64,000 nt of DNA from Neomegalonema sp. (GTDB lineage Bacteria > Pseudomonadota > Alphaproteobacteria > Rhodobacterales > Rhodobacteraceae): assembly GCA_022760355.1 (NCBI GenBank), contig JALEGB010000028.1, positions 1 through 64,000 on the forward strand. The letters run 5' to 3'. The first letter of the stretch is position 1. Every line of letters begins with the position of its first letter. The translations under genes and the position numbers were made by a program. The notes below the pieces were generated by a model. The model did not search any database and was not told the DNA's origin. It saw only the letters and a list, made by a program, of their open reading frames with translations. This document shows, in pieces, positions 1-64,000 of the stretch.

Positions 1-204
1 GGCGCGAAGCTGAGCCTGCTTCGTTTCTTAATGCGACGTTGATCGCCGCTGTTGGGAACAAGATGCCGTTTAGCGCTTGCCAACTCCTTGCGAACTGTTG
101 TTAACAAAAGGTGTACTCGGATTTAAATGCCAAGCATTTGTTCAACAGTTCTTACAAAATGCCGATAAAAACTGTCGAAAACTTCCGATAAAATTTTAGG
201 CGAC
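1..204. other. AT-rich intergenic segment with inverted and direct repeats
   Basis: No gene was recognised. The segment is clearly more AT-rich than its surroundings. It holds an inverted repeat, GAACTGTTG at 92-100 and CAACAGTTC at 143-151; the arms extend inward to about 15 bp if a two-base bulge is allowed. CCGATAAAA occurs twice, at 162-170 and 185-193. It lies downstream of the SDR gene, which reads leftwards and stops at 205, so it may hold that operon's end or the regulatory region of a gene left of the window. Confidence 0.5.
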
Positions 205-1023
205 TTAATCGCGATTGGGACTGGTCGGGCCATCTTCACGCGCAATCACCTCATCCCAACCAATCATCTTACGGGTGAGCCAGAAATAACTCCGCGGGCG
301 TAATAGTCGTAACGCTTTGAGAATGAATGCAAAACGACGCGGGAAGGCGATTTCGAAGCCGCCGCGTTTCAGACCGTCGACAATCCGTCCAGCCGCCTCG
401 TCCGTCTCCATCAAAAACGGCATGTTGAAGTCATTCACGCTTGTCGCGTCCGTTTTCACGAAGCCAGGATTGACGACCGATATGCGGACGCCTCGGGGGG
501 CGAGATCAAAAGCCAGCGACTCCGCCATCGCTATCAACCCCGCCTTTGTCGCCGAGTAGGCGGCGGCGCGAGGCAACCCACGATATCCGGCGACCGATGC
601 GACAAGCGCGACGCAGCCGGTGCGGCGCTCCCACAGATGCGAAAGCACCGGCTCCAGGCAATTTGAAACCCCGGTTAAGTTCACATCAAAGGTCTGCGTC
701 GCTTTCGCCGCCGTAAATTCAGGCGCGCGCATGGGGTGGTACACCCCCGCATTCAGAAGGCTGAGCGCCAACGGTGTTTTAGCGGTGATCGACTGAACGA
801 TCTGTTTCATCGCCTGCGGGTCCGTCACATCGCCAGGGGCCGGCTTGATGTTTCGGTCGAGCTGCGCGAGCGCCTCCAACTTGGCGGCGTTGCGCGCAGT
901 GGCGAACACCGTCCAGCCCTCGTCCGCAAGCCGCAACACAGTGGCCCGACCGATGCCGGCGCTGGCCCCGGTGACCCAGGCGGCGCCATCTTTCGGCGCC
1001 GGAATGTAATCGAAACCGCTCAC
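205..1023 (-). CDS. SDR family NAD(P)-dependent oxidoreductase
   Basis: Classical short-chain dehydrogenase/reductase, about 272 aa. Seen in the sequence: the Rossmann cofactor loop TGASAGIG near the N-terminus, the NAG motif mid-protein, and the catalytic YSATK (YxxxK) after a conserved Ser. The substrate cannot be read from sequence; the reaction would be NAD(P)H-linked oxidation or reduction of a hydroxyl or carbonyl group in the cytoplasm. I chose the GTG at 1023 because GAGGGG lies about eight bases upstream; GTG codons at 1041 and 1032 are alternatives. It is the last gene of a minus-strand run with the DUF6134 and ChrR-like genes, 24 bases after the former, so co-transcription is likely. 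SDRs are often found in ChrR-controlled stress loci, but that link is inference here. Confidence 0.88.
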   Translation of the reverse strand: MSGFDYIPAPKDGAAWVTGASAGIGRATVLRLADEGWTVFATARNAAKLEALAQLDRNIKPAPGDVTDPQAMKQIVQSITAKTPLALSLLNAGVYHPMRAPEFTAAKATQTFDVNLTGVSNCLEPVLSHLWERRTGCVALVASVAGYRGLPRAAAYSATKAGLIAMAESLAFDLAPRGVRISVVNPGFVKTDATSVNDFNMPFLMETDEAAGRIVDGLKRGGFEIAFPRRFAFILKALRLLRPRSYFWLTRKMIGWDEVIAREDGPTSPNRD

Positions 1024-1047
1024 GCTGATCACCCCTCGCACGCCGCT

Positions 1048-1686
1048 CTATGCATTAAAGCGCGGCCCCGGAGCCGTTTGACGATAGCGAATGACCTCGC
1101 CATCGCGCGCGGGGAAGCTGCAGCCGCGCCATTCCCCCTGGGCGTCATAATCCAGCGTCACATCCACGTCGCCCCTGACGCTCCACCGTTCTCCGCCCGC
1201 GCGCGGCCGCTGAGCCAGCGACAGTTTCAGCAACTCGCCGGTTTGCGAACTGAACCATGGCGTCGGAGCCTTGCGCCAATAGCTGGTTGGCGCGCGATCC
1301 GCCGGCGCAGTCCCGCGAAAGGAGGATCCAGCGATCCGCAAACGATCGCCCCGGCGCTCAAGCCTGCAGAAATCCTTGTCGCCATCATCATTGGTCGAGG
1401 ACACAAGCCGCTGCAGAGCACCGCCCTCCCACGTTTCGGTGTTGCGATGATCGTAAACAAAAGCGCGGATGCCCAGTATGTAGATCTGGATCAAGATCCG
1501 GATGCTCATTGTCTGCACGTCGCCGCGGGTCGACGAAGTCAGCGTATGCGCGCCGATCACTTTGCCCTTGCGCAGAATCTCAAAGCGCCGTTGGCCGTTC
1601 GCCGCCCGAGACGCGGAAGGGCCGAATATAACCGGGCTCGCCAACGCCGCCGCGCCGCCCAGCAAGAGGGCGCGGCGGTTGATCAA
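1048..1686 (-). CDS. DUF6134 family secreted protein
   Basis: About 213 aa. An RR-plus-hydrophobic N-terminus (RRALLLGGAAALAS) looks like a Tat or Sec signal, followed by a beta-rich domain. The pattern 'ILGIRAFVYDHRNTETWEGG ... TNDDGD' is characteristic of DUF6134, a family of exported proteins with no established function. The start is unusual: the likely initiator is TTG at 1684-1686, four bases after the stop of the upstream ChrR-like gene, which suggests translational coupling. A longer reading reaches 1818 but would overlap that gene and bury the signal peptide. Gene order ChrR-like, DUF6134, SDR indicates one operon. The family call is good; the role is unknown. Confidence 0.75.
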   Translation of the reverse strand: MINRRALLLGGAAALASPVIFGPSASRAANGQRRFEILRKGKVIGAHTLTSSTRGDVQTMSIRILIQIYILGIRAFVYDHRNTETWEGGALQRLVSSTNDDGDKDFCRLERRGDRLRIAGSSFRGTAPADRAPTSYWRKAPTPWFSSQTGELLKLSLAQRPRAGGERWSVRGDVDVTLDYDAQGEWRGCSFPARDGEVIRYRQTAPGPRFNA

Positions 1687-1690
1687 ACCG

Positions 1691-2356
1691 CTATTCCGCG
1701 AACAAGTTAAGGGCTCGCCCGATCGGGCCGTTGAAGCGCAGCTTGCCGCTAACGACGATAAGGCAGTAGCAGATTTCATCGCCGATGATCTCCGGATGGT
1801 GGTCATGCTCAGGACCACAAAGCGCGATGTCGCCGGAGGTCAACATACGCTCGCCATCACGCATGGCGCCGGTCAGAACCAAGGTCGCCTCATCGCCGCT
1901 ATGGGTGTGATCGGGCACACGTCCGCCCGGCCTCGCCCGCATCAGACTGATCTTTTCGCCGTTCGCATCCGAGATAATATGCTCTGAAATGCTCGGAAGC
2001 CGGAATTTCCACGGAATCGAATGGAAGGAGCGCCCGACCGCCCGCGCGACCGGCAATGGCAGCGGCCCAGCGTCCAACGCTCCGCCCGCGCCATGCGTGG
2101 CGACAGGATCAGGCCGCGCCGCGTCCTCCGCGTCAATTTCAGCGAGCAGCTCGTCAAAACTCATCGTCGATGAACCTGTCTCATCGGCTTCAATCGGCGA
2201 ATCGCGCAACAGCGCCCCGCCCAGCTCCTCCAGCGCGCTGACATAGCCCCGCCCGGCGGGGGCGAGCGTCAGATGCGCTGCGCACAACAACGATAAGCCT
2301 GGCGATGTCTCGCCGGCTGCATACGCCTCCAAAAGCTCCTGCTGCGAGATGGTCAT
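1691..2356 (-). CDS. ChrR-like cupin anti-sigma factor homologue lacking zinc-finger cysteines
   Basis: About 221 aa, with the two-part layout of ChrR-type anti-ECF-sigma proteins. The N-terminal helical segment (ELLEAYAAGETSPGLSLL) is followed by 'AAHLTLAPAGR', and a C-terminal cupin carries HTHSGDE and later histidines (PEHDHH) that can bind metal. In the family the first segment is a zinc-binding anti-sigma domain with the pattern H...H-x3-C-x2-C. Here one His is kept, but the Cys positions are Ala and Gly and the first His position is replaced. ATG at 2356 was chosen because the protein then begins at the conserved YAAG helix. No ECF sigma gene lies beside it: upstream is a divergent gamma-glutamylcyclotransferase-like gene. 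It may bind a distant sigma without zinc, or may have lost that role and act through the cupin. Confidence 0.78.
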   Translation of the reverse strand: MTISQQELLEAYAAGETSPGLSLLCAAHLTLAPAGRGYVSALEELGGALLRDSPIEADETGSSTMSFDELLAEIDAEDAARPDPVATHGAGGALDAGPLPLPVARAVGRSFHSIPWKFRLPSISEHIISDANGEKISLMRARPGGRVPDHTHSGDEATLVLTGAMRDGERMLTSGDIALCGPEHDHHPEIIGDEICYCLIVVSGKLRFNGPIGRALNLFAE

Positions 2357-2549
2357 CAAAGCCGCCCTGCCACACCACCGATTTGAGCCATTATCAGGCC
2401 CCTTTCGCCTCACCTGCGCCGCCGCTTGGCGGCTGGACCGTCATTTTGCGCTCGTCCGCATTTACTGAATTACGATACGACTGCGCGAGAAGATCACGCG
2501 CCCGACGTTTTTTTTGCTATGCTGCGTCGCCACCGCCTAAGCTTGCCCT

Positions 2550-2987
2550 ATGCATGGAAATAATAGGCTGATCGATCTTTTTGTCTACGGCACCCTGCGC
2601 GACGAGCAGCTCCGCCGCGCCCTGCTGGGAAACGCCGCGCCCCATCGGGCGACGCCAGCGCGCGCGCACGGTTGGATCCCCGCTCGCATCGCTGGCGTTG
2701 ACTACCCGGCGTTGGCCCCAGCGCATGGCCGGTGCGCCGAAGGCGCGGTGTTGCGTCAGCTGTCGCCACGCGCAGTGCAGCTGCTCACGGAGTATGAGGG
2801 CGATGAATATGTGCTGAGCCAAATTTCGGTTGAACTTGGCGCCGCAAGCAGCGCCCAGGTCGCTGTCTACCTGCCGACACGGGCCTTGCTGGCGCGCGCC
2901 GGTCCACCGTTCGCCGAGTGGGACTTCGACACCTGGGCCCGATCCACGGGCGCTGCGCGCCGTCGCCGAGGGCGCAACCGGTTCTAA
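2550..2987 (+). CDS. Gamma-glutamylcyclotransferase (AIG2-like) family protein
   Basis: 145 aa, the usual size for bacterial AIG2/GGCT-like proteins. The YGTLR motif near residue 15 forms the substrate loop of the fold, and the central EYEGDEY segment places a conserved acidic residue where the family has its catalytic Glu. Members release 5-oxoproline from gamma-glutamyl peptides or act on related amides; the substrate here is unknown. The C-terminus is Arg-rich (RRRRGRNRF). It is monocistronic, divergent from the ChrR-like gene and 159 bases upstream of the cysteine synthase gene. No strong ribosome site precedes the ATG. Confidence 0.8.
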   Translation: MHGNNRLIDLFVYGTLRDEQLRRALLGNAAPHRATPARAHGWIPARIAGVDYPALAPAHGRCAEGAVLRQLSPRAVQLLTEYEGDEYVLSQISVELGAASSAQVAVYLPTRALLARAGPPFAEWDFDTWARSTGAARRRRGRNRF

Positions 2988-3146
2988 AGTTCCCGCACCG
3001 CGCAGAACTGCATCCTAATTCGGCGCGAAATCTGAGTGAAGATCGTCCGGAACATCGCCCCCCCTCCAATCTCAGGTTGATGCGGCCCGCACCGCCGCGC
3101 CATATCTAGCACGAAAACATCAGTGCGGCCGGCCGAGGAAATGAAT

Positions 3147-4187
3147 ATGCAAGTCTACCAATCTGTGCCTGACGCAGTCGGCAATACGCCGCTGATCAAG
3201 TTGCGCAAGGTCTCCGAGGAAACCGGCTGCGAAATCTACGGCAAAGCCGAGTTCATGAATCCGGGCCAGTCGGTCAAGGATCGGGCGGCGCTGTCGATTA
3301 TCCGTGATGCGGAGCGGCGCGGCGCGCTGAAGCCCGGCGGCCTGATCGTCGAGGGCACCGCCGGCAATACCGGCATTGGCCTGGCCGTTATCGGCCGCGC
3401 CCTGGGGTATGATACGATCATCGTTATCCCCGAAACGCAAAGCATGGAGAAGAAAGCGGCGATCCGCCTTGCCGGCGCGCAACTGGTCGAGGTTCCCGCC
3501 GCCCCGTACCGGAACCCGAACAATTACATCCGCTGCTCAATGCGATTGGCGGAGAAGCTGAACGAAGCGCACCCGAAGGGCGTGATCTGGGCGAACCAGT
3601 TCGACAATGTCGCCAACCGCCAGGCCCATATTGAGAGCACGGGGCCGGAGATCTGGGAACAGACGAACGGACGGATTGACGGGTTCATCTGCGCCGTCGG
3701 CTCTGGCGGCACGCTCGCCGGCACTGCGATGGCGTTGCGGGACAGGAAGCCGAACATCGCGATCGGGATCGCGGACCCGGATGGCGCCGCGCTCTACAAT
3801 TACTATGCGAATGGCGAGCTGAAAGCGGAGGGGGGCTCGGTTTCCGAGGGCATTGGCCAAGGGCGCATTACCGCCAATCTCGAAGGGCTGAACATAGACT
3901 ACCCCTACAACATCTCGGACGCCGAAGCGCTGCCCTACGTGTTTGACTTGATGCGGGAGGAGGGGCTCGTTCTCGGCCTCTCCAGCGGCGTCAACGTGGC
4001 TGGCGCCGTGCGCTTGGCGAAGGATCTCGGCCCAGGCGCGACCATCGTGACGATCCTGTGCGATCATGGCGGCCGCTACGCGTCAAAGATCTTTAATCCG
4101 GAATTCCTGGAGGCGAAGGGCCTGCCTTGCCCGGACTGGTTAAAGGCGAAGCCGCTCGACCTTCCGAATTTTTTCGTCGACGCTTAG
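3147..4187 (+). CDS. Cysteine synthase-type PLP-dependent enzyme
   Basis: About 346 aa of the fold-II PLP family. The PLP lysine is K44 in NPGQSVKDRA, the substrate loop is EGTAGNTGIG, and the phosphate-binding glycine loop is GSGGTLAG; SSGVNVAGA follows near the C-terminus. The product is most like alphaproteobacterial cysteine synthase A (O-acetylserine plus sulfide to cysteine), but the NPGQSVKDRA variant also occurs in relatives with other beta-replacement substrates. GAGGA sits seven bases before the ATG at 3147, so that start is preferred over 3141. The Rieske-glutamate synthase fusion starts 95 bases downstream on the same strand, so the two may share a transcript. The sulfate reduction operon is far away at 48-53 kb. 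Confidence 0.9.
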   Translation: MQVYQSVPDAVGNTPLIKLRKVSEETGCEIYGKAEFMNPGQSVKDRAALSIIRDAERRGALKPGGLIVEGTAGNTGIGLAVIGRALGYDTIIVIPETQSMEKKAAIRLAGAQLVEVPAAPYRNPNNYIRCSMRLAEKLNEAHPKGVIWANQFDNVANRQAHIESTGPEIWEQTNGRIDGFICAVGSGGTLAGTAMALRDRKPNIAIGIADPDGAALYNYYANGELKAEGGSVSEGIGQGRITANLEGLNIDYPYNISDAEALPYVFDLMREEGLVLGLSSGVNVAGAVRLAKDLGPGATIVTILCDHGGRYASKIFNPEFLEAKGLPCPDWLKAKPLDLPNFFVDA

Positions 4188-4282
4188 GCCGCCAGATTGC
4201 GGAGACGCCGGCGGCGCGCGCAGGATCGATCCGGGTAAGGCTGGCCCATCGATCGGCAGTCGGGGAAAGGGGATCAACCCAT

Positions 4283-5893
4283 ATGAATAAAGTCGCAATT
4301 GCGCAGTTCAGCGCCCTAGAAGATCGCGCGCCAGCATATGCGTTGGTGGCGGAGGTTGATCTGGTTGTTGTTCGATATGACGACAAAGTATCCGTGATGT
4401 ACGGCCGCTGCCTACATCGCGGCGCCTTGATGTCTGATGGGTATGTCGATGGCGACAACCTGATTTGCGGCCTCCATTATTGGGACTATCGGCTGGATAG
4501 TGGCGTCTCAGAGTACAACAACTCCGAAGCGCTGACGAAGTTTACGGCATGGGTTGAAGACGACCAGGTGCTGGTCGACGAGGATGAGATCGCCGCCTGG
4601 GCGGCGAAGCACCCGCAGCCCTTTAAGCGCGACGACTATCTTGGCCTGTATGCCGACACCAGCCACGGCACCGCCGAAGAACCGCATACCGGCCTGATCC
4701 AACGTTATGCGCGCGAAGGCCTGGCGAATACCGGGCATCACGGCGTGGTGGACGCTATGGGCGTCCCGCGTGATCAACTTCCTGATTGGGACGACCTGCA
4801 GATCCTGACCGCGCAGCTGCACAAAGCGCCGCTGCTTGAAGATCACCCAGTCGGCGCCGAAACCATAATCGGACCGAACGCGCGCAAACCGCTGCGGTTG
4901 GAAATCCCGCTGTTCGTTTCGGATATGAGCTTCGGCGCGCTGTCCGAGCCGGCGAAGCTGGCGATGGCGCGGGGCGCTGAGCTGGCGGGGACCGGCATCT
5001 GCTCCGGCGAAGGCGGAATGCTGCCGGAGGAGCAGCAAGCGAATTCCCGCTACTTCTACGAACTCGCCTCGGCCAAATTCGGCTTCGACTGGGACAAGCT
5101 GGCGAATGTGCAGGCGTTCCATTTTAAAGGCGGTCAGGGCGCCAAGACCGGTACGGGCGGCCATCTGCCGGGCGAAAAGGTGCAAGGGAAGATTGCGGAA
5201 GTACGCGGGCTTGCCGAAGGGAAGGATGCGATCTCGCCCCCGCGCTTTCCTGAATGGACAGAACCGGCGCAGATTAAAGAGTTCGCTGAGGATGTAAGAA
5301 GCCGGACTGAGGGGATTCCGATCGGCTACAAACTGTCCGCCCAGCATATTGAGGATGATATCGATGCGGCGCTGGAGGTTGGCGTTGATTATATCATTCT
5401 CGACGGTCGAGGCGGCGGCACGGGCGCAGCGCCGCTGATTTTTAGAGACAATATCTCGGTGCCGACCATTCCAGCGCTCGCCCGCGCCCGTCGCCACCTG
5501 GACCGGCATGGGCGCAAAGACGTGACGCTGGTGATCACCGGCGGGTTGCGCAAACCGGCCGACTTCATCAAAGCGCTGGCGCTCGGGGCGGACGCAATCG
5601 CCCTCTCTAACGCCGCAATGCAAGCCATTGGCTGCATCGCGATGCGAGCATGCCAGACCAATAACTGCCCAGTTGGAATTGCAACGCAGAAGCCGGCGCT
5701 GGTCAATCGGCTGGTGGTTGAGAAGTCAGCCCGCCAACTGGCCAATTTCTTCTCCGCCTCTGTGGAGCTGATGAAAGTGATGGCCCGCGCCTGTGGTCAT
5801 GATCACCTGTCGCACTTCTCCATCAAGGACTTGACCACCTGGAAAAGAGAAATGTCGGAGCTGAGCGGCGTCGCCTATGGCGGCGTGCGCTGA
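4283..5893 (+). CDS. Rieske [2Fe-2S] domain fused to glutamate synthase FMN domain
   Basis: 536 aa with two recognisable parts. Residues 1-110 form a Rieske ferredoxin domain with C43-x-H45 and C62-x2-H65, the four cluster ligands. Residues about 140-520 match the central FMN-binding domain of glutamate synthase (GltB): IPLFVSDMSFGAL, FKGGQGAKTG, DGRGGGTGAAP, and the 3Fe-4S pattern C451-x5-C457-x4-C462 (ending NCPVGIATQ). It lacks the glutaminase domain and the C-terminal GXGXG domain of full GltB. Such 'glutamate synthase-related' proteins are FMN oxidoreductases of unsettled substrate; the Rieske domain may pass electrons to the 3Fe-4S/FMN centre. I chose ATG at 4283, after GGGGA, because it begins the Rieske fold. 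It follows the cysteine synthase-like gene, which hints at amino-acid chemistry. Confidence 0.87.
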   Translation: MNKVAIAQFSALEDRAPAYALVAEVDLVVVRYDDKVSVMYGRCLHRGALMSDGYVDGDNLICGLHYWDYRLDSGVSEYNNSEALTKFTAWVEDDQVLVDEDEIAAWAAKHPQPFKRDDYLGLYADTSHGTAEEPHTGLIQRYAREGLANTGHHGVVDAMGVPRDQLPDWDDLQILTAQLHKAPLLEDHPVGAETIIGPNARKPLRLEIPLFVSDMSFGALSEPAKLAMARGAELAGTGICSGEGGMLPEEQQANSRYFYELASAKFGFDWDKLANVQAFHFKGGQGAKTGTGGHLPGEKVQGKIAEVRGLAEGKDAISPPRFPEWTEPAQIKEFAEDVRSRTEGIPIGYKLSAQHIEDDIDAALEVGVDYIILDGRGGGTGAAPLIFRDNISVPTIPALARARRHLDRHGRKDVTLVITGGLRKPADFIKALALGADAIALSNAAMQAIGCIAMRACQTNNCPVGIATQKPALVNRLVVEKSARQLANFFSASVELMKVMARACGHDHLSHFSIKDLTTWKREMSELSGVAYGGVR

Positions 5894-5911
5894 CGCTAAC
5901 CCGAAGTCTGG

Positions 5912-6535
5912 CTAAATGTGGACGCCGCGCTTTCTGAGCTCGGCGGCCAGATCCCGCCCGGGCGTCGCTTGGATCGCCGCCATACCGGCCGCCTCTGACG
6001 CCGCACAATTATCCGCGCGATCATCGAGAAACACCGCAGTCGCCGGATCGATCGCATACCGCTCAAACAAAATCCTGTAGATCTCAGGCTCAGGCTTAAT
6101 GGCGCCAACATCGGCGGAAACGACTACACCGTCGAATTCGGTTAAAAAGTCAAAGCGCTCGCAGCAGGCGGCCCATTTCTCCGCCGAGAAATTCGTCAAC
6201 CCGTATACAGGCGTCCCCCGCGCGCGGAGCAGGCGCAGCAGGGCGACATTGGCCGCGATCGGGCCGGGCGCCATTTCCATCCAGCGCGTGTCGTAAGCGC
6301 GGATCAGATCGCTATGCGTTGGGAACAGCGCAATGCGCTCCGCCACGGCCTCCGCCCAGCGGCGGCCGCGATCCTGCTCCTCATTCCACGCCGTCGTGCA
6401 GACCTGCTCCAAAAACTGCTCGACATGAGCCGCATCCGGCAACAGCTTGCGATACAGATGACGCGGGTCCCACTCGATCAGCACATTGCCAACATCGAAC
6501 ACGACTATTTCAGGCGCTTGCGCTGGCGACTTCAT
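5912..6535 (-). CDS. HAD-superfamily hydrolase, YihX-like
   Basis: About 208 aa. The nucleophile motif is FDVGNVLIEWD (first Asp D14, with Gly where many phosphatases have the second Asp), followed by LTNFS (motif II), KPEPEIY (motif III Lys) and FLDDRADN (motif IV). DxGNV-type HADs include E. coli YihX, a glucose-1-phosphate phosphatase, and haloacid dehalogenase relatives; the substrate is not decided here. The start at 6535 places the nucleophile at the usual distance from the N-terminus; an upstream in-frame ATG at 6568 is possible. It converges with the Rieske-GltS gene (18 bases between stops) and lies downstream of phnF on the same strand. Confidence 0.85.
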   Translation of the reverse strand: MKSPAQAPEIVVFDVGNVLIEWDPRHLYRKLLPDAAHVEQFLEQVCTTAWNEEQDRGRRWAEAVAERIALFPTHSDLIRAYDTRWMEMAPGPIAANVALLRLLRARGTPVYGLTNFSAEKWAACCERFDFLTEFDGVVVSADVGAIKPEPEIYRILFERYAIDPATAVFLDDRADNCAASEAAGMAAIQATPGRDLAAELRKRGVHI

Positions 6536-6612
6536 TCGATCCCCCGCTCTGACCACCACGGCGCGCATCGGGCTCGGCGCAATTGTTGGCCGAGCCCGGC
6601 GGGACTAAACAA

Positions 6613-7476
6613 CTAGCGGACCGCCGCGGATTTGCGCGCGGCGACGCCTGTCGCAGCCTCCGCCACGGCGGCATGGTCGCTGTTTGTCGGCCGGGATGCG
6701 CCGGAGCCGTTGACGCTCGTCGCGGCAACCTGGCGCGGCGCCTCCGCTTCGCCGCCTTTGCTGTAGCTGTCCGAGTCGACCATCAACGCGGCGCGCTGGC
6801 CGGCGAAGTAGGTCACGCCATACTCAATTGGCTGACCCGCCATATCGAGGTTAAGCGCCTCCGCGCGCAGAACTGGCGCGTTGTCCGGCTGACGCAGCTT
6901 GCGCGCAATGGTGCGCGACGGCGCGACCGCAGCAATTCGGGTCCAGGCGCGAACATAGTCGATAACGCCATACCGGCGCAGCGCCGCCGTCACCGATTTC
7001 GTCTCGGTCATCACCTCAGCCAAATCCGGGAACCGCTCGCCGTTGAAATAATGCTCGCTGGCGCAGACCGGCGTATTATCGGCTTCGCCCAACTGCTCAA
7101 TCATCACGACCGGCTTGCCCGCCTTAATCGCGAGCTTCTCCGCGATCCGCGGGTCGGCGGAGACCATATCGGCCGACATCAAACGCTGCGACGGCGTGCG
7201 GCCGAGCTCGGCCACATTCTGACTGAAGCGGGTCCGAGGCCCGATTTTATAGTCCAGCACGCCTTCCGACACATAGGCGCCGCTGCCGCGTCGCACAGCG
7301 ATGATGCCGGCGAGGCTCAGCTCGGCCAGGGCGCGCCGTACGGTATGGCGATTAACTTCAAAACGCTCCGACAGCTCTTTTTCAGTAGGAAGCTTGTCGC
7401 CGGCTTTGAAGGACCCATCAACAACCTCCGCTCGCAAAGCATCGTAGATCTCTCGCCAGATCGGAGTTCTTGGCAT
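6613..7476 (-). CDS. phnF: PhnF-type GntR/HutC transcriptional regulator of phosphonate genes
   Basis: About 287 aa. An N-terminal GntR winged helix (WREIYDALRAEVVDGSFKAG, then RHTVRRALAEL) is followed by a UTRA ligand domain (to about residue 235). The last 50 or so residues are a low-complexity Ala/Ser/Glu tail that typical PhnF proteins (about 240 aa) lack. ATG at 7476 has AAGGG six bases upstream; 7482 is an alternative. It is divergent from phnG, with a HutC-type operator GTATAGAC in the intergenic region, so autoregulation and repression of the phn operon are likely. That is inference from family and position. Confidence 0.9.
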   Translation of the reverse strand: MPRTPIWREIYDALRAEVVDGSFKAGDKLPTEKELSERFEVNRHTVRRALAELSLAGIIAVRRGSGAYVSEGVLDYKIGPRTRFSQNVAELGRTPSQRLMSADMVSADPRIAEKLAIKAGKPVVMIEQLGEADNTPVCASEHYFNGERFPDLAEVMTETKSVTAALRRYGVIDYVRAWTRIAAVAPSRTIARKLRQPDNAPVLRAEALNLDMAGQPIEYGVTYFAGQRAALMVDSDSYSKGGEAEAPRQVAATSVNGSGASRPTNSDHAAVAEAATGVAARKSAAVR

Positions 7477-7864
7477 TGTCATCCCTTTGTAGCACAGCGC
7501 CCCAGAGGCTCGTGGAATTTCCCGAGCCGCCTTTTTGCTCGATATCACGCAGCCAACCGCCCCCGCGCAGCAGACTCCGTCAGCGCATATTTTTTACCCA
7601 AGCGAAGAGCGCGCATCTGCCTCAGCACGCGCCCATCGCCAATTGACCGCGCAACGCTTACGCCAGAGTGACGCGCTCGACAACGCGTCGATGGGGGCGG
7701 ACTTCCGCAAAAGTTGCCTTTGTCGCAGAGATTTACCGTGAACGAAGCCCTTGCGTCTCACAGGCGACTCAGATATGTATAGACAAGTTAACACTCATCA
7801 GCATCAGCACGCTGAGCCGTAGTTTGACTAGGGGGAGCCGCCATCGGCGGTCGAGGGCGATTTT
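7477..7864. other. phnF-phnG divergent intergenic region
   Basis: About 390 bases without a convincing gene. It separates the divergent phnF and phnG starts. Its right third carries a promoter-like pair and a HutC-type operator (entered separately). The left two thirds are mixed sequence with no clear structure. Confidence 0.6.
7751..7788 (+). promoter_or_regulatory. Candidate phnG promoter with overlapping PhnF operator
   Basis: TTGCGT at 7751-7756 and TATGTA at 7774-7779 are 17 bases apart and face phnG. Directly over the second box lies GTATAGAC (7777-7784), which fits the HutC-subfamily GntR pattern GT-N-TA-N-AC, inside the imperfect inverted repeat TGT-N4-ACA. A repressor bound there would block the -10 region. 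Seen: the motifs and spacing. Inferred: that PhnF binds here. Confidence 0.5.
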
Positions 7865-8362
7865 ATGACAGCCACACAGCAACCGGACGCCACTGCGACG
7901 GCGTCAGACTCTCCTCTTTGGCGAGAACGGGCCGTTTGGTTTTCCGAACTCGCGAAGGCGGACGGCGCAGCGCTCAACCAATTATGGGCCGATTTCGGTA
8001 TTAATCCAGAGCATGAATTACTCCGAGCGCCAGAAATTGGCCTGGTGATGGCCCGCGGCCGCGTTGGCGGCGAAGGGGAGGCTTTCAATCTCGGTGAAGT
8101 GTCCGCGACACGTTGCTCCGTCCGCCTGTTGGGGAAGTATGCCGGCGTCGAAGGACACGCCTATGCGCTTGGGCGCGATCGACGCAAGGCCAAGATCGCC
8201 GCCCTATGCGACGCGCTGATGCAAACCCCGCTGAGCGAACGCGTCGCCGCCCAAATTCTGACGCCGCTATATGTCAAGCGACAGGCGGCCGACCGTTCCG
8301 CCGCCGAAAAAGCTGCGGCGACGCGGGTTGAGTTTTTCACCATGACGAGGGGGGAGGATTAG
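7865..8362 (+). CDS. phnG: PhnG, C-P lyase core complex subunit
   Basis: 165 aa, slightly longer than usual. It contains the family signature RGRVGGEGEAFNLGE, then TRCSVRL and GHAYALGRDRRKAKIAA. PhnG is part of the PhnGHIJ core that attaches methylphosphonate-type substrates to the ribose of ATP and cleaves the C-P bond; with PhnI, PhnH and PhnL it is needed for ribose 1-phosphonate triphosphate formation. First gene of the operon; phnH follows after four bases. Confidence 0.95.
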   Translation: MTATQQPDATATASDSPLWRERAVWFSELAKADGAALNQLWADFGINPEHELLRAPEIGLVMARGRVGGEGEAFNLGEVSATRCSVRLLGKYAGVEGHAYALGRDRRKAKIAALCDALMQTPLSERVAAQILTPLYVKRQAADRSAAEKAAATRVEFFTMTRGED

Positions 8363-8366
8363 CCGC

Positions 8367-8993
8367 ATGGTCTCCAGCCCAGCCCCAACCGCGCACAGCC
8401 CCAATCGCTCTCATATCGCAGCGGCCAACTTTCGCGCGATTTTGAACGCCCTCGCCCGCCCCGGCCGCGTCGAAACCGCGATCCCATTCCGGGCCGCGCC
8501 GGAGCCGCTTTTTCCGGCCGCCGCGGCAATCTTGACGACGCTGGTCGACACGGATGCGCCCTACTGGCTCTCGCCCCGCTTGCGGACGCCGGAGATCGAC
8601 GCCTATGCGCGGTTTGAGACTTCAGCCGCCGCCGCCCAGGATCCTGGACAGGCCGACTTTCTGTTGGGCGACTGGTCCGAGATCGCGCCCATCGCCACGG
8701 CAGGTCGGCTCCGCATCGGAACCGCCGAATATCCAGACCGCTCCGCAACGCTCATTCTGACGGTCGAGGCGCTGGCGCAAACGGCTGATGGCGGCTGCAC
8801 AGTTTGTGTAGACGGGCCCGGCGTCGAAACGCAGCACCGGTTTCAGCTCGCACTGTCTGAGCAGGCGGACGCCTTTTTCGCCTTCCTGGCGCGCAACCGC
8901 ACCGGGTTTCCGCTCGGCGTCGATGTGATCTTAACCGCGCATGACCGGCTTGTCGGTCTGCCGCGCACCGCACGCGTCATGAGGGAGGCATAA
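8367..8993 (+). CDS. phnH: PhnH, C-P lyase core complex subunit
   Basis: 208 aa, near the family's usual length (about 195). The N-terminal 'NFRAILNALARPGR' and the C-terminal 'RNRTGFPLGVDVILTA' are typical PhnH segments. PhnH has a degenerate PLP-transferase fold without PLP and caps the PhnGIJ assembly by contacting PhnI and PhnG. It lies between phnG and phnI with gaps of four bases and one base, so it is tightly co-translated. Confidence 0.95.
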   Translation: MVSSPAPTAHSPNRSHIAAANFRAILNALARPGRVETAIPFRAAPEPLFPAAAAILTTLVDTDAPYWLSPRLRTPEIDAYARFETSAAAAQDPGQADFLLGDWSEIAPIATAGRLRIGTAEYPDRSATLILTVEALAQTADGGCTVCVDGPGVETQHRFQLALSEQADAFFAFLARNRTGFPLGVDVILTAHDRLVGLPRTARVMREA

Positions 8994-8994
8994 G

Positions 8995-10104
8995 ATGTAT
9001 GTGGCGAGCAAAGGCGGCGAGAACGCGATCAACGCCGCACATAAGCTGATGGCCGAAGCGCGCCGCGGCGATCCGTCCGTCGCGGAGCTGAGCGTCGCGC
9101 AGATCCGCGAGCAGCTGCGGCTGGCTGTGGCCCGCGTCTGCGCCGAGGGGTCGCTGTATGATTTCGATCTTGGCGCGCTGGCCATCAAACAGAGCCGCGG
9201 CGATATGATCGAAGCCATCTTTTTGATGCGGGCCTATCGCGCAACCTTGCCCCGTTTTGGCTATACGCAACCGATCGATACGGCGCGCATGATGGTTGCG
9301 CGCCGGATTTCCGCAACGTTCAAGGATCTGCCGGGCGGGCAAATACTGGGGCCGACATTCGACTACACGCATCGGCTGCTGGACTTTAAACTCGCCGCCG
9401 AGGGCGGAGAAGCCGCGCCCGCGCAGACTGCGCCAGCGGACCCGACGCCGCCGCCGCATGTTCTGTCGCTGCTGAATCGAGAACAGTTGATCGAGCCCGC
9501 CGGCGTCGCCGCGCCAGAGGATCAGGCCGCGCCCCCGGATCTGACGCGCTCGCCGCTTGAGCTGCCGGCGTGCCGGGCGCTGCGCATGCAGGCCTTGGCG
9601 CGCGGCGACGAAGGTTTTCTGCTCGGACTCGCCTACTCGACCCAACGCGGCTATGCGCGCAACCACGCCTTCGTGGGCGAGCTTCGGATCGGCATGGTCG
9701 AAGTCGAGTTTGACATTCCCGAAATCGGACTGACGGTTTCCATTGGCGAGATCGAAGTGACGGAGTGCGAAACCGTCAACCAGTTCACCGGCTCCAAAAC
9801 CGAACCACCGCAATTCACCCGCGGCTACGGGCTGGCCTTTGGACAATCTGAGCGCAAAACCCTGGCCATGGCGCTGGTTGACCGCGCGCTGCGCTGGCGC
9901 GAGCTGGGCGAAGACGATCTGGGCGCCCCGGCGCAGGATGAAGAGTTTGTTCTCAGCCATGTCGACAACATCCAGGCCAGCGGCTTCCTCGAGCACATCA
10001 AGCTGCCGCACTATGTCGATTTCCAAGCCGAGCTGGAGCTGATCCGGACCCTGCGGCGAGAGGCGTTTGAGCGGCGCACGCAAAATCAGGAGGCGGCCGA
10101 ATGA
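8995..10104 (+). CDS. phnI: PhnI, C-P lyase core nucleosidase subunit
   Basis: 369 aa, the usual length. It begins MYVASKGGENAINAAHKL, a strongly conserved PhnI start. PhnI alone can act as a nucleosidase; in the complex it replaces the adenine of ATP with phosphonate to give alpha-D-ribose 1-phosphonate 5-triphosphate. The start codon follows the phnH stop by one base and the end overlaps phnJ by four bases (ATGA), giving strict coupling. A mid-protein Ala/Pro-rich stretch (about residues 135-165) is probably a surface loop. Confidence 0.96.
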   Translation: MYVASKGGENAINAAHKLMAEARRGDPSVAELSVAQIREQLRLAVARVCAEGSLYDFDLGALAIKQSRGDMIEAIFLMRAYRATLPRFGYTQPIDTARMMVARRISATFKDLPGGQILGPTFDYTHRLLDFKLAAEGGEAAPAQTAPADPTPPPHVLSLLNREQLIEPAGVAAPEDQAAPPDLTRSPLELPACRALRMQALARGDEGFLLGLAYSTQRGYARNHAFVGELRIGMVEVEFDIPEIGLTVSIGEIEVTECETVNQFTGSKTEPPQFTRGYGLAFGQSERKTLAMALVDRALRWRELGEDDLGAPAQDEEFVLSHVDNIQASGFLEHIKLPHYVDFQAELELIRTLRREAFERRTQNQEAAE

Positions 10105-10994
10105 GCGCCCAGGATCTTTCATCCGCCGCAGCGCCAGCGCCGGCAGAGGAGGAAGCGGACTACAACTTCGCTTATCTCGACGAGAACACCAAGCGCATGA
10201 TCCGTCGCGCGCTGCTGAAGGCTGTCGCGATCCCAGGCTATCAAACGCCGTTCGCCAGCCGCGAAATGCCAATGCCCTACGGGTGGGGCACGGGCGGCGT
10301 GCAGGTGACGTCGGCCTGCCTGACCGAAAGCGACAGCTTGAAGGTGATCGACCAAGGCGCTGACGATACGACCAACGCCGTCTCAATCCGAAAATTTTTC
10401 GAGCGCACGGCGCGCGTGGCGACGACGACGCGCACCGAAGAGGCGACGATCATTCAAACACGGCACCGGATCCCCGAGACGCCGCTCACGGAAAATCAGA
10501 TCCTCGTCTACCAAGTGCCGATCCCGGAGCCACTGCGCTTTTTGGAGCCGCGCGAGACCGAAACGCGGAAAATGCATGCGCTCGAAGAGTATGGGTTGAT
10601 GCATGTGAAGCTGTATGAAGATATCGCGCGCCATGGCCATATCGCCACCGCCTACGCCTATCCGGTGCAGGTGGGGCGGCGCTATGTCATGGACCCGTCG
10701 CCGATCCCCAAATTTGACAATCCGAAATTGTCAAACTGCCCAGCGCTGCAGCTGTTCGGCGCCGGGCGCGAGCAACGGATCTACGCCGTGCCACCCTATA
10801 CGGAGGCGATCAGCCTGGATTTTGAGGATCATCCATTTGATCCCGGCGGCGTGGATCAGCCCTGCGCCCTTTGCGGCGCGACCGGGGTCTATCTCGACGA
10901 AGTCATCACCGATGATCAGGGGACGCGAATGTATGTGTGCTCCGATACGGATCACTGCGAAAAAACGCGGGCGGACGCGGAGGCGGCGCAATGA
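10101..10994 (+). CDS. phnJ: PhnJ, radical SAM C-P lyase
   Basis: 297 aa. It carries the PhnJ cysteine signature C-x2-C-x21-C-x5-C near the C-terminus (CALC ... VCSDTDHC), which supplies the 4Fe-4S cluster and the thiyl-radical cysteine. It cleaves the C-P bond of ribose 1-phosphonate 5-phosphate, releasing the alkane and ribose 1,2-cyclic phosphate 5-phosphate. All four cysteines are present, so the enzyme should be active. ATGA overlaps link it to phnI upstream and phnK downstream. The N-terminus has a short Ala-rich extension relative to E. coli. Confidence 0.97.
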   Translation: MSAQDLSSAAAPAPAEEEADYNFAYLDENTKRMIRRALLKAVAIPGYQTPFASREMPMPYGWGTGGVQVTSACLTESDSLKVIDQGADDTTNAVSIRKFFERTARVATTTRTEEATIIQTRHRIPETPLTENQILVYQVPIPEPLRFLEPRETETRKMHALEEYGLMHVKLYEDIARHGHIATAYAYPVQVGRRYVMDPSPIPKFDNPKLSNCPALQLFGAGREQRIYAVPPYTEAISLDFEDHPFDPGGVDQPCALCGATGVYLDEVITDDQGTRMYVCSDTDHCEKTRADAEAAQ

Positions 10995-11782
10995 TCGGCG
11001 CGCCTTTGTTCAAACTGTCGGGCCTGACCAAGCTCTATGGCGCGCGCGTCGGATGTCGGCACGCATCTCTTGAAGTCCGCGCCGGCGAAGTCCTTGCGGT
11101 TGTCGGCGAATCCGGCTCCGGCAAATCGACGCTTCTTTCCTGCGCGTCGGGCCAGATGCTCCCGACCTCCGGCGGCGTCCTCCATGGCGCGACAAGCCCG
11201 GACGGGCGCACCGTCTGGCGTGATATTTATCAGGATCTCAGCGAGCCGGAGCGCCGCAAGCTGCTGCGCTCGGAATGGGCGTATGTACATCAGGATGCGC
11301 GCGACGGGCTGCGCATGAGCGTGAGCGCCGGCGGCAATATCGGTGAGCGGATGATGGCCGCGGGCGCCCGGCGCTACGGCGCTATTCGACGCGAGGCCGA
11401 AGCATGGCTGGCGCGGGTTGAGATTCCGACGGATCGGCTGGATGACCGCCCGACCGCATTTTCCGGCGGCATGCGTCAGCGGCTGCAAATCGCCCGCGCG
11501 CTCGCAACCGGGCCAAAATTGGTGTTCATGGATGAGCCGACCGGCGGGCTCGACGTCTCGGTGCAGGCGCGACTGTTGGATCTGGTGCGCCGCCTGGTCG
11601 CCGAATATGACTTGGCCGTGATCATCGTCACCCATGATCTCGCCGTCGCGCGGCTGCTCGCCCATCGAATGGTGGTGATGAAACAAGGCCGTATCGTCGA
11701 AAGCGGACTGACCGATCAAATCCTTGACGACCCGCTTCATCCCTACAGCCAGCTGCTGGTCAGCTCGATCCTGCAGACATGA
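10991..11782 (+). CDS. phnK: PhnK, ABC-type ATPase of the C-P lyase complex
   Basis: 263 aa. Walker A is GESGSGKST, the ABC signature SGGMRQR and Walker B LVFMDEPTGGLD. The family resembles dipeptide-transporter ATPases, but in the phn operon it docks on the PhnGHIJ core through PhnJ and is not a transporter subunit. ATG at 10991 overlaps the phnJ stop (ATGA); a longer in-frame reading to 10937 would run into phnJ. It overlaps phnL by another ATGA. Confidence 0.94.
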   Translation: MIGAPLFKLSGLTKLYGARVGCRHASLEVRAGEVLAVVGESGSGKSTLLSCASGQMLPTSGGVLHGATSPDGRTVWRDIYQDLSEPERRKLLRSEWAYVHQDARDGLRMSVSAGGNIGERMMAAGARRYGAIRREAEAWLARVEIPTDRLDDRPTAFSGGMRQRLQIARALATGPKLVFMDEPTGGLDVSVQARLLDLVRRLVAEYDLAVIIVTHDLAVARLLAHRMVVMKQGRIVESGLTDQILDDPLHPYSQLLVSSILQT

Positions 11783-12594
11783 CGCGCGGAACCTTTTCCT
11801 GGCCCCGCTTCCTGTCCCCCAAATCCAAAGGCGGCCCCATGGCGACAACACGCTCAGAACCTGATCGAACAGACGGGCGGGGACCGGTTCAGATCGATAT
11901 CTCCGGTCTCAAAAAGTCATTCCACCTCTTTGGCCAAAATGTCTCAATCCCCGTGATGGAAGGCGGGGAGCTGTGCGTTCACGCCGGCGAGTGCGTGGCG
12001 CTGATCGGTGAATCCGGCGCCGGAAAATCCACCTTGATGCGGATGATTTACGGCAATTATCGCAGCAATGGCGGCAAGATACGCGTGCGCTGCGTCGCGC
12101 AAGGCGGGCCGGAAAAATGGATTGACGTCGGCCTGCCGCATCCCCACGAAATTATTGAGATGCGGCGCGCCACCCTTGGCTATGTCTCGCAGTTCCTCCG
12201 CGTCATTCCGCGCGTCTCAACGCTCGACATCGTCGCGGAACCCGCCATCGCGGCCGGCGCCGCGCCGGAGGAGGCGGTGGCGCGGGCCAAGCAGCTGCTG
12301 TCGCGCCTACGGGTCCGCGAAACATTGTGGGGGCTTTCGCCGCTGACCTTCTCGGGCGGCGAACAGCAGCGCGTAAATATCGCCCGCGGCTTCGCGCATC
12401 GCTTTCCGATCATGCTGCTGGACGAACCGACCGCCTCCCTCGATGCGGTCAATCGCGAAACCGTCCTGCAATTGATTGAAGAGGCGCGGGACGACGGCGC
12501 GGCGATTATCGGCATCTTCCACGACTCCGCCGCGCGCGCGCGCATTTGCAGCCGAGAGATTGACGTGTCGGCCTTTACCGCGCAGGCGGCCTGA
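11779..12594 (+). CDS. phnL: PhnL, ABC-type ATPase of the C-P lyase pathway
   Basis: 271 aa with Walker A GESGAGKST, signature SGGEQQR and Walker B IMLLDEPTASLD. PhnL is required for ribose phosphonate formation and binds PhnK as a heterodimer in the purified complex. The ATG at 11779 overlaps the phnK stop. The protein is about 35-40 residues longer than typical PhnL; ATG at 11839, preceded by AAAGGCGG, would give a conventional N-terminus, so the start is uncertain. phnN follows after three bases. Confidence 0.93.
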   Translation: MTRGTFSWPRFLSPKSKGGPMATTRSEPDRTDGRGPVQIDISGLKKSFHLFGQNVSIPVMEGGELCVHAGECVALIGESGAGKSTLMRMIYGNYRSNGGKIRVRCVAQGGPEKWIDVGLPHPHEIIEMRRATLGYVSQFLRVIPRVSTLDIVAEPAIAAGAAPEEAVARAKQLLSRLRVRETLWGLSPLTFSGGEQQRVNIARGFAHRFPIMLLDEPTASLDAVNRETVLQLIEEARDDGAAIIGIFHDSAARARICSREIDVSAFTAQAA

Positions 12595-12597
12595 GCG

Positions 12598-13215
12598 ATG
12601 TCCGCGCCCGCCCCAATACCACCCGCGCCGCGCCGCAGCGTTCTGCATCTCGTCGTCGGCCCCTCAGGCGCGGGCAAAGACACGCTGATCGACGCCGTGC
12701 GCGCCATACGGCCCGATATCCTGATCGGCCGGCGGGTGATCACGCGGGCGGAGGATGCGGGCGGCGAAGAGCATGAGGCGATCTCGGAGGAGGAGTTTGA
12801 GGCGCGCCGGGCGGCGGGCGGCTTCGCCCTCTGGTGGCGCGCCCACGGCTTAAGCTACGGCGCGCCGGCGGCGCTGATCGACGCGCTCGACCGGCCGCAG
12901 CATGTGCTGCTCAATGTCTCGCGCCGGATCGTGGCGGAGGCGCAGGCGCGTTTCGCGCCCGTGCGCGTGCTGCAGATTTGGGCCCCGCAAGAAGTGCTGG
13001 CCGCTCGGCTCGCCGCTCGCGGCCGCGAAAGCGAAGCCGACATTCTTGAGCGGCTGCGCCGAAAGGCCGGCGCAACGCTGGAGGACGGCCCGAATTTGTT
13101 CCGAATCGACAATAGCGGCGCGCGGGAAGACGGAGTCGCCTCGATGCTCAGCGCGCTGGCGCCGCGAATACCGCCGCCCCTCGATTTCAAGCGCCGGAAA
13201 AGCGATGTCGGCTGA
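12598..13215 (+). CDS. phnN: PhnN, ribose 1,5-bisphosphate phosphokinase
   Basis: 205 aa. The P-loop is GPSGAGKD, followed by a guanylate-kinase-like fold with GRRVITR and a lid region. PhnN phosphorylates ribose 1,5-bisphosphate to PRPP, so carbon from C-P lyase turnover re-enters nucleotide metabolism. It is the last plus-strand gene of the phnG operon. Its 3' end overlaps the convergent DUF1045 gene by 29 bases. Confidence 0.94.
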   Translation: MSAPAPIPPAPRRSVLHLVVGPSGAGKDTLIDAVRAIRPDILIGRRVITRAEDAGGEEHEAISEEEFEARRAAGGFALWWRAHGLSYGAPAALIDALDRPQHVLLNVSRRIVAEAQARFAPVRVLQIWAPQEVLAARLAARGRESEADILERLRRKAGATLEDGPNLFRIDNSGAREDGVASMLSALAPRIPPPLDFKRRKSDVG

Positions 13216-13900
13216 GGATTTTGAACGCCGCCCCTTCTTTGCGAATGCCGAACAGCGCGATTTCCTCCAACAGAAATGGATCGGTCAGTGTCGGCGCAAA
13301 GATCGGCGCAAGCTGCGCCGCCAGGCGCTCGGCCTCTTGCTGCGGCGTCCAACTGCTGAGGGTGAAATGGAAATGAAACCGCTCCTGCACCCACGGATAG
13401 CCCCAGAGCTCCAGCAGCTCCCGGCCCCGCTCATCGAGCGTCTCCGGCTTGCGTCGCGCGCGATCCTCGTCGCTCAGCGGGGCGCGAAATCCGTCAAACG
13501 CCTGCACAATTTCGAATGCGCGCGCGTTCAGCTCCGGCGACGGCCCGCCGCATCGCAGCGCGACGAAGCCATTGTCCGTCGTGATCCGCAGTTGTGGCGC
13601 GGCGACCGGGCTGCGCGCTGCGGCGAAGGCGGCGATCGCCATATCCAGCGCCTCAACGGTCGCCCCCTCCGCCAAGCGGAAGGGCGATTTGAGCGTCCCA
13701 TGGAAACCATAGCGCGCCGGCGTCCTGACCAGCGGCTGGATCTGAGCGTCCGACAGCCCCAGCGCGGCGAAGGCGGGGCGGTCGGGCCCCAGCAGCCATT
13801 CGGAGCCCAGCGCAAAAAGCGCGCTTTCGGCAGGCGGCACGGCGTAAATGGCGTAGCGCGCCCATCCCTCAAACGTTGCGTCTGTCTGCCGCCCGATCAT
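13187..13900 (-). CDS. DUF1045 phosphonate-associated 2H phosphoesterase
   Basis: About 237 aa. Two H-x-T motifs, FHGTLKSPF and FHFHFTLSS, mark the 2H phosphoesterase fold, and the protein fits the DUF1045/phosphonate-operon family. 2H enzymes open 2',3'- or 1,2-cyclic phosphates. C-P lyase makes a ribose 1,2-cyclic phosphate, and no PhnP (the metallo-beta-lactamase cyclic phosphodiesterase) is present, so this protein probably fills that step; this is inference. It runs opposite to its neighbours, overlapping phnN by 29 bases, and is divergent from phnM. ATG at 13900 follows a G-rich ribosome site. Confidence 0.88.
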   Translation of the reverse strand: MIGRQTDATFEGWARYAIYAVPPAESALFALGSEWLLGPDRPAFAALGLSDAQIQPLVRTPARYGFHGTLKSPFRLAEGATVEALDMAIAAFAAARSPVAAPQLRITTDNGFVALRCGGPSPELNARAFEIVQAFDGFRAPLSDEDRARRKPETLDERGRELLELWGYPWVQERFHFHFTLSSWTPQQEAERLAAQLAPIFAPTLTDPFLLEEIALFGIRKEGAAFKILSRHRFSGA

Positions 13901-14034
13901 CTTCGCAGCCCCCTTAGTGCAAACGACGCCCGCCTCTTCACGCGCCGCGTCTTGCAGGTTACCAGTGCGCTCGCCTCGCGAACGAACAGCAGCTAACAAA
14001 GCCGCGCTTCCGGCGAAAGAACGAAGGACCAGAC

Positions 14035-15198
14035 ATGATGGCAAGTGGCTCCGAAACCGTGCTGGCCAATGCGCGAATCGTTGCGCCGGATGAGGTGTTT
14101 GACGGCGCCGTTTTGATCCGAGACGGCGTTATCGAGGATGTCTCGCGGGGGCCGACGAACGCATCCGGCGCACATGACTGCCAGGGCGACTATTTGTTGC
14201 CGGGCCTGGTGGAGCTGCACACCGACAATCTCGAGCGACATCTACAGCCGCGCCCCGGCGTCGAATGGCCCCGCCGCGCCGCCGTCGCCGCCCATGATGG
14301 CGAGTTTGTTTCGGTTGGCGTGACCACCTTGTTTGACGCGCTTCGGATCGGCGTGATGGACGCCGACGGCATCGGCGATTATGCGGCCGGCGTTATCGAC
14401 GCCCTTAATCGGCTTCGCGACACTGATCTGTTGAAGGCGGACCATTTCCTGCACTTGCGCTGTGAAATCTGCGCCCCGGAACTGCTCAAAGAGTTCGATC
14501 AGATCGCTGCGGAACAGCGCATTCGACTGATCTCGCTGATGGATCACACGATCGGCCAACGGCAATTCCGCCGCGAAGACAAATATCGCGAATATTACCA
14601 AGGCAAAAAAGGCATGTCCGACGATGCGTTGGACGCCTTCATTGTCCGCTCGCGCGAGATGCAGGCGCTTTATGCGGAGCCGCATCGCGCCGGGCTGATC
14701 GATCGATCAACCCAACTGCGCGCTGAGCGGGGGGCCTTCGCCGTCGCCAGCCATGATGACGCCGATATTGCACATGTGGATGAAAGCATAGAGGCCGGCG
14801 CGACAATCGCCGAGTTTCCCACCACCCAGGAAGCGGCGCGCGCCAGCCGAGAGCGGGGAATGGCCGTTATGATGGGGGCGCCGAACCTGCTGCGCGGCTT
14901 TTCGCACTCTGGCAACGTGTCCGCGTTAGAATTAGCGTCGGAAGGGCTTGTGGACATCCTCTCTTCAGACTATGCGCCTGCGTCGTTAATGCTGGCGACG
15001 TTTAAGCTCGCCGAGGAAACCGACTATGGTCTGCCGCGCGCTGTGTCTTGTGTGACCCGCACCCCGGCCCTGAGCGTTGGATTGAGCGATCGCGGCGCAA
15101 TTTCGCCAGGTTTGCGCGCAGACATGGCGCAGGTTTATCGAGCGGAGCGGCTCTGCGTAACACGGGCCGCTTGGCGTGAAGGACGGCGCGTCGCCTAA
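14035..15198 (+). CDS. phnM: PhnM, ribose 1-phosphonate 5-triphosphate diphosphatase
   Basis: 387 aa of the amidohydrolase superfamily. The metal site begins with LVELHTDNLERH, followed by a conserved 'SLMDHTIGQRQF', then 'ASHDD' and 'LSSDYAPAS' segments typical of PhnM. It removes pyrophosphate from alpha-D-ribose 1-phosphonate 5-triphosphate to make the PhnJ substrate. It is separated from phnN by the inverted DUF1045 gene and so needs its own promoter, which would lie in the 134-base gap 13901-14034. A strong hairpin follows at 15226-15250. Confidence 0.95.
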   Translation: MMASGSETVLANARIVAPDEVFDGAVLIRDGVIEDVSRGPTNASGAHDCQGDYLLPGLVELHTDNLERHLQPRPGVEWPRRAAVAAHDGEFVSVGVTTLFDALRIGVMDADGIGDYAAGVIDALNRLRDTDLLKADHFLHLRCEICAPELLKEFDQIAAEQRIRLISLMDHTIGQRQFRREDKYREYYQGKKGMSDDALDAFIVRSREMQALYAEPHRAGLIDRSTQLRAERGAFAVASHDDADIAHVDESIEAGATIAEFPTTQEAARASRERGMAVMMGAPNLLRGFSHSGNVSALELASEGLVDILSSDYAPASLMLATFKLAEETDYGLPRAVSCVTRTPALSVGLSDRGAISPGLRADMAQVYRAERLCVTRAAWREGRRVA

Positions 15199-15225
15199 CC
15201 CTTAGCTGGGGGGAGACCGTCAGAG

Positions 15226-15250
15226 CGCGACGCCGACGGGCGGCGTCGCG
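15226..15250 (+). terminator. Hairpin terminator after phnM
   Basis: Perfect 10-bp stem (15226-15235 with 15241-15250), five-base loop, 28 bases after the phnM stop; TTTT follows at about 15260. Position and stability suit a transcription terminator for the phn region. The T-run is short and displaced, so efficiency is uncertain. Confidence 0.6.
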
Positions 15251-15409
15251 GCGCGGATCGTTTTGGGCAGCAATGGCGAGCGCTTGGCCCGCCCTTTGCT
15301 TCAGGCTGCTGGAGCGCACGGTTAACGAGCCGCTCAGCGCAGTTAGGACGATCGGTGGTTGGCGGTTTGTGACGCCGGGCAAGGACAAACACGGGAAGGT
15401 GGGCGCGCG

Positions 15410-16222
15410 ATGAAGAAGCTCCTCATCACGCTGGCGATTACGACGCTCGTCGGCGGTTGTTTAGAGACCAAGTCGGATGGCCCGGGCGAACCGTGGACGA
15501 CGGACACCCCAGCGCTTGGCGCGCCGACCGACAGCGCGAAAAAAGAAGGCGCGCCTAAAGACGGCGCCGAACCAAGCGCACCGGTGCGGAAAGCATCTGC
15601 GAAAAAGGACGAGGCGGCCAAAACGCCAGACCGCGCCGAAGGCGGCGGCCTGCGTCGTGGCGACCCGACCTATGTGCGCAAAAGCCTGTCGGAGCGCAAA
15701 GGATGGGATCCGCGCTTCCGCAAAGGATGTGAGCTGTTGATCCGCACCGTGTGGGCCGAAACCCGGCGCGGCCGCTACATCATCGAAGCTCAGTCCAAAA
15801 CCGAGAGCTGCGTCGATATCGAGCTCAGCATCGCGATCCGAGCGCCGAACCAGCGCGTCATCTATCGCTCAAACTACAAGGCGGCGGAAGTTTACGGCTT
15901 CACCAAGATCAAGCGCCCAACAGACATTCGCGGCGCACTGATTGATTGGGCGACCAACTATGGATCGCTCAACAAGAGATCCGACCGCCTGCCTTACTGG
16001 CCGCGCGGCGCCAGAACGCCAACCGTTCGCGGCAAATACCCCTTCACCGCGGACAAGACATGGGATCGGCCGAGCTATCTCGAACTGCGGCGCGCCAAGC
16101 TGCCCGTCTACTGCCATGTGCATGACCTCGACAGCATGAACTGCGTAATTCTCAATGACTTTGAGCAGAAGGTGCGGCCGTTGGGCGTTCAGAAGTTCCC
16201 GACGACGACCGAAAAGTCGTAG
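15410..16222 (+). CDS. Putative lipoprotein of unknown function
   Basis: 270 aa. The N-terminus MKKLLITLAITTLVGGC is a lipoprotein signal ending in a lipobox, so Cys17 would be lipidated. Residues about 18-80 are a Lys/Ala/Pro-rich linker, then comes a basic folded domain with several Cys and Trp. I do not recognise the domain. The gene sits between the phn terminator and a hypothetical minus-strand gene. Its stop codon lies in a 16-base unit repeated in tandem (16210-16239). Envelope location is inferred from the lipobox only. Confidence 0.7.
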   Translation: MKKLLITLAITTLVGGCLETKSDGPGEPWTTDTPALGAPTDSAKKEGAPKDGAEPSAPVRKASAKKDEAAKTPDRAEGGGLRRGDPTYVRKSLSERKGWDPRFRKGCELLIRTVWAETRRGRYIIEAQSKTESCVDIELSIAIRAPNQRVIYRSNYKAAEVYGFTKIKRPTDIRGALIDWATNYGSLNKRSDRLPYWPRGARTPTVRGKYPFTADKTWDRPSYLELRRAKLPVYCHVHDLDSMNCVILNDFEQKVRPLGVQKFPTTTEKS

Positions 16223-16310
16223 GATCGAAAAGTCGTAGGGCCGAAGCCGCCAGGGCCGCCTTGGCGATTTCAGCTCACGCGCGCCCACAGCGAATGGGCG
16301 CCCCGAAACG

Positions 16311-16931
16311 CTATGGCGCGAGCACGATCCGAAAGGCGATCGGCGCGCCGGCCGATTGCTCCGCGTCAACCAGCGCGGAAGGGCGCAGGCCGCGCGGCGC
16401 CGTCAGCGTCGCCCGGAAACCACCGCCCGCCTGGCGGTTCGCCGCCATCGCCCATACCGGCCGTCCCGCCGCCGCCGCGCGCAACATCTCGATATACGCC
16501 GCGTCGCGCTCCGCCGCAGCTGCGCCGCCATCGCCTTCAGGAAACCATCCGAGCGCGATCAGCGCCGCGGGCCGTTCCTCCAAAGCAACCTCGAGATCGA
16601 GGCGCGCAGCCGCCTCCGGCCCAACCGACGGCGCGCCCACCGCTACGGCCCGCCATCCGAGCCGATGCGCGCAGCCCGCCGCCGCGCTCTCGGCTCGCAT
16701 CAACCGCGCCCGCTCCGCGCTTTCGGCGACCAAATGAAAGCTGCCTTGACCCGGCGCGCGCCGGTCCCGCCGCACCGGCTCGCCCCGCGCCGTCGCCACG
16801 CCCGATGGCGCGATCAACTGCAGCCCCTTCCGACGCGGCTCAACCGCCGCATCGCGCGCCGCCGCGTCCGCCCCTTGGAGCAGCGCGATCGCCATGTCGA
16901 ATAAGGCGGCGCGATTGGCGACCGTCATCAT
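16311..16931 (-). CDS. Hypothetical Ala/Arg-rich protein
   Basis: About 206 aa with no motif I recognise. Composition is strongly Ala/Arg/Glu-rich with no signal peptide or membrane segment. ATG at 16931 (or the adjacent 16928) follows GGGAG, a good ribosome site; in-frame sequence further upstream lacks one. A Pro/Arg-rich reading on the opposite strand looks like a shadow. It is convergent with the lipoprotein gene and divergent from the secreted coiled-coil gene at 17200. Confidence 0.55.
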   Translation of the reverse strand: MMTVANRAALFDMAIALLQGADAAARDAAVEPRRKGLQLIAPSGVATARGEPVRRDRRAPGQGSFHLVAESAERARLMRAESAAAGCAHRLGWRAVAVGAPSVGPEAAARLDLEVALEERPAALIALGWFPEGDGGAAAAERDAAYIEMLRAAAAGRPVWAMAANRQAGGGFRATLTAPRGLRPSALVDAEQSAGAPIAFRIVLAP

Positions 16932-17199
16932 CTTCTCCCATCTCAATGGATTACCGATATTTCGCCCGCCCGATCCCTTGGCACGCCCGGTCGCGACGGG
17001 GCAAGCCGGCTTTGCATTGCCCGCATCTCGTCTTATTTCTTTGGTGTAGAAAGCGACAACGCGCCGCGCATGATTCTCCGCCAAATAGGCCACAGGCGCT
17101 GTTGCGCCGCCGCCGGAGGGTGAGAGCGCCCGCAAAAACGTTGCGCCCAGCACGCTGAGGCGCGGCGATGTTAGTATTCGCGCCAGAGGAACCCGAGCC

Positions 17200-18450
17200 A
17201 TGACTCAGTTTCGCCCCGCCGCTTGTGCGCTTAGCACGGCGTTGATGTTCGCCATCGCCCCGATCAGCGCGTCCGGCGATTTGACGGAAACGAGCTTTGG
17301 CGTCGGGACGCCTACCGCGGCCGCCCAAACAAAAGATCCGCGCGCCGGCGATCCGGCGTTTGAGCGCAGCCGCAAACTGTTCGGACAGATTCGCAAGATT
17401 CTCGATGAAGCCGCAAAGGTGCGCCTGAAACAGGCGACCAAGCCGGACGGGGCGGTGGAAAATTTCTTCTGGCGCCAATTCGGCGTGGATGACGCGCGCC
17501 GAGTGAAGGACCTTTTAGGCGCCGCGTTTGAGATGGCGATCGACGCGCCCGTGGTTCAAATGCAGCGCGAGATTGAAAAGGCGCGCGAGCAAATCGATGT
17601 CATGCGCGGTCAAATCGCGGAGCTGTCGGAGCGGCGAATCGCAGCGCCGAAAGATGGCGGCATGTCCGCCTGGCTTGGGCTCGATGAGGATCAGCGGACG
17701 CTGAGCCGCGCCATCGATGAGCTGAAGCGCCGGATCAAGGCGCAGGAAGACAAGATCGCCGCGATCAAGAAAAGATTCGCAAAGGCGATGGCGGCCGCCG
17801 GCGCGCCGCTGCCGCCAGCTCAGATTGACCTGCTGCTGGACAGCGTTACGGGATCTGACATCGTCGAACTCGCGGCGGCGTACGAAGCCGTGCGCGGCGT
17901 CAGTCGTCAGCTGCGCCAGCTGATGGACAAGAGCGGTGAAGACCTCACCTATGCGCGCCGCTATTACGGCATGCATACCGTGCTGATCGCGCTGCTGGTC
18001 GAATCGCAAACGCGGGTTCTGCACCGGATCGACCGTTCCTACCTGCCGAAGCTGAAAGCGATCGAGAACGATCTTAAGGCGGCTGCGGCGGAAACGGATC
18101 GGCTGCTGAAGAATAAACCGACCCCGGAGCAACGCCGCGTGTTGCTGTCGAACAAGAAGAGTCAGCGCATCGCGCTGGATGCGCTTCGGCTGTATCGCAA
18201 ATATCTGCTGCGCCAACGGGAGCAAATTGGCTTGGCGCGGGCGCGCACGGTCAAAGAGCTGGAGGTCGCAGACAACACCTTGAAAACCGTAGACGCCTCC
18301 TTCCAGCTGAAAGAAGTGATGGACAGCGCCGCCGCCAGCTTTGACGCCTTGATGAAGCTTGAAAGTCCGGGCTTTGAGCGCTTGTTTAAAAATGAAGAGC
18401 TGCGCCGCGAGTTCCAGGATCTGACGGATAAGATCGCGCCGGGCAGCTAG
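17200..18450 (+). CDS. Secreted coiled-coil protein of unknown function
   Basis: 416 aa. An N-terminal signal peptide (about residues 1-26, cleaved near ISASG) is followed by a highly charged, almost wholly helical protein. Predicted coiled-coil stretches include 'QREIEKAREQIDVMRGQIAE' and a 'DELKRRIKAQEDKIAAIKK' segment. I do not recognise the family. A periplasmic scaffold or envelope role is possible. DUF1244 follows 17 bases downstream on the same strand, so co-transcription is likely. Confidence 0.75.
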   Translation: MTQFRPAACALSTALMFAIAPISASGDLTETSFGVGTPTAAAQTKDPRAGDPAFERSRKLFGQIRKILDEAAKVRLKQATKPDGAVENFFWRQFGVDDARRVKDLLGAAFEMAIDAPVVQMQREIEKAREQIDVMRGQIAELSERRIAAPKDGGMSAWLGLDEDQRTLSRAIDELKRRIKAQEDKIAAIKKRFAKAMAAAGAPLPPAQIDLLLDSVTGSDIVELAAAYEAVRGVSRQLRQLMDKSGEDLTYARRYYGMHTVLIALLVESQTRVLHRIDRSYLPKLKAIENDLKAAAAETDRLLKNKPTPEQRRVLLSNKKSQRIALDALRLYRKYLLRQREQIGLARARTVKELEVADNTLKTVDASFQLKEVMDSAAASFDALMKLESPGFERLFKNEELRREFQDLTDKIAPGS

Positions 18451-18467
18451 AAACAAAAGAGGCTGGG

Positions 18468-18779
18468 ATGACTGACGAAAAGATCGATCCAACGACGCGC
18501 GAAGCGCTGGAGGCCGCTGCATTTCGGCGGCTGGTGGCGCATTTGCAGGAGCGCACTGACGTCCAGAATATCGACATGATGAATCTGAGCGGCTTTTGCC
18601 GGAACTGCCTGAGCCGGTGGATGGCCGAGGCGGCTGCAGAGCAAGGCGTCGCGCTCGACAAAGAAGGCGCCCGCGAGCTGGTCTACGGCATGCCGTACGC
18701 CGAGTGGAAAGATCGGTATCAGACCGAAGCCACGGCGGAGCAACAGGCCGCCTTTGCGGCGACCCACAAGGATCACTGA
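18468..18779 (+). CDS. DUF1244 family protein
   Basis: 103 aa. Contains the conserved 'NLSGFCRNCLSRWM' and 'YGMPYAEWKDRYQ' segments that define this small alphaproteobacterial and gammaproteobacterial family. Its function is unknown; the CxxC could bind metal or be redox active. AGAGG precedes the ATG. It follows the secreted coiled-coil gene closely. Confidence 0.9.
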   Translation: MTDEKIDPTTREALEAAAFRRLVAHLQERTDVQNIDMMNLSGFCRNCLSRWMAEAAAEQGVALDKEGARELVYGMPYAEWKDRYQTEATAEQQAAFAATHKDH

Positions 18780-18866
18780 GCGTTGGAACTGCGAGAGCGC
18801 GCGCATCGCGGGATGGCTTTGCGCGCGCCGCCAGCCGATTGATCCGAAATCTCTTCAGGAAACGCC

Positions 18867-18927
18867 CCACAGAATCCGCGAAGTTTTCCACAAAATATTT
18901 GATTGTCAGAGCCGCCCCCCACAGAAT
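18867..18927 (+). promoter_or_regulatory. Phased CCACAGAAT-type repeats upstream of gapR
   Basis: CCACAGAAT at 18867-18875, CCACAAAAT at 18888-18896 and CCACAGAAT at 18919-18927 have start-to-start spacings of 21 and 31 bases, close to two and three helical turns. The middle copy is part of TTTTCCACA, one mismatch from the DnaA box TTATCCACA. A fourth copy, CCACAGAAA, lies just after the gene at 19301-19309. The phasing suggests protein binding; the protein is unknown. Confidence 0.45.
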
Positions 18928-18974
18928 ATTGTGTTAACTTCTGATGGAGAGAGAGAAGGGCGCAGGAAAACGTC

Positions 18975-19289
18975 ATGGATGACGCGGCATTCGCAAATCC
19001 CGCCGGCTTTGACGCGACGACCGATACCGCGGAAGCCATGGGCTCTGATTCGAGCCACGCCTTCTCCAAAGGGCAGCTGAAATCCGTTATCGAGCGGGTT
19101 GAGCGGCTTGAGGAGGAGAAGAAAGAAGTCATGGAGCAGATCAAGGAAGTTTACGCCGAAGCCAAATCGAACGGCTTTGACGTGAAAATCCTACGCAAGA
19201 TCGTCGCCCTCCGGAAGAAAAGCCCGGGCGAACGCTCAGAAGAAGAAGCGGTGCTTGAGACATACCTTATGGCGCTGGATATGGCTTAA
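18975..19289 (+). CDS. gapR: GapR family (DUF2312) DNA-binding protein
   Basis: 104 aa. The region '[20 protein letters not shown] ... [20 protein letters not shown] ... [15 protein letters not shown]' is the DUF2312/GapR core. GapR is a nucleoid-associated protein that encircles overtwisted DNA and stimulates topoisomerases during replication in alphaproteobacteria. The N-terminal 30 residues are a variable tail. AGGAAAA precedes the ATG. Repeated CCACAGAAT-like boxes flank the gene. Confidence 0.93.
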
Positions 19290-19385
19290 GCGGGCGCCCG
19301 CCACAGAAAATTGCAACTGCGTTGTCGCTCCGGGCGCTGTATGAATGCTCCATCTGCGCATTCTGGGATGTGATTGCGAGCCGCA

Positions 19386-20741
19386 ATGGATGTCGCCTTC
19401 AAAACACGCGCCGCCATTCGCTTCGGCTTTGGGTTGCGCCCTGGCGAGGCCGCCGCGTCGGATGGCGATGCGGTGCTCGCCCAACTTGGCCGCGCCGGCG
19501 AAACGCCGCCTTCATCCGTTGGCGGCCCGGATATGGGCGAACGGGCGCGCCTGATCTCCGACCTTCGCGACCTCAGGAAAAGCGGCGCGTCACCGGATAA
19601 GCTGCGCGCCGCGCGCTATAAGATCCGCGATCTGTTGCGCGACGATATCCATCGGCTGATCAAACATACCGTCGAGAGTCCGAACGGCTTTGGCGAACGT
19701 TGGATGATGTTCTGGGCCAATCACTTCTCGGTCTCCGCCCGCAACCTCGCCCTCCGCGCCGTTGTCGGCCGTTATGCGCCCGACGCCATCCGCCCCTATA
19801 TGGCGTATCGCTTCGGGCTGCTGCTCACCGCGGCCGCAACTCACCCGGCGATGTTGCTCTATCTCGATCAAGCGCAATCGATGGGCCCGAACAGCCGCGC
19901 CGGCGTTCGCCGCGGTCGGGGCCTGAATGAGAATTTCGCCCGCGAATTGTTGGAGCTCCACACGGTCGGGGCCAAAGGCGGCTACACGCAAAAAGACGTG
20001 CGGCAGCTGGCGGAGCTTCTTACCGGGTTGGGGATTGATCGGCGGCGCGGGACGTTTCGCTTCTTTCCGAATCGCGCGGAGCCAGGCGCGGAAAGGGTGC
20101 TGGGCGCCGAGTATGGCGGCGAGTGGCGCGCGTCTTTCGCCGATATCGCCGCGTTCTTTGAGGATGTCGCCGTCCGGCCCGAAACGGCGTCTCATCTGGC
20201 GGGCAAAATCACCGCCCATTTCACATCCGATCAGCCGGACGCGAAGCTGGTTGAGCATCTGGCCAGCCGATGGCGCGCAACACGCGGCGATTTGCGCGCG
20301 GTCGCCGCTGCGCTGATCGAGCACCCGGCGGCTCACGCCAGCTTCGGCGCCAAGGCGAAAACGCCGTTTGATTTTATCGTATCGACATTGCGCGCGGCGG
20401 ACGCGCCGCCCGCTGCGACGGAAACGCCCGCCAAAGGGATGAACCGTTTCTCCGCCCGTCCGTTGCGAGCCCTTGGACAGTCGCCCTACCGCGCCCCGAG
20501 CCCGGCCGGCTGGTCCGAAAAAGCAGGCGATTGGATCACGCCGCCGGGGCTGGCGGGGCGGTTGCGCTACGCCTCTCTCGTCGCGCGCAAACTGACAAAG
20601 AACGTCGATCCTCGCCGCTTTCTGCAGGGCGCGCTGGCCGACGCCGCCCGACCAAAGACAAAATTCCTCGTGACCGGCGCCGCCGAGCGCTGGGAAGGCG
20701 TTGCGCTAACCCTCGCTTCGCCCGAGTTTAATCGCCGCTAA
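19386..20741 (+). CDS. DUF1800 domain protein
   Basis: 451 aa. The pattern 'ERWMMFWANHFSVSARN ... LNENFARELLELHTVG ... YTQKDVRQLAELLTGLGI' is the DUF1800 signature. The family is usually paired with DUF1501, as here (20755), and its biochemical role is unknown. No signal peptide is visible, whereas the partner has a Tat signal, so the two might be exported together; this is inference. ATG at 19386 is preferred over the TTG at 19374. Confidence 0.9.
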   Translation: MDVAFKTRAAIRFGFGLRPGEAAASDGDAVLAQLGRAGETPPSSVGGPDMGERARLISDLRDLRKSGASPDKLRAARYKIRDLLRDDIHRLIKHTVESPNGFGERWMMFWANHFSVSARNLALRAVVGRYAPDAIRPYMAYRFGLLLTAAATHPAMLLYLDQAQSMGPNSRAGVRRGRGLNENFARELLELHTVGAKGGYTQKDVRQLAELLTGLGIDRRRGTFRFFPNRAEPGAERVLGAEYGGEWRASFADIAAFFEDVAVRPETASHLAGKITAHFTSDQPDAKLVEHLASRWRATRGDLRAVAAALIEHPAAHASFGAKAKTPFDFIVSTLRAADAPPAATETPAKGMNRFSARPLRALGQSPYRAPSPAGWSEKAGDWITPPGLAGRLRYASLVARKLTKNVDPRRFLQGALADAARPKTKFLVTGAAERWEGVALTLASPEFNRR

Positions 20742-20754
20742 GGAGGCGCCGGAG

Positions 20755-21930
20755 ATGTCGTCAGAGCAGGTTTCCCCGTTCGCAATAAGCCGCCGTCAGA
20801 TGCTGGCGGGCCTTGCCGGTTGCTCCGCCGCCGCGTCGCCGCTGCTCACGCCGGCGTCCTTTGCGCGTACGCCCTCGGAACACCGGCTGGTTGTTATCCT
20901 CCTGCGCGGCGCCATGGACGGGCTGTCCGCCGCCGAGCCCTATGGCGACGCTGAGCTGGCGCGGCTCCGTCCTGGGCTCGCCTTGGGCGGCGACGCGCTG
21001 ATGGATCTGGATGGGCGCTTTGGCTTGCATCCCGCGCTCTCGCCTGTCTCCTCGTGGGTTGGCGAAGGCGCTCTGTCCATCGCTCATGCTGTCTCAACGC
21101 CATACCGGGACGAACGCAGCCACTTCGACGGGCAGGATGTGCTGGAGACGGGCGGCGGCAAGGGCGCAAGCCTTCGCGATGGCTGGTTGAACCGGGCGGT
21201 GGCGCGGATCCCCGGCGCATCGCTGCAAACCGCGGTTGCGGTTGGCGGAGCGCCGCTGCTGATTTTGGACGGCGCCGCCGACGTCACCGAATGGTCGCCG
21301 CGCGCGCGCCTGAAGTTGCGGCCGGACGCGCGGGCCATGCTTGATCAGCTCTATGCCGAAGATCCGTTGTTTGACGCGGCGTATAAGGAAGCCGTCGCCC
21401 TCGGCAAGATCGAACCGATGCGCGGCAAGGACGCCGCCGGCGTTCGCGGGCTGGCCGGGTTCGCGGGCAAAATGCTGTCAGCCGAGGCGCGCATCGCGGC
21501 GTTCTCCATCGGCGGCTGGGATACGCATCGCGCGCAAGCCGCCACGATCAAACGCCCGCTGGGCCAGCTGGCCGAAGCGATGACCGTGCTGCGCGAAACT
21601 CTGGGCGCGGTCTGGCGCAAAACACTGGTGATCGCGGTGACGGAGTTTGGCCGCACAGCGCGCGAAAACGGCGTCGGCGGCACCGATCATGGCACAGCCG
21701 GCGCCGCGTTCCTGGCGGGGGGGATGCTTTCCGGCAAGCGGGTTCTGGGGCGTTGGCCAGGACTGAAAGACGGCGATCTCTATCAGAACCGCGATTTGGC
21801 GCCGACCGAGGATGTTCGCCGCTATACCGGCCATGCGCTGCGCGCGCTGTTCGGCCTCTCAACGGCGGAGATTGAGCGCGATATTTTTCCAGGCGTCACG
21901 CTCGGGGCGGAACCGGGGATGCTGGCTTAG
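20755..21930 (+). CDS. DUF1501 domain protein with Tat signal
   Basis: 391 aa. The N-terminus ISRRQMLAGLAG is a twin-arginine signal. The mature part has 'VVILLRGAMDGLSAAEPYGD', 'SHFDGQDVLETG' and 'AVTEFGRTARENGVGGTDHG', typical of DUF1501, a family in the alkaline phosphatase/sulfatase-like fold. It is 13 bases after DUF1800 with AAGGAGG before the ATG, so the two form an operon. The substrate is unknown; periplasmic location is expected. Confidence 0.92.
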   Translation: MSSEQVSPFAISRRQMLAGLAGCSAAASPLLTPASFARTPSEHRLVVILLRGAMDGLSAAEPYGDAELARLRPGLALGGDALMDLDGRFGLHPALSPVSSWVGEGALSIAHAVSTPYRDERSHFDGQDVLETGGGKGASLRDGWLNRAVARIPGASLQTAVAVGGAPLLILDGAADVTEWSPRARLKLRPDARAMLDQLYAEDPLFDAAYKEAVALGKIEPMRGKDAAGVRGLAGFAGKMLSAEARIAAFSIGGWDTHRAQAATIKRPLGQLAEAMTVLRETLGAVWRKTLVIAVTEFGRTARENGVGGTDHGTAGAAFLAGGMLSGKRVLGRWPGLKDGDLYQNRDLAPTEDVRRYTGHALRALFGLSTAEIERDIFPGVTLGAEPGMLA

Positions 21931-22034
21931 GGCTCGTTGAGAGGCGGAGGCGGAGGCTGATGCGGCGGACGACGCCGCCACATGCAGCTGCACGGGCGGT
22001 CCCGCCCCCAGCCATATTGCGCGCGCGCCTCGAC

Positions 22035-23495
22035 TCAGGCGATGTCGCGCACCTCAAGGCCGAACTCGCGCACCTTTCGATAGAGGGTTGAACGACCAAT
22101 GCCGAGACGGCGCGCGACTTCAGACATGCGGCCGTTATATTTCCGGATCGCCATCTCAATCATCTCCCCCTCCATGTCCGAAAGGGTCCGCATCTGCCCT
22201 TCGGAGTTAAAGGGCGAGAAGCCCACCGCATGGGTCGGGCGCGGATGCAGGCCCTCGCCGTCCAGCGAGGTGCTCGCAGGCGTCTCAAACGCTTCCTCTT
22301 TCACCATTTGGCCCATGAGCCGCTCAACTTGAGGGAAGTCCTGCAATGTCAGGATCGGCCCATCCGAGAGCACGACGGCCCGGTAGATGACATTCTCCAA
22401 CTGGCGGACATTGCCCGGCCACTCATATTCGACCAGCACATCCTGAGCCGACGGCTCAATGGCGCGCACATCGCGTCCTTCTTCCGCAGCGACTTTGCGG
22501 ATGAAGTAATCGACCAGCGCCGGAATGTCCTCCGGCCGCTCGCGCAGGGAGGGCACGCTGAGCTGGAAGACGTTGAGCCGATAGAACAAATCCTCGCGGA
22601 ACTTGCCCGCGGCGACCAAGTCCTCAAGATCGCGGTTCGTGGCGGAAATCAGACGAATATCGACCTTGACCGGGCGCTTGCCGCCGACTGGATCGACCTC
22701 GCCTTCCTGAATCGCGCGCAGCAACTTTACCTGCATGTCGAGCGGAAGTTCCCCGACCTCATCGAGAAACAGCGTGCCGCCGTCAGCCTCCTGAAACTTG
22801 CCCAGCCGTTTGTCCGTTGCGCCGGTGAACGCGCCCTTTTCGTGACCGAAGAGGATCGACTCGACCAGGTTTTCGGGGATCGCGCCGCAGTTTACAGCGA
22901 CGAACGGCTTGCCGGACCGATCCGAACCGCCCTGAATCGCCCGCGCCATCACTTCTTTACCGACCCCGCTCTCGCCATCGATCAAGATTGGGATATTCGA
23001 CTGCGCCGCCTTCTTCGCCTGATGAATGGACTGACGCATCGGCAAGCTTTCGGCGATCAGATCATCGAACTGCAGCGCCCCGGTCGCCTTCCGCTTCAGC
23101 CGGGAGTTTTCCACCACCAGCTGATTGAGCTTCAGCGCATTTTTCAGCGAGACCTGCAAGCGCTCCCGGCTTGCGGGTTTGACGATAAAGTCAACCGCGC
23201 CCGCCTGCATCGCTTGCACCACGGCCGTGACCGATCCGTTCGCCGTCAGCACAATCACCGGCAGATCTGGCCGCTCCGGCTTTAGCTCGGCGATCACGTC
23301 CATCCCCGATTTGCCCGGCATGACCAGATCGAGAAGCACCGCGTCAATCGATCGGCCCTTGCTGCTCGTTAACAATTCAATCGCAGCTTTGCCATCCTGG
23401 GCCAACGTCGCGCTGTAGCCTTGCGCCGTAATAACCGACTGAAGCAAACGCCGCTGCGCAGGATCATCGTCTACAATCAATACATGATGCGGCAT
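22035..23495 (-). CDS. Sigma-54-dependent NtrC-type response regulator
   Basis: 486 aa in three domains. The receiver (1-120) has DDD near residue 10 and phospho-acceptor Asp in LLDLVMPGKSG. The AAA+ domain (about 145-385) has GESGVGKE, GAFTGA (the sigma-54 contact loop) and LFLDEVGELP. A Fis-type helix-turn-helix ends the protein ('VARRLGIGRSTLYRKVREFG'). It should activate sigma-54 promoters on phosphorylation. No histidine kinase is adjacent, so its partner and targets are not evident. It is divergent from the M3 peptidase gene. Confidence 0.94.
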   Translation of the reverse strand: MPHHVLIVDDDPAQRRLLQSVITAQGYSATLAQDGKAAIELLTSSKGRSIDAVLLDLVMPGKSGMDVIAELKPERPDLPVIVLTANGSVTAVVQAMQAGAVDFIVKPASRERLQVSLKNALKLNQLVVENSRLKRKATGALQFDDLIAESLPMRQSIHQAKKAAQSNIPILIDGESGVGKEVMARAIQGGSDRSGKPFVAVNCGAIPENLVESILFGHEKGAFTGATDKRLGKFQEADGGTLFLDEVGELPLDMQVKLLRAIQEGEVDPVGGKRPVKVDIRLISATNRDLEDLVAAGKFREDLFYRLNVFQLSVPSLRERPEDIPALVDYFIRKVAAEEGRDVRAIEPSAQDVLVEYEWPGNVRQLENVIYRAVVLSDGPILTLQDFPQVERLMGQMVKEEAFETPASTSLDGEGLHPRPTHAVGFSPFNSEGQMRTLSDMEGEMIEMAIRKYNGRMSEVARRLGIGRSTLYRKVREFGLEVRDIA

Positions 23496-23736
23496 TTGCC
23501 CTATCGCCCTTCTCTCAATACGTCGTGCGCATCATTCGCGCACCTCCAGCATCTCGATTTGATACAGCCTCCGACCCCTAAAGAACGGGTTAACGCGCGG
23601 GTGGCTTGCGGCGAAAACTTGGCAAAAAGCGTTATTGAGACCAATTGACGTCAAACACTTTCGCGGCGCGTCACAGTCTGAGATAGCTATGCGAACCCCC
23701 TTCGCGCGCTGCGCTAACTTGCCGAGGAGATGCACG

Positions 23737-25617
23737 TTGCCAATCGATCCGCGCCCCTTTACGTCCACCCCTTCCCCACGCGCCCCTCGTGATCCGCGCG
23801 ACGCCGCAGGCGCTGATGGCGAGCCGCTGGGCGCGCTGCCTGTATGGGATTATTCGGGCCTGTACGCGGAGCCAGCCGACGACGCGATCGCCGCTGACAT
23901 CAAACAGATTGAAGCGGACGCCAGCGCCTTCGCCGACGCCTATCAAGGCAAACTGGCCAGCCTTTCCGGCGCCGCCTTTGCTGAGGCGATCGCGAAATAT
24001 GAAAGCGTGAATGAGCGTGTCGGCCGCGTGCTGTCCTATCTCGGGCTGCGCTACCGGCAAAAGGCGGACGAGCCGGCGCGCGCGAAAGCCTATGGCGACG
24101 CGGACGCGGCGATCACGCGCGGCACCGCGCCAATGGTTTTCTTCTTGCTGGAGCTGAACCGAATTGACGACGCCCGCCTGGAGGAGATGCTGGCGGAAAG
24201 CGCCGAGGCGGCGCGCTATCGGCCCTGGCTCGAGCGCTCGCGCGCTTTCCGCCCCCATCAGCTGTCTGATGAGTTGGAGCGGTATCTGCACGATAAATCG
24301 GTTGTCGGCTCTTCCTCCTGGGTGCGCCTGTATGACGACACGACTGCAGCGCTGAAGTTCGACGTTGTGCTGGATGGCGAGACCAAGACCCAGAGCCTCG
24401 AAGAAACGCTGACGCTGATGTCCGACGCCAAGCCGGAGAAACGGGCGGCCGGATATGCGGCGCTGACCAAGGTGTTCCAGGACAACATCCAACTCTTTAC
24501 GCTGATCACCAATACATTGGCGAAAGAGAAGGAAATTGACGATCAATGGCGCAAATATCCGCAGCCTGAATCCTTCCGCCACCTGGCCAATCATGTCGAG
24601 GCGGAGGTCGTTGACGCGCTGCGCGATTCAGTCGTCGCGGCCTATCCGCAGCTCTCGCATCGCTATTACCGGCTGAAAGCGAAATGGCTCGGCGTCGAAA
24701 AGCTCGAGATTTGGGATCGGAACGCGCCGCTGCCGGACGAAGACGACCGCCAGATCCCCTGGGACGAAGCCCGCGACGTGGTGCTCGGCGCCTATGGTGA
24801 TTTCGCGCCCGAGATGGCCGACATCGCGCAGCAGTTCTTTGACAAAAACTGGATCGACGCCCCGGCCGGCAACGGCAAGGCGCCCGGCGCTTTCGCGCAC
24901 CCGACGGTCGCTGCGGCGCACCCGTTTGTGCTGCTGAACTACCTGGGCAAAACGCGCGATGTTTTCACCCTGGCGCATGAGCTGGGCCATGGCGTCCACC
25001 AGGTTCTGGCGGCGGGTCAGGGCGAACTGCTCTCCCACACGCCGCTCACCCTGGCGGAGACGGCGTCGGTATTCGGCGAGATGCTGACCTTCAAACGCTA
25101 CCTCGCCGCCGAGACCGACGCGAAGAAGCGCAAGGCGATGTTGGCCGGCAAGGTCGAGGACATGATCAACACGGTCGTGCGCCAGATCGCCTTCTATAGC
25201 TTTGAAAGCCGGGTGCATCGGGAGCGGCGCGAAGGCGAACTGACCGCGGAGAAGATCGGCGAGATCTGGATGCAGGCGCAGAAGGACAGCCTGGGCGACG
25301 CCTTCAACTATCCCGACAGCTACGCCAGCTTCTGGACCTACATCCCGCACTTCATCCATACGCCCTTCTACGTGTACGCCTACGCCTTTGGCGACGGGCT
25401 GGTGAACGCTCTGTACGGCGTTTACGAAGAAAGCGTCGCGAAGGGGGAAGCAGGCTTCCAGCAGAAATATTTCGACCTGCTCCGCGCCGGCGGCACTAAG
25501 GGCCATAAGGAACTGCTTGCGCCGTTCGGCTTGGATGCGACCGACCCGACCTTCTGGAGCAAGGGCCTCAACCTCATTGCCCAGATGATCGACGAGTTGG
25601 AGGCGATGGAGGGCTAG
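23737..25617 (+). CDS. M3 family oligoendopeptidase (PepF-like)
   Basis: About 626 aa. The zinc site is HELGHG within 'DVFTLAHELGHGVHQ', with the downstream Glu in the 'ETASVFGEM' helix; both are M3 hallmarks. It is a cytoplasmic metallo-oligopeptidase that degrades short peptides. The likely initiator is TTG at 23737, because GAGGAG (23724-23729) lies seven bases upstream; in-frame codons further upstream lack a site. A GC hairpin separates it from the convergent TIR gene. Confidence 0.93.
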   Translation: MPIDPRPFTSTPSPRAPRDPRDAAGADGEPLGALPVWDYSGLYAEPADDAIAADIKQIEADASAFADAYQGKLASLSGAAFAEAIAKYESVNERVGRVLSYLGLRYRQKADEPARAKAYGDADAAITRGTAPMVFFLLELNRIDDARLEEMLAESAEAARYRPWLERSRAFRPHQLSDELERYLHDKSVVGSSSWVRLYDDTTAALKFDVVLDGETKTQSLEETLTLMSDAKPEKRAAGYAALTKVFQDNIQLFTLITNTLAKEKEIDDQWRKYPQPESFRHLANHVEAEVVDALRDSVVAAYPQLSHRYYRLKAKWLGVEKLEIWDRNAPLPDEDDRQIPWDEARDVVLGAYGDFAPEMADIAQQFFDKNWIDAPAGNGKAPGAFAHPTVAAAHPFVLLNYLGKTRDVFTLAHELGHGVHQVLAAGQGELLSHTPLTLAETASVFGEMLTFKRYLAAETDAKKRKAMLAGKVEDMINTVVRQIAFYSFESRVHRERREGELTAEKIGEIWMQAQKDSLGDAFNYPDSYASFWTYIPHFIHTPFYVYAYAFGDGLVNALYGVYEESVAKGEAGFQQKYFDLLRAGGTKGHKELLAPFGLDATDPTFWSKGLNLIAQMIDELEAMEG

Positions 25618-25633
25618 CGGACTCCCCTTCGGC

Positions 25634-25655
25634 GGCGGCGCCAGGCGGCGCCGCC
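25634..25655. terminator. GC hairpin between convergent genes
   Basis: Perfect 9-bp arms (25634-25642 with 25647-25655) and a four-base loop, placed between the pepF-like stop and the TIR gene stop. It could end transcription in both directions; no T-run follows. Confidence 0.45.
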
Positions 25656-27044
25656 CTACTCCAGCGCGTCAATCGCCGCTTCGCCTAAGGCGACGGCGAT
25701 CAGCTTGCGCAATTTGTCCTGTTCGGAATGCCCGCCCGCAAACGCGGCTTCGGTTGACTTTCGCAGATCCGAGCCGATGGCCCGCGCACCTGAAGCGAGC
25801 AAACCACGCGCCGCGCGCCAGGTCTCATCACGGCGCCCGGGATAGGAATAGGCGTAGCGCAGGATCCAAAGCTCCAGCATCACAGAGCTCGATCGCTCTG
25901 ACGGGTCCATGCGCCAGGCCGCATCGAACGTTCGATCAAGCATTTGCGCACCGCGGCCTTCTCTGCCCTGTGCGAACAAGCCTCTTGTTTCCCGCAACAG
26001 GGTGCCGACGTCACGCTCAGCGCCATCACCCCCAGCGTTCGATCCGTCCGCGGCCGGGTCCGCGTCGTCCGCTAAAACCTCCTCGGCCTGCTTCATAAGG
26101 TCGCTCAACTCGAGCCATCCATCGTCGGCGTCCGGCAAAGGGTCGTCGCGATCCGACTCAAGGCGGCTTGCTGCGCGAACCAGCACTTCAGCCAAGCGCT
26201 CAATGTCGATGTCAGCATGATCTTGCGCGCCCTCCGCCACGGTTTCCGGCTGCGGCGCCGCTTCTGGCGCCTTGTCCGACGGTTCATCCTCCTCCCCCGT
26301 TTCAATCGCCCGAGAATAGGCGTGCAGGGAGCGCCGCAGGCGCTGGCGCCGGCCCTCCGCTGTTTCAACCCAGCGCGCAGGTTCAGGCTCCGACCTACGT
26401 ACAGCATCCCAATTGATCACCGGCGGCGCCTCTGGCGGCGGAGGCGGGGGCGGCGCCTCTTGGCGCCTCAGCGTCGCTAAGCGACTCTCGATCTCAAATT
26501 CCAACCCCGAATGGGCCGCCCCCCGCTGCACGACCTCTAGGAAGCGCTCGATCGTCGAGATGTCGGAACCGACGGCCAAGCTGCGCCAGGTGGCGCGGAG
26601 ATCTTCGTGAGCATGCAGCGCCGGCTGAGCGGGCGACAGTTCGCGACCCAGGCGGCCGCCGAGATCACGCAGCACGCGCCGCCAATTGGCGTGTGCGGCG
26701 TCGCCCGACCAATCAGTCAGATCATAGTAGTTGATATCGTTCAGATAAAAGGGCTGCGCGTCCGGGACGAACGCCTCCAACCGCACCGCGATCAAACGAC
26801 CGCGATCAACTGCAAAGCGGCATTCCTTCTTGCACCAATCGCTTTGAAAATACGCTGGCGACCAGCAACACAGCACCGCCGTCGACGCTTTCAGAGCGCG
26901 GTCCAAAATATCCGGAAACGGCTCCCGACTATCGATCTTCTCGATGTCGAAAAAAATATCGAGATCGAACTCCGCAAGCCGTGCAAGGATCGGCTCAACG
27001 CGGCTGCGCTCCGTCGTTCGATATGAAATGAACACGTCCACCAT
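25656..27044 (-). CDS. TIR-domain protein with disordered linker and helical C-terminus
   Basis: About 462 aa. Residues 1-130 form a TIR domain: MVDVFISYRTTERSRVEPIL, FFDIEKI, then 'SDWCKKECRFAV', whose Glu is at the position of the NADase catalytic Glu. The middle (about 190-330) is Pro/Glu/Ala-rich and probably disordered, including a run of prolines. The C-terminal part is helical and may be a repeat scaffold. Bacterial TIR proteins often hydrolyse NAD or signal in anti-phage defence, but no typical defence partner is adjacent. The start at 27044 has GGAGG five bases upstream. Confidence 0.87.
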   Translation of the reverse strand: MVDVFISYRTTERSRVEPILARLAEFDLDIFFDIEKIDSREPFPDILDRALKASTAVLCCWSPAYFQSDWCKKECRFAVDRGRLIAVRLEAFVPDAQPFYLNDINYYDLTDWSGDAAHANWRRVLRDLGGRLGRELSPAQPALHAHEDLRATWRSLAVGSDISTIERFLEVVQRGAAHSGLEFEIESRLATLRRQEAPPPPPPPEAPPVINWDAVRRSEPEPARWVETAEGRRQRLRRSLHAYSRAIETGEEDEPSDKAPEAAPQPETVAEGAQDHADIDIERLAEVLVRAASRLESDRDDPLPDADDGWLELSDLMKQAEEVLADDADPAADGSNAGGDGAERDVGTLLRETRGLFAQGREGRGAQMLDRTFDAAWRMDPSERSSSVMLELWILRYAYSYPGRRDETWRAARGLLASGARAIGSDLRKSTEAAFAGGHSEQDKLRKLIAVALGEAAIDALE

Positions 27045-27236
27045 CGCCGCCTCCGCGCTTCGCCCGCTGCAAGATATGGCTCCGCCCACGCACAGGCAAC
27101 GGCGCAGCGCCCGCGCGCGCTCGGCCGGGGGCAGCTGCTCGCGCCTTCAGATCGCGTCAGCCACGACGCCGACAGGCTTGGCGCCGCCGCGCCAAGCGCG
27201 TAGGGCAGGCATGTTGAATTTCTCGAGGGGTTCCAG

Positions 27237-28121
27237 ATGCCAATCGCCAAAACCGGCCTGACGACGGGCGACTTCGCGCCGCGTTTGCAGGACCTTCCCG
27301 CTTGTCTTGATATGTTCGAAAAGTTCGGCGTCGACAGCGTCGAGCTATCGATGGCGGCGTTCGATACGATTTGGAACGGTCGCGCCGCCCCGAACCGGGC
27401 CGCCGAACTCAAGCGGATCTGCGCGGACCGCCCCTTTGGCTTCACGGTGCATGGCCCCGTGACCTCGAGCTTCACCGATCGGCGCCATATCGACATTCAG
27501 AAGGACGTGTGTCGCGCCACTTTGGACGTCGCGGCCGAAATTGGCGCAACGGCGCAGGTTCATCATGGCGGCGCGGTTCCGGTGGATGACAAACTCGAAG
27601 CCGCCCGTCTGCGCGCTTATGAGACTGAAGCCTTCGCCGAAATGGCGCACCACGCCTCGGAACGGGGCGTGGTCCTATGCGTGGAGAATATTTTCGCGTT
27701 TGATCCCAAAATTGAGATGGCCGCCCCGCATGAGCTGGCGGAGCAGGTGAAGGCGGTGAACAGCCCATTCCTGCGCGCGACGATTGATTTCAGCCACGCC
27801 GCGATCAACGCCGGCAATCGCGGTTTTGACCTCATGACCTCGCTCGCGGCGCTCGCGCCGGTTGCTGGGCATCTCCACATCCATGACAGCTTCGGCAAGC
27901 CGAAGACGATCGAAACCTTCACCTATGGGGAGATGGTGAATTACGGCATGGGCGATCTGCATCTTCCGCCAGGCTGGGGCGCTCTTGATTGGAGCGCAAT
28001 TGCGGCCTTGCCGTACAGCGATGTAAACATTGTCGCCAATCTGGAACTCGGGAAGAGGTTTGAAGATCAAGTTCCGGCATCCATTGAACATGTGCGCAAC
28101 ATGATCGCAAAATCCGGATAG
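27237..28121 (+). CDS. Sugar phosphate isomerase/epimerase-like TIM barrel
   Basis: 294 aa of the xylose isomerase-like/AP endonuclease 2 superfamily. Metal-binding residues are visible along the barrel: HGPVTSS, HHGG, CVENIF (Glu), DFSHAA, HLHIHDSFG and the late Glu in 'ANLELGKRF'. The substrate cannot be assigned; relatives isomerise or epimerise ketoses or act on inositol derivatives. GAGGGG precedes the ATG. It is divergent from the TIR gene with 192 bases between them. Confidence 0.85.
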   Translation: MPIAKTGLTTGDFAPRLQDLPACLDMFEKFGVDSVELSMAAFDTIWNGRAAPNRAAELKRICADRPFGFTVHGPVTSSFTDRRHIDIQKDVCRATLDVAAEIGATAQVHHGGAVPVDDKLEAARLRAYETEAFAEMAHHASERGVVLCVENIFAFDPKIEMAAPHELAEQVKAVNSPFLRATIDFSHAAINAGNRGFDLMTSLAALAPVAGHLHIHDSFGKPKTIETFTYGEMVNYGMGDLHLPPGWGALDWSAIAALPYSDVNIVANLELGKRFEDQVPASIEHVRNMIAKSG

Positions 28122-28221
28122 ATACGGCGCGAGCTGCGCAGCGTGCTTCCATTACTATTCAAAATTTAGTTCAGGCGCGCCCAACTGCGCCTGAATGAGT
28201 CGCCGAGACAAGGCGATTCTA

Positions 28222-28626
28222 TTAAGCGAGGCTCGGCGCAGCGTTAAGTTTAGCATCCTCGCGAATGCGTTTGACGCCTCCGTCCGCTTCCGCTGCGCGC
28301 GCCGCCATAATCGCCTTCAGACGCGTAATCGCCGCAGTCCGATCGCGCCCAATCTGCGCCACGATCAAATCAAGCGCACGGCCGACAGTGCGGCAGTACC
28401 AAGCGCCGTCCGGCAGATCTGGCAGCTTTACGCCCAGCTCAGACGTGACGGTTGAGGGGAAGACCCAATGGAAGCTGAGATCATAATCGCCCGGCCGCGA
28501 CAGATCGAACCGACGCAAATCTAAGCCGTCTGATGCATGTTGGATTTCTTCGCCCACGCTTCTATTGAGCGTATCGCAAATGTACTCTCGCAACATCTCA
28601 CGCAATGCTTCTGATCTATTAAACAT
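28222..28626 (-). CDS. Hypothetical protein
   Basis: 134 aa without a motif I recognise. The N-terminal half is helical and acidic, with 'FNRSEALREMLREYICDTLN'; the middle has a short beta-rich stretch with Trp. No signal peptide is seen. The start at 28626 has AGGTG upstream; 28653 is also possible. It is convergent with the TIM-barrel gene and followed by no obvious partner. Codon pattern is plausible but less typical than the flanks. Confidence 0.55.
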   Translation of the reverse strand: MFNRSEALREMLREYICDTLNRSVGEEIQHASDGLDLRRFDLSRPGDYDLSFHWVFPSTVTSELGVKLPDLPDGAWYCRTVGRALDLIVAQIGRDRTAAITRLKAIMAARAAEADGGVKRIREDAKLNAAPSLA

Positions 28627-29123
28627 CGTCACCGCACCTTGTTGTCTCATCAAGATTTTACCAGAAGCCTATTAGGAAGCGATCAGAAAACTCTGCCCCC
28701 AAACGGGAATCTTTTCTGATCACACAGCTCCGAGACGCCTACAGGCAAGTGAGATACTATGCGTCAACCCACCGAAACACCAACCAGCCCGGCCTTGAAT
28801 AAATTCACAAACCGTTTTATTGAGTGATGACGTCACCGCGCTGAGCCTCCGAAGCGATGAATACTCTACTTTCCAGCAACGCTCAATGCGTGCAGCCGCC
28901 GAATTAGGTCCATTCACAAATTGAGTATTTCGGAAAGCCGGCGCCATCACGGGATACGTTCAGAGATGCGCATAGCGGCCGCACGTTCGGCCCAACGCCG
29001 CTTTGGGCGAGCTGCGTCCGCGCTATTCCCCGTTTTCGAGAGACTTGCCGTCTCGAACCGGCTTAACTGTGAACTGGCGTCAGTTTTGCGGAAGCCCGAA
29101 CAAACAATATGGAGGCGATGCGC
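28627..29123. other. Gene-poor AT-richer region with long inverted repeat
   Basis: No convincing gene. A 76-codon reading on the minus strand (28720-28950) has no recognisable family. The main structure is a perfect inverted repeat at 28681-28721, described separately. Base composition is lower in GC than either flank, which could reflect an old insertion or a relic. Confidence 0.5.
28681..28721. repeat. Perfect 10-bp inverted repeat, 21-base spacer
   Basis: GATCAGAAAA at 28681-28690 and TTTTCTGATC at 28712-28721. It lies about 55 bases upstream of the hypothetical gene that starts at 28626. It may be an operator, a stem-loop or a relic end of a mobile element; nothing else of an element is visible. 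Confidence 0.6.
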
Positions 29124-29804
29124 ATGGAAAGAGGGCTGATTAACGCCTACACGCCCATTGACGGAGTCGAGATCGGGTGCGGCGTACATGGACCAACAGA
29201 CGGCGCTCCGGTGCTGCTGGTTCAGGCGGCGATCGAACGGGCGCGGATCTGGCGCTGGGTGGCGCCAACACTGACGGCGGATCAATGCCGCGTTCACTGC
29301 TTTGAGACGCCGCTTTTCGGTGAGACCACGCCGCGCGACTTCGCCCGGCTCACCGAGCGATTGATGACTGCGCTCGGGCTTGAAAGCGCGCACCTGGTCG
29401 TGCGCAGCGGGCGCGTCGCCGCTCAACTTGGCCCACTGGCCGGCGAGCGGATCAAATCACTGACCCTCATCGAGACCGGCGCGCCGGCGCCGGAACTGCG
29501 GAACTGGGCGCTGGCGCCAGCGGCTGTCGGCGCGATTGCGGGGGATATTTTTGAACCGGCGCCGCCGCCAGAGACGCTCCGCGGCGAACGCCGCACCGAA
29601 GCGGCGGAACGGGCGGAGGAGCTTTCGGCTTTCTGGGCGACCCCGGCCCAGATTATCCGCAGCACCCGGCTCACCAGCCAATCCCATTGGGTGCGCGCCG
29701 CGTTGCCGGAAGCGCGCCTGCGCGCCCTTGAAGGGCGCGCGCTGGATGACCAGCCGGAGCGGGTAGCTGAGCTGACGGCGTCCTTCATCCGCAACCTGAA
29801 CTAG
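29124..29804 (+). CDS. Divergent alpha/beta-hydrolase-like protein
   Basis: 226 aa. Strand and helix order resemble alpha/beta hydrolases ('GAPVLLVQA', 'CFETPLFGETTPRD', 'HLVVRSGRVAAQLGPLAGER', 'KSLTLIETGAP'). The nucleophile elbow, normally GxSxG, reads VRSGR: the Ser is kept but both glycines are changed. No clear catalytic Asp or His follows. It may be inactive or have another role. ATG at 29124 is chosen because GGAGG lies about eight bases upstream; 29109 and 29118 are in-frame alternatives. It ends at a strong hairpin facing gloB. Confidence 0.6.
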   Translation: MERGLINAYTPIDGVEIGCGVHGPTDGAPVLLVQAAIERARIWRWVAPTLTADQCRVHCFETPLFGETTPRDFARLTERLMTALGLESAHLVVRSGRVAAQLGPLAGERIKSLTLIETGAPAPELRNWALAPAAVGAIAGDIFEPAPPPETLRGERRTEAAERAEELSAFWATPAQIIRSTRLTSQSHWVRAALPEARLRALEGRALDDQPERVAELTASFIRNLN

Positions 29805-29814
29805 GACCGCTCAA

Positions 29815-29843
29815 GTCGGAGCCCCCTGGCTGGGGGCTCCGAC
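29815..29843. terminator. Bidirectional hairpin between convergent genes
   Basis: Perfect 12-bp stem (29815-29826 with 29832-29843), five-base loop, followed by a second small hairpin GACGCC-TGA-GGCGTC at 29841-29855. It sits between the stops of the alpha/beta-hydrolase-like gene and gloB. No T-run, but stem strength is high. Confidence 0.65.
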
Positions 29844-29863
29844 GCCTGAGGCGTCAAACTTGG

Positions 29864-30643
29864 CTAAGCCGCATCCTTGCGGCGGCGGATCTCCGCAAAA
29901 ACCGCAGCGGCGTCCGCCTCGGCCATGCCCAGCGCGTGTTTCAAGGACGGCTCGCCAGCGCGGAGAAACGGGTTCGTCGCCAGCTCCTTGCCTATCGTCG
30001 TCGGGATCGTCGGCTTATCGTCGGCCCGCAGTTGCACAACTTCCTCCGCACGCTGGCGCAGCGCGGGGTTGTTTGGGTCGATGGTCAACGCGAAGGCCGC
30101 GAGATTTTGCGTATATTCATGTCCGCAATAAACGCGAGTTTCCGGCGGCAACTCAGCCAGTTTTGACAGCGAGTCCCACATTTGCGCCGCCGTACCCTCA
30201 AACAGCCGCCCGCACCCGAGTGAGAACAGCGTATCCCCCGCGAACAGCGCGCGCGCCCGCGGGAAATGATAGGCGATATGCCCGATAGTATGGCCTGGCG
30301 TCTCAATGACTTCGACGGTCTGGCCGCCAAAATCCCACCCGGTTTCCGCCGTCACCGCCGCGTCGAGCGGCGGCAGGCGTTTCGAGTCCGCCGCCGCTCC
30401 GGCGATTTTGGCGTTGTAGCCGCCCGCCAAGCGCTCGGCCCCAGCGATATGGTCGCCGTGATGATGCGTGAGGATAATCCACTCCGGCCGCCACCCGAGC
30501 TGCGTTAGCGCGGCCTCCACCGGCTCAGCTTCGCCAGGATCCACCACGCCAACCGTCTCCGTATCGGTGTCGCGCAGTATGTAAGCATAGTTATCAGTGA
30601 GAACCGGAACCAAATGAATTTCGAGTGCGTCGAGCGTCGACAT
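29864..30643 (-). CDS. gloB: Hydroxyacylglutathione hydrolase (glyoxalase II)
   Basis: 259 aa, the standard length. The metallo-beta-lactamase metal motif is THHHGDH, with TPGHTIGH, FAGDTLFSLGCGR and YCGHEYT further on, all diagnostic for GloB. It hydrolyses S-lactoylglutathione to lactate and glutathione in methylglyoxal detoxification. It is divergent from a methyltransferase gene (63 bases), a common alphaproteobacterial pairing. Confidence 0.96.
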   Translation of the reverse strand: MSTLDALEIHLVPVLTDNYAYILRDTDTETVGVVDPGEAEPVEAALTQLGWRPEWIILTHHHGDHIAGAERLAGGYNAKIAGAAADSKRLPPLDAAVTAETGWDFGGQTVEVIETPGHTIGHIAYHFPRARALFAGDTLFSLGCGRLFEGTAAQMWDSLSKLAELPPETRVYCGHEYTQNLAAFALTIDPNNPALRQRAEEVVQLRADDKPTIPTTIGKELATNPFLRAGEPSLKHALGMAEADAAAVFAEIRRRKDAA

Positions 30644-30706
30644 GGCGCGGGAAACCTCAGTGCATTACGTTTCTGATTCGCGAAGTTTACGCGGGACAGG
30701 CGATAG

Positions 30707-31441
30707 ATGCATCTCGACGCGACGCTATTACGCGATTTCTACTACGGCACGCCGCTGGGGAAACTGGCGCAGCAGCGCCTTCAAATTGCGCTTGGCGAGA
30801 TTTGGCCAAGCGTTGCGGGGCTCTCTGTATGCGGTTTTGGCTTCGCCGCGCCGCTCTTGCGCCCCTTACGGAGACAGGCCGCCCGCACCTTGGCGTTGAT
30901 GCCCGCCGGGCAAGGGGTGATCCAATGGCCACGCGAAGGCCCAAATGTCGCAGCGCTCTGCGAGGAGTATCTGTGGCCTTTGCGCACCGGCTTTCTGGAT
31001 CGGCTGGTGCTCGCCCATGGGCTGGAGGCGGCCGAACGGCCCGCGCGCCTGCTCGATGAATGCTGGCGGGTTCTGGCCCCAGAAGGGCGGCTGATTGTCA
31101 TCGTCCCCAACCGATCCGGCCTGTGGGCGCGGCGCGACGCCACCCCTTTTGGGTTCGGCCGCCCCTATTCGGTTGACCAGCTGCACAACCAACTGGAGGC
31201 CGGCGGCTTTGGCGTCGAACGCTCCGAAGGCGCATTGTTCTTCCCCCCCAGCAGCCGGCGCTATTGGCATCAAGCCGCAAATTTGGCCGAGCGTATCGGC
31301 AAAAGGCTGGACTTGCGCCGATTGGCGGGGGTTTTGTTGGTTGAAGCGATCAAACGTGTGCCGGCGCCGCCCTCCGGGCGTCCCGCCGTCGCAGCCCAAC
31401 CCGTTGGCGCGGGGGTTTGGCCCGTACCTGCGACGGCTTAG
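30707..31441 (+). CDS. Class I SAM-dependent methyltransferase-like protein
   Basis: 244 aa. A Rossmann-like start (VCGFGFAAPLL) and 'LDECWRVLAPEGRLIVIVPN' with RSG afterwards are typical of a small methyltransferase family found next to gloB. The glycine motif is only partly canonical, so activity is not certain. The substrate is unknown. The last 30 residues are Ala/Pro-rich. Confidence 0.8.
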   Translation: MHLDATLLRDFYYGTPLGKLAQQRLQIALGEIWPSVAGLSVCGFGFAAPLLRPLRRQAARTLALMPAGQGVIQWPREGPNVAALCEEYLWPLRTGFLDRLVLAHGLEAAERPARLLDECWRVLAPEGRLIVIVPNRSGLWARRDATPFGFGRPYSVDQLHNQLEAGGFGVERSEGALFFPPSSRRYWHQAANLAERIGKRLDLRRLAGVLLVEAIKRVPAPPSGRPAVAAQPVGAGVWPVPATA

Positions 31442-31492
31442 GCATAGAAATCAGCATCCGGCTCCACTAAGTCGGGCGCTGGTCAGCCGGGG

Positions 31493-31519
31493 TTGACGCG
31501 GGTCAGTCAGATCTATCAT
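31493..31519 (+). promoter_or_regulatory. Weak candidate promoter upstream of hisC
   Basis: TTGACG at 31493-31498 and TATCAT at 31514-31519 face hisC with a 15-base spacer, shorter than ideal. GGTCAG occurs on both sides of the first box. Reported as a possibility only. Confidence 0.3.
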
Positions 31520-31583
31520 TTCCGGCGCTGGCCGCAGATTGGGTAGAATGAGGCGAGTTCTGATGTCGAAAGGGCGAAAAGGC

Positions 31584-32726
31584 ATGAGCGCCAATGAGAT
31601 CGTCGGGACAGGTATAGCGCCGGAGCCAAATCCATGGCTCGCGCAAATCTCCCCTTATGTCGGCGGGGACGCAGGCGCGCCGGGCGCGCGCCGTATGATC
31701 AAGCTGTCCTCAAATGAAAACCCAATGGGGCCGTCGCCGCGGGCGATTGACGCGTTCCGCCGCGCCGCGGATCGGTTGGCCATATATCCGGATGGCGGCG
31801 CAACGCAGCTGCGCGGCGCAATTGGCGCGGCCTATGGGCTCGATCCAAACTGGATCACCTGCGGCGCAGGCTCGGACGAGCTGATTAGCCTCCTCTGCCT
31901 CGCCTACGCCGCGCCGGGGGATGAGACGATCCACGCCCAGCACGCATTCGCGATGTATCGGATCTCAACGCTGGCCGTCGGCGCGCGCCCCGTGATCGCG
32001 GAAGATGCGGGCCTGGGCGCCAACCCTGACGCAATCGCTGCGGCAGTCTCCGATAAAACTCGGATGATTTTCTTGGCCAATCCCAACAACCCAACTGGGA
32101 CGCTGCTGTCGGGCGACGCGTTGCGGCGAATGCTGGATGCGGTTCCTCTGAACGTCATGGTCGTTTTGGACGGCGCCTATGCTGAATATATGCGCGATCC
32201 GGATTATGAGCAGGGCTTCCGCCTGGTTGAAGAGCGGCCGAATGTCGTTGTGCTTCGCACTTTTTCGAAGATTTACGGCCTGGCGGCGCTCCGCCTGGGC
32301 TGGGCCTATGCGCGCCCGGACGTGATTGACGCGCTGAACCGTGTGCGCGGCCCGTTCAACGTATCCAACCCTGCGCTCGCCGCTGGCGAAGCGGCCATGG
32401 CGGATCAGGAGTATGTGGCCCATTGCGCGCTGCAAAATGAAGTGTGGCGCGACTGGCTTTGCAAACAGCTGGCCCGCGCGGGCGCGCCTTCGCCCGAGAC
32501 GCACTGCAATTTCGTGCTGCCTTATTTCGGCGAAGACGGCCCTCGCTCGGCCCCAGCGGCGGACGCGTTTTTGCGATCACGTGGACTGATCGCGCGCCGT
32601 CTCGAAAGCTACGGCATGCCAGGCCATCTCCGCATCACGGTTGGCTCGCCGGATGACGCATCCGCCGTCGCCGCCGCGGTCGCAGATTTCATGCGCGCCC
32701 CGTCGCCTGACGAGAACGGCGCGTGA
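31584..32726 (+). CDS. hisC: Histidinol-phosphate aminotransferase family protein
   Basis: 380 aa, fold-I PLP aminotransferase. KLSSNENPMGPSP, then 'NPNNPTGT', 'YAEYM' and the PLP lysine in 'TFSKIYGLAALRLGW' match HisC. With the adjacent arogenate/prephenate dehydrogenase gene it may also act on aromatic amino-acid precursors (HisC enzymes can transaminate prephenate or phenylpyruvate). ATG at 31584 was chosen for N-terminus length; 31563 is an in-frame alternative. The next gene starts at a GTG overlapping the stop (GTGA). Confidence 0.92.
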   Translation: MSANEIVGTGIAPEPNPWLAQISPYVGGDAGAPGARRMIKLSSNENPMGPSPRAIDAFRRAADRLAIYPDGGATQLRGAIGAAYGLDPNWITCGAGSDELISLLCLAYAAPGDETIHAQHAFAMYRISTLAVGARPVIAEDAGLGANPDAIAAAVSDKTRMIFLANPNNPTGTLLSGDALRRMLDAVPLNVMVVLDGAYAEYMRDPDYEQGFRLVEERPNVVVLRTFSKIYGLAALRLGWAYARPDVIDALNRVRGPFNVSNPALAAGEAAMADQEYVAHCALQNEVWRDWLCKQLARAGAPSPETHCNFVLPYFGEDGPRSAPAADAFLRSRGLIARRLESYGMPGHLRITVGSPDDASAVAAAVADFMRAPSPDENGA

Positions 32727-33709
32727 CCGACGCCGCGCCGGCCCCGCGCTGGCGACGGCTCGACAAGCCGCTGTTCGAGAAAGCCGCCCTGATCGGGCTC
32801 GGCTTGCTGGGCTCGTCCGTCGCCCGCGCGATCCGGCGCAGCGGAGCAGCCGCAACAATCGTGGGCGCGGAGCCGAACGACGCCCACCGCGCCGACGCCG
32901 AAAAGCTCGGTTTTTGCGACGCGGTTGTCGCAAGCGGCGCCGAAGCCGTTATCGATGCGGATTTTGTCTGCATCTGCGCGCCTGTGGGCGCCGCCGCCGC
33001 AATTGGCGCGGAGATCGGCCCGGCGTTGGCTCCAGGTGCCATCCTATCCGACGTCGGCTCGGTGAAAGGCGCAGTGATCAAAGCGCTGGCGCCACATGTG
33101 CGCGAGGATATTTGTTTCGTGCCGGCGCACCCGATCGCGGGCACCGAACGGTCCGGCCCGGACGCCGGCTTCGCGGAGCTGTTTGAAAATCGTTGGTGCA
33201 TCATCACCCCGACCGAAGGCTCGCCGCCAGAGGCGGTTGCGAAGGTGGCGGCGCTCTGGCGCGCGTTCGGCTCGGACGTCGATGAAATGACCCCGTCCCA
33301 CCATGATCGCGTCGTCGCGGTGGTGTCGCATCTGCCGCACCTGATCGCCTATACGATCGTCGGCACGGCCAGCGACCTGGAAGAAGTCACTCAGTCTGAG
33401 GTAATCAAATTTTCCGCCGCAGGTTTTCGGGACTTCACCCGAATAGCGGCGTCCGATCCGGTGATGTGGCGCGACATATTCCTGACGAATAAAGAAGCGG
33501 TGCTTGAGCTTCTGGGCCGTTTCACCGAAGATTTGGTGCGTCTGCAGCGCGCGATCCGCTGGGGGGAGGGCGACACTTTGCACGAGCATTTCACACATAC
33601 GCGGGCGATCCGCCGCGGCATTATTGAGCAAGGTCAGGACACGGCGGCCCCAGACTTCGGCCGCCGCGCCAGCCCTGATCCCGCAATCAAAGCCGAGCCG
33701 GACGAATGA
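32723..33709 (+). CDS. tyrC: Prephenate/arogenate dehydrogenase family protein
   Basis: 328 aa. The NAD-binding motif is GLGLLGSS; 'SDVGSVKGAVI' and 'PAHPIAGTERSGP' are family signatures. It oxidatively decarboxylates prephenate or arogenate in tyrosine synthesis. Starts at GTG 32723, overlapping hisC by four bases, and overlaps the extensin-like gene by ATGA at its end. The three genes are translationally coupled. Confidence 0.93.
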   Translation: MTDAAPAPRWRRLDKPLFEKAALIGLGLLGSSVARAIRRSGAAATIVGAEPNDAHRADAEKLGFCDAVVASGAEAVIDADFVCICAPVGAAAAIGAEIGPALAPGAILSDVGSVKGAVIKALAPHVREDICFVPAHPIAGTERSGPDAGFAELFENRWCIITPTEGSPPEAVAKVAALWRAFGSDVDEMTPSHHDRVVAVVSHLPHLIAYTIVGTASDLEEVTQSEVIKFSAAGFRDFTRIAASDPVMWRDIFLTNKEAVLELLGRFTEDLVRLQRAIRWGEGDTLHEHFTHTRAIRRGIIEQGQDTAAPDFGRRASPDPAIKAEPDE

Positions 33710-35211
33710 AACGCTGGGCGCGGGCCCTCGGGTGGCTGTTGCGCCAGGTGGTGACCGCCGCAACCGCCGCGGTCGTCATTATCGCAGCCGCGCCCAGCGA
33801 CTGGTCGTGGATCGATCACGTCGATCGTGCGGTCCGCCCGCCGGCGCCCCCCGCCTCCGTCGCCCTGGTCAAGTCAGGTTCGCGCGAGCTTGTGATCGCG
33901 CCTGCGCCACTGCGCCCGACATCCGCGCCGCCCACAACGCAGACCGAGCGCCGGCCGGTTCTGATCGATGCGCATATGGAGCCGGAAATCGCGGCCTTTA
34001 TTCTCAATGATACGCCCGCCTGGCGCGCAGCGATCCAGAAAGCTGCGAAAGAAGCCCGCGCCGCGAAGAAGGCCGACCCTGAGCCGACAGCACAGGACGA
34101 AACGGCGCCGACGCCCGGCCCCGCCATCTCCAAACCGACCATCGCAGAGCCGGCTGCGCCCAAGCCCGCCGCGCCCAAGCCCGCCGCGCCCAAGCCCGCT
34201 GCGCCCGAGCCCGCTGCGCTCGAGCTCGAGCTCGAGCCCGCTGCGCCGACTAAGCCGGCTGCGCCCAAATTACCGTCCACAGACGCGCTGACGCCGAAGA
34301 TCCGCCCAGATCAGCGGATCAGATCGAAATTTCCGCGCGCCAAAATCGCGCGCACGCCGCCGCCGCGCCGAGCTGCGGACCCCAATGCGCCAGCGCCGAT
34401 TCCCGCCAAATCGCAGAAGAAGCCGCCCAAAACCGCAGCGCCGACCATTGCCGCGCCGCCGGCGCCGTTTCCGAGCATCATCTCAACCGCGCCGCTCCGC
34501 ACCCCAACGGCGCCGCGGGCGGCGGACCCTGCGAAACCGACCGAGGAGGCGCCGATCGACGCGCGACCACGGCAGCCTGAGACTGAGCCTGAGCGAAAAG
34601 CCTCGCCGCTCGAGGGCGCGATGCCGCTTGGTGAAAATGCGCCGCCGCCGGATCCTGAAACTGCAGCTTCCCGTTGCGCCAGCGCGGCGCTGATTGGCGT
34701 GGCGATCCCGCCGCTGACCGATCCCAATGAAGCGCTTTGCGGCGCGGCGCGGCCGATCAAACTGACTGCGATCAAAACGGGGGATCGTCAAATTCGCCTG
34801 TCGCCAGCGCCCAAGCTGGCCTGCGACGTCTCGCAGCGGCTGGCGGTCTGGATTGACAAGGTCGCAGCGCCCGCCGCTCTCGAGGCCTTTGGCGAGCCGC
34901 TGGTCCGGGTCGCAACGGCGCAAGGCTACTATTGTCGGCGGGTGAATTTTGGCGACAAGACCAAGCCGATATCAGAACACGCCAAAGGTAACGCCATTGA
35001 TATTTCAGCATTTATACTACAAAGCGGGCGACGCATCACCGTTTTGAAAGGCTGGCCCGGCGCGCCGGAGGAACAAGCCTTTCTACGCAAACTCTGGAAA
35101 GGCGCGTGCGAGATCTTTGGCACCGTGCTGGGGCCGGAAGCTGACAAATACCACCTGAACCACTTCCATTTTGACGCGGCGGCGCGACGCCGAAGCGCCT
35201 ATTGCCGTTAG
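33706..35211 (+). CDS. Extensin-like C-terminal domain protein with Pro/Ala repeats
   Basis: 501 aa. An N-terminal membrane anchor or signal (about 10-30) is followed by a long Pro/Ala/Lys-rich linker with near-perfect 15-base repeats coding AAPKP (about 34150-34260), then the extensin-like C-terminal domain (about 330-500) with 'SRCASAAL', 'LACDVSQRLAVWI', 'SEHAKGNAIDISAF' and 'HLNHFHFDAAA'. H, D and H residues in the last two motifs resemble the metal site of M15-type peptidases. Probably a periplasmic cell-wall protein. It overlaps tyrC by ATGA and the convergent AraC gene by four bases. Confidence 0.88.
   Translation: MKRWARALGWLLRQVVTAATAAVVIIAAAPSDWSWIDHVDRAVRPPAPPASVALVKSGSRELVIAPAPLRPTSAPPTTQTERRPVLIDAHMEPEIAAFILNDTPAWRAAIQKAAKEARAAKKADPEPTAQDETAPTPGPAISKPTIAEPAAPKPAAPKPAAPKPAAPEPAALELELEPAAPTKPAAPKLPSTDALTPKIRPDQRIRSKFPRAKIARTPPPRRAADPNAPAPIPAKSQKKPPKTAAPTIAAPPAPFPSIISTAPLRTPTAPRAADPAKPTEEAPIDARPRQPETEPERKASPLEGAMPLGENAPPPDPETAASRCASAALIGVAIPPLTDPNEALCGAARPIKLTAIKTGDRQIRLSPAPKLACDVSQRLAVWIDKVAAPAALEAFGEPLVRVATAQGYYCRRVNFGDKTKPISEHAKGNAIDISAFILQSGRRITVLKGWPGAPEEQAFLRKLWKGACEIFGTVLGPEADKYHLNHFHFDAAARRRSAYCR
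34150..34260 (+). repeat. 15-base in-frame repeats in the extensin-like gene
   Basis: Units of GCGCCCAAGCCCGCC occur back to back with small changes, then degrade into GAGCTC-rich copies. They code the AAPKP linker and could vary in number by slippage. Confidence 0.75.
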
Positions 35212-36023
35212 GGTGGGAACTCATAAAGCGCCCGCCGATAGGCGGCGGGGGTGACGCCCAGCCGTCGCCGCATCTGCGTCGTTAAATGCGCTTGAGATGA
35301 GAAGCCGCATGCGACCGCGATCTCCGCTGCGCCAAGCCGGCTGTCCGCCAACAGTCGCCGCGCCCGCGCGATTCGCTGATTCAGCACATACTCATGCGGC
35401 CCGACGCCAATCGCCGCTTTAAAGGCGCGCGACAGAAAACCCGGCGAGAGCTGTAGCGCCTCCGCAAGTTCCGCAACGGGAAGGGGGGCGTGCAGCCGAG
35501 CCTCAATCACCTGCTGGATCCGCTCAAAGCGCCGAGCCGTCATCCAACGCGCTTCGCGCGGCTCCTCCGTTGGCGCGCCGATCACAGCGTCGACAAAAGC
35601 GCGCGCCTGTGCGTCAATTTCGAGCGGCTCCGCTGCCGCCTCCTGCAAGATCAACCGCCGCAGAGCCTCCGCCGCACGGACCGCCCGCATTCCAGCACGA
35701 TCATTAAATTGGCGAACCGCTGCCGCCGCCTCATCCGCCGCAAGGCGCAGTACAAGATACTCGCCACCCTGCGCCGAGCTGGAGAACACGTCGCATCCAG
35801 CCGGCGTATAGGCGACACTGTTCGGGCGGGTGCGAAACGGACGCTCTCGATCAGAAGCAAAAGCGTGCCGCCCCACCTGCCCGTCGAACGCAAACCCGAC
35901 AAGCGCGCGATCCGGCGTATAGCGCGCCTCATAACCACGAGCAGGCAGCAGCGTCAGCTCGCCCAGCTCCGTGACAATGGCGGAGACATGAGCCCGCCGT
36001 GAATTTCTCGCCCGTTCCACCAT
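35208..36023 (-). CDS. AraC family transcriptional regulator
   Basis: 271 aa. The C-terminal AraC double helix-turn-helix is clear ('VAELAEALQLSPGFLSRAFK ... GVGPHEYVLNQRI ... AEIAVACGFSSQAHLTTQMR ... LGVTPAAYRR'). The N-terminal part is a ligand or dimerisation region I cannot assign. It is divergent from the threonine dehydratase gene (70 bases), which is its most likely target. Confidence 0.9.
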   Translation of the reverse strand: MVERARNSRRAHVSAIVTELGELTLLPARGYEARYTPDRALVGFAFDGQVGRHAFASDRERPFRTRPNSVAYTPAGCDVFSSSAQGGEYLVLRLAADEAAAAVRQFNDRAGMRAVRAAEALRRLILQEAAAEPLEIDAQARAFVDAVIGAPTEEPREARWMTARRFERIQQVIEARLHAPLPVAELAEALQLSPGFLSRAFKAAIGVGPHEYVLNQRIARARRLLADSRLGAAEIAVACGFSSQAHLTTQMRRRLGVTPAAYRRALYEFPP

Positions 36024-36093
36024 TTCACATCACGATTCTGAAATCGTCGCAGCCCGCCCTGCGCCAGGATCGGCTTCATATAAGGAGCCCATC

Positions 36094-37071
36094 ATGCCGC
36101 TATTCACTCTAGACGAACTTGCCGACGCCGTCGAAATCATCCGCCCGATCGTTGCGCCGACGCCGACTTATGCATGGCCGTTGCTGGCGCAGCGGATCGG
36201 AGCGAAGGTTTTTGTCAAACACGAGAACCACACGCCGACCGGCGCATTCAAGATCCGGGGCGGGCTGGTGTATGTGGAAGCGCTCCGGCGCGCGAACGCC
36301 CTGCCCGCCGGCTTCGTGACCGCGACGCGCGGCAATCACGGCCAATCCATTGCCTACGCGGCGACGCGTGTCGGAAAGCCCGCGATCATCGTCGTGCCCG
36401 AAGGCAACTCCGCGGAGAAAAACGCCGCAATGGCGGCCTGGGGCGGCCAGCTGGTGATCTCCGGGCGGGACTTTGACGAAGCCCGCCCTGTGGCGGCTCA
36501 AATCGCTGCGGACAAAGGCTATCTGCAAACACCGGCCTTTCACCATGAGCTGGTGCGCGGCGTCGCCACCTATCCGCTGGAGCTGTTTCAAGCGGCTGAG
36601 GATCTGGACGTCGTCTATGTTCCGATCGGCATGGGCTCCGGCGTCTGCGCGACCATCACCGTCCGAGATCTGCTCGGGCTGAAAACCGAAATTGTTGGCG
36701 TCGTGGCGGAGAACGCGCCCGCCTTCGGCCTTTCTTTCGTCGCGGGCGAGGTGGTTCGCGGCGAGAGCGCGAACACCTTCGCCGACGGGATGGCTTGCCG
36801 CGCGCCCTTGCCGGAACCGCTGGAAATTCTCCGCGCCGGCGCTTCTCGCGTGGTTGCCGTGAGCGACAATGAGATCGCCGAGGCGATGCGGATCTATTAC
36901 TCAGACACCCATAATGTCGCTGAAGGAGCCGGCGCTGCGCCGCTGGCCGCGCTCATGAAGGAGCGCGGAAAATATGCGGGCAAGCGCGTCGGCCTGGCGC
37001 TGAGCGGCGGCAATGTCGACGCCAGCCACTACGCGCACATCTTGAGCGGCCAAACACCCACGGTCGGCTGA
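36094..37071 (+). CDS. Threonine/serine dehydratase-type PLP enzyme
   Basis: 325 aa, fold-II PLP family. The PLP lysine is in PTGAFKIRGG, the substrate loop is ATRGNHGQS, the phosphate loop is IGMGSGVCA and SGGNVD lies near the end. The closest family is catabolic threonine dehydratase without a regulatory ACT domain, giving 2-oxobutyrate or pyruvate; serine racemase-like activity cannot be excluded. It is divergent from the AraC gene. Confidence 0.9.
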   Translation: MPLFTLDELADAVEIIRPIVAPTPTYAWPLLAQRIGAKVFVKHENHTPTGAFKIRGGLVYVEALRRANALPAGFVTATRGNHGQSIAYAATRVGKPAIIVVPEGNSAEKNAAMAAWGGQLVISGRDFDEARPVAAQIAADKGYLQTPAFHHELVRGVATYPLELFQAAEDLDVVYVPIGMGSGVCATITVRDLLGLKTEIVGVVAENAPAFGLSFVAGEVVRGESANTFADGMACRAPLPEPLEILRAGASRVVAVSDNEIAEAMRIYYSDTHNVAEGAGAAPLAALMKERGKYAGKRVGLALSGGNVDASHYAHILSGQTPTVG

Positions 37072-37121
37072 GCTCGCCGCTCCAAGGGCCCTGTCGCCGC
37101 CAGCGCGGCAAGCAGCCGGAT

Positions 37122-37142
37122 CCAAGCGGCTTGGGCCCAAGC
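37122..37142. terminator. Overlapping palindromes between convergent genes
   Basis: CCAAGC-G-GCTTGG (37122-37134) and the perfect palindrome GCTTGGGCCCAAGC (37129-37142) overlap in the 84-base gap between the dehydratase and L,D-transpeptidase stops. Alternative hairpins could end both transcripts. Confidence 0.4.
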
Positions 37143-37155
37143 ATCGCGCAGCGGC

Positions 37156-38481
37156 CTAACGCCGTTGGACGATAAAATCGGTGCCTTTGCCCGTTTCGCG
37201 ACGGAACCCCCCGTCTGAGACGATAATGGTCGACCCTGGGCGCAGCAGCGATTCAATCCAGTCCCGGGCCGGCGCCGGGATGGAGATCCGATCCAGCACG
37301 GATATGGCGTCCGCACCGTCAGCGCCCTTTGCGTCGTCAACGGTCAACACCGTCCAGCGGACGGACGTGGCGACACCTGGCTTCCGTCCCGGCTCGAAGC
37401 GCATCGCGGTGAAAACATGGGTTCCGATCCGCCCCTTTGGGTTCCGGAACGTCACCGGCGCATCGAACACATCCTTGTAGCCGCGGCGAATGAACAGGTG
37501 GCCGTTGGCCCGCTTGATTTTGGAGAGCCCGTAGAGCGCCGCAAGAGTTTCCTTGTTCAGCGTACCGGTCCGCGGCAGCCCCTTCGCGCGCTGGAACGCC
37601 AACACCGCCTTGGCGGTCCGCCGACCGTAGGCGCCGTCCGCTTCGCCGACATCATAGCCGAGCCCGGCCAGAATTTTTTGCGCCGCCGTAACCGGCGTAT
37701 CTTTGGGGCCGGCCAAAATCAGCACGCGCAATCGCTGATCCGACGCAGGCAAATGGAGAAAGCCGCGATCCGCGTCCAAATCAATATCGAACGCGCTCGC
37801 CCAGATCAGCGGGCCGCGGCTCGGCGCCGGGCTCTCGCGCCCAACCGACGCGGGCTCGATATCCACCGTTGCGAGCGAATGCGGAAACAGGGCGTACAGC
37901 AACTTGCCGACTTTGGGCGCTTTCGAAGCTACGGGCGCGTCAGAAAACCGGGCCGGCGCAACATGGCGGAACAGCTTCGGGTGCGCGATGAGACGCGGCG
38001 CTTGCGTTTTCGGCGTGATGATCACACTCGCGCCGACTGTGGTCATCCTGAACAGGCGACGAGCGAAACTGCGCGGCAGCCGCACGCAGCCATGCGACGC
38101 GGGCCGCCGGGGCACACGCCCCTGATGGAGCGCGAGGCCCGACCATGTAATCCGCTGCATATAGGGCATCGGCGCGCGGTCATAAATGTTGGAATAGTGC
38201 CGCCGGCGCTTCTCAAGAATGCTGTACACGCCCCACGGCGTTCGATGACCAGCTTTGCCCGTCGATACGCGGGACGAGCGGATCAGCACATCGCCCCGGT
38301 ATAGTTTCAGCGTCTGGCTGCGCAGCGAAATTACAATCTGGAGCGGGTCCGGCGACGGCTTCGCCACCGCTTCCTTCGCCCCAACGCCCGCCGGCGCGAT
38401 GATGGTTGCCGCCAGGAATGCCGACGCGATCCGCCAGCGGCCCAATATGCTCAGAGAACTAGAAATAACCGCCTCCCTCAA
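37156..38481 (-). CDS. L,D-transpeptidase (YkuD) with peptidoglycan-binding domain
   Basis: About 442 aa. A signal peptide-like start is followed by a YkuD domain whose catalytic motif is SHGCVRLP (Cys nucleophile, His), and later a peptidoglycan-binding repeat ('AQKILAGLGYDVGEADGAYG', 'AVLAFQRAKGLPRTGTL'). It cross-links or anchors peptidoglycan in the periplasm. The start is uncertain: no ATG or GTG is well placed. TTG at 38481 is used here, TTG at 38445 is a second option, and the best ribosome site (GGGAGGCGG) leads to an ATT codon. Confidence 0.88.
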   Translation of the reverse strand: MREAVISSSLSILGRWRIASAFLAATIIAPAGVGAKEAVAKPSPDPLQIVISLRSQTLKLYRGDVLIRSSRVSTGKAGHRTPWGVYSILEKRRRHYSNIYDRAPMPYMQRITWSGLALHQGRVPRRPASHGCVRLPRSFARRLFRMTTVGASVIITPKTQAPRLIAHPKLFRHVAPARFSDAPVASKAPKVGKLLYALFPHSLATVDIEPASVGRESPAPSRGPLIWASAFDIDLDADRGFLHLPASDQRLRVLILAGPKDTPVTAAQKILAGLGYDVGEADGAYGRRTAKAVLAFQRAKGLPRTGTLNKETLAALYGLSKIKRANGHLFIRRGYKDVFDAPVTFRNPKGRIGTHVFTAMRFEPGRKPGVATSVRWTVLTVDDAKGADGADAISVLDRISIPAPARDWIESLLRPGSTIIVSDGGFRRETGKGTDFIVQRR

Positions 38482-38621
38482 ACTCCCGGCTCGACAGTAG
38501 GGACGGTAGGTTAACGAAGCCAGCACAGGCGAAAACAGAACTCCCCGAGCAGGGAAGGCTGTTGAAAGAAAGCTGCATTCAACTGGGAACTGGCCAGGGC
38601 CCCGCGGCTTGGTCGGTAAAG

Positions 38622-39038
38622 TCAACCGGAGTGAGCGGGCGCGATGCGCCGCTCGGCGTGCCTGCGAAACACCAGGAGGCATAGCCCCCCAAACACCGCC
38701 TCAATCGCGAAAGCCGCAAGGATCGAAGCCGCGGGCGCGCCATCGAGCATGAAACTAACGCCGCGTCCCATAGCGAAGGCCAAAAACACCAGCGCGCCAA
38801 GGCCCGCTGACAGCCGTGTCAGCGATGCGCGCACTGCGCCGGCCACAATCAATGCGCCCAACGCCGCCAAATTGAGCCCTGGCGCGCGCAGCTCGCTCAT
38901 AAGACTGGCGTCGCTCCCCAGGGAGATCCCATAGCTCGCGTAAAAGCTGTGGGGCGCCAATGCGATAGCGGCGCCAATAGCAAGCGCGGTCGTCCCTGCG
39001 ACGCCCAGGGTGGCCCGTTCAAAGATGGTTGCAGTCAT
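38622..39038 (-). CDS. DUF4345-like small membrane protein
   Basis: About 138 aa with four hydrophobic segments, consistent with an integral membrane protein of the DUF4345 type ('MTATIFERATLGVAGTTALA', 'APGLNLAALGALIVAG'). Function unknown. AAGGGAAA precedes the ATG at 39038. Divergent from the AraC gene at 39213, which may control it. Confidence 0.75.
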   Translation of the reverse strand: MTATIFERATLGVAGTTALAIGAAIALAPHSFYASYGISLGSDASLMSELRAPGLNLAALGALIVAGAVRASLTRLSAGLGALVFLAFAMGRGVSFMLDGAPAASILAAFAIEAVFGGLCLLVFRRHAERRIAPAHSG

Positions 39039-39212
39039 GCGCTTTCCCTTCGAGCATGAGCCGGCCGCCGCGCCGGACGAATAGCAGCGGCGCCGCGCTC
39101 GTCTTGTCAACGCCGCCCATTTTAGGCGTAGGGCCTGGACGCGGAACGCCATTGGGTCCAATAGTTTTGCCTGATCGTCCAGAATACTCGCAAAGGCGAC
39201 GATACGGATTGC

Positions 39213-40214
39213 ATGGTCACGATGAGCCAACCACTCCCGTCATCCCGCGCGCCCATCACCGCAATTGCGCAGGCCGCCGGCGATCCGCTCGGTGAAATAT
39301 TGCATCTGCTCAAACCCACCGGCGTGTTCTATTGCCAATCCCGCCTGCGCGCGCCTTGGGGCGTCGCCGTCCCCGCCTTCCCCGGCATGCTCAGCTTTAT
39401 CGCGATCACCCACGGCGCCTGCTGGGTGACGATGGCGGAGCGCGCGCCGATCCAAGCGCGCGAAGGGCAGCTGGTGTTGATGACCACCGCGGCGCCAGCC
39501 CATTATCAAAGCGAACTGGATGCGCCCCTCACCGACCTGGCCGCCCTGCCGGTTCGCAAGGTGACTGCGCTTTATGAGACGCTTGAGTTCGGAGGGGATG
39601 GCCCTGAGACAACCTTCACCTATGGGCTGGTTCGAATTGATCATGCCGCCTCTGAGATGCTGCTTGCGCTGCTGCCCGACCTGCTACAGATCGATTCAAA
39701 GGACGACGGCGCGGATGACTGGCTGCGGAGCACGTTCGCCTTTATCGGGCGGGAAGCACAGGAGCTGCGCCCCGGCGGCGAAACTGTTATCACGCGCCTG
39801 GTCGATATTATCGTGATCGAAGCAATCCGCCGCTGGCTGAGCCGCGCTCCGGAGGCGGAGCAAGGCTGGCTACGCGCCGCGCGCGATCCTCAGATTGGCC
39901 GCGCGATACTGGCGATACATCGGGACCCAGCCGCGAGCTGGACCGTGGCGTCACTGGCGAAACTGGCCGGCATGTCTCGCTCCTCTTTTTCGGCTCGGTT
40001 TTCCAATCTGCTGGGCGCGCCCGCAATGCAGTATGTCACGACATGGCGCATGAACCTCGCGCGGGAGCAGCTTCGAAATTCGCCGCATCCCGTCGCCGCC
40101 ATCGCTGAGGGGTTAGGCTATCAGTCCGAGCCAGCTTTCAGCCGCGCTTTCAAACGCATTAATGGTGTGTCGCCGGGTCAATATCGCGTAACCGCGCGAC
40201 AGGGTCGACGTTGA
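39213..40214 (+). CDS. AraC family regulator with N-terminal cupin
   Basis: 333 aa. An N-terminal cupin-type sensor domain ('GEILHLLKPTGVFYCQSRLR', 'EGQLVLMTTAAPAHYQS') is followed by an AraC helix-turn-helix ('VASLAKLAGMSRSSFSARFS', 'PVAAIAEGLGYQSEPAFSRA'). It resembles the cupin_6 group of AraC regulators, which often sit divergently from one target gene. Here that gene is the DUF4345-like membrane protein. ATG 39222 is an alternative start. Confidence 0.9.
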   Translation: MVTMSQPLPSSRAPITAIAQAAGDPLGEILHLLKPTGVFYCQSRLRAPWGVAVPAFPGMLSFIAITHGACWVTMAERAPIQAREGQLVLMTTAAPAHYQSELDAPLTDLAALPVRKVTALYETLEFGGDGPETTFTYGLVRIDHAASEMLLALLPDLLQIDSKDDGADDWLRSTFAFIGREAQELRPGGETVITRLVDIIVIEAIRRWLSRAPEAEQGWLRAARDPQIGRAILAIHRDPAASWTVASLAKLAGMSRSSFSARFSNLLGAPAMQYVTTWRMNLAREQLRNSPHPVAAIAEGLGYQSEPAFSRAFKRINGVSPGQYRVTARQGRR

Positions 40215-40787
40215 GGCCGAGACGTCAGCTTTGCGCGCCTCGATCGCGACGGCGACGCCCTTCGGTCCAGCCTTCGCTCACGCCAGGAGCCGCGCCCCAA
40301 GGCCGCCACCTCAAAAACCGGCGACGCCAACGGCCCTTGACCGTGCGGCCGCACCGCCCGCGCGCTGCTTCCTGCTCAGACAAGCCCAGAAAACGGGCTG
40401 ACAACAGTCGAATTGATGAGATGCGCCCCAGCCGCGCCGAAATCGAAGCGACCGCGTCTGGTCAACGGCCTGGTTCTTCTCGCCATGCGAGGGGGGAAGA
40501 GATGTCTTTCGCAGGAAGATCATAGACTTCCGGGCTGGAATACGGCGCCAGCATATCCTCCTTTCCCAACGCGTTCCGATGCTGGCCAGCCGCGCTGGCG
40601 TCCTGAGCGGCGATGAAAAGACCAAGTGGCGCGCCAAAAATCCGACATATCAGTCATTCATCCATACATGATCAACTTTTTGCGCGCTTTCTGATCATTT
40701 GCGTAGCAGGCAGCACTAAACATCAAGGATTTGAGGCCAGGATACGCCCATCCGAAGGAAGCGCTTATCCAGAGGGGCCGATACAAA
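40215..40787. other. Intergenic region upstream of the EAL-GGDEF gene
   Basis: No gene recognised. The left part is GC-rich and featureless apart from a small hairpin (AGCCC 40383-40387, GGGCT 40395-40399). The right part is AT-richer and carries TGATCA at 40669-40674 and 40692-40697, 23 bases apart, which could be an operator or promoter for the following gene. Confidence 0.5.
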
Positions 40788-42647
40788 ATGGTCGAGAACC
40801 ACAGCGTCGAACATCCCGAGGACGCACTCGACAGCGACTTCGCAGCCGCCTTGTTGGAACGAAAGCGGATGAGCTCGCCGATCGGCGAAGTCGACCTCTA
40901 TAGCATGAGCGTCGTACTGCAGCCGATGTATGAGCTCCGCTCAGGCGCGCTGTACGGATTTGAGGCTCTGACCAGAGGGTGGCGCGAAGCCGGACTGAAT
41001 TCGGCGCATCATTTGTTCGACTGCGCCTATGAACAGGGCGGGCTTATCGAGCTGGAAGCGCGTCAGATCGAGCTGGCGATTGAGCTCTTCGCGAAATGGC
41101 CGCATCGCGAGCAGCCGCTGCTGTTTGTCAATATAGACTCGCGCATCCTGAAAGCGCCGGCGGACTTTCTGGTGCGCATCAACCGGGCGGTTACAGCAGC
41201 GGGGATTGCGCGCCGGCAGCTATGCTTTGAACTATCCGAACGGCATGAGAAAACCGACTCGCTGGCAATTGAAAAGAACCTATCCAAGGTGCGCTCAGCA
41301 GGATACCAGGTGGGCCTTGACGAATTCGGCGCCGGTGTATCCGATATAAAAGCTCTGTACAAATATGATTTGAATTTCATAAAGGTCGGCGAATTCTTTA
41401 TTAAAAACCTGGAACGCCATCCAAGAAAGAGGTTTTTCGCCAGCAGCATGATTGAATTGGCAAAAATGCTGGGCCTTACAGTAATAGCGCCGGGCATCGA
41501 GCGTGACGAAGAGCTGGCGGCTTGTCATGAACTGCGCTTCGACGTCGGGCAAGGCTTCGCCCTTGGTGTTCCACAACCGACGATGCAAAATGTGCCAGTT
41601 AAGATTACGCCGCCAACATCCGAAGCGTCTGTACGCCTGAACAGCGATACGCTGTCACCCTATCTGATCGATCTGCCATCTCTCGATCACACGACGCCGA
41701 TGCCCGAAGTCATGATGCGGTTCGAGGACCCGAACGCCCCAGCAATATTTCCTGTCGTCGGCCCACGCAACGAACCGCTTGGCCTGCTGCGCGAGAGCGC
41801 GCTACGCACACTGGTGCATTCACCCTATGGTCGCTCACTGACGCGAAATCAGCGTTCCGGTATTAGCCTCAACCAGTTTATCGAAAAGTGCCCGATCGTC
41901 GACGTTACAACCTCCGGCAGTCATTTGGTGCAGCACTTCCTTCACGAAGGCGTTGACGGCGTTATCGTTACGTCAGACATGAGATATCTGGGCTTTTTGC
42001 CCGCGGAGAAGCTCGTTCAACTGAACGCCGCGCTGCAAACGAGAGCAGCCCGCGAGGCCAACCCGCTTACCCACCTTGGCGGAAACGGCGTCATTAACGC
42101 GTTCATCTCAGAGAGCGCCAACAATCTGAATGTCGACAGGCTATACTGCTATGTCGACTTTGATAACTTCAAGCCGTTCAATGACCGCTACGGATTTGCC
42201 GCGGGTGATCGCGCGATACTCTTGCTTTCGACCCTACTTCGCCGGTATTTTTCCGGTGGGAACTATGTTCTTGGCCATATCGGCGGCGACGATTTCTTCA
42301 TCGGCGCAACACATGCCGAGCTTTCCGAGTTTGAAGCCGCTTTACAGGAGCTGCTGACGTGTTTTGAACGCGATGCAGAGAGCCTGTACAGCCAAGAAGA
42401 TCGCGAGGCTGGCGGTCTGCGGGCCTTGGATCGCGATGGCAAGCCGCGTTTCTTTCCGCTTCTTCGTTGCAGCGCCGGGATTTTACATACGCCACCCGGT
42501 GTGGTGCTGGCGCAAGAACCGATTGCGCGCAAATTAAGCCGACTGAAAGGACGCGCTAAAGCCTCGCCAGATCGCATTATTGTCGAAACCGTCGGGGCGG
42601 CGACGGATATATCAGCGGCGGAGCGGCCTTTAGGCAATACCGCCTGA
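40788..42647 (+). CDS. EAL - CBS-like - GGDEF cyclic-di-GMP protein
   Basis: 619 aa. An N-terminal EAL domain (about 35-270) has EAL-motif E59, N115, E148, D178 and K199, but LDDFG reads LDEFG, IKID reads IKVG and the EGVE motif reads PGIE. A middle region (about 300-420) resembles a CBS pair, and a C-terminal GGDEF domain has 'DFDNFKPFND' and GGDDF (499-503). Phosphodiesterase activity is doubtful; cyclase activity is plausible. GAGGGG precedes ATG 40788. The gene is visibly less GC-rich than its flanks. Confidence 0.9.
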   Translation: MVENHSVEHPEDALDSDFAAALLERKRMSSPIGEVDLYSMSVVLQPMYELRSGALYGFEALTRGWREAGLNSAHHLFDCAYEQGGLIELEARQIELAIELFAKWPHREQPLLFVNIDSRILKAPADFLVRINRAVTAAGIARRQLCFELSERHEKTDSLAIEKNLSKVRSAGYQVGLDEFGAGVSDIKALYKYDLNFIKVGEFFIKNLERHPRKRFFASSMIELAKMLGLTVIAPGIERDEELAACHELRFDVGQGFALGVPQPTMQNVPVKITPPTSEASVRLNSDTLSPYLIDLPSLDHTTPMPEVMMRFEDPNAPAIFPVVGPRNEPLGLLRESALRTLVHSPYGRSLTRNQRSGISLNQFIEKCPIVDVTTSGSHLVQHFLHEGVDGVIVTSDMRYLGFLPAEKLVQLNAALQTRAAREANPLTHLGGNGVINAFISESANNLNVDRLYCYVDFDNFKPFNDRYGFAAGDRAILLLSTLLRRYFSGGNYVLGHIGGDDFFIGATHAELSEFEAALQELLTCFERDAESLYSQEDREAGGLRALDRDGKPRFFPLLRCSAGILHTPPGVVLAQEPIARKLSRLKGRAKASPDRIIVETVGAATDISAAERPLGNTA

Positions 42648-42720
42648 ATACTGGCGGCGCTGTCGACGCAAAATATCAGCCCCCAATTTTTTCGCGCGCA
42701 TCATGACGCGCCCACCTTGA

Positions 42721-43341
42721 TTACTTGTGCGCGGCTTTGGGATGAAAGCGAAAATGCCCGACAATGCGATAAGCAAACAACGCATCCTCCACGCTCGGCG
42801 CCGGTCCGATATTATGCGCAATCATCGGCGCGCCGCTCCGACCTAGGCGGGATGTGACAATAGCGATATGCGGCCGACCACTGGGAAGCCGATAGCTGAC
42901 CACATCGCCGGGCAGATAGTCCCCTGGTTTTCGGCTAATTGGACGCGCGGCGCCCTTGCGCTTAAAGAATGTTTCCAGGTTCGGAACGCGTCGGTGGTCG
43001 ATATTCGCATCAGGGCGACGCAGGCCCCAGTTTTTCGGGTAAGCGCTAAAGTTGCGGCGCATGTCCTGATGCACCAGCTGCTGCAGGTCGACGCCAAGCG
43101 CCCGATAGGCGCGGACGACCAGATCCGTACACACGCCACGCGTCGGGGACACGTCTCCCATCGGATAGCCGATCCGCTGGTAGGAGCCGTCATAGATCAC
43201 GCCTTTGCCAATCCGATCCGCGGCGGCGACGGCGAGGCGCAGCCCGAAACCTGGCTTGCTCGGCTCAGCCAAAGCGGGCGAGAACGCCCCGCAAATCAGC
43301 CACGCCGCCACCGCCCAGCTCAATCCCCGCATCGCCACCAT
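42721..43341 (-). CDS. DUF1287 family secreted protein
   Basis: About 206 aa with a signal peptide ending near ALAEP. 'SPTRGVCTDLVVRAYRALG' (Cys), 'LPGDVVSYRLPSGRPHIAIV' (His) are the DUF1287 signature, which resembles NlpC/P60-type cysteine hydrolases acting on cell-wall peptides. AGGAGG sits before ATG 43341. It reads leftwards after carbonic anhydrase; the 99-base gap makes co-transcription possible. Confidence 0.88.
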   Translation of the reverse strand: MVAMRGLSWAVAAWLICGAFSPALAEPSKPGFGLRLAVAAADRIGKGVIYDGSYQRIGYPMGDVSPTRGVCTDLVVRAYRALGVDLQQLVHQDMRRNFSAYPKNWGLRRPDANIDHRRVPNLETFFKRKGAARPISRKPGDYLPGDVVSYRLPSGRPHIAIVTSRLGRSGAPMIAHNIGPAPSVEDALFAYRIVGHFRFHPKAAHK

Positions 43342-43440
43342 TTGTATCCTCCTTGAGTACCGACGAACCGCCCCTCCGCGATCCAACGGCGCGAGAAGGG
43401 CGCCCGAGCGGGCCGCCGCCTCGTCTGGGGGCAGGCAAAA

Positions 43441-44061
43441 TCAGCTTGCGCCCTGCTCGCCTGAAATCGTGCAGCCAAGATCCCGCAAGCGCCCATCCTT
43501 CAGGCCATACATCAACCCGTGGATCTGAACCTGACCGCCCAGCGCCCAGGTCCGGCGAATAATCGGGGTTTGCGCAACCCGACGGACGCCTTGCAGGACG
43601 TTCAATTCAGCCAACCGGTCGCGACGCTCCTCGGCTTCGGCCAAACGACCGAGCGCATCATGGTTATCTTTCACCAATCGGCGAATAGGCTCCAACCAAT
43701 GATTGGCCAGACCATGCGAATGATCATCGCGCGTCGCCGCCTCCACGCCGCCGCAGCCATAGTGGCCGCAGACAATAACGTGGCTGACCTTGAGCACCTC
43801 GACCGCATATTCAAGCGCGCTCAGCAGGCTGAGGTCAGAGGAGTGAACAACATTCGCAACATTGCGGTGGACAAATACTTCGCCAGGATCAAGACCTGCG
43901 ACCATGTTGGCTGGAACGCGGCTGTCCGAGCAGCCGATCCAAAAGTAGTGTGGCGCTTGTTGTTGAGCCAGCCGCGGAAAAAAATCCGGATCCGTCTCAT
44001 CAATTCTGGCTCGCCATGCGACATTGCCGTCAAAAAGCTTGTCTACGCTGCCTGATGTCAT
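43441..44061 (-). CDS. Beta-class carbonic anhydrase
   Basis: 206 aa. Zinc ligands are in CSDSRVP (Cys, Asp) and HYGCGG (His, Cys), as in E. coli Can. It interconverts CO2 and bicarbonate in the cytoplasm. ATG 44061 is chosen because GGTGGAG lies upstream; 44073 is in frame. Divergent from purU. Confidence 0.95.
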   Translation of the reverse strand: MTSGSVDKLFDGNVAWRARIDETDPDFFPRLAQQQAPHYFWIGCSDSRVPANMVAGLDPGEVFVHRNVANVVHSSDLSLLSALEYAVEVLKVSHVIVCGHYGCGGVEAATRDDHSHGLANHWLEPIRRLVKDNHDALGRLAEAEERRDRLAELNVLQGVRRVAQTPIIRRTWALGGQVQIHGLMYGLKDGRLRDLGCTISGEQGAS

Positions 44062-44287
44062 CGGATACTCCACCTGATACGCCGCGCAGCATTTCAGATT
44101 GAGCGGCGACGCGAAACCCGCATGCTCAGAAAAAACTTCGTCAAGCAGATATGCTGGCGAATCGGCACTCCCTCAAAGCGGCGCAGGACGCCCAAACCAA
44201 TCGGAATGTCGCATCTCGCCCTCGCCCTGGCTTCAGAAACCGCTAAGAAGACGCGAGGAACGGTTTTCAGCCTGCTACGGAATGAAT

Positions 44288-45160
44288 ATGTCGCGCTTCA
44301 TCGTTACACTCACCACCCAGGATCGCCCGGGCATCGTCGCCGCCGTCGCAGGCGCGCTACATCAGGCTGGCGCGAACATCATCGACAGCGCGCAGTTTTT
44401 TGACCCGGCGCCGGGCGCCTCGGCCGCCGACGGCGATGGGCGCTTTTTTATGCGCGTCGAGATCGAGGCCGGCGCCCGCAATAGCGCCGAGAGCTTGTCT
44501 GAGGCGCTCGGCGACGCCAGAGTGGAATTCAATCTCGACCTCGCGATTGTCCCGGCGGATCGGAAGGCCCGCCTGATCGTGATGGTCTCCAAGTTCGACC
44601 ATTGCCTTCAGGATTTGCTCTATCGCTGCCGCATCGGGGCGCTTAACGCGCAAATCATGGCGATTGTCTCCAATCACGAAGACAGCGCCGAGACCGCCGC
44701 CTTCTATGGGCTTCCTTTTCACCATTGGCCCGTCGACCCGTCCAACAAGCCGCAACAAGAAGCCCGCCTGCTTGATCTGGTTGAGAAAACCAAGGCCGAT
44801 CTCGTGGTCCTCGCGCGCTACATGCAAGTGCTGTCGAATGAAACCTCGCAAGCGCTGTTCTCACGCGCGATCAATATTCACCACTCCTTCCTGCCGGCCT
44901 TTAAAGGCGCCCGCCCCTACCAGCAGGCGCATGACCGTGGCGTGAAGCTGATCGGCGCAACCGCGCACTATGTGACGCCGGACCTCGACGAGGGACCGAT
45001 CATCGAACAGGACGCCGAACGCGTAAGTCATGCGTCAACCGGGCGGGAATTGGTGGCGAAGGGAAGAGATATCGAAGCGCGGGTGCTGGCGCGCGCAGTG
45101 CGCTATCACATCGAACGCCGCGTCTTCGTACATGGCCGCAAGACGGTCGTATTTAGCTGA
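44288..45160 (+). CDS. purU: Formyltetrahydrofolate deformylase
   Basis: 290 aa. An N-terminal ACT domain ('FIVTLTTQDRPGIVAAVAGA') is followed by a formyltransferase-like catalytic domain with 'NIHHSFLPAFKGA' and 'HYVTPDLDEGPIIEQD' (catalytic His and Asp). It releases formate from 10-formyl-THF, balancing one-carbon pools. Start: ATG 44288 or, two codons upstream, 44282. Convergent with folD, which acts on the linked methenyl/formyl step. Confidence 0.94.
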   Translation: MSRFIVTLTTQDRPGIVAAVAGALHQAGANIIDSAQFFDPAPGASAADGDGRFFMRVEIEAGARNSAESLSEALGDARVEFNLDLAIVPADRKARLIVMVSKFDHCLQDLLYRCRIGALNAQIMAIVSNHEDSAETAAFYGLPFHHWPVDPSNKPQQEARLLDLVEKTKADLVVLARYMQVLSNETSQALFSRAINIHHSFLPAFKGARPYQQAHDRGVKLIGATAHYVTPDLDEGPIIEQDAERVSHASTGRELVAKGRDIEARVLARAVRYHIERRVFVHGRKTVVFS

Positions 45161-45173
45161 CGCCGCGACGGCG
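45161..45173. terminator. Small hairpin between purU and folD
   Basis: CGCCG-CGA-CGGCG, directly after the purU stop and before the folD stop. The stem is only 5 bp, so this is a weak terminator candidate. Confidence 0.3.
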
Positions 45174-45188
45174 GCGCCAGCTCACTGA

Positions 45189-46109
45189 TCAGTTTGCGGT
45201 CAAGCCGTCCGGATCCGGTTCGCCCAGGCTCCGCGCACAGGCCGTGACAGTGTTCGCAAGCAGACAAGCGATCGTCATCGGGCCAACGCCGCCAGGCACC
45301 GGCGTGATCGCACCGGCCACCTGTTTCGCGGCCTCGAAATCAACGTCGCCCACGAGACGCGTTTTCGGGCTTCCATCGTCCTTCAAGCCCCGCTCAGGGG
45401 CCGGGACGCGATTGATGCCCACATCGATCACCGTCGCGCCTGGTTTGATCCAGTCGGCGCCGACCATTTGCGGACGCCCGACCGCCGCGATTAGAATGTC
45501 GGAGCGCGCCGCCATCTCAACAGCATGGCGCGAACGGGAATGGGCGATCGTCACGGTGGCGTTCGCCTGGAGCAAGAGCTGCGCCATCGGTTTGCCGACG
45601 ATGTTCGAACGCCCCAGGACCAGCGCGTCGCGCCCTGAAAGATCGCCAAGCCGATCCTTCAGCAACAGAATACAGCCCAACGGGGTGCAAGGCGTCAGCG
45701 CCTTTGCGCCGATGCTGAGACGACCGACATTGATCGGATGGAAGCCGTCCACATCCTTGGCGGGGTCGATCGCCGCCAGCACCTTGTCGCTATCGATATG
45801 CGCGGGCAGGGGCAGTTGCACCAACACGCCATGGATCGCCGGATCCGCATTGAGCTGCGCGATCAGCGCGAGCAGCGCCGTTTCGGCGACATCGTCCGCC
45901 AGGCGATGCTCAAAAGATCGCATGCCCGCCTCAGCCGTTTGTCGCGCCTTGTTCGCTACGTAGACCTGGCTTGCAGGATCGTCGCCGACCAGAACCACCG
46001 CCAACCCTGGCGTCACGCCCTTGCTTTTGACCAATGCGGACGCCGCAGCGGCGATCTTGACGCGCAAATCCGCCGCAAACGCTTTGCCATCGATAATTTC
46101 TGCCGACAT
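45189..46109 (-). CDS. folD: Bifunctional methylene-THF dehydrogenase/cyclohydrolase
   Basis: 306 aa. '[17 protein letters not shown]' holds the catalytic Lys, '[10 protein letters not shown]' and '[14 protein letters not shown]' follow, and GRSNIVGKP is the NADP site. FolD interconverts methylene- and 10-formyl-THF. GAGGAG precedes ATG 46109. Convergent with purU. Confidence 0.96.
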
Positions 46110-46283
46110 CGCAGGCTCCTCGCATGTTTCCGTTCGGCGACGACATCGCCGCGCATATCGTAACTCTTGTCGTTTCAACCGCTTTCACTCTGCGGGAAAC
46201 GCATAGCGACCTTGCTCCCGCTGCACTGCACAAACCGACCTCCCGACCATATGTTGCAGCGCATCAAGTCACAGGAGTTCGAG

Positions 46284-46496
46284 ATGGCTATCACTACGAC
46301 CAACCACACGACCACGGTCGCCACCGGCGAGCCGACTATTCTGGGTCGGCTGATCGCGTCGGCTCGGTCCTATTTGCTGCGCCGTCGTCGCGTCAATGAA
46401 ACGATTGCGGAGCTAGATGCGATGACCGACCGTGATCTGGCCGATATCGGCATTTCGCGCGGCGACATTCGCCGTGTGGCGGAAGAAGCAGTTTAA
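46284..46496 (+). CDS. DUF1127 family small protein
   Basis: 70 aa. The C-terminus 'LDAMTDRDLADIGISRGDI' is the DUF1127 motif; the middle is Arg-rich (RRRRV). Small DUF1127 proteins in alphaproteobacteria are implicated in phosphate and carbon regulation and RNA handling in some species. CAGGAG precedes the ATG. Monocistronic. Confidence 0.92.
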   Translation: MAITTTNHTTTVATGEPTILGRLIASARSYLLRRRRVNETIAELDAMTDRDLADIGISRGDIRRVAEEAV

Positions 46497-46610
46497 TACC
46501 CGCATCTCAATACGCGCGTCTCAATACGCGCATCGACGAGAACGCGCGACGGAACAGGGCCAGCATGTCTGGCCCCGTTCATTGACCATGTGCGCAATCG
46601 GAAGCGGCGC

Positions 46611-47324
46611 CTACAGCCGCGGCGCCATCTGACCCGGCGCCACACACCCCTCAGCTTCGATCATGTGGTAGTAGTCGGCAAGGGTGCGCCCCCGCTCAGG
46701 CTTAAAAGCAGCGCCAAGCTCGGCGCGCCGCATCCGATCGATACGGAACATCCGAAATTCACTCCGCAACTCGCACCACGCGACCAGAAGCCAGACCTGC
46801 CCCCAAAACCAAAGACCGAGTGGCCGCACTGTTCTTTGTGTGGCGCGCTGATCGGCGTCTGAGTAGGCCAGCTCCAGTTTCAAGCGATGTTCGATCGCCG
46901 ACTCAACCTGATCAAGCCGTCGCCGATCGACCTCGGAGAGCGCGCCAGGCCAGGCGTCGATTGCAACCTGCTCCGCCTGGCGCTTGCCGCCAGCGGGCAA
47001 AACGGCGGTAATCTTGACCAGCGCCTCCTCCGCAGCCCGCGCCATTTCGACCCCGCCCCAGGCCCGCACGATGCGCGCCCCCGCGACGAGCGCAGCGATT
47101 TCATCGCGTGAAAACATCAATGGCGGCAGATCAAAACCGTCGCGCATTAGATAGCCCACCCCGGCCTCGCCGTCGATCGGAACGCCGCAGGCCTTCAGAT
47201 CGGCGATATCGCGATAGATCGTCCGTTCGCTGACTTCGAGCCGCTCCGCCAGCGTCGCCGCCGTCATCGAGCGGCCGCCGCGCAGATGCTGCACAATCTG
47301 GAACAACCTATCTGCGCGGCGCAT
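46611..47324 (-). CDS. YafY-type regulator (HTH + WYL domain)
   Basis: 237 aa. An N-terminal helix-turn-helix ('RLFQIVQHLRGGRSMTAATL', 'LEVSERTIYRDIADLKACG') is followed by a WYL domain ('TQRTVRPLGLWFWGQVWLL', 'CELRSEFRMFRIDRM'). AGGAG precedes the ATG. The VOC gene at 47447-47827 reads toward it on the same strand, a common partner of this regulator group. Confidence 0.93.
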   Translation of the reverse strand: MRRADRLFQIVQHLRGGRSMTAATLAERLEVSERTIYRDIADLKACGVPIDGEAGVGYLMRDGFDLPPLMFSRDEIAALVAGARIVRAWGGVEMARAAEEALVKITAVLPAGGKRQAEQVAIDAWPGALSEVDRRRLDQVESAIEHRLKLELAYSDADQRATQRTVRPLGLWFWGQVWLLVAWCELRSEFRMFRIDRMRRAELGAAFKPERGRTLADYYHMIEAEGCVAPGQMAPRL

Positions 47325-47446
47325 CAGTCAATCTCCTGGACGAGGCCGATAGCGCGCCAACAGGGCGAGCGCATACCGGCTTTCAGTCGAACGCCCAGAC
47401 CGTAGGGCGCTCACAGCGGAAAAATCCAACTTATTCTGCGATCGCC

Positions 47447-47827
47447 TCAAGCGGCGAATTCAAACAGGCTAATTGAATTTCCCTCACTATCAATGCAGTA
47501 GGCGAAGCGACCACATGAAAGCGCGATCGGCTCCGACACGACCCGTCCGCCCGCAAGCCGAACGCGCGGCAGAGCCGTTTCGAGCCCGTCCGGGATTACA
47601 AAATGCACGGTCGGCCCAGCCCCCTCCTGCGCCGGCGCGCCGGGATAGAGATTGCCGGCAGTCCCGCTCTGCGGGTCTTCAACCGGGAAATTTGCGACGG
47701 GATTTGGGCCACTGTCGTCGATCTTGAGATCAAGCTGGAAAACAGCGCTGTAAAAATCGACCGCCCGTTGCAAATCTGCGCATGGGATCTCAGCCCAAAT
47801 CGTAAAATTCTTGGGGATGAAGGACAT
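47447..47827 (-). CDS. VOC family (glyoxalase/bleomycin resistance-like) protein
   Basis: About 126 aa, one VOC fold: 'IPCADLQRAVDFYSAVFQLD' at the N-terminus and 'FAYCIDSEGNSISLFEF' at the C-terminus. The substrate is unknown. AGGAG precedes ATG 47827. Upstream of the WYL regulator on the same strand, separated by 122 bases. Confidence 0.9.
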   Translation of the reverse strand: MSFIPKNFTIWAEIPCADLQRAVDFYSAVFQLDLKIDDSGPNPVANFPVEDPQSGTAGNLYPGAPAQEGAGPTVHFVIPDGLETALPRVRLAGGRVVSEPIALSCGRFAYCIDSEGNSISLFEFAA

Positions 47828-47916
47828 GATCGGAACTCCTGCTGAATTGAGGTCCGATCTCTCTCGCACGCCCCTCCCGCCACCGTTCCGTCAGGAGCGA
47901 AAGGCCGGCGACAAGT

Positions 47917-48336
47917 TTAATCGCGCAGCGGCCGATCCTCGAAGGCGAAATGCTCCGGATAAAACGCCACCAATCCCTTCAGCTCCAAGGCGAAGGCGAG
48001 CGGGGCGCCATAAGTCCACGCCGCTTTCGCCACTGCGATATTCCCGTTCTCATCCAGTAAATCGAAGTAAGACGCGTCGCCCTTGAGTGGGCAATGCGTT
48101 TGCGCGGCGTGGGGCGCCAACGACGCGAGCAGATCTGATTGCGGCAGATAAAACGCAGGCAGGTAAAAATCGCGCCCAACTTCTTGCAGCAGGCGCGGTG
48201 CGCCGCAGTCCGCGACCAGCACATCGCCGCGCCACACTCGAATCCGTCGTGAGAGGGTGCGAATCCGCATAAAGTGCCGGGGATCGGCCGGGTTGTGAAT
48301 CGCCGCGGCCGCATGGGTGATCTGGGATTGGCTCAT
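47917..48336 (-). CDS. DUF427 domain protein
   Basis: 139 aa. 'RRIRVWRGDVLVADCGAPRL', 'THCPLKGDASYFDL' and 'AWTYGAP' are the DUF427 signature (a small beta-barrel family of unknown function). AGGAAG precedes the ATG. It follows the sulfate reduction operon on the same strand, 27 bases after DUF934, so it may be its last gene. Confidence 0.92.
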   Translation of the reverse strand: MSQSQITHAAAAIHNPADPRHFMRIRTLSRRIRVWRGDVLVADCGAPRLLQEVGRDFYLPAFYLPQSDLLASLAPHAAQTHCPLKGDASYFDLLDENGNIAVAKAAWTYGAPLAFALELKGLVAFYPEHFAFEDRPLRD

Positions 48337-48363
48337 CGCTTCCTGCTCATCAAGGGCTGGCGA

Positions 48364-48831
48364 TCACCGCCCGGCGGCGCCATTCAGCAGATTGCGCTGG
48401 TACCACCCTGGCCGCTGTACATCCGCCAGCCAATCCGCCTCCGGCTGCCGCTGCGCGCGATCATCCGAAATCTCGACCTCATCAAAACCAGCGGCGCGGG
48501 CGAAGGCGAACTGGTCGGGGATCAAGCCGCCAGCGGCGCGCAGACGCCCCGTATAGCCCGCATCGCGCAAACGGCGCGCTAGGCTGAAGCCGCGACCGTC
48601 GGCGAAATTCGCAAATGGCGCGACGATCAGAGCGAGCACATCGAAATAGGGCTCGAGCGTCGAAACTTCCGTCGTCGGAGTGATTTCGACGCCAAGCGGC
48701 TTCGGCGCCCCATCCGCCCGAAACTCGCCCAACCGCTCAACCGGCGCAACTGCGTGCGCGCAAAGCGGCGCGCCCTCCTCGAGCCGGCGCCACGCGTCGG
48801 CCGCAAAGCCCTGATCCGTTACGATAGGCAT
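48364..48831 (-). CDS. DUF934 family protein of the sulfate reduction operon
   Basis: About 155 aa. 'LGVEITPTTEVSTLEPYFD', 'FADGRGFSLARRLRDAGY' and 'GLIPDQFAFARAAGFDEVE' define DUF934, which in alphaproteobacteria sits beside cysH/cysI. Its role is unknown; it may be an accessory to sulfite reductase. It starts 13 bases after cysH ends. Confidence 0.92.
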   Translation of the reverse strand: MPIVTDQGFAADAWRRLEEGAPLCAHAVAPVERLGEFRADGAPKPLGVEITPTTEVSTLEPYFDVLALIVAPFANFADGRGFSLARRLRDAGYTGRLRAAGGLIPDQFAFARAAGFDEVEISDDRAQRQPEADWLADVQRPGWYQRNLLNGAAGR

Positions 48832-48844
48832 CAATCGCCCCCTG

Positions 48845-49684
48845 TTAGCTTGCGATCTGACGATCGAGCGGGCCGGAATCGTCCGGCGCGACTCGCACAA
48901 TCTTGCCGTCGATCACGTGAATGCCGCACTCTGTTTTCGCCGAATTGCGCCAACGTCCGGCGCGCGGATCTTCGCCCGGTTTAATTGGCGACGTGCAGGG
49001 CTCGCAGCCGATCGACGGATATCCTTGCGCGACCAGCGGATGCGCAGGCAGATCGCGGGCCGCCATAAACGCGGCCACATCATCCGCCGTCCATTTCGCC
49101 AGCGGATTTACTTTGATCCGGCCCGCCGCGTCGCTTTCAACCGCGGCCATGGCGCTCCGCGTGCGTGACTGGCTGCGCTTGCGCCCGGTGAACCACGCGC
49201 TGAACGGCGTCAGCGCGCGCTCCAACGGAACAACCTTCCGAATGTGGCAGCAGCTGTCTGTATCGCTCTGATTTAGAACGCCAGCCGGATCGCGGCGCGC
49301 AAGCTCAGCCGGCGCTGGTCGAATCACCTGCACGTTGCGCAGCCCCAACCGTTCGATCAGGCGGCGGCGATAATAGCGCGTCGCCTGAAAATGCATGCCG
49401 GTCTCGCCGAACAGCACGGGGGTCGACCGATCAACTTCCGCGGCCAACGCCAGCAGCACAGCCGACTCGGCGCCGAAAGACGACACCAGCGCAATTTCCC
49501 CGGGGAAATCCTGCGTCAGCGCGCGCTCCAGCGCATCCAGCGCCGAGAGCTCTTCATAGATCGGCGCCAGCTCGGCCGCCCGCGCGGCCGCCTCGGCCAA
49601 ACGCTCCGCCGAGGGAGCTGGCGCAGCGTGATCGTCACGCGCGCTTGGCGCCGGCGCGGCGCCGGCGATGTTAAGCTGCGTCAC
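48845..49684 (-). CDS. cysH: Assimilatory adenylyl-sulfate (APS/PAPS) reductase
   Basis: 279 aa. The nucleotide loop is SSFGAES; the cysteine motifs CCHIRK and CEPC mark the 4Fe-4S APS-reductase type, and ECGIH holds the catalytic Cys. It reduces activated sulfate to sulfite with thioredoxin. The cluster cysteines favour APS rather than PAPS as substrate. It starts at GTG 49684, inside the cysI end, with GAGGAG eight bases upstream. The N-terminus (about 25 residues) is an Ala/Pro-rich extension. Confidence 0.94.
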   Translation of the reverse strand: MTQLNIAGAAPAPSARDDHAAPAPSAERLAEAAARAAELAPIYEELSALDALERALTQDFPGEIALVSSFGAESAVLLALAAEVDRSTPVLFGETGMHFQATRYYRRRLIERLGLRNVQVIRPAPAELARRDPAGVLNQSDTDSCCHIRKVVPLERALTPFSAWFTGRKRSQSRTRSAMAAVESDAAGRIKVNPLAKWTADDVAAFMAARDLPAHPLVAQGYPSIGCEPCTSPIKPGEDPRAGRWRNSAKTECGIHVIDGKIVRVAPDDSGPLDRQIAS

Positions 49685-51344
49685 GATCTTTCTCCTCATA
49701 GACCGCCGTCTTAAAGGGCTCGACGCCCAAACGGCGGACAGCGTCGACAAAACTCTCATCCGGGCTGGCGCGATGGGCGAGGTACGCCTCGACAATCCGC
49801 TCGACCGCCGGGCCCACATCCTCATAATCCAGTCCCGGCCCAATACGTTGACCAAGCGCCGCATTTTCCGTCGCGTCGCCGCCAAGCGTGATTTGGTAGT
49901 TTTCCTTGCCGGCTTTCTCCAGGCCCAAGATCCCAATATGGCCGAGATGGTGATGCCCGCAGGCGTTGATGCAGCCCGAGATCTTGATCTTCAGCTCGCC
50001 AATCGCGCGCGCGGCGTCATGGTCTTTGAAGCGGTTGGCGATGTCCTGCGCCACAGGTATCGAGCGCGCAGTCGCAAGGCCGCAATAGTCGAGCCCCGGG
50101 CAGGCGATAATGTCGCTCGCGAGGCCAAGATTCGGCGTCGCCAGCTCATGCGCAACCAACGCGGCGTGCAGTTTGGCCAGATCGCCCTTCTTCACATGCG
50201 GAATGACGATATTTTGCTCATGGCTAACGCGCAGCTCGCCCGCACCATAGGTCTCCGCCAGATCGGCCAAGGCCCGCATCTGATCCGAGGTCGCATCGCC
50301 AGGCGCTTCGCCTGGTTTCTTCAGCGTGACCGTGACGATCGCATAGCCTGGCGCTTTATGGGCATGGGTGTTGGTCTCCACCCACGCCTTCAACGCTGCG
50401 TCCGCCGCCTTTGCTTCGTCCAGCTCAGGCGACAGGTTCGGCAGCTCTTCGAAGGACGGCGGCGCGAAATAGCGTTCGATCCGCTCCAGCTCATCCGGAT
50501 CCGGGGTTAAGCTCGGCCCCTCCATCGCGGCGAACTCCGCCTCAACCCGTTTCCGGATTTCCTCAATCCCCTCTTCATGCACGAGGATCTTGATGCGGGC
50601 TTTGTACTTGTTGTCCCGCCGCCCATAGAGGTTATAAACGCGAAGAATTGCTTCCAGATAGGCGAGAAGCTCCTCTTTCGGCACGAAATCGCGCAGAACA
50701 ACGCCGACAAATGGCGAACGGCCGAGACCGCCGCCAACCACAACTTCAACGCCCACGCGCCCGTGCGCATCCCGCTTCAGCCGCAGCCCGATATCATGCG
50801 CCTTAATCGCGGCCCGGTCGTGCTCCGCGCCGGTGATGGCGATTTTGAACTTCCGCGGCAGGAAGGAGAACTCTGGATGCCCCGTTGACCAATGGCGGAT
50901 CACCTCGGCGATCGGACGCGGGTCTTCGATCTCGTCGGCGGCGGCGCCGGCGAAATGGTCAGCGGTGACGTTCCGAATACAGTTGCCGGAGGTCTGAATC
51001 GCGTGCATTTCGACATCAGCAAGCGCATCCAATATCTCTGGCGTGTCTTTGAGCACCGGCCAGTTGAATTGAATGTTCTGACGTGTCGTGAAATGGCCGT
51101 AGCCCTTATCCCATTTATCGGCGATCAACGCCAGCTGCCGCATCTGCCGCGAGGACATGGTGCCGTAAGGGATCGCGATCCGCAGCATATAGGCGTGGAG
51201 CTGCAAATAGAGGCCGTTCTGCAGTCGCAGCGGCCGGAACTCTTCTTCGCTTAAGCGTCCATCGATCCGGCGCTGCACTTGATCGCGAAAGCGCGCGACG
51301 CGATCGCGGACGAAAGCATGGTCAAATTCGTCATAGCGGTACAT
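49671..51344 (-). CDS. cysI: Sulfite reductase hemoprotein (nitrite/sulfite reductase)
   Basis: 557 aa. Two ferredoxin-like half-domains and the siroheme/4Fe-4S motif 'ACPGLDYCGLA ... SGCINACGHHH'. In this operon it reduces sulfite to sulfide. It overlaps DUF2849 by one base (TAATG) and cysH by 14 bases. Electron donor subunit (CysJ) is absent, so ferredoxin may serve. Confidence 0.94.
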   Translation of the reverse strand: MYRYDEFDHAFVRDRVARFRDQVQRRIDGRLSEEEFRPLRLQNGLYLQLHAYMLRIAIPYGTMSSRQMRQLALIADKWDKGYGHFTTRQNIQFNWPVLKDTPEILDALADVEMHAIQTSGNCIRNVTADHFAGAAADEIEDPRPIAEVIRHWSTGHPEFSFLPRKFKIAITGAEHDRAAIKAHDIGLRLKRDAHGRVGVEVVVGGGLGRSPFVGVVLRDFVPKEELLAYLEAILRVYNLYGRRDNKYKARIKILVHEEGIEEIRKRVEAEFAAMEGPSLTPDPDELERIERYFAPPSFEELPNLSPELDEAKAADAALKAWVETNTHAHKAPGYAIVTVTLKKPGEAPGDATSDQMRALADLAETYGAGELRVSHEQNIVIPHVKKGDLAKLHAALVAHELATPNLGLASDIIACPGLDYCGLATARSIPVAQDIANRFKDHDAARAIGELKIKISGCINACGHHHLGHIGILGLEKAGKENYQITLGGDATENAALGQRIGPGLDYEDVGPAVERIVEAYLAHRASPDESFVDAVRRLGVEPFKTAVYEEKDRDAA

Positions 51345-51673
51345 TACGCAGCTTCCTCATCCAGCGATTTGCCCTCAGCCTGCTTGCCGAGATCGGTGCG
51401 AAAGGTCGGGCCCGTGGTGCGAAAAATCTCGCGGAAATGGGTCGGCTCCGGCCGCCCATCGTCACCCAAACGGGTGGGCGCGAGATAGGCGCCGACGATG
51501 GTGAGATGATCGGCCTCAGCCGCTTTCAGCAGCGCTTCGGCCGCTTCTTTCGTGTGGGCGACGGCAGCTTCGCGATGCTCACGCGTCCAACCGCCGGCTT
51601 CGGTCCGATAGATGACGTCGCCTAGCAGCAGATCATTCGCCGTGACGATTTGAGGTTCGAACGCTTTAGCCAT
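51344..51673 (-). CDS. DUF2849 family protein
   Basis: 109 aa. 'IVTANDLLLGDVIYRTEAGG' and 'GDDGRPEPTHFREIFRTTGP' are typical of DUF2849, which is nearly always between cysG and cysI in alphaproteobacteria. Function unknown; linkage suggests an aid to siroheme or sulfite reductase function. Overlaps both neighbours by one base. Confidence 0.93.
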   Translation of the reverse strand: MAKAFEPQIVTANDLLLGDVIYRTEAGGWTREHREAAVAHTKEAAEALLKAAEADHLTIVGAYLAPTRLGDDGRPEPTHFREIFRTTGPTFRTDLGKQAEGKSLDEEAA

Positions 51674-53085
51674 CAGAGGGCTCCCATCGCTTTGATCTCT
51701 TCAGGGTCGGCGGCGTCCAGCGCCGCCAGGGCCCGCCGCGGGCTGAGGCCGATAAATAGAATTGCCGGCCCCTTGGCGCCGGCGGCTTCGAGCGCTTCTG
51801 GCAGGCGCTCCAACGTAGTGGAGACGACACGCTCATCAGCTCGAGATGCGTTCTCAACCGCCGTCACCGGCGTGTCCGACGCCCCGCCATGCATCAGCAA
51901 TCGCCCCTGGATGAAGCGGGCGGCGCGCAGGCCCATGTAGATCGCCGTGACCTGGCCGGGGCGAGCGGCGGCGCGCCAATCCTGCTCCGCAAAGCCGGCG
52001 GCGTCTTGCCCTGTGATAAAGGTGATCGACGCGTTGCGGCCGCGACGGGTGAGCGATGCGCCGATCCGCGCGGCGGCGGCGGCGGCGGAGGTAACGCCGG
52101 GCGCGACCTCATAGCTGATCCCTGCGGCGTCCAGCGCGTCGAGCTCTTCCTCCAGCCGGCCGAACATGCCCGCATCGCCGGACTTCAGCCGAGCGACGAA
52201 TGCGCCGTCGCGGGCCTCGGCGATCATCAGCGCTTCGATATCGCTCTGGCGCCAGCTGGGGCCGCCCGGCGTTTTACCGACCTCGACGAATTTCGCCTCC
52301 CGCCGCGCCAGCTCCAGCACGCGCGGATCCACCAGCCGGTCATGCAGCACGACATCGGCCTCATGCAGCAGCCGCCGCGCCCGCAGCGTCAACTCCTCCG
52401 GATCGCCAGGTCCCGCGCTGATCAGCGCCACCCGGCCAGGCGCCGCCGTAATCGTCAGCGTTTCCGCCAAAAGACGCTCCAAGGCGGGCCGCAACCCGGC
52501 CTCGCCCTCCGCCGCCAGCGCAGCGGGACCCACCTCATCATAATAGCGGGCCCAAAAGCGGCGGCGCGGCGCGCCTTTAGGCGCTCTCTCAGCCTCAGCG
52601 CGGAACGCCTGGCCGGCGCGCGCCAGCACGCCTAAATCCGCCGCCAGCATTTCCTCAACGCTTTGCTTGATCCGTCGCGCCAACACCGGGGCGGCGCCTT
52701 CCGTGCCGATCGCCACCACAACCGGGTCCCGATCGACCATGGCCGGCGTGATGAAATCGCTCTGCTCGAGATTGTCGACGATATTGACCAGCGCGCCGGC
52801 GCGACGGCCGATCGCCGCGACCCGCGCATCTTCCTGCGCATCGTCATTCGCCGCATAGAGCATCGCGGCGCAGATCGCGTCGCCCTCCTGCAGCGGCCGT
52901 TCTATCAACGTGATCCGACCCGCCTCGGCCCAACCGCGCACATCTGCATCCGGCGTCGCGCCATACACGACGATCCGCGCCTTCAGCTTCATCACCAGAC
53001 GCAGCTTCGCCGACGCGGTCCCCCCCGCGCCGGAGATCAGCACCCGCCGCCCCGCTGCGTTTAGAAATACCGGATAGCATCGCAT
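51673..53085 (-). CDS. cysG: Siroheme synthase (CysG)
   Basis: 470 aa. N-terminal precorrin-2 dehydrogenase/ferrochelatase domain (GAGGTASAK; 'LYAANDDAQEDARVAAIGRR') and a C-terminal uroporphyrinogen III methyltransferase domain ('ISAGPGDPEELTLRARRLL', GDAGMFGR). It makes siroheme from uroporphyrinogen III for CysI. First gene of the operon; ATG 53085 chosen. Divergent from the Lrp gene. Confidence 0.95.
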   Translation of the reverse strand: MRCYPVFLNAAGRRVLISGAGGTASAKLRLVMKLKARIVVYGATPDADVRGWAEAGRITLIERPLQEGDAICAAMLYAANDDAQEDARVAAIGRRAGALVNIVDNLEQSDFITPAMVDRDPVVVAIGTEGAAPVLARRIKQSVEEMLAADLGVLARAGQAFRAEAERAPKGAPRRRFWARYYDEVGPAALAAEGEAGLRPALERLLAETLTITAAPGRVALISAGPGDPEELTLRARRLLHEADVVLHDRLVDPRVLELARREAKFVEVGKTPGGPSWRQSDIEALMIAEARDGAFVARLKSGDAGMFGRLEEELDALDAAGISYEVAPGVTSAAAAAARIGASLTRRGRNASITFITGQDAAGFAEQDWRAAARPGQVTAIYMGLRAARFIQGRLLMHGGASDTPVTAVENASRADERVVSTTLERLPEALEAAGAKGPAILFIGLSPRRALAALDAADPEEIKAMGAL

Positions 53086-53179
53086 GACGTCTTCCAAACC
53101 TCTCAATCGCCGCTGCGGCGCGGCATGCCGAGATTATGGGGCGAGCGGGAAATTTTTTCCATGCACGCGGTGGTTTGCG

Positions 53180-53197
53180 GATATAATAAGAGATATC
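53180..53197. promoter_or_regulatory. Palindrome over the cysG/Lrp intergenic promoter
   Basis: GATAT-N8-ATATC (53180-53197) contains TATAAT at 53182-53187. The divergent Lrp and cysG genes start at 53233 and 53085. The palindrome is a candidate binding site for the adjacent Lrp-type regulator. Confidence 0.5.
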
Positions 53198-53232
53198 GTC
53201 GCCCCCAGCGGCCCCAAGCGGAACAATATCCC

Positions 53233-53715
53233 ATGAACGCCAGTTCTTCAGAAACGCCCGCAAGTTTGGACGAGCTCGACAGGAAAATCCTTCGAGAACT
53301 ACAGAACGATGCGACGCAATCGCTTGAATCTTTGGCGGATCGGGTCGGCTCCTCCAAGACCCCGGTATGGACCAGAATCCGGCGCATGCGCGATCAAGGC
53401 GTGATCACCCGGCAGGTCGCGCTGCTGGATCCGGACAAGGTCGGGTTCGACCATTGCTTCTTCGTGCTGGTGCGCACCTCGCGACACGAATCTGGTTGGC
53501 TGGAGGATTTCATGGCGGCTGTGCAGGAGCTGCCGGAAATTCAGGAAGCCCACCGGCTGGCGGGCGAAATCGATTATATTCTCAAGGTCCGCGTGCGCTC
53601 GACCCGGCATTTCGACGAGTTCTATAAGCGCCTCGTCGCCAAGGTCGAGATTTTCAACGTCACCTCCTTGCTGTCGATGGAGACGATGAAGATGAGCGCT
53701 TCGGTGCCGCTTTAG
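53233..53715 (+). CDS. Lrp/AsnC family transcriptional regulator
   Basis: 160 aa. N-terminal helix-turn-helix ('LDELDRKILRELQNDATQSL', 'VGSSKTPVWTRIRRMRDQGV') and a C-terminal RAM ligand domain ('EIQEAHRLAGEIDYILKVRV'). Divergent from the cysG operon, the likely target; ligand could be a sulfur amino acid by analogy, not shown. Confidence 0.93.
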   Translation: MNASSSETPASLDELDRKILRELQNDATQSLESLADRVGSSKTPVWTRIRRMRDQGVITRQVALLDPDKVGFDHCFFVLVRTSRHESGWLEDFMAAVQELPEIQEAHRLAGEIDYILKVRVRSTRHFDEFYKRLVAKVEIFNVTSLLSMETMKMSASVPL

Positions 53716-53811
53716 GCCGCCAGCTCATAAATCCGGCGGCGTCAGCTGCGCTTGACGATTGGGCGAGCCGTCAAACGAACGGCGCGTCCGCTCCTAACCT
53801 TGGAGAGCGCG

Positions 53812-54360
53812 TCAAGCCGCCTGCTGGACGGCGACGTCAAAGATGATCGACGCCCGCTCGCCCTCTTGCCGGCGCTGCGTCCGCACCTCGACCTTATCGC
53901 CATAATGGCGCGCCGCTTCGGTGAACAGGCCGGTGGCGATATATTCCAGCCGACGGCAGTGATCGTAGCTCAGACGCACGGCGCGGGAGTCGCGCTCCAA
54001 CACATCAACCTTCGGCGCATCGTTTGGATAGAGGCCGCGCAGCATTTCGTGCAGCTTGCCGTCAATCGCCGTCAGCAGATCCAGCACATTGTCATACGCG
54101 CAGAAGAACTGAGGATCCGCTTCGGAGAAGCGCCGGCCGAGATGGCGGCCAAAGGCGTTCAGCAGCGCGCGGTGGGAGATTTCCGCAACCCCGGCCGCGG
54201 CGGAGACCAGCGCGGTCATCTCGCTGAACTGATATGCCCCATCGCGGACATAGTAGCCGCCGCTCGGGGCGTTGGCGGCGCTCAGTACGTCTTCCAGCGC
54301 GTCGCTGCCATACTGATCACCGAAAAAGTCGAGAAATTCGTTGAATACCAGGCCGTACAT
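53812..54360 (-). CDS. H-NOX-like haem-binding sensor
   Basis: 182 aa, the length of a free-standing H-NOX. 'MYGLVFNEFLDFFGDQYGSD' starts the fold; His104 in 'GKLHEML' fits the proximal haem ligand. The propionate-binding YxSxR motif reads Y132-D-H134-C-R136, so the Ser is His. H-NOX proteins bind NO or O2 and signal to histidine kinases or cyclic-di-GMP enzymes; no such partner is adjacent. ATG 54360 chosen after AGGTGAG. Haem binding is inferred. Confidence 0.78.
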   Translation of the reverse strand: MYGLVFNEFLDFFGDQYGSDALEDVLSAANAPSGGYYVRDGAYQFSEMTALVSAAAGVAEISHRALLNAFGRHLGRRFSEADPQFFCAYDNVLDLLTAIDGKLHEMLRGLYPNDAPKVDVLERDSRAVRLSYDHCRRLEYIATGLFTEAARHYGDKVEVRTQRRQEGERASIIFDVAVQQAA

Positions 54361-54664
54361 CGAGCTCACCTATTTGCGTTTTGTTGCAATCAAGGATGCC
54401 CGTGCGCCATTAACGGCCGTAAAAGAGAGCTGGTTAAAAGCTAAACACCGTCCGGTGGATTAGTTCAAATCTAATCTATTCCGCATGGAGCGACGACGGA
54501 TGTCGCCCTCAGCGCGTTTGCTCGGTATCCGCATCGTGAGGCTCGCCGCTAAGGAGCGAGGAAAGCATTCGACGCTCCTCGGCCCGCATCCGGGTGGCGC
54601 GCGCATACCGTCAGCCCTTCTGCTCCACCCCTCTCAGCTCGCCTCAAACCGCCGCAGCGACGCA
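54361..54664. other. Intergenic region upstream of the H-NOX gene
   Basis: About 300 bases with no gene recognised. It carries a perfect inverted repeat, GATTAG at 54458-54463 and CTAATC at 54471-54476, about 100 bases upstream of the H-NOX start in an AT-richer patch. This could be an operator. Confidence 0.4.
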
Positions 54665-55735
54665 TCAATCCCGCCGCACCTCTTCATTTGGCGTCGCATA
54701 GAACTCCTCAAACGCCGCAACCACCGCTTGCTCGCCGGCGTCATCGACGTCTCGATGCACCACGAGACGGCTCTCCCCCGGATGAAGGCTCAAGGCGACG
54801 CCTTGGGCCGCCGCATAGTCCCGCAGCGGCGCGCAATCCGCATCGGCGATCTGCGGGAAGATCATGTTCGTCTCCACCGCAGACAGATCGACCGCGAGCC
54901 CCTCGATCGCCGCCAGACGCTGCGCGATGCGTTTGGCGCGCGCGTGATCCTCCTCCAGCCGCTCAACTAAATTTTCCAACGCAAACAGCCCCGCAGCGGC
55001 GATCACGCCAACCTGCCGCATCCCGCCGCCCAGCATCTTGCGATAGCGCCGCGCCTTGGCGATCGTCTCCCGATCGCCCACCAGAACCGACCCGACCGGC
55101 GCGCCCAGCCCCTTGGAGAGGCAGATCGAAATACTGTCAAACGGCGCCGCCAGCGCCGCCGGCTCCACGCCGAGCGCCGTTGCCGCATTGAAGAACCGCG
55201 CCCCATCCAAATGCGCGCGCAGCCCCGCCGCCCGCGCCGCGGTCACCGCCGCGTCAATCTCCGCCAGGCTCTGAACGCGACCGTAAAAGCTGTTCTCCAG
55301 GCACAGCAAACGCGAGATCGGGAAGTGCGGATCATCCGGCTTAACCGCCGCCGCGATGGTTTCACGGGAGATCGCGCCGTTCGCCGCCTGCTCCAACGGC
55401 GCCACAGCGACCCCGCCGAGCACCGCCGAACCCAAGCCCTCATAGCGAAAGATGTGATTGCGCCGCCCGATCAGCGCCTCCTCCCCTCGGCCGCAATGGC
55501 TGAGCACGCCGAGCAGATTGGTCTGGGTGCCGCTCGGGGCGAAGATCGCCGCTTCCTTGCCCAGCATCTCAGCCGCCAACGCCTCCAACCGCGCGACGGT
55601 CGGGTCCTCGCCATAGACGTCGTCGCCCACCTCCGCCGCAGCCATCGCCGCGCGCATCGAATCGCAGGGTTTCGTCACCGTATCACTGCGCAGATCAGCC
55701 ACGATTGCGTGCGTGCGGCTTTCGAGATCGTACAT
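54665..55735 (-). CDS. ltaE: Low-specificity L-threonine aldolase
   Basis: 356 aa, fold-I PLP enzyme. 'LRSDTVTKP', '[16 protein letters not shown]', '[10 protein letters not shown]' and the PLP lysine in '[13 protein letters not shown]' match threonine aldolase. It cleaves threonine (or allo-threonine) to glycine and acetaldehyde. Divergent from moaA. Confidence 0.93.
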
Positions 55736-55832
55736 GCGCGCCCCTTTCCTTCACGACGAGATGAGAAGCGCCATATTGCGCGATGGCGGCCCGGCGCCTA
55801 GGCTCAAAGGAAAATCAAGGAGGAAGCGAGGA

Positions 55833-56852
55833 ATGGACGCGACCGCGCCAAAGCTGATCGACCCGTTCGCCCGCGCGATTGAGTATCTGCGCGTATCCGT
55901 GACGGACCGCTGCGACCTGCGCTGCGTCTATTGCATGGCCGAGCATATGACCTTCCTGCCGAAGAAGGAGCTGCTGACGTTGGAGGAGCTGGACCGGCTG
56001 TGCTCGATCTTCATCTCCCTCGGCGTAAAAAAGCTGCGCATCACCGGCGGCGAGCCGCTGGTCCGACGCGAGGTGATGACCTTCTTCCGATCCATCGGCC
56101 GCCATCTGGACACCGGCGCGCTGGAGGAGCTGACGCTCACCAGCAACGGCACGCTGCTGCGCCGGCACGCAGAGGCGCTCGCAGCCGCCGGGGTGAAACG
56201 GATCAATGTTTCGCTGGATACGCTGGACGCCGCGAAATTCGCCGAAGTGACGCGCTGGGGACGGCTCGGACAAGTGTTGGATGGGCTGGATGCAGCCGCC
56301 GACGCAGGGCTGCGGATCAAAATCAACTGCGTGGCGCTGAAGGGGTTCAATGATGTCGAAGTCCATCAGATCGTCGAATGGTGCGGCGCGCGCGGCTACG
56401 ACTTGACCTTTATCGAAGTGATGCCAATGGGCGAGATCGGCGAGGGGGACGCGGCGCGGCTGGATCAATATTGGTCCGTCAAAGATCTGCGCGCGGAGCT
56501 GGAGACGCGTTGGCGGCTGGAGGATATCCCGTTCCGCACCGGCGGCCCCGCTCGCTATGTGCGCAATGAAGATACGGGCATGAAGATTGGCTTCATCACG
56601 CCGCTGACGCATAATTTCTGCGAGAGCTGTAATCGCGTCCGGCTGACCTGCACGGGCGAACTGTTTATGTGCCTCGGCCAGGAAGACCGCGCCGATCTGC
56701 GCACGCCGCTGCGAGACGGCTCCAGCGATGAGGAGGTGGCGGACGCCATCCGCGCCGCGATCGCCCGCAAACCGAAGGGCCATGATTTCGACTATTCACG
56801 CCAGTCGGTCGCCGGCCGAATGTCCCGCCATATGAGCCACACCGGCGGCTGA
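55833..56852 (+). CDS. moaA: GTP 3',8-cyclase (MoaA)
   Basis: 339 aa radical SAM enzyme. The first cluster is CDLRCVYC (CxxxCxxC), the second is [18 protein letters not shown], and the C-terminus ends in GG as required for catalysis. It converts GTP to the cyclic pyranopterin precursor for molybdenum cofactor. AAGGAGG lies before ATG 55833. No other moa gene is in the window. Confidence 0.96.
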
Positions 56853-56967
56853 GGCGTCTGATCTTATTCGGTTAGACGCCTCCGGCCCGACGCTCTATCA
56901 GCCCACCCTGGCGCCGGCCGTCGCATGCGCGGCGCCGTTCGCCTGCTGACCAGCCCTGGAGGCGTCA

Positions 56968-58845
56968 ATGAAGTTGCCAAGCCAGTCCCTGCGCCGTTCG
57001 GCCGCCGCGCTGCTCTGCGCGATCGCGCCGATCCTCTCCGCCAGCGCCCAAACGCCGGATCCCAAAGCGGCGCCGGAGCCCCCCAGCGGTTTTGAAGCCA
57101 AGCCGACCGTTTTCGGCGCCAAGCATATGGTCGCCGCCGCAAACCCGCACGCCGCCGAAGCGGCGCTCAGGATCCTGCGGAAGGAGGGCAGCGCGATCGA
57201 CGCCGCGATCGCCGCACTCATGGTGCTGAATGTTGTGGAGCCGCAATCCAGCGGCATCGGCGGCGGCGCATTCGCGCTTTATTTCGACGGCGGATCAAAA
57301 AGCCTCAGCAGTTGGGACGGGCGCGAGACGGCGCCGATTTTGGCGACGCCGGATTTGTTCCTTGAGCCGAAACCAGCCGATCCGCCGGAAACAGAGGCGC
57401 CAGCCCCAAGCGCGGACCCGACTAAACCAGCGACCGAGGCGCCGACGCCCGTAACACTGCTGAAGCCGATGTCGTTCCGCGATGCGGTGATGGGCGGCGT
57501 CAGCACCGGCGCCCCGGGGCTGGTGCGAATGTTGGCGGAGATGCATGCGCGCCATGGCAAGCTGGATTGGGAGGATCTGTTCGCCGACGCGATCCGGCTG
57601 GCTGAAGAAGGCTTCGAGGTGTCGCCGCGGCTCGCGAAACTGCTGGCCGCGCATGCCGATCGTTTGGCGCGGGATCCCCAGGCGAAAGCGATTTTTTTTG
57701 GCGCCGATGGCGCGCCGTTGACAGCCGGCGCCGTGCTGAAGAACCCCGCCTTGGCGGAAACGCTGCGCGATATCGCTGATGACGGCCCCTCCGCATTCTA
57801 TAAGGGCGACATCGCCGAAGCGATTGTCGCCCGCGTCGCGCAGGATCCACGGCCGGGGACGCTATCGCTCGACGACCTGGCCTCCTACCGCGCGGTCGAG
57901 CGCAAGCCCGTCTGCATGCGCTATCGCGTCAAATATGAGGTCTGCGGTATGGGCCCGCCCTCCTCCGGCGCGGTCGCTGTCGGGCAGATTCTCGGCATTC
58001 TGAACCATTTCCCGATGCACACGCTGCGGCCAAACCAAGCGCGGGCGGCGCATCTTTTCTTCGCAGCCTCGCGGCTGGCCTATGCGGATCGCGCCCGTTA
58101 TCTCGCCGATCCCGATCATGTGTCGCAGCCGACAGCCGGGCTCCTCGACCCTGCCTATTTGCTGCTGCGCGCGCAGCTGATCACGCCGGGTGAAGCGCCG
58201 GAAGGCAAGGCGGTGGCGGGCAATCCGCCCTGGCGCGAGGGCGCCGTGAAGTTTGCGCCAGATCCATCGCTCGGCCGCAAAGGGACGACCCATGTAACGA
58301 TTGTCGACGCCCAGGGCGACATCATCAGCCTAACTGCTTCGGTCGAAACCGCCTTTGGCTCGGGCCGGATGGTGAAAGGCTTTTTGCTGAACAACCAGCT
58401 CACGGATTTTTCGTTCCGACCAATCATTGACGGCGCGCCGGTGGCGAATGCGCCCGGGCCGCGCAAACGGCCGCGCTCATCAATGGCGCCGACGATTGTA
58501 TTTGAGGTGATGGATGAGGGGCGGCGCCCGATCCTCGCGCTCGGTTCTCCGGGCGGCTCGCGGATCATCGAGTATGTCGCCCGCACCATCGTCGCGGTGC
58601 TGGATTGGAAGATCCTACCGGGCGACGCGCTGGCCCTGCCCCACCTCTCCCACCGCAACGGCGCGGCGGCGCAAATTGAGCTGCGGGCCGATGCGGATGG
58701 GCTGGCCGCCGGCGCCGCGCTGCTGGGATGGACGGTGAAACGCGCGCCGATGACGTCCGGCCTGCATCTGATCGCGATCGCGGTTGACGGTTCACTGGCT
58801 GGCGCCGCCGACCCTCGTCGGGAGGGCGTTACGCTGGCGGATTGA
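56968..58845 (+). CDS. ggt: Gamma-glutamyltransferase
   Basis: 625 aa with a signal peptide ending near SASAQ. 'GKHM'-like N-terminus, 'EPQSSGIGGGAFAL', 'GPPSSGAVAVGQIL' and the autoprocessing Thr in 'GTTHVTIVD' with 'GSPGGSRII' later are the family marks. It transfers or hydrolyses gamma-glutamyl groups of glutathione in the periplasm. A Pro/Ala/Glu-rich insert of about 30 residues (about 145-180) interrupts the large subunit and is unusual. Confidence 0.93.
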   Translation: MKLPSQSLRRSAAALLCAIAPILSASAQTPDPKAAPEPPSGFEAKPTVFGAKHMVAAANPHAAEAALRILRKEGSAIDAAIAALMVLNVVEPQSSGIGGGAFALYFDGGSKSLSSWDGRETAPILATPDLFLEPKPADPPETEAPAPSADPTKPATEAPTPVTLLKPMSFRDAVMGGVSTGAPGLVRMLAEMHARHGKLDWEDLFADAIRLAEEGFEVSPRLAKLLAAHADRLARDPQAKAIFFGADGAPLTAGAVLKNPALAETLRDIADDGPSAFYKGDIAEAIVARVAQDPRPGTLSLDDLASYRAVERKPVCMRYRVKYEVCGMGPPSSGAVAVGQILGILNHFPMHTLRPNQARAAHLFFAASRLAYADRARYLADPDHVSQPTAGLLDPAYLLLRAQLITPGEAPEGKAVAGNPPWREGAVKFAPDPSLGRKGTTHVTIVDAQGDIISLTASVETAFGSGRMVKGFLLNNQLTDFSFRPIIDGAPVANAPGPRKRPRSSMAPTIVFEVMDEGRRPILALGSPGGSRIIEYVARTIVAVLDWKILPGDALALPHLSHRNGAAAQIELRADADGLAAGAALLGWTVKRAPMTSGLHLIAIAVDGSLAGAADPRREGVTLAD

Positions 58846-58851
58846 CAGAGG

Positions 58852-58884
58852 CGGGGCGGCGCATGTCAGGCAGGCGCCGCCCCG
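58852..58884. terminator. GC hairpin between ggt and the HYR-M23 gene
   Basis: 11-bp perfect stem (58852-58862 with 58874-58884), 11-base loop, between convergent stops and followed by a pyrimidine-rich stretch. Likely a bidirectional terminator. Confidence 0.6.
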
Positions 58885-58922
58885 TCCTCTCCCGTCCTCT
58901 TCCAACCGCGCGGGGCGGCCGT

Positions 58923-60755
58923 TCAAAGCCCGGAGGAGATCAGCCGCTTATAGGAATCAACCAGCGACGTGTAGGGCGGCACAAAACGCTTCCGCACGCG
59001 CCCCTTTGAGTCCTGAACAACCAGTCGGATCTCAAAGTGCAAATGGATCGTGGTCGGCGTACCGCCAAAGAAGTTCGACACCAAGCCGATCCGCTGACCG
59101 CGCTTCACCCGCTGCCCCCGACGGATCGCCAAACGCCGCATATTCAAATGCAGATATCGATACTCCCGCCCGCTGGCGCCGCGCAGCGTAACCGTGTAGC
59201 TGCCGAGGTGGGTGATCGTGCCATCCTCGACCGCGACGGCCCAATGCTTGTCCTTCTTACAGGTGCCCGGACGAATATCCTGCCCCTGATGACCCCGGCC
59301 GCCGCGGCAGAAGCTGTTGGAGCCGGAGCGGGTTTCACAAAAATTGTCGCGCCATGGATAGCGGAAGTTCCGCTTATCGCACTGACCGCCACGCGGGCCG
59401 CGAAAGCCGCCGACGCCCCAGACCTGGCTGTTCGCGTAGGCCGGGCTGCGTTCAATCGGGAAGCGCATGCCCGGCGCATAGACTGTTCGATCGACCACGC
59501 CGCGGCCGCTTCCCGGCAACAGGCTGCCTACGGGGCCGAAGAACCCTTTGAAGTCCGTGTCCGCCGGGTCCTTCGTCGGGTCTTTCGTCGGATCCGTCGC
59601 CTGCGGCAGCACCGTCACCTCGATCACCACCGAGGCCCGATTGCCGGCCGCATCCGTCGCCGCGATCCCCACTTTCGTCACGCCGATGGGGAAAACGCTT
59701 CCAGGCTGGATGCGGTATTCGATTTTGACCGGAGCGCCGGAATTGTCGGTCGCCTTGGCCTCGAAATCCACTTTAGCGCCGGCAGGGCCAGTCGCGCGCA
59801 CCGGCGCAGGATTTGAAATCAAGATAACCGGCGGGATGGTGTCGACAACCGGATCAGGTCCGTCAGTCGCCGTCGCTGTCACCGTCACAGTGAACGTCGC
59901 CTCAGGGCTTTCATTGCCCGCCTTGTCCGTGGCTTTGAAGCCGACAGTGGTCACCCCGATCGGAAACTTCGCGCCGGAGGCTAAGCCCTGGGTCAACACC
60001 GGCGTGATCGCGCCATCGACGATATCAGTCGCGCTCACCTCGAAGGTTGCGACCGCGCCATCTGCGCCCGGGGCGGCCTTCAATGCGAGAGACGCCGGCG
60101 CCGTCACGGCGGGCGGCGTGGTGTCCGTCACGACAATTTTGAGCGTCGCCTCGGACGCGTTGCCTGCGGTGTCGGTCGCTTTGACGGATACGTCGGTCGA
60201 GCCAACTGGAAACACTGCGCCAGATTGCGCGCTTTGCTCCAGCTTAATCACGTCGCCGGAATTATCGGACGCGGCAATGGTGAATTCGACGGGCGCGCCG
60301 GTGGGCCCGACCGCCTCGACAGGCTTGGGCGCCTCAAGCTTGATCACGGGCGCTTCTTTATCGACCACCGTGACGGTAAAGGTCGCCTCGACGCTCTCAT
60401 TGCCGGCCTCATCCTTGGCTTTGTAGCCAACGACGGTTGCGCCAATCGGAAATTTTTTGCCCGACAGCAGACCGCGCGTCAGCGTCGGCGTCACGACGCC
60501 GTCCCGCGCATCCTCAGCCGCCGCCGCATAATGCACAATCGCGCCGTCCGATCCTGCATCGGCGCCAACCGTTATGTCTGCCGGCAGGGTGACGACAGGC
60601 GGCGTTTTATCCGGGAAAAGAAAGTCGCGCAGCCCTTTGGGATTGGTAACGGCGAGCGCAATGACGCCCACGATAGCAAAACCGACTATTCCGGCGCCGA
60701 ACGCGCCCCAGCGAAAGCGCCGACCGGCTCGGCTTTGCGTTTCTGGATCCGACAT
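58923..60755 (-). CDS. Membrane-anchored HYR-repeat M23 peptidase
   Basis: 610 aa. A single membrane segment (about 17-36) is followed by four HYR (hyalin-type beta-sandwich) repeats (about 50-130, 131-210, 211-300, 310-395), a linker (TDPTKDPTKDPADTD), then an M23/LytM domain with HQGQD and HLHFE (zinc ligands complete). Repeats 1 and 3 resemble each other, as do 2 and 4. The anchored stalk would present a peptidoglycan endopeptidase away from the membrane. AGGGGG precedes ATG 60755. Confidence 0.9.
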   Translation of the reverse strand: MSDPETQSRAGRRFRWGAFGAGIVGFAIVGVIALAVTNPKGLRDFLFPDKTPPVVTLPADITVGADAGSDGAIVHYAAAAEDARDGVVTPTLTRGLLSGKKFPIGATVVGYKAKDEAGNESVEATFTVTVVDKEAPVIKLEAPKPVEAVGPTGAPVEFTIAASDNSGDVIKLEQSAQSGAVFPVGSTDVSVKATDTAGNASEATLKIVVTDTTPPAVTAPASLALKAAPGADGAVATFEVSATDIVDGAITPVLTQGLASGAKFPIGVTTVGFKATDKAGNESPEATFTVTVTATATDGPDPVVDTIPPVILISNPAPVRATGPAGAKVDFEAKATDNSGAPVKIEYRIQPGSVFPIGVTKVGIAATDAAGNRASVVIEVTVLPQATDPTKDPTKDPADTDFKGFFGPVGSLLPGSGRGVVDRTVYAPGMRFPIERSPAYANSQVWGVGGFRGPRGGQCDKRNFRYPWRDNFCETRSGSNSFCRGGRGHQGQDIRPGTCKKDKHWAVAVEDGTITHLGSYTVTLRGASGREYRYLHLNMRRLAIRRGQRVKRGQRIGLVSNFFGGTPTTIHLHFEIRLVVQDSKGRVRKRFVPPYTSLVDSYKRLISSGL

Positions 60756-60852
60756 AACATCCCCCTGCACATACCCATCTGCCCGACGCGCCGCAGCGCC
60801 CGCAGAGTGGGCGCCGGACTGAGCGGACGAACCGAACCGCGGCCAAGTACCG

Positions 60853-61476
60853 TTACTTTACCAGCTCCATCTCGGCCGCCAATCGCCGCACTTCATCCTC
60901 CTTGGCGCAATGCGCGTCGCCGACCGGGTCATCGCAGAAGATCGCGATGCTATACATGACCCCGTAGCGCGGAAAGCTCGCCTCGATGCCGTATTCCAGC
61001 TTCTCAACCGCGATATCGCCGGGCTCCAGCGGCTTCTCATCATCAGGGATCGAAGCGACCTCGAAGATAAAACGCGTGCCTTGGATCAGATAGCTGCGTG
61101 GCGCCGCCTTGGCGCCGGCGCTGTACTGGTATTTCTCAGCGGTGATGTTCAGCGGTTGGTCAAGCTGACCTTCCTTCCCTGCGGCGACCAGCGACGTTGG
61201 CAGCAGAAGCGGCATCTCCAATTTGAACGATTTCGCGTCGCCCCGCGTTACGGCGCCAGCGAACTCGCTTTCTTTCGGATCCGCTTTGCGTCCGATCTTG
61301 GCCCCGTCCCGCTTCGCGGCCTCCCAATCAACCGCGCCAATTTTCGGCTTCGGAATCGGCTGCGGCGTCGTCTCCTGCGTCTCCGCCCGATCGCCCATGA
61401 CCGCCCACGCCAATAAGCCGAGCGCCGCCACGGCCCCTACAAGCCCTGCTTTCGCGAGTTTCCCCTTCGCATTCAT
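60853..61476 (-). CDS. Hypothetical protein with N-terminal membrane anchor
   Basis: 207 aa. One hydrophobic segment near the N-terminus (about 10-28), then a beta-rich domain with 'LLLPTSLVAAGKEG' and two Cys near the C-terminus. I do not recognise the family. AAGGAGGT precedes the ATG, so it is well translated. It lies 97 bases upstream of the HYR-M23 gene on the same strand, so they may be co-transcribed. Confidence 0.75.
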   Translation of the reverse strand: MNAKGKLAKAGLVGAVAALGLLAWAVMGDRAETQETTPQPIPKPKIGAVDWEAAKRDGAKIGRKADPKESEFAGAVTRGDAKSFKLEMPLLLPTSLVAAGKEGQLDQPLNITAEKYQYSAGAKAAPRSYLIQGTRFIFEVASIPDDEKPLEPGDIAVEKLEYGIEASFPRYGVMYSIAIFCDDPVGDAHCAKEDEVRRLAAEMELVK

Positions 61477-61851
61477 CGGACGACCTCCTTACCTGTCGCG
61501 CCCGGCGCGCCCCGTAATCGCGCCCGCCGCGCAGTTTTCCTATGGTTACGATATGGGCGCAAGCGGCGCGTGGTTGGAGGGGGAAGAATTGGGCCTTTCG
61601 GCGCCGTCTTCAGTCTTTTGCGACGAAAATCAGCTATCGATTTGGCTCAGAATCTCTGATGTGGCGCGAATCGGCTCGTCACAGCGGATCAGGGGCTGCG
61701 CCGGCGCGACTAAAAAAAATCGCGGGAAATTGCCGGGCAAAGGATCGCATTCGAGCCGATGAAGCCCAAATGCGAACCGATGAAGCCCAAATGGTTGCAG
61801 CGCGGCGCCAGCCGCCGTATGTGCAGGTCGAAATAGGAGGAGATCACAGCA
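61477..61851. other. Intergenic region with 21-base tandem duplication
   Basis: No gene recognised; an in-frame reading through it looks like a shadow. A 21-base unit is repeated at 61752-61772 and 61773-61793 with one change. It may be slippage. The yggT ribosome site (GGAGGAG) is near the right end. Confidence 0.5.
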
Positions 61852-62157
61852 ATGGCGTCAGCACTCCAAATTATCATCATCGTTATTTCTTCGATTGCTC
61901 AGATCATTTTTTACTTAGTTTTGGCTCAGTTTATCATCAGCCTACTGCTACAGTTTGAAGTGTTGAACCCACGCCAGCCCTTTGTCTACCGGCTATATAC
62001 GGGCATCAACGCGCTGCTGGATCCGTTACTGAACCCGATCCGGCGCGTTCTGCCGCAAACCGGCGGCCTAGACTTTTCGCCGATGGTTCTACTACTCGGC
62101 CTCTACGTGCTGCAAATGGCGCTAGCGACTGTCCTGCGCAATAATTTCGCCGCATGA
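61852..62157 (+). CDS. YggT family membrane protein
   Basis: 101 aa with two transmembrane segments separated by 'LNPRQPFVYRLYTGINALLD' and 'PLLNPIRRVLPQTGGLDFSP', typical of YggT. Implicated in osmotic or ion tolerance in some bacteria. GGAGGAG precedes the ATG; overlaps the YggU-like gene by ATGA. Confidence 0.93.
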   Translation: MASALQIIIIVISSIAQIIFYLVLAQFIISLLLQFEVLNPRQPFVYRLYTGINALLDPLLNPIRRVLPQTGGLDFSPMVLLLGLYVLQMALATVLRNNFAA

Positions 62158-62498
62158 CGCCCCCAGACAGCGCGCCGGACATCGGCGCGCTGCGTGCGGA
62201 CGGTCCGGACGCGACGCTGCTAAGCGTTTGGGCCCACCCCAAATCCTCCACCAACGCCGTGGAAGGGTGGGTCGTCGATGCGTCGGGCAGGAGCGCGCTC
62301 AAAGTTCGGGTCAGCGCGCCGCCAAGCGACGGCGCAGCGAATGCAGCGATCCTCAAGACCCTCGCCAAAGCGCTTGGGACATCCAAATCCAGGCTCGAAA
62401 TTAAGGCCGGGCATACCGCGCGCAGCAAACGTATTCGCATTGATATGGAGCTGGACGCCGTCAGAAATGCGCTGGAGCAGCATATCCAACGCTCTTAG
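62154..62498 (+). CDS. DUF167 (YggU) family protein
   Basis: 114 aa. 'VWAHPKSSTNAVEGW', 'LKVRVSAPPSDGAANAAILK' and 'EIKAGHTARSKRIRI' are the DUF167 signature. Function unknown; commonly paired with YggT, as here, by a four-base overlap. Confidence 0.93.
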   Translation: MTPPDSAPDIGALRADGPDATLLSVWAHPKSSTNAVEGWVVDASGRSALKVRVSAPPSDGAANAAILKTLAKALGTSKSRLEIKAGHTARSKRIRIDMELDAVRNALEQHIQRS

Positions 62499-62507
62499 GG
62501 ACGGTGA

Positions 62508-62879
62508 TCAACGCGCGAGATTTGCGCCAATCCGCCAGACGACCCCGCTTGGATCCGCAATGGCGAAGTCTCGCATCCCCCACGGACGATCAGCCGGCGG
62601 CTCGGCGCGAACAGCGTATTTCTCGACAATTTTTTGCGCGCCGACATGGCGCCACCACGCCTCGACATCACGCACGAGCAAATGCATCATAAAGTTCGAT
62701 GCGTGCGCCTCATTGAAGGCGTTTTGCAGCAGGAAGCTGGCGTGCTCTCGACAAAAATACGCGATCTCATCACTCGAAGACTTGAGATCAAATCCGAAAT
62801 CCTGGTAGAATTTCTTAGAAAGCTCAAAGTCGCGAGCCGGGACAAACGCCTTTATTTCGGAGATTCCCAGATCATCCAT
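62508..62879 (-). CDS. VOC family protein
   Basis: 123 aa single VOC domain ('DFELSKKFYQDFGFDLKSSS' and 'MRDFAIADPSGVVWRIG'). AGAGG precedes the ATG. Divergent from the LysR gene with 40 bases between starts, so LysR may regulate it. Substrate unknown. Confidence 0.9.
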   Translation of the reverse strand: MDDLGISEIKAFVPARDFELSKKFYQDFGFDLKSSSDEIAYFCREHASFLLQNAFNEAHASNFMMHLLVRDVEAWWRHVGAQKIVEKYAVRAEPPADRPWGMRDFAIADPSGVVWRIGANLAR

Positions 62880-62919
62880 TTAAGCCTCTTGCTGTTTATC
62901 TGCCCGTTCATTGATCGCC

Positions 62920-63933
62920 ATGCGAGACATTAATCTAAAAGCGACGCAATGTTTCGAAGCTGTCGCACGCTTGGGGACGGTCACGCAAGCAGCGCGGGAG
63001 CTCGAGGTCTCCCCCTCCGCCGTGAGCCAGCAAATCAGCCGGCTGGAGGCGCAACTCGGTGCGAAGCTGTTCCGACGCGAGAAACGCCGGCTGGTGCTCA
63101 CCCTCGAGGGAGACCGATTGTTTCAAACCGCCACCCAAGCTTTTGGCGCGATCCGAAATGCCGGCGGCGCCGTGTCGCGCCAGCATAATGCGCACACCAT
63201 CGCCATCCGGGTCAGTCCCAGCTTCGGCGTCCGCTGGTTAGGACCCAGAATTGCAGACTTCGCCGCTCAGCACCCTGAATGGAATATCCGCATCGACGCG
63301 ACGCCCGATTTTTCCGCCTTCACCACCGAGGCCATCGATATTGACCTGCGCTATGGTCTCGGCGGCTGGTCCGGGCTGAGCGTCGCGCCGCTGATGAACG
63401 ATCTGGTTCTGCCGCTGATCCACCCCGCCTATGGCGCGCAGCTGCGGGCGCCGACGGCCGATCTCGCGACGCAACTGGCGGATGCGCAGCTTATCGACAG
63501 CGTGAAATCGCTCTACCGCTGGGATCTCTGGCTTGCGGCGAACCGGATTGAACTCGGCGACATCGCCTATCCGTTTCGCTTCGATCGCTCCTCGATGTCA
63601 ATTGAGCTGGCGAAGCAAGCCGGTGGGGTCGCCCTGGACAGCGCCACACTTTGCTTGCCGGAGCTGTTGCGCGGCGAGTTGGCGCCGCTGAGCTGTGAGC
63701 CGCCAGTGATTGACTTCGCCGCCTATTGGCTGGCCTGCCCGCCGCATCACCTGAACCGCCGCCCGGTTCGGCTGTTCGCAGAGTGGCTGAGCAACGCCTG
63801 CCGCGCCCATGAACAGAAGGTGCGCGCCTTTTTGGCGGCGCAGGGCTGTGTTTTTCAAACGATGGAAGGGGCGGAGCTTATTGGCGTCCACCCAAACCGC
63901 TCGGCCGCCCCCGCGAGAATGCGCCCGGGATGA
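62920..63933 (+). CDS. LysR family transcriptional regulator (GcvA-like)
   Basis: 337 aa. The N-terminal helix-turn-helix is clear ('LKATQCFEAVARLGTVTQAA', 'SPSAVSQQISRLEAQLGAKL'), followed by a substrate-binding domain ('SFGVRWLGPRIADFAAQHPE', 'YGLGGWSGL') as in GcvA-like regulators. ATG 62920 is preferred; a TTG at 62911 is in frame. Divergent from the VOC gene. Confidence 0.93.
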   Translation: MRDINLKATQCFEAVARLGTVTQAARELEVSPSAVSQQISRLEAQLGAKLFRREKRRLVLTLEGDRLFQTATQAFGAIRNAGGAVSRQHNAHTIAIRVSPSFGVRWLGPRIADFAAQHPEWNIRIDATPDFSAFTTEAIDIDLRYGLGGWSGLSVAPLMNDLVLPLIHPAYGAQLRAPTADLATQLADAQLIDSVKSLYRWDLWLAANRIELGDIAYPFRFDRSSMSIELAKQAGGVALDSATLCLPELLRGELAPLSCEPPVIDFAAYWLACPPHHLNRRPVRLFAEWLSNACRAHEQKVRAFLAAQGCVFQTMEGAELIGVHPNRSAAPARMRPG

Positions 63934-63945
63934 CCGCTTTTCCGC

Positions 63946-64000
63946 TTACATCCACCCCTTGATCTGCTCGACCACCCGTCGGACCGACAGCCCATACATG
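63946..64000 (-). CDS. C-terminal end of an unidentified gene (partial)
   Basis: The minus strand reads MYGLSVRRVVEQIKGWM then TAA (stop at 63946-63948), cut by the window edge. The reading is plausible as a helical C-terminus and ends 13 bases after the LysR stop in convergent orientation. Too short to identify. Confidence 0.4.
   Translation of the reverse strand, partial: MYGLSVRRVVEQIKGWM

Follow-up and report, generated by a model that had tools for sequence, protein, structure and literature searches.

A divergent stand-alone H-NOX with histidine in place of the YxSxR serine in a Neomegalonema sp. genome

In haem-binding H-NOX proteins the haem propionates are stabilised by a YxSxR motif (PMC8196705, excerpt), which in sGC consists of Y135, S137 and R139 (PMC3212528, excerpt). 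The H-NOX domain of sGC alpha is without haem, and this had been assumed, before new structures appeared, to be due to the missing ligand His in the human protein and to the missing motif in that of the moth (PMC8196705, excerpt). On the ligand side, Tyr140 of the Thermoanaerobacter tengcongensis (Tt) H-NOX is the distal Tyr that stabilises O2 (PMC12329717, excerpt), and in the group 5 HNOB proteins the ligand His is mostly replaced by Pro (PMC8738867, excerpt). A search of the literature, with most subscription journals outside its reach and hence weak evidence of absence, returned neither an H-NOX variant with His for Ser in titles and abstract openings nor a measured effect of changing the YxSxR Ser. 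A natural protein lacking just this residue of the motif would be a direct test of the role of Ser, be it in haem retention or in the coupling of haem movement to signalling.

Here we describe a gene for such a protein in a stretch of 64,000 nucleotides of a Neomegalonema sp. contig (JALEGB010000028.1), the whole of which is called the window. A preliminary description had placed an orphan H-NOX gene at 53812-54360; the coordinates were right, and the gene lies on the minus strand. It is a stand-alone H-NOX (HNOB) gene of 182 codons for amino acids, recognised from its ORF, Pfam match, codons and predicted structure, with the start ATG at 54360 (an in-frame GTG lies at 54369) and the stop codon at 53814-53812. 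The H-NOX identity was borne out as well: Pfam HNOB (PF07700) matches residues 2-160 with 91.4 bits (E=7.6e-26; curated cut-off 25.5 bits), and the best solved relatives found by phmmer are H-NOX proteins (6bde, E 2e-20; 6ocv, E 7e-15), while the NCBIfam models gave no match to the protein. The AlphaFold (AF2) model, built without haem from an input alignment of 58 sequences, is a confident H-NOX fold (mean pLDDT 92.0, pTM 0.86), whose best Foldseek match is the Kordia algicida H-NOX 6bdd (E 3.8e-14) and which superposes in VIA-align on 6bde with Z 23.5 and an rmsd of 2.4 over 179 residues at 22% identity. The structural neighbours from both programs are the H-NOX proteins of K. algicida, Nostoc, T. 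tengcongensis and S. oneidensis and the sGC beta subunit. By profile and predicted fold, the window protein is a member of the HNOB family with an incomplete haem motif. Since the family match belongs to the minus-strand frame, a larger plus-strand frame on the same DNA (53752-54444) was read as a shadow frame such as GC-rich genes give.

The codon of His104 (CAC), the predicted proximal haem ligand, occupies 54049-54051 on the minus strand, and those of the altered motif, Tyr132 (TAC), Asp133 (GAT), His134 (CAC, 53959-53961), Cys135 (TGC) and Arg136 (CGT), occupy 53953-53967, all coordinates being calculated from the ATG at 54360; Pro116 is CCG. The complete YxSxR propionate motif is therefore missing, Tyr and Arg being kept and Ser replaced by His (YDHCR). 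His104, Tyr132 and Arg136, as named in the preliminary description, are confirmed at the codon level, and the exchange of Ser for His that it had pointed out is real and rare; since a change from a Ser codon to CAC takes two base changes, a single sequencing error fails to explain it. In an enlarged alignment Ser stands at column 134 in all 170 other H-NOX sequences with His104 and Tyr132, which are related sequences rather than independent draws and were all selected for these two residues; in the first comparison set alone, it does so in 82 of 82 rows with His, Tyr and Arg and in 96 of 96 rows with Tyr. Arg136 is kept in 160 of the 170, so that in this sample Arg is more variable than Ser. 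The first set comprises 133 distinct rows among the matches listed from an HNOB profile search of genomes, and the second 80 loci retained out of 205 confirmed ones; the search patterns for the second set were derived from the window protein and two relatives, so that it is biased towards them. Left out of the 170 were first-set rows without His104 and Tyr132 (among them 36 Tyr-less rows), the duplicate L172, L193, with another residue aligned at the ligand column, and the spurious fragment L237_10.

The ligand column of His104 is invariant in one alignment (A1) and conserved to at least 90% in another (A3). At columns conserved to at least 95% the window protein keeps eight of nine residues, the sole loss being Ser134, and at those conserved to at least 80% it keeps 24 of 32, having lost K2, T38, V40, E106, V107, K109, L115 and S134; three of these changes (E106M, V107L and K109G) affect highly conserved residues beside the proximal His. 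As judged from the sequence, the protein has diverged strongly overall but retains its haem-ligand side, with a single change at the haem edge; conserved glycines are also among the residues kept. The retention of eight of nine columns despite ~26-40% identity to the listed relatives argues for selection on the haem site. Another altered haem motif is found in a relative from the same family, L028 (G124:C1:1860589-1860951), in which the motif reads YSSEE, with Glu for Arg; this sequence has a very long branch of its own (3.13) and was matched by the search only in its second half.

Column 141, which we take to correspond to Tt Tyr140 with the Arg and a Gly as anchors, holds Ile in the window protein; Tyr is found there in none of the 170 relatives, which carry Leu, Phe, Val, Met, Ile or Ala. 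The protein should not bind O2, because Ile141 leaves it without a distal Tyr. The preliminary description had offered a different ligand chemistry as one reading, but NO-selective behaviour is the plain expectation, since the altered motif contacts the haem propionates and not the ligand side and the distal residue is Ile. The protein probably still binds haem and is NO-selective. The haem-free H-NOX of V. cholerae is served by a three-Cys zinc redox site. In the window protein Cys occurs only at 87 and 135, and the three-Cys zinc/redox site of H-NOX groups 2-4 is absent; the zinc-ligating Cys residues of the S. oneidensis H-NOX are 139, 164 and 172 (PMC7108781, excerpt).

Tyr is lacking in 36 of the 133 aligned HNOB rows, of which 8 keep the ligand His and 28 miss it, with Pro in its place in 23. 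The preliminary description had considered a haem-free family in which His would be common at position 134; among the Tyr-less rows His occurs there in 2 of 36, and the column varies freely. This Tyr-less, mostly His-less HNOB type (L108-L140, for example) is very common in the same bacterial family and resembles group 5 (PMC8738867, excerpt).

The organism's own genome showed just two HNOB matches, neither of this type. A second HNOB gene, outside the window (C76:10806-11381), has the canonical motif YCSCR and overlaps at its 3' end a gene with GGDEF (93 bits) and EAL (217 bits) domains. Of the two H-NOX loci in the genome, this one (L038:10803-12909) is the standard NO/c-di-GMP pair. The genome is 97% complete; in it NirS had no match and NirK had sub-threshold matches only (38 bits against a cut-off of 296); an internal, denitrification source of NO was thus not found in the genome, and the NO may be external. 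The genome also carries two haem-copper oxidase genes, read from their sequences as aa3 and cbb3 types.

Close homologues were sought widely. When 84,980 species genomes were scanned with the single protein, 98 stretches were matched but no relative was among them, and further searches gave matches in 4 of 61, 27 of 248 and 9 of 385 genomes (the own genome being in each count), with a best identity of 33% in another genome. Plasmid records yielded 14 matches (best identity 28.5%), and the Pfam profile found HNOB in 295 of 394 genomes of the same family and in 103 of 398 of the phylum. The nearest relatives are H-NOX proteins of Methylobacterium, Methylorubrum and Lichenifustis, with 38-40% identity by tblastn and 35-39% in the alignment, and no sequence above ~40% identity was found in the searches made. 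Because no close homologue was found in the other species searched, conservation over time cannot be shown.

In the trees the end branch of the window protein measures 2.5-3.5 changes per column, where the median branch has 0.5-0.7; it is thus 3.5 to 7 times as long. A position with the canonical clade of its own genome was not rejected in the 40-row tree (p-AU 0.385), nor in another tree (0.456). In the 40-row tree, constraining it to group with three other H-NOX proteins of the same family raised the likelihood by 6.69 over that of the free search (p-AU 0.627), which means that the free search had missed the best tree. The nearest row was L078 in the 92-row tree and in the first 79-row tree; in the second 79-row tree the protein joined L171 (support 40/0), both being part of a set of 14 rows (96/86) in which the Methylobacterium-type rows are also found. 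The inferred position thus varies between trees, and a duplication of the resident copy is not claimed. To judge from these comparisons, the orphan H-NOX is an unusual variant of a familiar haem-based NO sensor, a fast-evolving second copy known from one genome.

The absence of an adjacent kinase or cyclase, remarked in the preliminary description, agrees with the Pfam scan of the neighbours, in which no kinase, GGDEF or EAL gene adjoins the H-NOX gene. The upstream neighbour, separated by a gap of ~295 nt (54370-54664), is a same-strand gene of the threonine-aldolase type (beta-eliminating lyase in Pfam); downstream there is a convergent Lrp/AsnC gene followed by cysG, DUF2849 and sulphite reductase genes; MoaA and gamma-glutamyltranspeptidase were the other neighbours scanned. 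No promoter-like consensus was found in the gap, no terminator-like site in 53600-54800 and no FNR/NnrR-type box (at most one mismatch) less than 2 kb from the gene, the closest one lying at 56403; the total of such boxes in the window is within the range of shuffled sequences (8 of 100 shuffles as high). At 12 threonine-aldolase loci of other genomes, neither an H-NOX nor this Lrp gene was found within ~1.5 kb (0 of 12). Elsewhere in the window, 8977-12594 has the look of what is presumably a phosphonate-degradation cluster (phn C-P lyase type). Scanning the entire window for motifs turned up a sole GGDEF/EAL frame, at 40731-42647, with an EAL domain of 145 bits and a GGDEF domain of 35 bits. 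Its EAL motif reads DEFGAG, the usual form being DDFGTG, and the other domain reads GGDDF; the activity of either domain is uncertain.

Partnerless H-NOX genes are uncommon in this sample. For 92 other first-set genes with His104 and Tyr132, crude motif counts, with flanks of 1.5 kb for many, placed HisKA or GGDEF motifs in a frame downstream in 63 cases and showed another long frame in 27 and none in 2. Around the 80 loci of the second set, histidine kinase, GGDEF or EAL motifs were found nearby in 45; 12 loci without a motif had short flanks, and 23 had full flanks and no motif hit. At 21 of these 23, a same-strand frame of 439-788 amino acids either shares sequence with the 3' end of the H-NOX gene or begins no more than ~15 nt from it (at the remaining two, the frame is antisense in L183 and was not placed in L204). 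Ten of the 21 frames were scanned against Pfam and are read as histidine kinases because all ten match HATPase_c and eight exceed the HisKA cut-off.

We consider that there is about an even chance that the window gene encodes a divergent, stand-alone second H-NOX, a haem-based NO sensor that signals in trans, perhaps to the canonical pair's GGDEF-EAL enzyme. Points against it are that neither an internal NO source nor a close homologue in other species was found in the searches. The loss of one invariant haem-edge residue and the long end branch also speak against it, and these two lend some weight to the main rival, a possible though doubtful one, by which the H-NOX is losing its haem: the fold would be kept as an interaction module with haem weakly bound or absent, as in sGC alpha or group 5 HNOB. 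The Ser of all 170 relatives is indeed gone, the branch is long and HNOB proteins without haem residues are common, the 36 Tyr-less rows, 23 of them with Pro, matching group 5 (PMC8738867, excerpt). However, His104, Pro116, Tyr132 and Arg136 are all kept, whereas the ligand His is present in just 8 of the 36 rows without Tyr; the fold is intact in the AF2 model, itself without haem, and the three-Cys redox site is absent. The long branch, the missing partner gene and the lack of a close homologue in the relatives searched would equally suit a redundant second copy under relaxed selection and heading for loss, but we regard this as unlikely in view of the open frame, of a GC3 (0.77) like that of the neighbours and of the conserved columns kept (24 of 32 and 8 of 9 at the two thresholds).

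Two further readings concern what the protein would do. The preliminary description had proposed as partner the EAL-GGDEF protein at ~40.8-42.6 kb, and enzymes of this kind, here with EAL and GGDEF domains, are often under H-NOX control (PMC8738867, excerpt); the frame is nevertheless on the other strand at a distance of 11 kb, a crude ORF picker puts 14 frames in between, and the canonical H-NOX/GGDEF-EAL pair at C76 offers a better candidate, so that the proposal is unsupported and highly improbable. It is also decidedly unlikely that His134, together with Asp133, Arg137, E106M and K109G, defines a novel H-NOX type. In such a type an ionisable haem-edge His would make the hold on haem, or the response to NO, depend on pH or redox state, and the protein would have no dedicated partner; it might, for instance, serve the canonical system as a decoy or modulator.

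For the NO sensor acting in trans, the mechanism would be as follows. Haem would be bound through His104, with His134, which could still hydrogen-bond a propionate, taking over the contact of the Ser to the haem propionate. Without a distal Tyr, O2 would be excluded and NO (and CO) bound; NO binding would release His104 and rotate the two subdomains, and this would alter the binding to an effector from another locus. If a single effector is to be named, the GGDEF-EAL enzyme of the canonical pair would be the likeliest, the orphan competing with or tuning the canonical sensor. Against this, E106M, V107L and K109G may have altered the surface that meets the partner, which might then no longer suit the canonical one.

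There is a precedent in S. degradans for an H-NOX whose partner is encoded at a distance: SDE_3557 is listed with the kinase SDE_3803, which is also given for SDE_3804 (PMC8738867, excerpt, Table 1), so that one H-NOX is listed with the partner of another, as proposed for the window H-NOX; the S. degradans partner is a histidine kinase and the proposed one a GGDEF-EAL enzyme. The group 5 HNOB proteins belong to the same Pfam family, but the rows taken for this group are without Tyr and mostly without the ligand His, both of which the window protein keeps. The K. algicida H-NOX (6bdd/6bde), the closest solved structure, has Ser in the motif according to the alignment, where the window protein has His. 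The canonical copy at C76, 30% identical, shares with the window protein the proximal His, the Tyr, the Arg and the Cys before the Arg, and it has the motif Ser and an overlapping GGDEF-EAL gene, whereas the window H-NOX has neither. Finally, the Methylobacteriaceae/Lichenihabitantaceae H-NOX proteins (L161, L162, L164 and L174) stand on the same branch as the window protein in the 40-row tree (98/94); unlike it, all four are followed by a frame with GGDEF-domain motifs (in L174 only the DxDxFK core was seen), and their motif is YxSCR, that of the window protein being YDHCR.
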